A stretch of 25,095 nt of DNA from a virus, in the IMG/VR virus record IMGVR_UViG_3300027881_000069, positions 1 through 25,095 of that record. One strand, given 5' to 3'. Shown here piece after piece: positions 1 through 25,095 of this stretch; position 1 is the first letter of the stretch; the number at the start of each line of letters is the position of its first letter. The notes beneath the pieces are model-generated. The model searched no databases. It was given only the letters and a program-made list of their open reading frames with translations, and was not told the origin of the DNA. Position numbers and translations under genes: made by a program.

Positions 1-10
1 AGAGCCCCCA

Positions 11-47
11 TATTATTTTTTTTAAAAATTGCCCCGATAATTTTTTT
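11..47. other. AT-rich segment next to the 22-bp repeat array
   Basis: The first 47 bases are almost only A and T apart from two short C runs. AAAAATT (24-30) and AATTTTT (39-45) form a 7-bp inverted repeat around an 8-base loop. The segment directly abuts the three inverted repeats at 46-107. It could be an easily melted element beside an iteron array, or the U-rich tail of a terminator for a gene to the left of the window, which cannot be seen. Confidence 0.35.
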
Positions 48-107
48 GTACGACACTATACAAGTTCTTGCACGACACTATACAACTATTTGTATGGGTA
101 ACTACAA
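46..107. repeat. Three 18-bp inverted repeats at an exact 22-bp period (operator or iteron array)
   Basis: Three copies of TTGTA-N8-TACAA lie at 46-63, 68-85 and 90-107; their starts are exactly 22 bp apart. Copies 1 and 2 also share the central CGACACTA. Copy 2 has TTGCA in its left arm, and copy 3 keeps both arms with a different centre. Perfect arms on an unrelated centre suggest that a dimeric protein contacts the arms. Spacing of about two helical turns puts successive sites on the same face of the DNA. It may be an operator array for a repressor or activator, since the promoter at 174-204 lies downstream, or iterons of a replication origin, since AT-rich DNA lies on the left. No binding protein gene is identifiable in the window. 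Confidence 0.75.
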
Positions 108-173
108 AGGGGACGGAACGTTGGTGTGTTGGGGCAGCTGGACGGCCGGTTCCCTTCGTCAACGTGGTAGGGG

Positions 174-204
174 TTGACAACCCCCAAAATCGTGATTATA
201 TACT
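174..204 (+). promoter_or_regulatory. Sigma70-like promoter P1
   Basis: A perfect TTGACA -35 box (174-179) is followed after 17 bp by TATATA (197-202); TATACT (199-204) is an alternative -10 box at 19 bp. The context GGGGTTGACAA, then CCCAAA, recurs at the second promoter (1246), so this looks like a phage promoter family read by the host housekeeping sigma factor. Transcription would begin near 209-211 and enter the hairpin at 218-255 ahead of the RyR gene. Confidence 0.7.
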
Positions 205-217
205 TTACAGAAAGAAC

Positions 218-255
218 TATCTGATAGAGAGACTCTAAGGAGTCTCTATAAGATA
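218..255 (+). promoter_or_regulatory. Leader hairpin directly after P1
   Basis: AGAGACTC (228-235) and GAGTCTCT (240-247) form a perfect 8-bp stem with a TAAG loop. Further pairing outside it (TA 225-226 with TA 249-250; TATCT 218-222 with AGATA 251-255) extends it to about 15 bp with small bulges. It sits only some 8 nt after the predicted transcription start. There is no U-tract of terminator quality, so a 5' stabilising or RNase III-type structure is as likely as an attenuator. Confidence 0.55.
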
Positions 256-271
256 TTATATTTTACTATTT

Positions 272-284
272 CCGGCCCGGCCGG
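272..284 (+). promoter_or_regulatory. GC hairpin touching the RBS of the RyR gene
   Basis: CCGGC (272-276) and GCCGG (280-284) pair across a 3-nt loop. The ribosome binding site AAAGGAG begins at 288, so the hairpin ends about 4 nt before it and could influence ribosome access. Confidence 0.4.
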
Positions 285-304
285 GAGAAAGGAGATTCAT
301 ATCG

Positions 305-535
305 ATGACGACGACTACAATATTTCAGTTCCTGCCCGACAGGGAGCTTGTTGCTGCCAGGATGCACGAGCAGTGGATGAAGCAGAAGCTTGCCCGAGGG
401 ATCACGTCACACAAACTTGAGTCCGGTGAGGAGTGCATGGTGCCGTACGACGAACTATCCGAAGCAGCCAAGGATCTTGACCGAGGCATGGTCAATGCTT
501 TTTACGAAGTCCTCGACGAGGTGTCCAATGAATAA
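305..535 (+). CDS. RyR (ryanodine-receptor repeat) domain protein
   Basis: A 76-residue protein that consists almost entirely of one RyR domain (Pfam RyR family). Seen in the sequence: HEQW at residues 21-24, VPYDEL at 46-51 and DLDR at 57-60, in the order and spacing of the family signature (His-x-x-Trp, then Val-Pro-Tyr-Asp/Trp-Glu-Leu, then Asp-Arg). In animal ryanodine receptors these repeats are cytoplasmic modules of the calcium channel; stand-alone bacterial and phage copies have no settled function. It has no signal peptide or membrane segment, so it should be cytoplasmic. AAAGGAG at 288-294 fixes the ATG start. It is the first gene after promoter P1, and the next gene overlaps it by 8 nt (ATGAATAA), suggesting translational coupling. 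Family assignment is fairly sure; the role is unknown. Confidence 0.8.
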   Translation: MTTTTIFQFLPDRELVAARMHEQWMKQKLARGITSHKLESGEECMVPYDELSEAAKDLDRGMVNAFYEVLDEVSNE

Positions 536-812
536 TATGATTAGGACCTACACCGATAGAGAGCTGCAGATGCTCTGTCGACAATGGGCTGAAACAGATT
601 ATGGAGGCAACAAGAAGTCTGAAAGACGGCTGTTGCCATTTACAGCTGAGGAGGCTTTCGAGCTGGCTTACACCCACCCGGCCGACTGGCACCAGTGGCT
701 ATCTAAACCGAGGATGTGGAAAGAACACCCGAAGATTGCTAACGAAATGCTCTATGATAAATGCCTCAGCTTTTCATATAACCCAGTTGACGAGGCCGGA
801 GGCCGGGGTTAG
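528..812 (+). CDS. Hypothetical protein, coupled to the RyR gene
   Basis: A 94-residue soluble protein that I do not recognise. The frame is open from further upstream, but the ATG at 528 is preferred because GAGGTG (518-523) lies 4-6 nt before it and because it overlaps the stop of the RyR gene in the typical coupled arrangement. A second ATG at 537 is possible. The protein is rich in aromatic and charged residues, with four Trp (one in the WHQW pair), a patch of basic residues around residue 30, and PADWHQWLSKP in the middle. It ends in a Gly-rich tail (EAGGRG) encoded by repeated GAGGCCGG-like bases that recur in the untranslated region that follows. It probably works with the RyR protein because they are co-translated, but this is inference from position only. 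Confidence 0.65.
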   Translation: MNNMIRTYTDRELQMLCRQWAETDYGGNKKSERRLLPFTAEEAFELAYTHPADWHQWLSKPRMWKEHPKIANEMLYDKCLSFSYNPVDEAGGRG

Positions 813-822
813 GGTAGAATTT

Positions 823-960
823 TTAGAGAGGGGGGCAGTCGTAGACTGGCCCAGAGAGGAATGCCGGGAACCCGGTTCCGAACGGTCGTTGCCGAGGCAA
901 GGCCGAGGTAACCTGGTTTTTGTTCGGGGCACCGTACCCGAATGAATACCAGCTCTCTAA
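823..960 (+). ncRNA. Candidate structured RNA (four hairpins closed by an 8-bp helix)
   Basis: No convincing protein gene covers 813-1088. TTAGAGAG (823-830) and CTCTCTAA (953-960) form a perfect 8-bp closing helix 122 nt apart. Inside lie, in order: CAGTC/GACTG (836-840/844-848) extended by GGG/CCC with one bulge; GGAAC/GTTCC (867-871/875-879); TTGC/GCAA (889-892/897-900) with a CGAG loop; and TTCGGG/CCCGAA (923-928/937-942) inside CTGGT/ACCAG (913-917/948-952). Together they make a closed multi-branch fold. It lies in the 3' part of the P1 transcript. I could not match it to a known class (not tRNA, tmRNA, T-box or hammerhead). Confidence 0.5.
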
Positions 961-982
961 CAATTCGTTAAGCCCTAACCAA

Positions 983-1039
983 GGAACGAGATAGCAGGAG
1001 GCCGAACCCTATGAGGAGGCCGGTGTGCTGTCGAGTTCC
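983..1039 (+). ncRNA. Second structured RNA element with a tandem G-A internal loop
   Basis: GGAAC (983-987) pairs with GTTCC (1035-1039). A symmetric GA/GA pair of positions (988-989, 1033-1034) follows, then GATAGCA (990-996) pairs with TGCTGTC (1026-1032; one G-U pair). The apical part contains two copies of GGAGGCC that can pair through GGCC (1000-1003/1018-1021). Tandem G-A mismatches flanked by Watson-Crick helices are typical of folded, protein-binding RNA. It may be part of one RNA with the 823-960 element, from which it is separated by 22 nt. Confidence 0.4.
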
Positions 1040-1088
1040 AGAGCCCGGGTCTCAACTACATAACTACACGGAGGACTGAAACATACTA

Positions 1089-1235
1089 ATGAGAATATAT
1101 CACCGTCGATTACGAAAATGTGAGATGGGAATTATAAGAAGAATCCGAAGCCATAGAAGATGGGCTATCTGGGAGTTTGGGTGCCGTGAACTTGGAATGC
1201 ACCCCCTGGAAGTGAACAGAAAACCCAGCTGTTAA
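1089..1235 (+). CDS. Possible Arg-rich micro-protein
   Basis: A 48-residue ORF starting at ATG 1089. Its first half is strikingly basic: Arg at residues 2, 6, 7, 9, 17, 18, 20, 23 and 24, Lys at 10 and His at 5 and 22. This resembles the arginine-rich RNA-binding helices of phage antiterminators, but there is no sequence proof of that function. GGAGGA (1070-1075) is the only candidate ribosome binding site and lies 13 nt before the ATG, longer than usual. The ORF ends 10 nt before the -35 box of promoter P2 and directly follows the structured RNA region, which is the position expected for an RNA-binding regulator. It may equally be a chance ORF. Confidence 0.35.
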   Translation: MRIYHRRLRKCEMGIIRRIRSHRRWAIWEFGCRELGMHPLEVNRKPSC

Positions 1236-1245
1236 ACACTGGGGG

Positions 1246-1278
1246 TTGACAAGTACCCAAATGATGCTTACATATAGT
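1246..1278 (+). promoter_or_regulatory. Sigma70-like promoter P2
   Basis: A perfect TTGACA (1246-1251) is preceded by GGGG and followed by AA...CCCAAAT, the same context as P1 at 174. After 17 bp comes TACATA (1269-1274), with the more AT-rich TATAGT (1273-1278) just beyond. The predicted start near 1281 lies inside the left arm of the hairpin at 1278-1303. P2 would drive the 121-aa gene and possibly the tRNA cluster. Confidence 0.6.
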
Positions 1279-1303
1279 ATAGAGGAGTCTATGCTCCCCT
1301 ATA
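1278..1303 (+). promoter_or_regulatory. 5'-terminal hairpin of the P2 transcript
   Basis: TATAGAGGAG (1278-1287) pairs with CTCCCCTATA (1294-1303): nine pairs, one A-C mismatch and a 6-nt loop. With P2 as placed, the RNA would begin within the left arm, giving a message whose very 5' end is base-paired. That is the usual arrangement for protection against 5'-dependent decay. Confidence 0.45.
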
Positions 1304-1316
1304 ATATAAACTTTGA

Positions 1317-1377
1317 ACCCCGGTGCAAATGTAATTGACGAGAGTGCCAACACGGTTAAATCTGTAACAGCCGGGGT
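1317..1377 (+). promoter_or_regulatory. Structured leader before the 121-aa gene
   Basis: ACCCCGG (1317-1323) and CCGGGGT (1371-1377) form a perfect 7-bp helix enclosing 47 nt, which include a small GTTA/TAAC hairpin near the 3' side. The helix ends 13 nt before the AAAGGAG ribosome binding site (1391-1397). No known riboswitch consensus is recognised. Confidence 0.4.
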
Positions 1378-1406
1378 AAAATATCTTTTAAAAGGAGATC
1401 ACCACG

Positions 1407-1772
1407 ATGATTCATGTACCTAAAATTTCAACGGCCCAGATCCTGGCCGGAACATTAACAGTAACTTTCGACCTTACCGAATGGTCCGGGGACAACACTC
1501 CCGGCACGGTCTATCCGGAAAATATCGTCGTGTACTCCACGATCTCTGCCATGTCTGGTTCCGAGACCCTGGACTTTTACGGCAAGGCACCTGGCATGGA
1601 TGACTATGCAGCCACGGTACTGACCACCCAGATCGACGTAAAAGCTGCTGAATCGACCGTCGTTCGGACGATGCTCAAGGCTGCCGACGTGGGTCCTCTG
1701 TCTGACCTGAAGCTGATAGCCACCAATATAGCAGCTGCCGAAACGATTGACTTTGTGATTCTAAGTTGGTAG
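1407..1772 (+). CDS. Hypothetical protein, possible virion component
   Basis: A 121-residue protein with no signal peptide or membrane helix and a composition (Thr, Val, Ala, Ile alternating) that suggests a beta-sandwich, as in small phage decoration or fibre proteins. The start is well fixed: AAAGGAG at 1391-1397 with a 9-nt spacer. It has its own promoter (P2) and a structured leader, and it is separated from the main structural block by the tRNA cluster. I do not recognise the family. A virion or decoration role is inferred only from composition and from resemblance in style to other structural proteins in this window. Confidence 0.75.
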   Translation: MIHVPKISTAQILAGTLTVTFDLTEWSGDNTPGTVYPENIVVYSTISAMSGSETLDFYGKAPGMDDYAATVLTTQIDVKAAESTVVRTMLKAADVGPLSDLKLIATNIAAAETIDFVILSW

Positions 1773-1831
1773 GCAACGGTGCATTTGCCCACCTCGACCC
1801 ATCATCGACAAAGGTATATCAATCAACAGTC

Positions 1832-1993
1832 ATGTACGGTTTTGAGACTGAAGATCACTGCTTCTACTGCAAGGTACGAAATGGGTACCTTATACAAACC
1901 CCCGGCTTCGTGCCGTGGGCCAGAGGCCAGCACATCGACACTCTCAAAAACCTGAACATAAAAGCACACCCTCTCTGGTTAATTTCATCCTGA
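1832..1993 (+). CDS. Doubtful micro-ORF with a Cys pair
   Basis: ATG at 1832 gives a 53-residue peptide containing HCFYC (a CxxC-like pair near residue 10) and a Trp/Pro-rich segment (PGFVPWARGQ). The frame is open further upstream to a TTG at 1766 that overlaps the end of the previous gene, but neither start has a clear ribosome binding site. The composition looks protein-like rather than random, so it may be a small gene or the remnant of a larger one. No function can be assigned. Confidence 0.3.
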   Translation: MYGFETEDHCFYCKVRNGYLIQTPGFVPWARGQHIDTLKNLNIKAHPLWLISS

Positions 1994-2090
1994 CGACCCT
2001 ATTTAATTCAGGCTCTGCTATTGGATTGTCCTACTCAATAATAGGTTATGAGTAACGTGACAGCCGACCATTGTGAGGGTGGGCAATTTC

Positions 2091-2166
2091 GGGCTGGTAG
2101 CTCTAACGGGAGAGCAGGACCCTTGCACGGTCAAGGTTCTCGGTTCGAATCCGAGTCGGTCCACCA
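2091..2166 (+). tRNA. tRNA-Ala (anticodon TGC)
   Basis: The acceptor stem GGGCTGG/TCGGTCC contains the G3-U70 pair that is the identity element for alanine. The D-arm is GCTC/GAGC, the anticodon loop CTTGCAC (2122-2128) carries TGC at 2124-2126, the variable loop has 5 nt, and the T-arm is CTCGG/CCGAG with loop TTCGAAT. A73 and an encoded CCA (2164-2166) follow. The outermost anticodon-stem pair (2117/2133) is G-A. U33 is normal. Confidence 0.92.
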
Positions 2167-2291
2167 ACGTACAGGGTAGCTCCCTGGAACACAGGATACC
2201 CTCGGGTGAACCTGTCAAAAAAATACCCGACCATTTTCCCTGCCGTGGAGTCGGCTCAAAGATCTCGGTGACCCGGGACAGGGATGACACT
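2167..2291 (+). other. Structured spacer between tRNA-Ala and tRNA-His
   Basis: No tRNA or ORF is convincing here. Several small helices can be seen: CAGGG/CCCTG near 2172-2186, an ACC/GGT hairpin nested in CAGG/CCTG near 2192-2215, and CCGAC/GTCGG spanning about 2227-2254. It may be a precursor spacer cleaved during tRNA maturation or a small RNA; I cannot tell which. Confidence 0.3.
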
Positions 2292-2369
2292 GTGGCCGTA
2301 ACTTCAAGAGGATAGATGATCCGGCTGTGAACCGGATAGATGTCGGTTCGAGTCCGACCGGTCACCCCA
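2292..2369 (+). tRNA. tRNA-His (anticodon GTG)
   Basis: The acceptor stem GTGGCCG/CGGTCAC is fully paired with one G-U. The anticodon loop CTGTGAA carries GTG at 2327-2329 and the anticodon stem is TCCGG/CCGGA. The T-arm is GTCGG/CCGAC with loop TTCGAGT. C73, typical of histidine tRNA, and encoded CCA (2367-2369) follow. Two oddities: the base at -1 is T, not the expected G-1, and the D-stem (2301-2304 against 2314-2319) is poorly paired. U33 is normal. Confidence 0.85.
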
Positions 2370-2524
2370 TTTTTTATATTAGGCAGGAGGCTGAAAGATA
2401 CCTCAGAAAGCACAGGCAACCGGTCAATGTTGTGTTAGTAGGAAAGGCCTCATCCCATCTTCAGGAAGCTGGCAATCCGTTGAGTACGGCTAACTCGAAG
2501 CCCGAAAATCAAAACCAGTACCTT
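2370..2524 (+). other. Spacer between tRNA-His and tRNA-Thr
   Basis: 155 nt without a convincing gene. The start is T-rich (after 2370), and a hairpin TTGAGT/ACTCGA lies around 2490-2508, with GAGG/CCTC near 2386-2403. No T-arm consensus is present, so no intact sixth tRNA is present here. Confidence 0.3.
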
Positions 2525-2601
2525 GCCGTCTTAGCTCAGTTGGCCAGAGCAGTTGCCTTGTAAGCATCAGGTCCTCGGTTCGAATCCGAGAGATGGCTCC
2601 A
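2525..2601 (+). tRNA. tRNA-Thr (anticodon TGT)
   Basis: Acceptor GCCGTCT/AGATGGC, D-arm GCTC/GAGC, anticodon loop CTTGTAA with TGT at 2559-2561, and T-arm CTCGG/CCGAG with loop TTCGAAT. T73 and encoded CCA (2599-2601) follow. The anticodon stem GTTGC/GCATC has one T-T mismatch. U33 is normal. It ends only 3 nt before tRNA-Ile, so these are processed from one transcript. Confidence 0.93.
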
Positions 2602-2604
2602 TTT

Positions 2605-2680
2605 ACCAGGATAGCTCAGCTGGTAGAGCACTCGACCGATAATCGAGAGGTCCCTGGTTCGAGCCCAGGTCTTGGTACCA
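2605..2680 (+). tRNA. tRNA-Ile (anticodon GAT) with C33
   Basis: Acceptor ACCAGGA/TCTTGGT, D-arm GCTC/GAGC with loop AGCTGGTA, perfect anticodon stem CTCGA/TCGAG, variable loop AGGTC, and T-arm CCTGG/CCAGG with loop TTCGAGC. A73 and encoded CCA (2678-2680) follow. The anticodon loop reads CCGATAA, so GAT is at 2638-2640 but position 33 (2637) is C where U is nearly universal. All other positions look functional. Confidence 0.93.
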
Positions 2681-2681
2681 C

Positions 2682-2757
2682 GGGTCATTAGCTCTAATGG
2701 TAGAGCAACGGGCCGTTAACCCGTAGGTTCTTGGTTCGAATCCAAGATGGCCCTCCA
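2682..2757 (+). tRNA. tRNA-Asn (anticodon GTT) with C33
   Basis: Acceptor GGGTCAT/ATGGCCC, D-arm GCTC/GAGC, perfect anticodon stem ACGGG/CCCGT, variable loop AGGTT, T-arm CTTGG/CCAAG with loop TTCGAAT, and encoded CCA (2755-2757). The anticodon GTT is at 2715-2717. The loop reads CCGTTAA, so position 33 (2714) is C, as in the neighbouring tRNA-Ile. The discriminator base is T, whereas bacterial tRNA-Asn usually has G. It lies 1 nt after tRNA-Ile. Confidence 0.93.
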
Positions 2758-2791
2758 AAAGTAAATAAAAATATGAAAGGGGAATATTCAC

Positions 2792-3184
2792 ATGTTTAAG
2801 AAAATTTTAATAACACTTTGTCTGTTAGCTTTTCTTGGTTGTGCAACCATGCCGACCACACCGACTATTAAGGAAGTTGTCAAAGAGGAAGTCCCTGCAT
2901 GGATCACCCACCTGTCCACCCGGCCGGGTATATCCATTGTAGATTATAGGGATGATGGTGTTACATTGTGGTTGTGGATAGACAATTTCAAGATGCCGGA
3001 TCAGTGTGACTACGTTGTCGTACTGGGCTATACAGGAGGCACAAATGCACAAACTGGTCTACCTACGGTTCGTGTGTTAACCGTGTACAACAAGCAAATG
3101 TCCCCGACTCCCTGTGAGGTGTCCTACTACAAATACGAGGAGTACCTGTCCGAGATGAAAAAATCGGGTGCCTATAATGAGTAA
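2792..3184 (+). CDS. Phage-encoded lipoprotein
   Basis: A 130-residue protein with a classic lipoprotein signal: KK at residues 3-4, a hydrophobic core to about residue 15, and a lipobox ending FLGC with the lipidated Cys at 17. Residue 18 is Ala, not Asp, so transport to the outer membrane is expected. The mature part is a small, probably beta-rich periplasmic domain with two Cys that could form a disulfide. A GGGGA ribosome binding site lies 9 nt before the ATG. The next gene overlaps its stop by 8 nt. Phage lipoproteins of this kind are often involved in superinfection exclusion or envelope modification; that role is inference. It is longer than, and lacks the Pro-rich character of, an Rz1-type spanin. 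Confidence 0.8.
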   Translation: MFKKILITLCLLAFLGCATMPTTPTIKEVVKEEVPAWITHLSTRPGISIVDYRDDGVTLWLWIDNFKMPDQCDYVVVLGYTGGTNAQTGLPTVRVLTVYNKQMSPTPCEVSYYKYEEYLSEMKKSGAYNE

Positions 3185-3503
3185 CAAAGACACCATGAGC
3201 AAGGCAGCTGTGGCCACCGGCCAAGGCAGTATCATTCGATTGCAGGAACTTATTTCTGCCAAGCTGGATAGCATAACGGAATCCATTTATGATTTGGAAG
3301 GTAAGGTTGCCACCCTGGTGGATGATCACAACAATTTACTCAACCGTGTGGTTAAACTGGAGGAGTGCCAATGCAAAACAAATGGAGAGGCCGAGTTATC
3401 ATCAAATGCCGAGGGCCTCGGAACGGAGCCCGGGCCAGGTTGGAAGACAAAGCCGTCGAAAAAAGCTCCTAAGAAAGCACCGAAAAAAGATGAGGCTATA
3501 TAA
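3177..3503 (+). CDS. Coiled-coil protein with Lys-rich tail
   Basis: A 108-residue protein. The ATG at 3177 overlaps the lipoprotein stop (ATGAGTAA), the arrangement used by other coupled genes here; a GTG at 3168 would add three residues. Residues 15-63 form a predicted helical heptad region (SIIRLQELISAKLDSITESI and following), then a linker. The last 20 residues are lysine, proline and alanine repeats (KKAPKKAPKK) that could bind nucleic acid or acidic surfaces. It has no Cys-based metal site apart from a CQC pair near residue 65. Function unknown; a structural or assembly role is only a guess. Confidence 0.65.
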   Translation: MSNKDTMSKAAVATGQGSIIRLQELISAKLDSITESIYDLEGKVATLVDDHNNLLNRVVKLEECQCKTNGEAELSSNAEGLGTEPGPGWKTKPSKKAPKKAPKKDEAI

Positions 3504-3705
3504 GTGTCTGAAGTGTAAGGCAACGTTCCAACATCCGTTGAAGCAGTTTCGATGCCTTGACTTTAAATGCTTATCAACTCGAATTAAAAATATAACCCCC
3601 GTGCACAAGCTGCCGGGGGTATCGACGTTTACAGAAGGAGATCAAGGATTATGTCCGAAGAAACGAAAGCCGGGGCTATCGATGACGATGCCAAGAAACG
3701 GCTAA
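3490..3705 (+). CDS. Small zinc-ribbon protein
   Basis: A 71-residue ORF whose ATG overlaps the end of the previous gene. The N-terminal part has CLKC at residues 6-9 and a second Cys pair, C22 and C27, spaced as in a small zinc ribbon, with basic residues between. The Cys pairs and basic loop make a nucleic-acid-binding role plausible. There is no good ribosome binding site, so it would depend on coupling. The C-terminal third overlaps the next ORF in another frame and contains the hairpin at 3595-3620, so the true protein may be shorter in evolutionary terms. Moderately confident that the N-terminal half is coding. Confidence 0.45.
   Translation: MRLYKCLKCKATFQHPLKQFRCLDFKCLSTRIKNITPVHKLPGVSTFTEGDQGLCPKKRKPGLSMTMPRNG
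3595..3620 (+). promoter_or_regulatory. GC-rich hairpin upstream of the 47-aa ORF
   Basis: ACCCCCG (3595-3601) pairs perfectly with CGGGGGT (3614-3620), extended by GCA/TGC inside the loop. It ends about 11 nt before the AGAAGGAG ribosome binding site of the ORF at 3651. No U-tract follows. Confidence 0.5.
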
Positions 3706-3794
3706 AAGAACGGAAGAAAAAAACACAGGATGCCCTGGATGCCATATTCAAGGACAACACCTCAGGCAGGTACAGTGGCCCAACCGACAAGTAA
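3651..3794 (+). CDS. Small basic/acidic helical protein (47 aa)
   Basis: ATG 3651 follows a strong AGAAGGAG ribosome binding site, so this is one of the better-supported starts in the area despite the short length. The peptide begins acidic, then carries a run of basic residues (KKRLKERKKK) and a predicted amphipathic helix. It overlaps the 3' end of the zinc-ribbon ORF and the 5' end of the small-terminase-like ORF, both in the +1 frame relative to it. An A7 run at 3717-3723 lies in the overlap. It may be an independent small protein, or its frame may be joined to the next ORF by a +1 shift; the sequence alone does not decide. Confidence 0.55.
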   Translation: MSEETKAGAIDDDAKKRLKERKKKTQDALDAIFKDNTSGRYSGPTDK

Positions 3795-4215
3795 TCCACC
3801 CAGCATATCAGCAAACATTTCTGGTGGATCTAAACAGTTGACCGGTCTTAAGGGAAAGCAGAAACGTTTCATTACCATACTCCAAGATGATTTCCAATTT
3901 GATATAATTGAACAGATCGTAAAGCACATGAAACAGATTGACCGTGCTAAGAAGATCAAGCCACTCGATAAAGCCCGTCTACTGCAGAATTATTACCTGA
4001 CACTTCTGTCGTACTGCATTCCCAAGATGAAGATCCTCGAAGACGACCGATCAAAAACTGGAGACAAAATACAATTTAACATCAGTGTAGGTGGCAGCAA
4101 TCCACAGGCCAACCCCAGTCAGAAAGGTGGGACCCCTGCTGCTTCTGCTTCTGGTGTACACATTACAATTCCGACAGTGAAACAGCCCGACGGCTCGTTC
4201 TCTGTTGATAATTAG
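3739..4215 (+). CDS. Small-terminase-like protein
   Basis: 158 residues from ATG 3739, chosen because AGGA (3727-3730) precedes it by 8 nt; ATG 3730 is an alternative with no ribosome binding site. The N-terminus (about 35 residues) is Pro/Ser/Thr-rich and likely disordered. The centre is helical and reads FDIIEQIVKHMKQI, then, after a short link, LLSYCIPKMKILE. This resembles the core of terminase small subunits of the type with Phe-Asp-Pro-x-x-x-Leu and Tyr-x-x-Pro-Lys-x-Lys motifs. The C-terminus is a polar linker. A small terminase would recognise phage DNA for packaging, but the large subunit is 10 kb away, which weakens the call. Confidence 0.55.
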   Translation: MPYSRTTPQAGTVAQPTSNPPSISANISGGSKQLTGLKGKQKRFITILQDDFQFDIIEQIVKHMKQIDRAKKIKPLDKARLLQNYYLTLLSYCIPKMKILEDDRSKTGDKIQFNISVGGSNPQANPSQKGGTPAASASGVHITIPTVKQPDGSFSVDN

Positions 4216-4296
4216 ATCAGACAGACCTTTGGCTGCTGATCACCCTCTCCCCTTAGGGATAGGGATCAAAAACCCCCACGTGGGTACTTATCCCAC
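4215..4296 (+). promoter_or_regulatory. Multi-hairpin region with competing stems
   Basis: Stem A: GATCAG (4215-4220) with CTGATC (4236-4241), extended inside by CAG/CTG and CC/GG around a TTT loop. Stem B: CCCT-c-TCCC (4243-4251) with GGGA-t-AGGG (4256-4264) around CTTA, which can be extended by GAT (4238-4240) with ATC (4265-4267) only if stem A opens. Stem C: GTGGG (4280-4284) with CCCAC (4292-4296), ending 5 nt before the TAGGAGA ribosome binding site; an upstream CCCAC (4275-4279) competes for the same arm. There is no U-tract. It could be a terminator/processing site or an attenuator. Confidence 0.5.
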
Positions 4297-4315
4297 AAGA
4301 TAGGAGATTATTATT

Positions 4316-5023
4316 ATGTTAGGAAATTCAACAAAGTTATTGACCAAGTTTAGCCACAAAGCAGCCATCACCCTGGCCGAGTTTTCCATGACCGTAAACT
4401 GTGCAACTCAGGCTGTTGCAAAAGCCAATGCTGACATGGCCAACACAGGAACCGGAGAAATGATCCTTGCCGGTGATCCGGTACTGAACATTCAGGATGC
4501 TGCTCTGGACATTTCGGCAGATCGTCAGCTGGAAATTTGGGTAACAGCAACTGCCTATACTGCCACAGCTACCCGTGTTGATGTACGGTACGTTGAGGAC
4601 GACAATGGCAACAAACAGTGGTACAAATGTATCCTGGCTCATACAAGCTCGGCTGTCAATATGCCTGGCCAGAAAGACAGTGTCGAGGCTACCTGGAGAA
4701 CTTACTGGACTGAATCCAGCAACAAAGCTTTGGCAGCTCGTGGACAGACCTGTGCCTCTGGTAAAACCCGACACTACCTGGCAATCTGTGATGTCCTTGG
4801 TGTCATGACTACCGTCATTGCTGACAATGGTATTCAGGACGATGCTGACTCTGTGCTACAGATTCCCCAGTTTGATCCGGAAATCTTTGTAGCCCTGGCC
4901 GTGCTGACCGTTGACGGAACTGGTGCCTCTACCTGGGGAACCACGGACGACAATGCTCAGGTTACAATACGTCAGTTGCTCGGAAGTGTGTATCCTCACG
5001 AAGACAAGCTTGACAGCAACTAA
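4316..5023 (+). CDS. Virion protein with a CBM5/12-like aromatic motif
   Basis: A 235-residue protein with its own structured leader and a TAGGAGA ribosome binding site. The middle contains WYKCILAHTSS (from residue 102) and, about 23 residues later, ATWRTYW (125-131). This is the Trp-Tyr...His-Thr-Ser-Ser...Trp-x-x-Tyr-Trp pattern of the small carbohydrate-binding modules often found in phage tail fibres and host-recognition proteins. The N-terminus is helical, and the C-terminus ends in a short segment ending in VYPHEDKLDSN. There is no signal peptide. It opens the block of fibre-like genes, so attachment to a cell-surface polysaccharide is a reasonable inference, but a decoration role cannot be excluded. 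Confidence 0.7.
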   Translation: MLGNSTKLLTKFSHKAAITLAEFSMTVNCATQAVAKANADMANTGTGEMILAGDPVLNIQDAALDISADRQLEIWVTATAYTATATRVDVRYVEDDNGNKQWYKCILAHTSSAVNMPGQKDSVEATWRTYWTESSNKALAARGQTCASGKTRHYLAICDVLGVMTTVIADNGIQDDADSVLQIPQFDPEIFVALAVLTVDGTGASTWGTTDDNAQVTIRQLLGSVYPHEDKLDSN

Positions 5024-5035
5024 GCAGTTAAGTTA

Positions 5036-5082
5036 AGTTAAACTAAAATAAGGGGTCCTATTAATTTAGGTCCCCTTTAACT
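5036..5082 (+). terminator. Long imperfect hairpin between two virion genes
   Basis: AGGGG (5051-5055) with CCCCT (5072-5076) and CCTA (5057-5060) with TAGG (5067-5070) form a stem with one T-T mismatch and the loop TTAATT. Outside it, AGTTAAA (5036-5042) can pair with TTTAACT (5076-5082). The unit AGTTA is directly repeated on the left. Only TTT follows the GC stem, so it would be a weak terminator, and readthrough into the next gene is likely. Confidence 0.45.
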
Positions 5083-5103
5083 ACTTAAAGAAGGAGGGTC
5101 CTC

Positions 5104-6990
5104 ATGGCCCAGACATTTGAACAAATTTTAACGAGTATCAATAACACTGAGATCCGTATGGCCCTGGAACAACTTTTTGCCATCGTCGGTGCCGGAACAG
5201 GTAGCACCGTAGAAGGTGGAATTGCTCAGGACGTAACGGGTGATGTGACTGGTAATGTCACAGGTGATGTGACGGGTGATCTGACCGGTGACGTAGCTGG
5301 TGCTGTCGTAGCATCTACATTATCTACCCCGACGGCTACACCAGTAAATGCAGTAGCTGCCACATCGGTGCTAACTATGGCCGACGTTGGAGTTGAGGGA
5401 GATCTTTTAGTAATTGGTGCTGACACATATGAGTTAGACACGGATGCCTCTGTGACAGAGGGAAACATCCTTGTGGACATCTCTGGTGGTGCATCAAAAA
5501 CACAGACAGTAACAGCCCTTGTTGCAGCTCAAGTTGCCAGTGGTACAGAAGCCTTGACATTCACTGACAATGCCGATGATACCATGGGTATTGCTTCTGA
5601 CACGGCCGGTGTAATTGGTAATGCAATTGCATTTGATGACTCCAACTTGACTAACGGCTCTATAAATCAAAATGGTGGAGAAGATCTGCTTGGTGGCACC
5701 GTAGCCGGTGTCGATGGCACAGTCGGTGTAGCTGGAGAAATCCGGTGGGATACCAACTATGTATATGTGGCCAAATTAGCCAACTTGATTTCCGATGCCA
5801 ACTGGGAACGTGCTCCGATGAGCTCGTATGTTGGGGCTGAGAGCAACTCTATTATTTCAGACCTCGTCGGTGACGTGACAGGAGATCTAACAGGAGACGT
5901 GACTGGAGATCTAACTGGAGACGTAACCGGGAACCTAACTGGTTCAGCATCCGTTGACTCGAAGAACATTATTACCAACGGAGACTTTAACATCTGGCAA
6001 CGTGGCACAAGCTTTGCAGCAATAGTAATCGGTGCCGTTGCAGCAGATATGTTTTCACATGTTGAGGTCGGTGACTCAGTGCACACGGTGACTCGTGACA
6101 CAGATGTCCCCACATTATCTGAGTCTGGCCACCAGTCAAGTTACTCATACAAACTGGATTGTACAACAGTCGATGCAGATGCCACGGCCAATGATTTAGC
6201 TGGTATACAGTACAAGGTAGAGGGCTATGATTTTGCTCCACTTCAAGGAAAAACAGCCACCCTGTCATTCTGGGTAAAGGGCACAAAGACCGGCACCCAC
6301 ACTGTTGCATTTAAGAACATAGACACCTCTGACAGATCCTACATAGCAGAGTACACTATCGACGTGACTGACACCTGGGAGAAAAAAGAAATCACATTGA
6401 CCTTTGATTCCTCTGGAGGTACGTGGGACTATACAACTGGTCAGGGTCTACAAATACACTGGACTGTTATGTCTGGCCCGAGTATCGAAACCACAGCCGG
6501 TGCTTGGCAGACAGGAAACTACTACAGCTCTGGAAATCAAGTCAATGCCTGTGACTCTACAGACAACAACTTCTTCTTATCTCAAGTACAGCTGGAGATT
6601 GGTGACGTAGCAACTCCGTTCATGTCACCGAAATTTAGTGACGAGCTGGTTGCTTGTGAGAGGTATTTTCGGAAGACGTACAATGTTAATGTAGATCCGG
6701 GGACTGGCACAATAGAAGGGGCACAGACTACTAACTTTAGTGGTTTGACCAGTGCCGATTTTACAGCAACCCTTAGCCACTCGTTTAGGGTTCCAATGAG
6801 AGCTGCCCCAACCGTGGTAGCATATGACTTAGCTGGTGCATCTGGTAAGGTTACAATGCCATCTGGTGACGGATTAACTGGAACTATATCAAGTATTGGC
6901 ACAAATGGATTCCTGGTGTCGGGAACTAACGGTGAAGCTTCTGTAAATAGAAGTATAGCATTCCAAGCCACTGCCGAAGCCAAACTATAA
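5104..6990 (+). CDS. Large tail fibre with GDVTG-type repeats
   Basis: 628 residues. After a helical N-terminus (1-30, likely virion attachment) comes a tetrapeptide array of the type Asp-Val-Thr-Gly / Asp-Leu-Thr-Gly at residues 43-66 and a second array at 253-280; such repeats form the shafts of trimeric phage fibres. Between them lies a beta domain containing GDLLVIGADTYELDT. From residue 288 a jelly-roll/CBM-like domain starts with NIITNGDFNIWQRGTSF, a signature seen in many phage and prophage fibres. A C-terminal domain begins around CERYFRKTY (518-526). The next gene is its probable assembly partner. A receptor-binding fibre is a confident call; the receptor is unknown. Confidence 0.85.
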   Translation: MAQTFEQILTSINNTEIRMALEQLFAIVGAGTGSTVEGGIAQDVTGDVTGNVTGDVTGDLTGDVAGAVVASTLSTPTATPVNAVAATSVLTMADVGVEGDLLVIGADTYELDTDASVTEGNILVDISGGASKTQTVTALVAAQVASGTEALTFTDNADDTMGIASDTAGVIGNAIAFDDSNLTNGSINQNGGEDLLGGTVAGVDGTVGVAGEIRWDTNYVYVAKLANLISDANWERAPMSSYVGAESNSIISDLVGDVTGDLTGDVTGDLTGDVTGNLTGSASVDSKNIITNGDFNIWQRGTSFAAIVIGAVAADMFSHVEVGDSVHTVTRDTDVPTLSESGHQSSYSYKLDCTTVDADATANDLAGIQYKVEGYDFAPLQGKTATLSFWVKGTKTGTHTVAFKNIDTSDRSYIAEYTIDVTDTWEKKEITLTFDSSGGTWDYTTGQGLQIHWTVMSGPSIETTAGAWQTGNYYSSGNQVNACDSTDNNFFLSQVQLEIGDVATPFMSPKFSDELVACERYFRKTYNVNVDPGTGTIEGAQTTNFSGLTSADFTATLSHSFRVPMRAAPTVVAYDLAGASGKVTMPSGDGLTGTISSIGTNGFLVSGTNGEASVNRSIAFQATAEAKL

Positions 6991-7004
6991 GGAGATAGTC
7001 AGAT

Positions 7005-7160
7005 ATGACAAAATATAGACTTGCAAATTGTGGGGTCTTCGATCAGGAACGTAACTGCCACATTCCAGACTGTGACGACAATGTAGACTGGATGGAATAT
7101 CAGGCCTGGTTGGCTGACGGCAACACACCTGACGAGAATACAGATCCGGAGGAGATATAA
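7005..7160 (+). CDS. Small tail-fibre-partner protein
   Basis: A 51-residue acidic protein starting at ATG 7005, 14 nt after the fibre stop, with AAGGAG overlapping that stop. The ending WMEYQAWLADGNTPDEN matches the common C-terminus of phage tail-fibre assembly proteins and XkdW-like small proteins (Trp-x-x-Tyr-x-x-Trp-x-x-x-Gly-Asn-Thr-Pro-Asp). Three Cys lie in the first half (residues 9, 19 and 24). Its place directly behind a fibre gene supports a chaperone or fibre-associated role, which is inference. A GGAGGAG at its own end serves as the ribosome binding site of the next gene. Confidence 0.7.
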   Translation: MTKYRLANCGVFDQERNCHIPDCDDNVDWMEYQAWLADGNTPDENTDPEEI

Positions 7161-7163
7161 CGA

Positions 7164-7613
7164 ATGGCTGCATATACACAAAGTATAGCACTGTCAGACC
7201 TGAATTCTATTACAGAATCCTGGAACGACATCAACGATAAGATTCAACTGGAGAAGCTGTTCACTCTGCTCATTACTGAGTGTGCTGCAGCTGAGACAGC
7301 TGGTCTTGCATCGTACACTGTTACCAGTGGATTGCAAGCCAGTCTGGAAGGGACCCTGCTTAACGTCTCGAATACTCTTCGTGTTGAATTCTTGAAGACA
7401 TGGATCACGTACATTGTCACTGAGTTCGGCCTTGTCGAAACCGACGGCCTCTCATACACTGTAACCACTGATGCTACCACTGCCAGGAATGAGTTGATTG
7501 ACTTTCTTAATCAGTCCATCTCATACCTCAGTGAGACTGGAAGGAAGATTAGCTTCCATGCAATCAATGCCCTGCTCAACACTGAGTTCGGCTTGATGGC
7601 AGATGCTTCATAA
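7164..7613 (+). CDS. Hypothetical alpha-helical virion-region protein
   Basis: A 149-residue protein starting 3 nt after the previous stop with a perfect GGAGGAG ribosome binding site. It appears helical, with two internally similar segments: residues 45-60 (ETAGLASYTVTSGLQA) and about 93-108 (ETDGLSYTVTTDATTA). This points to duplication of a roughly 50-residue unit. There is no membrane helix or signal peptide. Function unknown; its position inside the fibre block suggests a tail-associated protein. Confidence 0.75.
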   Translation: MAAYTQSIALSDLNSITESWNDINDKIQLEKLFTLLITECAAAETAGLASYTVTSGLQASLEGTLLNVSNTLRVEFLKTWITYIVTEFGLVETDGLSYTVTTDATTARNELIDFLNQSISYLSETGRKISFHAINALLNTEFGLMADAS

Positions 7614-7631
7614 GACACATTAAATAAACCA

Positions 7632-7658
7632 GCCACGGGTTGCTTAGCTTCCCGTGGC
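7632..7658 (+). terminator. Strong intergenic hairpin
   Basis: GCCACGGG (7632-7639) pairs perfectly with CCCGTGGC (7651-7658) across an 11-nt loop, 18 nt after the previous stop. CATACTTT follows, so the U-tract is poor. It may be a weak intrinsic terminator or a 3'-end stabiliser. The GGGGGGAG ribosome binding site of the next gene begins 12 nt later. Confidence 0.55.
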
Positions 7659-7683
7659 CATACTTTCAGGGGGGAGTAATAAA

Positions 7684-7899
7684 ATGACTGACAACACAGA
7701 AGCACTAAAAGTTATAGGTATCTTGACCCAAAAATTTATTGAGGTAGAGGCTGGCAACAAAGTAACTCCGAACAACATTGGCTTTTTCGTTGGCCAGATT
7801 GTCCAGGCCCTAAATGGAGAAATAACCATCACCCCACCGGAAACTCCGGTTCAACATCCAATGGGTTCACCCGTAAAAGACATGGAGGCAACTAAATAA
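7684..7899 (+). CDS. Small protein preceding the holin
   Basis: 71 residues. ATG 7684 is chosen over the in-frame upstream ATG at 7654 because GGGGGGAG lies 5-10 nt before it and because the upstream start falls inside the hairpin at 7632-7658. The first half is helical and hydrophobic-amphipathic (LKVIGILTQKFIEVEAG...FFVGQIVQAL), and the C-terminus is Pro-rich. It has no clear transmembrane helix. Its stop overlaps the holin start (TAATG), so it is co-translated with the holin and may modulate lysis; that is inference. Confidence 0.7.
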   Translation: MTDNTEALKVIGILTQKFIEVEAGNKVTPNNIGFFVGQIVQALNGEITITPPETPVQHPMGSPVKDMEATK

Positions 7900-8318
7900 T
7901 GCTACCCTTACTTGCAGGCCTGATCGGCCCGGTATCCGGACTGATAAACAAAGTTCTTGACAAGACAGTTGAGGACAAGGATTTAAAAACAAAGCTGAAG
8001 GCAGGAGCAATGCTGCAGCTTGTCAACAAAGATAACAATGAATTCATGACCCACCTAAAACAGGCCGGGTCAATTATTCGAGCCGAAACCCAGTCCGGAT
8101 CTTGGCTGGCAGTCAACTGGAGACCCATGTTGATGTGCCTCTTCGGCCTGATCATATTTAACAACTACGTGCTATACCCATATCTAAGTCTGTTTTTCGA
8201 GGAAGCACCTGTGCTTGCCATACCGGCTGATATGTGGGTTCTACTCAAAATTGGAGTCGGTGGTTACGTTGTTGGTAGATCAGCAGAGAAGGTAACACAA
8301 ATCTACAAAAACAAATAG
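7899..8318 (+). CDS. Holin, GTA_holin_3TM type
   Basis: A 139-residue protein with the family pattern: a hydrophobic N-terminal helix (LPLLAGLIGPVSGLI), a charged middle, then AETQSGSWLAVNWRPMLM (about 62-79) leading into a transmembrane helix (LFGLIIFNNYVLY), and a C-terminal hydrophobic segment with GVGGYVVGRSAEK. The Ser-x-Trp...Trp-Arg-Pro and Gly-Gly-Tyr-x-x-Gly-Arg-Ser-x-Glu-Lys motifs are those of the 3TM holin family first defined from gene transfer agents. Holins open the inner membrane to end infection. No endolysin or spanin lies beside it. It starts inside the previous stop (TAATG). Confidence 0.88.
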   Translation: MLPLLAGLIGPVSGLINKVLDKTVEDKDLKTKLKAGAMLQLVNKDNNEFMTHLKQAGSIIRAETQSGSWLAVNWRPMLMCLFGLIIFNNYVLYPYLSLFFEEAPVLAIPADMWVLLKIGVGGYVVGRSAEKVTQIYKNK

Positions 8319-8330
8319 GAGTAGACTCTC

Positions 8331-9692
8331 ATGGCCAATTTATTTGAAGATGACTTCACCGGTGACGATGACGATTCTCTGTCTGATTATTGGTATCCCA
8401 TACCACATGTGGATGGCCAACCGAGCCAAACGTGGGACAGCAATCCCACTATACAAAGTAATGCTGCTTGTGACACAGTGGGTGATACCCTTGTATATGA
8501 CATGAGAAGTACTACCAGCCTAATATTTCCGATCTCCCCGGCTGGTGAGGACTTTGTATTACAATTTGATTTTCAGTGCAACATAACAGACCAGATGGAA
8601 GGTGGTACATTCGGCTGTGAAATCAGTGACGGTCTCGACCGAGGTCCGAACCTCGTCAACCTTTCATTTAGATATCACTCCGGCCGACCGGGCTCGGGTT
8701 ATCATATATTCCGAGTACGAACTGGCCCGTCCCTCCCCACAAACATTGTATACGGGGTCGACGATTCTGCCAACCCGGCAGCAGGCCAATTTAAAATTGA
8801 GAAGGTTGGTGACTACATAAAGACCTACTACAACCTGGATCAGTCAGACGTGTTTATACCACTTTTTTCGGATTTATATGTAGCCGGTTGGGGTACTGAT
8901 CCACTGTACTTCCACCTCAATTCTTATGTAATATATAACGAATCCAATTACACTACAGTTGGATGTTGGGACAATTTTGTCCTGAATGGTTCAGCTGTTG
9001 TGCCGGTACTCTATTACCAAGATACGTATCAGTTCACAAACCCCGTCCCGGTCGGTACTGGTGATCGATTTGCCAACGTCCGGTACAACGACGGAGGTGA
9101 CACCTGGTATCAAGTAATAGATCATCGTATTCAAGATACAGCCTGGGATATTCTCAACACAAATATTCAGGACATTGCTTGGGACATTCTAAACACGAAC
9201 GTGCAAGACACAGCCTGGGACATTCTCACCGAGAGCAGCCAGGATACGGCATGGGATATTCTAAACACGATTACTCAGGATACTTCCTGGGCTATTCTCA
9301 ATGCTAACACTCAAGGTGTTGCCTGGGATATTCTCAACCATAGTAACCAGGATATCTCGTGGAGTACACTGAAGGGCTTTAGTCAGGAAACGTCGTGGAC
9401 AATATTCCCAACGATCTTGAGGTACATTCAGAAGTTCTATGCCAAGGAGGTTGACTACACCTTCACGATAGCCAACCCGGTCCCATGGAACTTTTCTGTA
9501 AAGAAACCTCTGGTGTTTGACTTCGTACCAACGAAGGTAATTAAAACTACCATGACTGTACCCACACCTGTAAACGAGACTATCAGTATAAAGGAGCCGG
9601 TTACTTTTACCTTCTCCGTGAAACAGAAAATAAACTTTACTATCGGGGTCGATGGAGATTTTGACACAGGCTTCGATGAAAATACAGATTAA
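8331..9692 (+). CDS. Fibre/spike-like protein with eight 12-residue Trp repeats
   Basis: 453 residues. Residues 1-220 look like a concanavalin/LamG-type beta-sandwich beginning LFEDDFTGDDDD, typical of carbohydrate-binding ectodomains. Residues 268-363 are eight tandem 12-residue repeats with consensus QDTAWDILNTN plus one variable position (invariant Trp, Leu/Ile pattern), encoded by 36-bp units at 9132-9419. The last units are diverged. The C-terminal 90 residues are repeated beta strands of the type NPVPWNFSVKKP, EPVTFTFSVKQ and INFTIGVDGD. There is no signal peptide. It is probably a virion surface protein with an adhesive head and a repetitive stalk; the exact role is not recognised. Confidence 0.78.
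   Translation: MANLFEDDFTGDDDDSLSDYWYPIPHVDGQPSQTWDSNPTIQSNAACDTVGDTLVYDMRSTTSLIFPISPAGEDFVLQFDFQCNITDQMEGGTFGCEISDGLDRGPNLVNLSFRYHSGRPGSGYHIFRVRTGPSLPTNIVYGVDDSANPAAGQFKIEKVGDYIKTYYNLDQSDVFIPLFSDLYVAGWGTDPLYFHLNSYVIYNESNYTTVGCWDNFVLNGSAVVPVLYYQDTYQFTNPVPVGTGDRFANVRYNDGGDTWYQVIDHRIQDTAWDILNTNIQDIAWDILNTNVQDTAWDILTESSQDTAWDILNTITQDTSWAILNANTQGVAWDILNHSNQDISWSTLKGFSQETSWTIFPTILRYIQKFYAKEVDYTFTIANPVPWNFSVKKPLVFDFVPTKVIKTTMTVPTPVNETISIKEPVTFTFSVKQKINFTIGVDGDFDTGFDENTD
9132..9419 (+). repeat. Tandem 36-bp coding repeat, eight units
   Basis: Eight consecutive 36-bp units encode QDTAWDILNTN-like 12-mers. Units 1-4 are close to each other at DNA level (GCCTGGGATATTCT-like cores), while units 5-8 are increasingly diverged. 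A gradient of divergence of this kind suggests growth by recombination from the 5' side. Confidence 0.85.
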
Positions 9693-9706
9693 CAGGAGTG
9701 TAACTT

Positions 9707-10186
9707 ATGGCTTCCAATTGCTTCTTCCATCTCACAGGTGGTGCCAGCAACTCCGACCCAGATGCTTCATTAGGTGGCACAGGTTCGAGTGAACGATTAA
9801 ATACCACAGCTCTAAACAATCTATTTGATAACGTCAGTCCACCCGAGATAGAGTCAGGTGATCTCACCGAGTACCGTGCCATTGACCTGGTTAACGAGGG
9901 AGATGCTGAGGCTCACAATGTGTCGTTCTATTTCACAGACACAGTAAACTCGGAGTCCATAGTAGCTGTCTGGTACGACTCTGTAGGCACTCAATCAATT
10001 GGTGACGAAGGTACGGAACCGACAGGTGCCAGTGGTAACTGGACAACACCCCTGGTTGGATCTCAATTAAGTCTTGATGATCTGGCTATCAGTGGAACAC
10101 ACCGACTGTGGATCAGACGTATAGTAGATCAATCTTCGGACAATCTCAATGAGGACACAGCAACCTTACATGACTGGTTCTCATAA
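9707..10186 (+). CDS. Hypothetical phage virion protein
   Basis: 159 residues with the start LTGGASNSDPDASLGGTGSS, then LNNLFDNVSPPE and EYRAIDLVNEGD. This resembles a recurrent family of phage structural-region proteins whose N-terminus reads Tyr/Leu-Thr-Gly-Gly-x-x-Asn-x-Asp-Pro-x-x-Ser-Leu-Gly-Gly. The rest is a predicted beta-sandwich. Ribosome binding site CAGGAG. It sits between two fibre genes, and association with the tail tip or fibre is inferred from position. Molecular function unknown. Confidence 0.75.
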   Translation: MASNCFFHLTGGASNSDPDASLGGTGSSERLNTTALNNLFDNVSPPEIESGDLTEYRAIDLVNEGDAEAHNVSFYFTDTVNSESIVAVWYDSVGTQSIGDEGTEPTGASGNWTTPLVGSQLSLDDLAISGTHRLWIRRIVDQSSDNLNEDTATLHDWFS

Positions 10187-10207
10187 TAGCAACAAGGAGT
10201 AACCACC

Positions 10208-12886
10208 ATGAAATGGTTTGCTGCAAGTAACGTAACCCCGGCCGATCCAAATTCACTGCAAGAAGTAGTCCCCCAAGACGGGGACTATACAGATCTTGAG
10301 ACGGGAGACAAATGTTTTGTAATAGTAAATGAGAACACCAGAATATATATTTACGACGAGACAAATGCTGAGTCAGAGGATTTCTATTTAACTATAGTTA
10401 TTCCAACAGCCAACGTCTCTGGCACAGGTGCCTGGAAAGAAAAGAGAATGACAGGCATCATATCCTTTTTCCAAGGAACCACAGCCAATACGTTTGATGC
10501 TCTTGTTACCGAAGACGGTGGAACTGTAAGTCTGAATTTTGAGGCTTCAGGAAGCAATCCTGGCCTGGGTATTTACAATAATGAGTTTGTAACCATACCG
10601 ATCCAGTCTGTGGAACTGACAGTTGGTACTGATGAAGCTCCTCAGACAAATCACATCTACCTATTAGGCTCAGATCCAACTGTGCTGGTGGCAGGTACGA
10701 CCGGCCATTGGCCAGCAGAATTCCACATAAAGATTGCTTATTGTCTTGTTCCGTCAGCTGCCTACGTTGCTGCCAACGGTTGCTATATTAACCAGAACTG
10801 GAATGATGGTAGTAGGGGTGGTGATCTGGGCCACTTGGCTCACATTACGGAGAACATTCGACTGACACAAAAGGGTGCTATATGGCACTCGGGTGTTGAT
10901 GCCAACGGTGGGACTGAGGGGTACATCACAATCGATACAGGCCCAACCCCTGACGAGATCTCTTTCCAGAGTACCTCTGGGCTTGCTTATGAAATGCACG
11001 TGCACGAGATCCCGGCCTACAATACGGATAACGGAGACAACATACTTGTTGTTAACTCCTCAACAGCTGCCTACCGTGCTATACAGGATATCTCAGATGA
11101 AGTAGAGGATTCACTTGGTGGATCTTTGAATAATAAGTACTACAATATTGTGTTCATGGGTGTGGCAAATAAGACAGGTGAATATGCCCCCCTGCTTATG
11201 AACATGCCCGGTGGATCTTACAACTCTGCCCTGAATGCTCAGAGGGATGTTGATGGATACGACAACTACTCTCTTCCTCTTGAGTTTGTTAATGAGTCAA
11301 GTACAGGCTTTTTAATTTGCCGTATCACATTTCGAAATCAGGGTGGTAACCTTTCAGTTGAAAACACCACAGACTTACGTGGGCAAACACCCGGCACTGC
11401 TTCTGGTTCGACTGTCTATGCAGGTACCGACTTTTCCGATGACCTGTTCACGGTATTTGATGCTGACGATATCTCTCGGATAGTTGACTTTGATCTGGCT
11501 GGTATCACGACAGGCAACACACGAACGATATCACCGGCCGATGCCGACATGACAATATTGTCTACTACCAACCACGATGATCTGACAGACGGTGGAGACA
11601 CTACGTTACATGACCATGATGGCATCTCGGAGAACTCAGCAGCTCGACATGCAGAGTCTCACTCCGTAGCAAGTCACAATGACACCACAGCAACCGGTGC
11701 CGAGTTAGAAGAACTGACAGATGGAAGTGATACCACACTTCACGACCACGACGGTATCTCGGAGAACACGGCAGCTCGTCATGACGAGTCCCACTCCGTA
11801 GCAAGTCACAATGACACCACAGCCACAGGAGCTGAGCTCAACACTCTGACTGACGGTAGTGAGACGGCTCTACATTATCACAATCTCTTGGCTGACAACG
11901 GCCAGACTGGTGTTACATACACAACTGGTGGTGCAGCCGAGCTAAGATACAATAATGTAAAGACGATGGATACCGGTGTTGGCCTAATAAAGGTTCATGG
12001 TCCGAGTCTCAGTGACTATATTCAGTTAAAGCACGACGACACGTTTGGCTCTATTACAAATACTAATCACGGTGGAGGAATAAGTTTTAGTGGGTATACG
12101 GCTGGAGGAGCACCAAAAACGATGCTGTATATGGACCCCGATTCTACCGTTGATCTGTACACTGCTGGTGCATTGACGGCATCAGTCTATAATGGGTACA
12201 TCCAAATCGGCACGGCAGCAGCCACGAACCATGCAAGATTTGCTTCTAACTCTGTGTACTTTGGTATCATTGGTCAGAAAGCTGGACAGAAATTATATCT
12301 CTGGGGTAAAAATGGGATTGGCACTGCAAACCAACCGATGATAGAAGGAGATACAGACGGCTCCGTAGATTTATACTATGCTGGTGTCAAGAACTTCTGG
12401 ACAACTGACGAAGGTGCTGAAACCAGAGGTGGTATTAAGTTTCCTGCCACACAGGTAGCAAGCTCAGATGCCAACACCCTGGACGACTACGAAGAGGGTA
12501 CGTTCACACCAGTCTTGGCAGATGCTACAACTGGTGGCAATACAGCAACTGGATCTTTCGAAGGTAAGTACACAAAGACTGGTAATAAAGCAACTGTCAC
12601 CATAACGGCAAATAACATAGATACAACAGGGATGACAGCAGGAGTTTTGCTGTACTTTCGTAATCTTCCCTTTGCTTCAGCACCAACCTATGAGTTTACT
12701 GCTCCACCCTTAACGGATAATGTAGTAACCGGAGATGCTGGTGTTTGTGTTCTCATGAATGCAAATTCATCTTGGTGCTTCCTGAAGAAAATTCGAAGTG
12801 GTGATACGGATCAAAACTGTAATGTTCAGGACTATACGGATGGTGTTGCTGACGTTAATTTTACAATAACATATTTCACATCCTAA
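10208..12886 (+). CDS. Very large tail fibre with 44-residue repeats
   Basis: 892 residues, the longest protein in the window. The N-terminal 300 residues form beta-rich domains, including a His/Glu pair region (EMHVHEIPAY). Residues about 459-559 contain a tandem repeat of 44 residues carrying LTDGSDTTLHDHDGISEN and HSVASHNDTTATGAEL, in two full copies and one partial copy (132-bp period). Histidine-rich DHDG/HYHN elements in such repeats can bind metal in trimeric fibres. The C-terminal region contains ANTLDDYEEGTFTPVLADA followed by GKYTKTGNKATVTI, a well-known phage fibre-tip domain. It is a trimeric adsorption fibre by family; the receptor is unknown. The small gene behind it is its usual neighbour. 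Confidence 0.85.
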   Translation: MKWFAASNVTPADPNSLQEVVPQDGDYTDLETGDKCFVIVNENTRIYIYDETNAESEDFYLTIVIPTANVSGTGAWKEKRMTGIISFFQGTTANTFDALVTEDGGTVSLNFEASGSNPGLGIYNNEFVTIPIQSVELTVGTDEAPQTNHIYLLGSDPTVLVAGTTGHWPAEFHIKIAYCLVPSAAYVAANGCYINQNWNDGSRGGDLGHLAHITENIRLTQKGAIWHSGVDANGGTEGYITIDTGPTPDEISFQSTSGLAYEMHVHEIPAYNTDNGDNILVVNSSTAAYRAIQDISDEVEDSLGGSLNNKYYNIVFMGVANKTGEYAPLLMNMPGGSYNSALNAQRDVDGYDNYSLPLEFVNESSTGFLICRITFRNQGGNLSVENTTDLRGQTPGTASGSTVYAGTDFSDDLFTVFDADDISRIVDFDLAGITTGNTRTISPADADMTILSTTNHDDLTDGGDTTLHDHDGISENSAARHAESHSVASHNDTTATGAELEELTDGSDTTLHDHDGISENTAARHDESHSVASHNDTTATGAELNTLTDGSETALHYHNLLADNGQTGVTYTTGGAAELRYNNVKTMDTGVGLIKVHGPSLSDYIQLKHDDTFGSITNTNHGGGISFSGYTAGGAPKTMLYMDPDSTVDLYTAGALTASVYNGYIQIGTAAATNHARFASNSVYFGIIGQKAGQKLYLWGKNGIGTANQPMIEGDTDGSVDLYYAGVKNFWTTDEGAETRGGIKFPATQVASSDANTLDDYEEGTFTPVLADATTGGNTATGSFEGKYTKTGNKATVTITANNIDTTGMTAGVLLYFRNLPFASAPTYEFTAPPLTDNVVTGDAGVCVLMNANSSWCFLKKIRSGDTDQNCNVQDYTDGVADVNFTITYFTS
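11582..11884 (+). repeat. 132-bp tandem repeat in the large fibre
   Basis: Units begin at 11582, 11714 and 11846, exactly 132 bp (44 codons) apart; the third is truncated after about 39 bp. Units 1 and 2 are highly similar at DNA level, including an identical stretch at TCCGTAGCAAGTCACAATGA in both. Confidence 0.85.
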
Positions 12887-12901
12887 AAGGAGTACACATA
12901 T

Positions 12902-13147
12902 ATGGCCTTAACAAAAGAAGTTGTAGTTGACCAAATAATGATCAATGAAGACGGCACTATCTTTCAGAGAGAGGCAACCGTAATCAGTGAAGACGGTGTA
13001 GAGATAATCCGGTCGTATCACAGAACCACAATTAACCCCGGTGATGATTACTCTGATAAAGAGCAAAGAGTCAAAGACGTTGCCGACGTTGTCCACACCG
13101 AAGCTGTGAAGACAGCCTTTGCAGTAAAACATGCACCAAAAGTATAA
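12902..13147 (+). CDS. Small conserved fibre-neighbour protein
   Basis: 81 residues, with AAGGAG 11 nt before the ATG. The sequence ATVISEDGVEIIRSYHRTTI, then NPGDDYSDKEQRV and ADVVHTEAV, matches the pattern of a small protein commonly found just behind phage tail-fibre genes (Glu-Asp-Gly...Ser/Thr-Tyr-His-Arg...Pro-Gly-Asp-Asp...Val-x-x-x-Ala). It is mostly beta with a C-terminal helix and is soluble. Function is unknown even in the family; structural or assembly association with the fibre is inferred. Confidence 0.75.
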   Translation: MALTKEVVVDQIMINEDGTIFQREATVISEDGVEIIRSYHRTTINPGDDYSDKEQRVKDVADVVHTEAVKTAFAVKHAPKV

Positions 13148-13174
13148 GCATAAACCAACAGGGGGACTGTTAAA

Positions 13175-13495
13175 ATGAGCAACCGTAAAGATACGTGCCC
13201 GGGCAAGGAGTGTCCATTATGGAAACGATATGGTGAGCACTGTCCTAACTACGTCAAGGGAGAGTGGAGAACAAACGACGGCCATGAGTACACTACTCAC
13301 GACTGTGCACCCAAACGTTCCATGATACTCTGCCAGCAAATATACGACAACATGGTTAACGTCCGGAAGGATTACAATCAGGTCCGTAATGCCAATGAGC
13401 AAGTGCTGGGTGCTGTGCTGACTAATCTACAGTCCCCGGACACGATGACAATAATCGACCTGCCCGGTGCTGACATAAAATTACTAAAGGAGTAG
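13175..13495 (+). CDS. Cys-rich small phage protein
   Basis: 106 residues with five Cys (8, 13, 23, 44, 53) and His42 in the first half, in the pattern C-x4-C-P-L-W...C-P...H-D-C...C. This resembles the family of small phage proteins with a CPLW motif and a conserved Cys near the N-terminus of a helix. Four Cys could hold a zinc or an iron-sulfur centre. The second half is a long helix (ILCQQIYDNMVNVRKDYNQV and beyond). The ribosome binding site is GGGGGA. It lies between the fibre block and the terminase gene; role unknown. Confidence 0.75.
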   Translation: MSNRKDTCPGKECPLWKRYGEHCPNYVKGEWRTNDGHEYTTHDCAPKRSMILCQQIYDNMVNVRKDYNQVRNANEQVLGAVLTNLQSPDTMTIIDLPGADIKLLKE

Positions 13496-13501
13496 CATCC
13501 T

Positions 13502-13861
13502 ATGAAAATAGAATTCAATCAAGATCGGATCTCCATTCAGGATAATGCATCCGAATGGGGTCCGTTCAACTTTGACTTTACTGATGCCCTTCCCTCGGGT
13601 CTTGTCCTGACAGCAGTCGATGTCAAGTCCTACCTGGGCAGAGTAAAGCCTGATGACAGTGATATACTATCTACGTTCACTGAGACCACATCAGAACTAA
13701 TTGGAACCACGGCTGTTGGCTCTGACTACATTGCCACTGTCAAGTTCAACAGACCCACAACAGAAGACTACATCAACCAAAGTCACTCCATCGTGATTGA
13801 CTTCACAGTAACCGGTGGTGGAACACACTCTGCATTTTTCTATCGAGTAGACGTACTGTAA
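13502..13861 (+). CDS. Hypothetical small beta protein
   Basis: 119 residues, ATG 6 nt after the previous stop with AAAGGAG overlapping that stop. The whole sequence alternates hydrophobic and polar residues (ISIQDNASEWGPFNFDFTDA..., IVIDFTVTGGGTHSAFFYRV), consistent with an immunoglobulin-like beta-sandwich of the size of phage head-tail or baseplate domains. No catalytic motif. It directly precedes the large terminase gene. Family not recognised. Confidence 0.75.
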   Translation: MKIEFNQDRISIQDNASEWGPFNFDFTDALPSGLVLTAVDVKSYLGRVKPDDSDILSTFTETTSELIGTTAVGSDYIATVKFNRPTTEDYINQSHSIVIDFTVTGGGTHSAFFYRVDVL

Positions 13862-13883
13862 ATCCTGGAAGGAGGATTAACAA

Positions 13884-15404
13884 ATGGACTTCAGCTTAGA
13901 CTACACAGCAAACAACACCTTTGCCCAATTTCACATGGACCAAAATAAGTACATATTCTGCAGAGGCAGTGTTGGTTCTGGTAAATCATCTGGCTGTATC
14001 ATGCACTGCTTCTTGAATGCACTGAAGCAACCACCCGGACTCGATGGTGTACGTAGATCCAAGTATGCTATTCTTAGAGCCTCGTACCCGAACCTTAAAT
14101 CTACCACGATTGACTCGTGGAAGAACGACTGGTTCGGCCCACTGATTGATGTTGTATATGATATACCAATTCGTGGTCAGGTGGTTATGGAACACCCAGA
14201 TGGCAAGACATCTATAGAGATGAAGCTTGTATTCTTGGCCCTTGATCGAGAAGAAGATGTCAACAAGTTGCAGTCCCTGCAGGTAACTGGAGTGCACCTA
14301 AACGAGGCAGCTGAAATACCCCGTGGTATTTTCCAGATGCTCAAGTCACGGTACAAGAGGTACCCAAAGAAGTTTGGTCTTGACAAAGTTCATCCTGACT
14401 TCAGGGACGAGTACAGACCGTATCTCAATAAGCACGGCAAAGTAAAGTGCATTGACCCGTTTATAATCTTTGACTACAACTCTGTTCCAACCGAGCACTG
14501 GTTATATAAGATTGCTGAGGAAGAGAAACCGGCTGAGCATTCGTTCTACACACAGCCGTCAGCATTGCTGATGTGCTCAAAGCAACAGGGCTTTGTTGAG
14601 GATGCTGCTGGCAACTGGTACAAGTTCAATCCACTTGCTGATAATATCGAGAACCTTGAAGAGGATTATTACATTGATCAAATACTCGGGGCAGATCCGG
14701 AATGGGTCTCAGTGTTCGTGCTCAACAACTACGGTAACCTTCGTGCTGGCAAGCCTGTGTATAAAATGTACGATGACAAGGCACACTATACGGATCAACC
14801 TTTCGAGATATCCAAAGGTATTCCTATTGTCATTGGTATGGACACGGGGCTTACACCGGCAGCTGCATTTACTCAGTTTACATCGTCGGGCCAGTTTGTG
14901 GTCTTTGACGAATTGGTTACTGAGGATTGTTCCATCCACGAGTTTGCTCACGATGTCTTATGGCCCCACATCAGGAATAACTATAAGGGTCATACGTTCG
15001 AGATAGTAGTAGACCCTGAGAATAAACGTTCACAGAACGACAAGAAGACAGCCCGGGACATTCTTATTAAAGCTGGGCTGCCTGTGCAGTTGGGTAAGAC
15101 CAACAACGTCACGGAACGTTTTGAATCTATGGTGTTCTTCCTTCGAAAGAAGGACGGCTTTATCATAACGAATAAGTGTCCCACCTTAAGGAAGGGATTC
15201 ATATCTGAGTTTAAGTATGATAAGATATCCACCACAGTTCAAGGTACCAAATGGAAAGATAAACCAGAGAAGAACATTTATTCACACGTCCACGAGGCAT
15301 TGCAGTATGCTGCCCTTGAATTTGTAGCTGGCAGAATCTTCAGGAAGAACACTGCAAAAAAACAACAATACACTGAACCGGCAGACAACACAGCTGGCTA
15401 CTAA
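13884..15404 (+). CDS. terL: Terminase large subunit (DNA-packaging ATPase and nuclease)
   Basis: 506 residues. Walker A: GSVGSGKSS at 28-36 with catalytic Lys34. The Walker B region is VTGVHLNEAAEIP, where Asn140 takes the usual Asp place before catalytic Glu141, a variant seen in many podovirus terminases. The RNase H-like nuclease follows: IGMDTGLTPAA with Asp320 and IVVDPEN with Asp377 as metal-binding acids. The enzyme translocates DNA into the prohead using ATP and cuts the concatemer. AAGGAGG precedes the ATG. The portal gene starts 9 nt later, the normal packaging pair. The small-subunit candidate is far upstream at 3739. Confidence 0.95.
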   Translation: MDFSLDYTANNTFAQFHMDQNKYIFCRGSVGSGKSSGCIMHCFLNALKQPPGLDGVRRSKYAILRASYPNLKSTTIDSWKNDWFGPLIDVVYDIPIRGQVVMEHPDGKTSIEMKLVFLALDREEDVNKLQSLQVTGVHLNEAAEIPRGIFQMLKSRYKRYPKKFGLDKVHPDFRDEYRPYLNKHGKVKCIDPFIIFDYNSVPTEHWLYKIAEEEKPAEHSFYTQPSALLMCSKQQGFVEDAAGNWYKFNPLADNIENLEEDYYIDQILGADPEWVSVFVLNNYGNLRAGKPVYKMYDDKAHYTDQPFEISKGIPIVIGMDTGLTPAAAFTQFTSSGQFVVFDELVTEDCSIHEFAHDVLWPHIRNNYKGHTFEIVVDPENKRSQNDKKTARDILIKAGLPVQLGKTNNVTERFESMVFFLRKKDGFIITNKCPTLRKGFISEFKYDKISTTVQGTKWKDKPEKNIYSHVHEALQYAALEFVAGRIFRKNTAKKQQYTEPADNTAGY

Positions 15405-15413
15405 GGATTAAAT

Positions 15414-17492
15414 ATGGCTGACGACAACAAACAGGAATTCAATAAAACATTTGACGAGATCAAGGATAACGATCAAAATGATCCTGAAGAGAAGTCCCGT
15501 AAGGATGCTGCTTTTAATGCCCTGCAGGATTTTCATTCAGACATAGGCACCTCTCTTAGTCAGGAGTGGTCAGAAGCAGAAGCCCTAAAGCAGTATACGG
15601 AACGTCGGCACATCAGAGACTTACGTCAGTACCGTGGCCAGTACGATCCAGAGATACTGAAGAAGATCCACCCCAACAGATCTAAAGCATTTATACGTTT
15701 GACCAGAACGAAAGTCAAAACCTTTGATGCCCGTATGATGGATGTTCAGTTCCCGGCCAACGATGACAAGAACTGGGTTATCCAGGCTACACCGGTTCCC
15801 GAGTTGTCAGCTCCTATTGTACAGGATATTGCTGCACAGATGATGGACTCCTCCGGTAAGGTTCCCACCGAGGCTGAGATCGAAGATGTCATCTACAAGA
15901 TAGCTGACAAAGCAGCCAGTGGTATGGAACAAGAGATAGCCGATCAGTTGACTGAGTTCGATTATCGATCTGTCATACGTGACGTGATACACAGTGGTCA
16001 CATATACGGCACTGGAGTTCTCAAAGGCCCCATGGTCAAAGAGGTCACTATCAAACGTTGGCACCAAACTGACACGGGTGAGTGGAAACAGCTGTCGTTC
16101 AAACGTATCATACCAACGGCCCAGTTCGTTTCTATCTGGGATATCTATCCGGATATGTCGGCTAAGAAGTTAGAGGATGCCCGATACATATGGCAGAAGC
16201 ATTTGTTTACTAAGAACAAGTTCAGCCAGCTGGCACATAGATCCGACTTCAACACTGCTGCCATTAAAGCAATCATGCATGTACATCCCGATGGCAATGC
16301 TACATACAAGCACTATGAGGAACAACTTCGTGACATGAGTTCGAACACTTCCTCTGATGGTGACACAGCCCCACCTAAGTTGGAGAAATATGAGGTCCAT
16401 GAACGTTGGGGCTTCATGTCTATAGAAGATGCCAAGATCCTGTTACCCAAAGAGCCTGAGTCGACCTGGGAGAAATTTGTTGACCCAGAGCTGGCATGTA
16501 ACATCTGGATGGTGGACAATATAATTATCAAAGCAGTGCTGTCCCCGATAGAGGGATCGATCCTGCCGTACTACTTTTACTACTTTGATAAAGACGAGAC
16601 AAGCATTTTTGGTGACGGTCTCCCGGCTATCATGAGAGATCCTCAGCAATTATACAATGCATCTATTCGAGCCATGCTTGATAATGCTGCTATCTCTGCT
16701 GGTCCGATCATTGAGGCCAATGTGGATCTACTTGCTGACGGTGAGGATGCCACACAGCTGTTCCCGTTCAGAATATTCCAAAGGACAGGCACCGGCATCG
16801 ATGCCGGACAACAAGCTATTCGAGTATCGAAGCTGCCGTCCTACACTAATGAGTTTCTCTCTTTAGTAGGATTCTTCCAGGACACAGCAGATGAATCAAC
16901 CACAGTACCCAGATCGTTGCACGGGGGTACAGACACATCCGGTGGTGCTGGTAACCAAACAGCAACTGGTATGTCAATGCTTATTGGTGCATCAAACATT
17001 ACACTTAAAGATCAGGTTCAATTCTTTGACGACGGTGTGACCAGGAAGTTCATTAAGAATATGTACTTCTGGAATATGGAGTTTACCGAGAAAGAAAACA
17101 TTCGGGGAGACTTTAACATCATTGCCCGAGGATCTAAATCTCTGATTGCCAAAGAGGTCAAGATGGAACAGATCAATCAGTTCCTGGCCCTCACGAACAA
17201 TGAAACAGATCTACAGTACATCAAACGGGACGTACTACTTCGTGAGCTTGCAGAAATCTTTGACCTTGATCGTCTCGGTTTCATACGGAACGAGGCAGAA
17301 GTAACAAAAAACCAACAGCAATCAGCAGCAGCAGCCAAACGTGCTGAGGACCATGCCATGTTGATGGAAGCATTCAAAGCTCAGTCTTCCGGACATGCAC
17401 CCGATGCCGTGCAGCAGACAATCCAGATGTTTAACATCCAACTACCTGGTGGTCAACCCCAGGGAGAAGGACTGCAGGAAAGGATAGCATAA
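15414..17492 (+). CDS. Portal protein (head-tail connector)
   Basis: 692 residues, the length of P22/T7-style portals. The N-terminal region has LRQYRGQYDPEILKKI followed by RSKAFIRLTRTKVKTFDARM, the conserved start of this portal group. The middle has FFQDTADESTTVPRSLHGG and a Gly/Thr-rich loop before a long helical C-terminus (EVTKNQQQSAAAAKRAEDHA). The dodecameric ring is the DNA gate of the capsid and the docking site for terminase and the later adaptors. It lies between large terminase and scaffold, as expected. The start ATG follows AAGGAT. Confidence 0.92.
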   Translation: MADDNKQEFNKTFDEIKDNDQNDPEEKSRKDAAFNALQDFHSDIGTSLSQEWSEAEALKQYTERRHIRDLRQYRGQYDPEILKKIHPNRSKAFIRLTRTKVKTFDARMMDVQFPANDDKNWVIQATPVPELSAPIVQDIAAQMMDSSGKVPTEAEIEDVIYKIADKAASGMEQEIADQLTEFDYRSVIRDVIHSGHIYGTGVLKGPMVKEVTIKRWHQTDTGEWKQLSFKRIIPTAQFVSIWDIYPDMSAKKLEDARYIWQKHLFTKNKFSQLAHRSDFNTAAIKAIMHVHPDGNATYKHYEEQLRDMSSNTSSDGDTAPPKLEKYEVHERWGFMSIEDAKILLPKEPESTWEKFVDPELACNIWMVDNIIIKAVLSPIEGSILPYYFYYFDKDETSIFGDGLPAIMRDPQQLYNASIRAMLDNAAISAGPIIEANVDLLADGEDATQLFPFRIFQRTGTGIDAGQQAIRVSKLPSYTNEFLSLVGFFQDTADESTTVPRSLHGGTDTSGGAGNQTATGMSMLIGASNITLKDQVQFFDDGVTRKFIKNMYFWNMEFTEKENIRGDFNIIARGSKSLIAKEVKMEQINQFLALTNNETDLQYIKRDVLLRELAEIFDLDRLGFIRNEAEVTKNQQQSAAAAKRAEDHAMLMEAFKAQSSGHAPDAVQQTIQMFNIQLPGGQPQGEGLQERIA

Positions 17493-17732
17493 TTGAATCA
17501 GACTGAAATATACAGCAAACTAAAAAGGAATCCTGACAATCAGTTCTTTGTTGACTTAATGACCCTACTTAATTTTAGGTTGGATACCATTAAGAGACAA
17601 CTCATAGAGAGCACTGAAGATCAGGAGACTATAAGATTACAAGGTAGGGGCAAGGAATTATCCGAGATGATTTCTGCCCTTACCAGGAAGCCCGTCGACT
17701 CTACAAAGATGATGACAGGTGGCTTTAACTAA
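17493..17732 (+). CDS. Small helical protein after the portal (TTG start)
   Basis: 79 residues starting with TTG directly after the portal stop TAA, with AGGAAAGGA as ribosome binding site inside the portal 3' end. The pattern NPDNQFFVDLMTLL...ETIRLQGRGKELSEM is that of small helical phage proteins between portal and scaffold (Asn-Pro-x-x-x-x-Phe...Arg-Leu-Gln-Gly-Arg...). Probably a two-helix protein that assists prohead assembly; the family's biochemical role is not established. Confidence 0.75.
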   Translation: MNQTEIYSKLKRNPDNQFFVDLMTLLNFRLDTIKRQLIESTEDQETIRLQGRGKELSEMISALTRKPVDSTKMMTGGFN

Positions 17733-17739
17733 ACAGGGG

Positions 17740-17768
17740 GCAGACCACAGTCTAACTGTGACATCTGC
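17740..17768 (+). terminator. Hairpin upstream of the scaffold gene
   Basis: CACAGT (17746-17751) with ACTGTG (17755-17760) around CTA, and GCAGA (17740-17744) with TCTGC (17764-17768) outside, give an 11-bp stem. A T6 run follows 14 nt later (17783-17788), too far for a classical intrinsic terminator. A second weak GGG/CCC pairing lies between it and the ribosome binding site. It may cap the upstream message or protect the scaffold/capsid message. Confidence 0.5.
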
Positions 17769-17823
17769 ATAATTAGTTAACATTTTTTGGGACATCCTAT
17801 AGGGACCCCGTAAGGAGGCAGTA

Positions 17824-18822
17824 ATGCCAGATGTAAAAGAACCAGGTGTACAAGTAGAACTTGATGAATACAAACGAGAGAAAGAGGAGTTCGATGAATC
17901 TGTTGATGCAATCTTTGCTGAAGGCAGTGACATCACGGACGACGAGATCAATGCCACGTTGGATAAAGAGTTGGGCAAGAAGGATACGGCTGGGGAAGCC
18001 ATAAGAGATCCTGAAGCTGATAGCTCCAAGACTGACGGGGACGATCCCATAATCGATCCCTCACCGGACAAATCACTGGACCAGGGCATAAGCACTGACA
18101 CCCACGATGATGACTCCACTGATTGGAAAACCAAGGCACTGGAAGCCGAAGCAAAGCTTACTGATGTTGAGGCTAAACTTGCAAAGGAAGTGCAAAAGAC
18201 TTCATCGTGGAACGGTCGTATTAAAAAGGCCAACGACAGGGTACGTGAACTTGAGGAGCAGCTGACCTCGAAAACGAACGACACCCAGTCCGATGAATAC
18301 TTATCCGACGAAGAAAAGATCGAGAAGTTCAGAACCGAGTTCCCCGAATTGGGAGATGTCATAGACATTATGCAGAAACGTACCGGAACAAACAAGACGG
18401 TGCTAAAGTCTGACCCCATACCTGAGGAAAATGATCTGGATACAACAGCTACTCCAGATGCTACTGATAAGGACGAGCCTTCAGAACACTATGTAGCTAC
18501 CCGTAAGGCCCACCCCGATCTCGATGAAATAGTTCGTTCAGGAGTCCTTGCAACTTGGATTAACAAACAGAAAGACTTCATCAAGCCACACCTATTGAGT
18601 ATCACTAACAGTGGTACTGTGGACCAAGTCGTTGACATGGTCTCAAATTTTAAAGACGAAACAGGTTGGAAATCCCAACTTGATAAGGGTGGTAAAGAAA
18701 CATCTAAGCAAGACAAGCTCAATGCCATGAAAGAAGTTGACTCTGAATCTGGTGGACCTGTTGATACAACCGGCCCAGATAAGAACGACTACGATCAAGG
18801 TGCAAAGGATGCTGGTCTGTAA
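17824..18822 (+). CDS. Scaffolding protein
   Basis: 332 residues, strongly acidic overall, with low-complexity Asp/Thr/Ser linkers (residues 50-98), a coiled coil at about 101-150 (WKTKALEAEAKLTDVEAKLA and beyond) and a basic/helical C-terminal portion followed by a polar tail. It is directly before the major capsid gene and after portal. This is the composition and position of podovirus scaffold proteins, which fill and shape the prohead and then leave. Ribosome binding site TAAGGAGG. Assignment rests on context and composition, not on a sequence motif. Confidence 0.82.
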   Translation: MPDVKEPGVQVELDEYKREKEEFDESVDAIFAEGSDITDDEINATLDKELGKKDTAGEAIRDPEADSSKTDGDDPIIDPSPDKSLDQGISTDTHDDDSTDWKTKALEAEAKLTDVEAKLAKEVQKTSSWNGRIKKANDRVRELEEQLTSKTNDTQSDEYLSDEEKIEKFRTEFPELGDVIDIMQKRTGTNKTVLKSDPIPEENDLDTTATPDATDKDEPSEHYVATRKAHPDLDEIVRSGVLATWINKQKDFIKPHLLSITNSGTVDQVVDMVSNFKDETGWKSQLDKGGKETSKQDKLNAMKEVDSESGGPVDTTGPDKNDYDQGAKDAGL

Positions 18823-18869
18823 CGATTAACTTTGCCTGCCCAAAAAAAACCTAAAGGAGTCCTATTACT

Positions 18870-19922
18870 ATGACCACAACTTATGGTTCCATTTCTCCCC
18901 GAACTGCTGCATTTGTCGTACGTGATCTTCTGAAACGAGGTATGCCCATTCTGGTCTTCGAAAAGTTTGGACAGGCTAAACCCCTACCGGCAAAGTCTAC
19001 CAAGACAATTCAGTTCCGTCGGTATTTTCTGGACAGTACCTGGACAGCAACATTTGGTTCAGACTTTAACCCCCACGAATATTTCAAGGGGTCGAACTTC
19101 AATCCGGCCAACAAAGTCCTGACAGAAGGTGTCACACCTGATGCATCAGCACTCGACAGTTCCGACTACGAGGCTACCCTGGTGCAGTATGGTGACCGTG
19201 TGACAATCTCCGATGTCGTCATGGACACACACGAAGACCCGATCATGAGAGAAGCCATCGATATGCTTGGTGAGCAGGCTGCTGTCATTATCGAAAAGAC
19301 TCGTTACAACGTCCTGAAGGCTGGTTCCAACGTCTTCTATTCGAACGACTCTTCTCGTGTAGCTGTCAACACCGTGTACAGTCTGAATGATCAACGTCGA
19401 GTAACACGTTTCTTGAAACGTCAGCTTGGCAAACCGATCACATCCACTGTCAAATCTACCCCTGCTTTCGGTACAGAGTCGATTGCCCCGTCTTTCGTAT
19501 GTATCGTTCACCCCGACCTGGAGCCCGACCTCCGTGCCATCAGTGCTTTTACACCGGCTGAGAAATACGGAACAATGACAGCTTGGGAAAACGAACTTGG
19601 CAAGATTGAAGATGTCCGTTATCTGACATCAACACTCGTCGAGCCGTACCTGGGTGGTGGAGCAACAAGTGGAACGAACGTTCTGGAAACATCCAGCAAT
19701 GCTGATGTTTACCCGATGCTGTTCTTTGCTCGTGATGCCTATGGTATCGTTGCCTTCAAGGGTGCTAATGCTATGACCCCCATGGTAGTGAACCCCACGG
19801 CTTCCGACAGTGATCCTCTGGCACAACGTGGACACGTCGGTTGGAAAGGTTACTCTGCAACAATCATCCTGAATGACTTCTGGATGGCTCGTTGTGAAGT
19901 TGCCGTATCCGATCTTGCATAA
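18870..19922 (+). CDS. Major capsid protein, N4 gp56 family
   Basis: 350 residues, the usual length of the family. The sequence begins with a Ser/Pro/Thr-rich segment and DLLKRGMPILVFEKFGQAKP, followed by KTIQFRRYF, the conserved N-terminal part of N4 gp56-like capsid proteins (HK97 fold). The spine-helix region is MREAIDMLGEQAAVIIEKTR, and the C-terminus contains GHVGWKGYSATIILNDFWMA. AAAGGAG precedes the ATG. A terminator-like fold follows it, in line with its need for highest expression. It forms the icosahedral shell around the scaffold. Confidence 0.93.
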   Translation: MTTTYGSISPRTAAFVVRDLLKRGMPILVFEKFGQAKPLPAKSTKTIQFRRYFLDSTWTATFGSDFNPHEYFKGSNFNPANKVLTEGVTPDASALDSSDYEATLVQYGDRVTISDVVMDTHEDPIMREAIDMLGEQAAVIIEKTRYNVLKAGSNVFYSNDSSRVAVNTVYSLNDQRRVTRFLKRQLGKPITSTVKSTPAFGTESIAPSFVCIVHPDLEPDLRAISAFTPAEKYGTMTAWENELGKIEDVRYLTSTLVEPYLGGGATSGTNVLETSSNADVYPMLFFARDAYGIVAFKGANAMTPMVVNPTASDSDPLAQRGHVGWKGYSATIILNDFWMARCEVAVSDLA

Positions 19923-19941
19923 GAAGTAACTGCAAACTAAT

Positions 19942-19990
19942 AGAGGTGTCCCGAGGCCCTTGGGCTACCCCCTGGCCCTTGGGCACCTCT
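19942..19990 (+). terminator. Large stem-loop after the capsid gene
   Basis: AGAGGTG (19942-19948) pairs with CACCTCT (19984-19990), extended by CCC/GGG after one bulge. The loop holds two direct copies of GGCCCTTGGGC (19955-19965 and 19974-19984), each able to form a tiny hairpin. TTAAAC follows, not a U-tract. The position after the most-expressed gene suggests partial termination or 3'-end protection. Confidence 0.6.
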
Positions 19991-20024
19991 TAAACAAATC
20001 AAATCTGGAAGGAGATTAGATTAC

Positions 20025-20558
20025 ATGCCTAATTATAATTCAATGAAGAACGAGGAACTGCTCGAACTGATCGAAAAGTACGAGCTGGATAAAGAAGATT
20101 ATCTGGATAAAGCCAACGGCCAGTTGAATAGATCCAAAGTAGCAAAGATCATGAAACTTATTGACGTTACTGCCGGTAAGGTTGACGAAGTAACCGTAAT
20201 CACTGAGGACGAAGAAGTCAAACCGTTGGAAGTAACAAAGAAACTGCACAAGAGCCTTTCGGGTGTTATGGTGCAATGTACGTTTTATAACGTGGACGAG
20301 AATGATCTACCGTACGTACAGATGGCCCTCAATGGCATAGCACTGATCGTACCCCGGGAAAAGGAAGTGTGGATTCCCAAAGAATTTATTGATGGTGTTC
20401 TCAACAATGCCATCCAGCACAAGATGAAAATGAACGTAGATGGCCGGGGAAAGATCACATACATCCCTAAAGCCGTCCCCCGTTTTCAGCACACTGTGCA
20501 CCAGATCAAACACATCGACGTGCTACGTAAAGAGTACGACGAGGCCATGGAGAAATAA
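20025..20558 (+). CDS. Head-region hypothetical protein with SAP/HeH-like N-terminus
   Basis: 177 residues with a GGAGGAG-like ribosome binding site (GGAAGGAG). Residues 5-17 (NSMKNEELLELIEKYEL) with the following DKANGQLNRSKVAKIM look like the helix-extension-helix/SAP pattern found at the start of several phage head proteins. The rest is a beta/helix mix: VMVQCTFYNVDENDLPYVQM, then VPREKEVWIPKEFIDGVLNN. It is positioned just after the capsid gene; a capsid-associated role is inferred. The following 42-aa gene starts 1 nt after its stop. Confidence 0.78.
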   Translation: MPNYNSMKNEELLELIEKYELDKEDYLDKANGQLNRSKVAKIMKLIDVTAGKVDEVTVITEDEEVKPLEVTKKLHKSLSGVMVQCTFYNVDENDLPYVQMALNGIALIVPREKEVWIPKEFIDGVLNNAIQHKMKMNVDGRGKITYIPKAVPRFQHTVHQIKHIDVLRKEYDEAMEK

Positions 20559-20559
20559 T

Positions 20560-20688
20560 ATGCCTGTACAAAAAGTAAAGGGTGGCTATCGATGGGGACG
20601 TACTGGAAAGATCTACAAGAAAAAATCTGGTGCTGAGAAGCAAGGACGTGCTATTAAAGCATCACAGAATAAAACCAAAACTAAATAA
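20560..20688 (+). CDS. Small basic phage protein (KGGYRWG family)
   Basis: 42 residues from ATG 20560, immediately after the previous stop. The motif KGGYRWGRTGKIY followed by QGRAIKASQ is typical of a widespread tiny phage protein found among head genes (Lys-Gly-Gly-Tyr-x-Trp-Gly-x-x-Gly-Lys-x-Tyr...Gln-Gly-Arg-Ala-Ile). It is very basic, so it may contact DNA inside the head; no experimental role is known to me. Confidence 0.75.
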   Translation: MPVQKVKGGYRWGRTGKIYKKKSGAEKQGRAIKASQNKTKTK

Positions 20689-20706
20689 CCAGGAGGTCAT
20701 TCCAAT

Positions 20707-21372
20707 ATGGCATTCACAGCAAACGACTACATATCCGATGCTGCTGAGTTGTATGGTGACAATGAACTCGTAAATGATGATTATGTACGAGTCAAGATAG
20801 CAACGTGGATCAAGTACTTGAATGCAAGTATTCGAGCCTTGATCCTCGTTCGACCTGATGCTGGGTCCGTTACCGAATCAATTCAATTAGCTGCTGGGTG
20901 TAAACAGGATAAGCCAGCCTCGGCCCTGAGGATACTTGATATCTCACGTAACATGGGCATAGATGGCTTAACTCCAGGGAAGATAGTAACCCCGGCAGCA
21001 AGGAAGCACATTGACTACTCAAACTTATTGTGGACAGCTGCCGACGGTGAAGCAGCCATAGACAATTTCTCATACGACAAGAATGCCCCCGATGTATTCT
21101 ATGTCACCCCACCGGCCTCCAGTACCGTTGATGTTTACGTTGAACTGATTTCATCTCAGCTACCCACGGCCGTGGCTGCAGTAGGTGACAATCCCGGTGT
21201 CAATGATATATTCTTTGAGCCTCTCGTGCAGTACATGCTGTACAAAGCATTCAGTGCTGACGACGAGGACGTGGAATACAGCAAAGCTATCACCCACATG
21301 CAAACCTTTTTCAATTTACTTCAGGTAGAAATGATGGCCTCTGTAGGTCAGGGACCTGAGGTGAAGGAGTAA
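20707..21372 (+). CDS. Head-tail adaptor, DUF6682-like
   Basis: 221 residues. The pattern of conserved pieces fits the phage DUF6682/adaptor group: a start with WIKYLNASIRALILVRPDA, then LRILDISRNMGIDG, then YDKNAPDVFYVTPPASS (about 123-139), and a helical C-terminus with LVQYMLYKAFSADDE. Such proteins form a ring below the portal, equivalent to T7 gp11 or P22 gp4. CAGGAGG precedes the ATG. It is paired with the next gene, whose ATG follows 5 nt after the stop region. Confidence 0.82.
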   Translation: MAFTANDYISDAAELYGDNELVNDDYVRVKIATWIKYLNASIRALILVRPDAGSVTESIQLAAGCKQDKPASALRILDISRNMGIDGLTPGKIVTPAARKHIDYSNLLWTAADGEAAIDNFSYDKNAPDVFYVTPPASSTVDVYVELISSQLPTAVAAVGDNPGVNDIFFEPLVQYMLYKAFSADDEDVEYSKAITHMQTFFNLLQVEMMASVGQGPEVKE

Positions 21373-21377
21373 TCATA

Positions 21378-22088
21378 ATGACAACTTCAGGCTACGTTAG
21401 CTGGGATGTATTTGTCCCCGAGATATTACAGTATGTCAATGGTGCCCCGAGCATACTCGTCCGGATACACATCCGAAATACTATCATAAACTTTTGTGAA
21501 CGTACCCTTATTTTGCAACGGGACCCATCCAACTTTTCCATGGAAGAGGACGTAGCCGAATACAAACTCAAGTTTAGTTCAGATAGATATCGGGCACTTG
21601 CTTGTGACGAGGTACGTATAGGTGAGGATAATTCAAGCCTACCTCTACTCAGAACGACAATGAAAGAACTGGATTCGGAATTCTCCAACTGGAGAAAGCA
21701 AACAGCTCTCAAACCAACCAGATACTTTCTCATGGAAGACATCAATAAAATAAAATTCTTTCCCATGCCGTCAGCTGATGTTGACGACGACACAATCATT
21801 CGAACCCGGGTGGCACCCAAGAGGGACCAGGTAGAGTTCGACGACTTTCTCTATGAGAAGTGGCACGAGGTAATTCAGAACGGTGCTATATCAACCTTGC
21901 TTGCTGTTAAAGGAGGCTCTTGGGTTGATGTTCGACTTGCAACAGCCTTTGGTATGGAGTATAAACGTGGTGTCAACAATGCTCGTAAGGTAGCCCTCAC
22001 CGGTACAGGTAACTATCCCGGCCGGGTAATACCCCAGAGCTTTGACGTGATGGGACAAGACTATAGGAGATCAGGATCATGGGTGTAA
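21378..22088 (+). CDS. Second head-completion / tail-tube adaptor
   Basis: 236 residues. The N-terminus reads WDVFVPEILQYVNGAP followed by IRNTIINFCERTLIL, the conserved pattern of podovirus adaptor proteins (Trp-x-x-x-x-Pro-x-Val/Ile...Ala-x-x-x-Phe-Cys). The middle is beta-rich, and the C-terminus has WHEVIQNGAISTLLAVKGGS followed by a region rich in Arg and Gly ending at GRVIPQSF. It probably forms the ring between the portal adaptor and the nozzle. The stop overlaps the next start by 10 nt. Confidence 0.78.
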   Translation: MTTSGYVSWDVFVPEILQYVNGAPSILVRIHIRNTIINFCERTLILQRDPSNFSMEEDVAEYKLKFSSDRYRALACDEVRIGEDNSSLPLLRTTMKELDSEFSNWRKQTALKPTRYFLMEDINKIKFFPMPSADVDDDTIIRTRVAPKRDQVEFDDFLYEKWHEVIQNGAISTLLAVKGGSWVDVRLATAFGMEYKRGVNNARKVALTGTGNYPGRVIPQSFDVMGQDYRRSGSWV

Positions 22089-23092
22089 AATTTACAAACA
22101 ATGCCGAGGGTGTGCTGGCTGCAGGTATTACTGATGTAGCAACCACACTCACAGTTGGCTCCGGTCAGGGTGACTTATTTCCCGTAGTCCTTGCAGCCTC
22201 CGGTGATTACTTCTGGGCTACTCTTATTGATACTTCCGGCAACCGGGAGATCATCAAGGTCACAGAACGGCAGAACGGTTCCAATGTATTTGCCACAATA
22301 ATCAGAGCCCAGGATGATACATCAGCCCAGGCTTTCTTAACTGCTGACAAGGTACAGCTCAGATTCCCTAAGGTGGTACTGGAAGATTTCCGTGATGACA
22401 TAGCCACAAATATTGTGGACATTGCAGCCCTTGACGGCAGAGTAACTGCCATCGAAGCAGATGATAATCTTATGGCCCCCACGGGGACAAAGATGTTCTT
22501 CTACCAAGATACTGCCCCGTCCGGATGGACGTTGGATGCAGGCCCGGCCGACTCCCTGCTGGCTATTAAGGGTGGTGCCCAGGTGTATGATGATACTGGT
22601 GGACAAGTGCTTGGCTCTTGGACTCCGACCACACATACTCACACCGGCCCCAGTCACAGCCACACAGGACCCAGCCATACACATACAGGCCCGAGCCATA
22701 CACATACAATGGGTACTCATACCCACACTATGGGAACCCACAATCATAAGTGGTACAACTATAGGTCAAGTAATAGCTCACAGTCGTACGATTCCGGTGG
22801 GAATGCATTAACATGGTCCTATAACCATAAGAACAGTTGGAGTCAGCTTGTTATGCACATAGTCTCTGCCGATGGCTGGAGTGACAGTGATGACTATTGG
22901 ACAGCCAACGTCGATCCAGGTGACACCAATGCAACAGATCCAGGTGACACCAATGCTGGTGGAACTGGAGCAACGGGATCATCTGGAACAGATGCCACAG
23001 GTGTGTCAGGCACAGGCCTCTCTGGTACTGGCTCAGCCCCATCAACCGACAGACCTCAAGCAGCCGTTGGGATTATAGCAACCAAAGACTAA
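22079..23092 (+). CDS. Tail fibre with collar domain and His-rich metal-binding array
   Basis: 337 residues. The N-terminal 110 residues (FTNNAEGVLAAGITDVATTL..., then TLTVGSGQGDLF) match a common virion-attachment module. From residue 134 PTGTKMFFYQDTAPSGWT is the phage tail-collar motif. Residues 186-223 carry HTH, HSH, HTHTH and HNH motifs spaced by GPS or MGT; HxH motifs of this kind hold iron or zinc along the axis of trimeric fibres. The C-terminal part has Asp-Pro-Gly-Asp-Thr-Asn and Ser/Thr-Gly-rich repeats. It lies between an adaptor and the nozzle gene. Ribosome binding site AGGAGA. Confidence 0.82.
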   Translation: MGVKFTNNAEGVLAAGITDVATTLTVGSGQGDLFPVVLAASGDYFWATLIDTSGNREIIKVTERQNGSNVFATIIRAQDDTSAQAFLTADKVQLRFPKVVLEDFRDDIATNIVDIAALDGRVTAIEADDNLMAPTGTKMFFYQDTAPSGWTLDAGPADSLLAIKGGAQVYDDTGGQVLGSWTPTTHTHTGPSHSHTGPSHTHTGPSHTHTMGTHTHTMGTHNHKWYNYRSSNSSQSYDSGGNALTWSYNHKNSWSQLVMHIVSADGWSDSDDYWTANVDPGDTNATDPGDTNAGGTGATGSSGTDATGVSGTGLSGTGSAPSTDRPQAAVGIIATKD

Positions 23093-23105
23093 AGGATAAC
23101 TAACG

Positions 23106-24968
23106 ATGTCAAAGATACAGATCGACACCTTTAAAGGTATCTTACCCAAACTTGGAAATGATAAGCTACCCAATGAGCAGGCCCAGGTGGCTAACGATGT
23201 TAAGACAGCCTCAGGTGAACTGAAGGCTTACCGTCGTTCGTCCTCTGATATAAGCCTGGCAGGCAGTAGTTATAAATCTCTCTTTGAATATCTGGAGGGA
23301 GGAAATAACCACTGGGTATATTATGACTCCATTGTTCACTGGGTAAGATCACCTATAGCAAATGATGAATTCGAACGGATGTATACTACTGGATCTACAT
23401 CTCAGTATAAAGCATTCGTCAACGATCTTATCTCTGGGTCGTTTGATTTCACTACAGACTTTTATTATCCGGGGGCACCGGCAGCTGTTGCCCCTGCAAT
23501 TAGTTACACCAACGGTGGTTCAAGTTATCGAGCATACTTCTACACATACGTTAGCAGATATAGTGAGGAAGGCCCTCCCTCGGCATTAGTCGAGACCGTT
23601 GACGGTGTAGGTGCAGCCGACTGGGATGGATCAAGTAGTCCCGTGCTCGGCCCCTTCGTAGAACCAGACTCAGATGACGGTCACCTTAAGGGTGCAGCCG
23701 TTGGTGGTAACAGTGCATCCCTACGTATATACCGAACCAGTGCAACAGGTGAAGGCACAGCAGAGTTTCTGTTGGTGGATGAAATAGTTATTGATGCCAC
23801 CGGGCCAGCTTCCACGGCCTGGGGGTCATACACATACACAGACACGAAGGTCGATACAGAACTCGGAGCCGTGTGCTCAAGTATCTTCTACGACCGGTGC
23901 CCTGATGATTTGTCCGGACTACGTGGACACCCCAATGGATTCTTTGCTGCATTTAAAGACAACGTAATATATTTCAGTGAGCCCTTTGCCCCGTGGGCCT
24001 GGCCCGAGGATTATCAGATCCCAATCGATCAGGAGATTATAGGCATAGGGATATTTGGCTCAACGGTAGTGGTCTGCACGGACGGATTCTTATACACCTT
24101 TGCAGGTCCACACCCCACATCCTTGTACAAGAAGAAGCACAGCTTCCAACCGTGCTTAAGTCAACGAGCTATTGTTGAGACAGATGATGGGGTGATGTAT
24201 CCCTCACTGGAAGGATTCCAACTTGTATCAGCAAATGGTGTGCATAATGTTACCCGTGATATGTTCAAGCCCGAGGACTGGGTGGACTACGAACTGGAGA
24301 CTATGCACGGTACATGGTACAACAAAGCTTACTATGGTTTTTACAAGTCAGCCGATCACGACGGGCACATTATTATTGACTTCCTAAACAGTGCCATCAC
24401 TACAGGTATAGGCTATCACTATGCAGCACACGTTGCCTTACTGGATGGGATCTTCCGGACCGTAGTTGTTTCTAACTTTGAGGCACCCACCACTCTGTAC
24501 ATCTCCACCTGGGATACTAATCCACAGTCCTACAGAAACTTTGAATGGAAATCTAAACGGTACATTCTGGAGAAGCCGAAGAACTTTAAGGTAGCTCAGA
24601 TTATTATTGACACGGATTTCTACACTAATGTGGCAGACACAATTGCAGACGAAGGAGATCTTGTAACATCCAATGCAACTAACTGGGCAGCTAACACTCA
24701 GCTTGAGGGGCCATTCAACTCGGCCCTACTGAATGCTCAAGAGGTTAACGGGGACAACCTGAACAGTCTGACAACACTCTTTGTGCAAGACTACATCTTG
24801 TTTACGATAATCGTCGATGGTGTCAACAAGTGGACTAAGCAGATAAACAACAGTAATATGTTCAAACTGCCTCGTGGGTTTAAGAATAAGAAATGGGAGT
24901 TCAAACTGCAGGGTATGATACCTGTCAAACGTCTGACCGTTGCCACATCCACAGAGGAGATCGTATAA
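23106..24968 (+). CDS. Tail nozzle-like beta-propeller protein
   Basis: 620 residues with no membrane or signal segment. The N-terminus (IDTFKGILPKLGNDKLPNEQ, then AQVANDVKTASGELKAYR) is the typical beginning of the large podovirus tail proteins equivalent to P22 gp10 and T7 gp12. These are beta-propellers that make the nozzle and are usually encoded next to the adaptors. GFFAAFKDNVIYFSEPFAPW and IIGIGIFGSTVVVCTDGFLY have the blade-like repeats expected. The C-terminal 130 residues form a separate beta domain. It retains packaged DNA and contacts the fibres. Assignment is by pattern and position. Confidence 0.78.
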   Translation: MSKIQIDTFKGILPKLGNDKLPNEQAQVANDVKTASGELKAYRRSSSDISLAGSSYKSLFEYLEGGNNHWVYYDSIVHWVRSPIANDEFERMYTTGSTSQYKAFVNDLISGSFDFTTDFYYPGAPAAVAPAISYTNGGSSYRAYFYTYVSRYSEEGPPSALVETVDGVGAADWDGSSSPVLGPFVEPDSDDGHLKGAAVGGNSASLRIYRTSATGEGTAEFLLVDEIVIDATGPASTAWGSYTYTDTKVDTELGAVCSSIFYDRCPDDLSGLRGHPNGFFAAFKDNVIYFSEPFAPWAWPEDYQIPIDQEIIGIGIFGSTVVVCTDGFLYTFAGPHPTSLYKKKHSFQPCLSQRAIVETDDGVMYPSLEGFQLVSANGVHNVTRDMFKPEDWVDYELETMHGTWYNKAYYGFYKSADHDGHIIIDFLNSAITTGIGYHYAAHVALLDGIFRTVVVSNFEAPTTLYISTWDTNPQSYRNFEWKSKRYILEKPKNFKVAQIIIDTDFYTNVADTIADEGDLVTSNATNWAANTQLEGPFNSALLNAQEVNGDNLNSLTTLFVQDYILFTIIVDGVNKWTKQINNSNMFKLPRGFKNKKWEFKLQGMIPVKRLTVATSTEEIV

Positions 24969-24969
24969 C

Positions 24970-25095
24970 ATGGACGTACAAATTCCTAACCTCCCCGATG
25001 TAGATGGGGAGGCAATCAATGCCGACCCCCAGCTGAAGGACTTCCTTATAGCTGTGAAGCAGACACTCGAGAAACTAACTGGCACTGACCCAAAT
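24970..25095 (+). CDS. Start of a further virion-region gene (cut by window end)
   Basis: The ATG 1 nt after the previous stop has GAGGAGATC as ribosome binding site. The 42 visible residues (MDVQIPNLPDVDGEAI...) are acidic at first and then helical, ending IAVKQTLEKLTG. The start resembles the short N-terminal leader of phage fibre/tail proteins that precede a variable region, but too little is visible to identify the family. No stop before the window ends. Confidence 0.6.
   Translation, partial: MDVQIPNLPDVDGEAINADPQLKDFLIAVKQTLEKLTGTDPN

Follow-up and report, generated by a model that had tools for sequence, protein, structure and literature searches.

Phage tRNA arrays with unusual anticodon loops are already on record, and changes in those loops were proposed to block anticodon nucleases and so to confer resistance (van den Berg et al. 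2023, PMC10264068). One such enzyme, PrrC, cleaves on the 3' side of the canonical U33; RloC cleaves at the same place (PMC2610378). The DNA considered here, a virus fragment of 25,095 bases from IMG/VR (the window), likewise combines a phage array with an unusual anticodon loop. Closer counterparts can be named for one of its genes, a tRNA-Ile(GAU) with C at position 33. Its best isolate matches, judged on anticodon plus T-arm, are eight Klebsiella phages of the Jiaodavirus type (phiA85, RCIP0032 and six more records), in which a 33-nt segment, CTCGACCGATAATCGAGAGGTCCCTGGTTCGAG, is identical to that of the window, C33 included; no T33 version of this segment occurs in the phage collection. 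The acceptor stem nevertheless differs from that of the window, these phages are T4-like whereas the window is a podovirus-like fragment, and in the two that were opened the tRNA-Asn has U33, unlike that of the window. A second type, in Demerecviridae and Karamvirus (IME260, falkor, Brizo, CC31, Slocum and KEY), agrees with the window in isotype and in the loop CCGATAA, but differs in its anticodon stem (AACGA/TCGTT) and in that Ile alone carries C33 in the array stretches opened. Lastly, certain tRNA-Val(GAC) genes of Actinomycetota resemble those of the window in encoding elongator tRNAs that are perfect apart from C33, although these are cellular and mostly of high GC, are of another isotype, and have U32.

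Two C33 genes in a phage tRNA array

The window's terminase shares about 33-34% identity with the terminases of such phages as Pelagibacter phage Hodr and Vibrio phage VA-RY-3. Further products are portal/adaptor, major head, holin and spanin-like proteins. Five tRNA genes were called at positions 2091-2757, by both ARAGORN and Rfam RF00005:

2091..2166, + strand: tRNA-Ala(UGC), U33, array member closest in sequence to the tRNA-Asn (ARAGORN, Rfam RF00005)
2292..2369, + strand: tRNA-His(GUG), U33, array member (ARAGORN, Rfam RF00005)
2525..2601, + strand: tRNA-Thr(UGU), U33, array member (ARAGORN, Rfam RF00005)
2605..2680, + strand: tRNA-Ile(GAU), C33, A73, encoded CCA (ARAGORN, Rfam RF00005, sequence)
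2637..2637, + strand: C at tRNA position 33 of the tRNA-Ile (sequence)
2682..2757, + strand: tRNA-Asn(GUU), C33, unusual T73, encoded CCA (ARAGORN, Rfam RF00005, sequence)
2714..2714, + strand: C at tRNA position 33 of the tRNA-Asn (sequence)

The initial annotation of this array had read C in place of U33 within perfect 5-bp anticodon stems of the Ile and Asn genes only, a reading confirmed here: C stands at 2637 and 2714, where an elongator tRNA typically has U, and the Ala, His and Thr genes have U33. The anticodon arms are CTCGA-CCGATAA-TCGAG in Ile and ACGGG-CCGTTAA-CCCGT in Asn. In the covariance-model scan which that annotation had proposed as a check, these two genes score 65.1 and 63.4 bits, respectively, well above the RF00005 gathering score of 29, as expected of a cloverleaf fold; they rank first and third of the five, which argues that the C33 tRNAs are not degenerate. 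In each, all five anticodon-stem positions are paired, the T-loop reads TTCGA and CCA is encoded, and the broken stems or loops of a pseudogene or decoy are not seen. The Ile gene is canonical for tRNA-Ile(GAU) in its anticodon, A37, A38 and A73. The description of all other features as intact thus holds for stems, T-loop and CCA, but it overlooked the discriminator of the Asn gene, T73 instead of the canonical G73. In our survey sample G73 is invariant among the 75 viral Asn tRNAs that have U33 and CCA, and T73 occurs in 5 of 40 C33 Asn tRNAs, so that charging of the window's tRNA-Asn with asparagine is uncertain. The Thr, Ile and Asn genes are tightly packed, with spacers of 3 nt and then 1 nt. 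A scan of positions 1700-2900 for sigma-70-like promoters and terminators, a weak type of scan, found none.

Common descent had been suggested for the two C33 neighbours. Sequence comparison does not support this: within the array, the Ala and Thr tRNAs are closer to Asn than Ile is. Nor is the pairing itself a strong sign of a link, for about 14% of viral Ile(GAU) genes are C33 in any case; in contigs other than the window that were selected for a C33-Asn gene, C33 is found in only 2 of 30 Ile(GAU) genes. The most plausible reading is that the two neighbours gained C33 in separate events or were acquired separately.

The window comes from a single metagenomic record, and two miscalled bases in sequencing or assembly would produce the same picture. 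For Ile this is unlikely, since the same anticodon arm with C33 recurs in the eight isolated Klebsiella phages and in an independent relative from another metagenome (G011, capsid protein 75% identical to that of the window), and error at the two bases is overall scarcely credible. The relative encodes Asp, Ile and Thr tRNAs, its Ile having C33 and an anticodon arm identical to that of the window on a different body. In the stretches covered for the holin relatives there are no C33 tRNAs.

Distribution of C33 in viral and cellular tRNA genes

To obtain a rate, viral tRNAs were drawn with patterns blind to position 33, and the isotype used for drawing was excluded. Position 33 of 2,327 distinct viral tRNAs is C in 73 (3.1%), A in 7 and G in 1, purines being some nine times rarer than C. 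With these 73, and with some chromosomal tRNA-Val genes described below, U33 is a typical rather than an absolute feature of elongator tRNAs. The earlier statement that C33 is very rare therefore fails for phages, in which C33 tRNA-Ile alone occurs in more than 140 records. The annotation had also held that a survey finding C33 common in phage Ile and Asn tRNAs, and functional there without editing, would count against its interpretation. Such frequency was found for Ile but not for Asn, where it is about 1%: distinct tRNAs from all three draws have C33 in 18/129 Ile(GAU) and 1/170 Asn, and exact pattern matches in 16/121 and 2/122, respectively. A scan with a C33-Asn pattern returned at least 119 viral stretches, most of them confirmed as tRNAs by ARAGORN, which also identified C33 in many further isotypes beside these matches. 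Altogether C33 occurs with about 30 different anticodons, in many phages and on some bacterial chromosomes.

In quality of stems, T-loop and CCA the C33 tRNAs equal those with U33, and the few A33 tRNAs look degraded. This bears on the suggestion that C33 genes are decaying or serve as non-decoding decoys, the latter having been raised in the initial annotation. The nonstandard T73 of the Asn gene would fit such a use, but the reading predicts decay and purines at position 33, whereas the C33 tRNAs are intact and purines are rare, and the covariance ranks of the Ile and Asn genes within their own array also speak against it; we regard it as improbable.

The occurrence of C33 is related to base composition and to anticodon sequence. 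Below 50% contig GC it was found in 31 of 1774 viral tRNAs, against 42 of 553 above. By logistic regression the odds ratio is 1.9 per 10% GC and about 5 (5.1) for C36; in the same sample the effects of a purine at 35 and of C32 are smaller, and GUN and ACG anticodons have an odds ratio of 0.28. At ACG anticodons the wobble enzyme is TadA, which probably needs U33. Bacterial TGT requires U33-G34-U35 (PMC4425180), a need with which the low ratio agrees. Together the GUN and ACG anticodons have C33 in 3/378 cases vs 70/1941 elsewhere (p 0.002; weaker in the regression, p 0.04). The deficit is absent from contigs selected for C33-Asn (10/109 vs 62/778), and because it is not reproduced there, avoidance of C33 where a wobble enzyme needs U33 is only suggestive. 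In the contigs picked for C33-Asn, other tRNAs are more often C33, in 68/801 compared with the 73/2327 of the survey. Strong clustering of C33 by phage was not supported once GC was controlled: two or more C33 tRNAs occur in 15 contigs where 13.3 were expected, with a pair-count p of about 0.03.

A tree of 169 Ile(GAU) tRNAs was built with position 33 left out; it rests on only 76 columns, which makes exact change counts soft. Its 37 C33 rows require 28 parsimony changes against a shuffled mean of 34, and at least 6 changes are forced by starred branches. A single C33 clade is thereby ruled out, and the pattern is one of repeated change with mild clustering. The tRNA-Ile body nearest that of the window on this tree, from Providencia phage PSTCR5, has U33.

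C33 is maintained in isolated phages. A segment of the IME260-type C33 tRNA-Ile, AAACGACCGATAATCGTTAGGTCACTGGTTCGAG, is present in 139 phage records, while its T33 counterpart was found in none; the phages that share the segment span several host genera and belong to two families. Every IME260-type gene opened has C33 (IME260, Slocum, KEY, Kenya-K36, falkor, AM_K4, SEL21, CC31 and Brizo), as do the more distant Ile tRNAs of Sugarland, XacN1 and Acj9. The base persists despite paired changes in the anticodon stem, AACGA/TCGTT in IME260 and GGCGA/TCGCC in Sugarland. Conservation of this kind could mean that C33 is favoured in the IME260 type, not merely tolerated. The Bxz1-like mycobacteriophage Pleione has C33 in both Val(CAC) and Val(GAC). 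T5 and T4, considered as C33 models, were set aside, neither having a C33 tRNA. In two Klebsiella phages (L749 and L750) a common C33 tRNA-Ile core is joined to different 5' acceptor strands, and the acceptor ends of the C33 tRNA-Ile of RCIP0032 pair poorly.

In cellular genomes, raw pattern counts overstate C33, because 78 of 116 bacterial loci matched by pattern contain no C33 Asn or Ile tRNA according to ARAGORN. The C33 Asn/Ile pattern was run on 397 drawn Pseudomonadota genomes and the seed, 398 in all; its sole match was in the seed genome, and ARAGORN finds no C33 Asn or Ile tRNA at that locus; the U33 control pattern matches 51 of 60 Pseudomonadota genomes. The absence of C33 Asn and Ile from the 397 suggests that it is normally selected against there. 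Likewise, the only match among 119 Actinomycetota genomes was in the seed genome, where ARAGORN finds no tRNA. Of 246 sampled Actinomycetota genomes, however, 9 have a C33 tRNA-Val(GAC) with perfect stems and the loop TCGACAC, and a looser pattern added a tenth genome. By sequence, the C33 tRNA-Val(GAC) genes of Actinomycetota (loci L772-L775 and L777-L785) resemble ordinary chromosomal tRNAs, an argument that C33 is compatible with normal decoding.

Probable decoding with C33 and competing explanations

We favour, at a probability of roughly 0.6, the interpretation that both genes encode charged, decoding tRNAs, with C33 tolerated in place of U33. The cloverleafs are intact, C33 recurs and purines are nearly excluded; C33 is moreover maintained in isolates, tracks GC and position 36, and occurs in chromosomal tRNA-Val. 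We infer that both tRNAs are transcribed and charged and retain C at position 33 in the mature RNA. The Ile tRNA would then decode AUC and AUU, and the Asn tRNA AAC and AAU, C being the sole replacement of U33 that would keep a pyrimidine at the U-turn. The tRNA genes of phages have gained C33 on many occasions, and position 33 seems to be under weaker selection in them than in most genes of hosts. Some cost is likely, since in yeast tRNA-Gln(CUG) U33C gave a phenotype that the study links to poor decoding of CAG or poor charging (PMC3664417). From the gene sequences, C33 is probably an uncommon yet working phage tRNA variant and no one-off oddity.

Alternatively, as the initial annotation suggested, C33 might be edited to U in the mature tRNA, by a deaminase in this case. 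Editing would require C and not a purine, which is what is found in genes otherwise normal. Yet to serve about 30 anticodons in many phages and some chromosomes it would call for a widespread unknown editor, it does not predict the enrichment of C33 with GC, and no deaminase family or editing enzyme was recognised in the subset of open reading frames searched on the 25-kb fragment; this explanation is decidedly improbable.

Counter-defence deserves greater weight, though we consider it unlikely: C33 would make the phage tRNA a poor substrate for anticodon nucleases and other enzymes that read U33, allowing it to replace host tRNAs cut during infection. The cleavage position of PrrC and RloC and the published proposal for phage anticodon loops are both in keeping with this, as is the sharing of the IME260-type tRNA-Ile segment across several host genera and two phage families. 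Position 33 is, however, absent from the main text of that proposal (PMC10264068), and the isotypes with C33 track GC and C36 rather than the tRNAs reported to be cut by PrrC or RloC. There is no enrichment in Lys (5/133), Arg (2/198) or Gln (0/116), although Glu is raised (9/122), and chromosomal tRNA-Val also carries C33 where such a role is inapplicable. A related and somewhat more doubtful proposition is that C33 is a selected phage trait, shared across phage families, that hides tRNAs from host enzymes which read or cut at U33 while keeping decoding; these may be the anticodon nucleases and, for Asn, also the queuosine-inserting enzyme.

Textbooks treat U33 as near-universal, but the survey suggests that about 3% of phage tRNA genes lack it, almost always having C instead, and that such departures are repeated and associated with GC and C36. 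Culturable phages such as CC31, whose listed host is E. coli, supply natural C33 tRNAs as material on the need for U33 in decoding, nuclease recognition and wobble modification. A literature search, for which subscription journals were mostly out of reach, found no paper on C33 in phage tRNAs, which is weak evidence of novelty.

Absence of GCG and CGC from the window and its relatives

A separate property of this DNA is much stranger than C33 and probably more important. The window (positions 1-25095) contains no GCG against 184 expected and no CGC against 180, and the window plus 31 capsid relatives (L468-L475, L477-L483, L485-L494, L501, L502, L505, L506, L510 and L545), 269,887 bases in all, contain none against about 3,800 expected in a both-strand count. 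Coding and tRNA sequence are equally affected. Of 639 other loci in which enough sites would be expected, not one is poor in GCG, and every other trinucleotide is present in each locus of at least 8 kb. Both-strand counts in the GCG-free set are also low for CTAG (6 vs 802 expected), GGATCC (0 vs 172), GCCGGC (6 vs 121) and GGGCCC (2 vs 48), a scarcity that on sequence grounds has the character of restriction-site avoidance superimposed on GCG loss. The whole has the look of a 3-bp DNA target under strict counter-selection, which either a host defence or a phage nuclease may exert. It does not explain C33, because U33 would create none of these motifs: avoidance forcing C33 in the window was rejected, as the U33 forms introduce no GCG, CGC or CTAG, and strong depletion is seen neither for the k-mers of the C33 form nor for those of the U33 form. 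The absence of GCG follows lineage on a capsid tree, with 5 changes against 16.5 when shuffled. Two members nested among the GCG-free ones, L476 (41 GCG/CGC vs 172 expected) and L484 (68 vs 95), may have regained these trinucleotides or never have lost them, and may mark a host switch.
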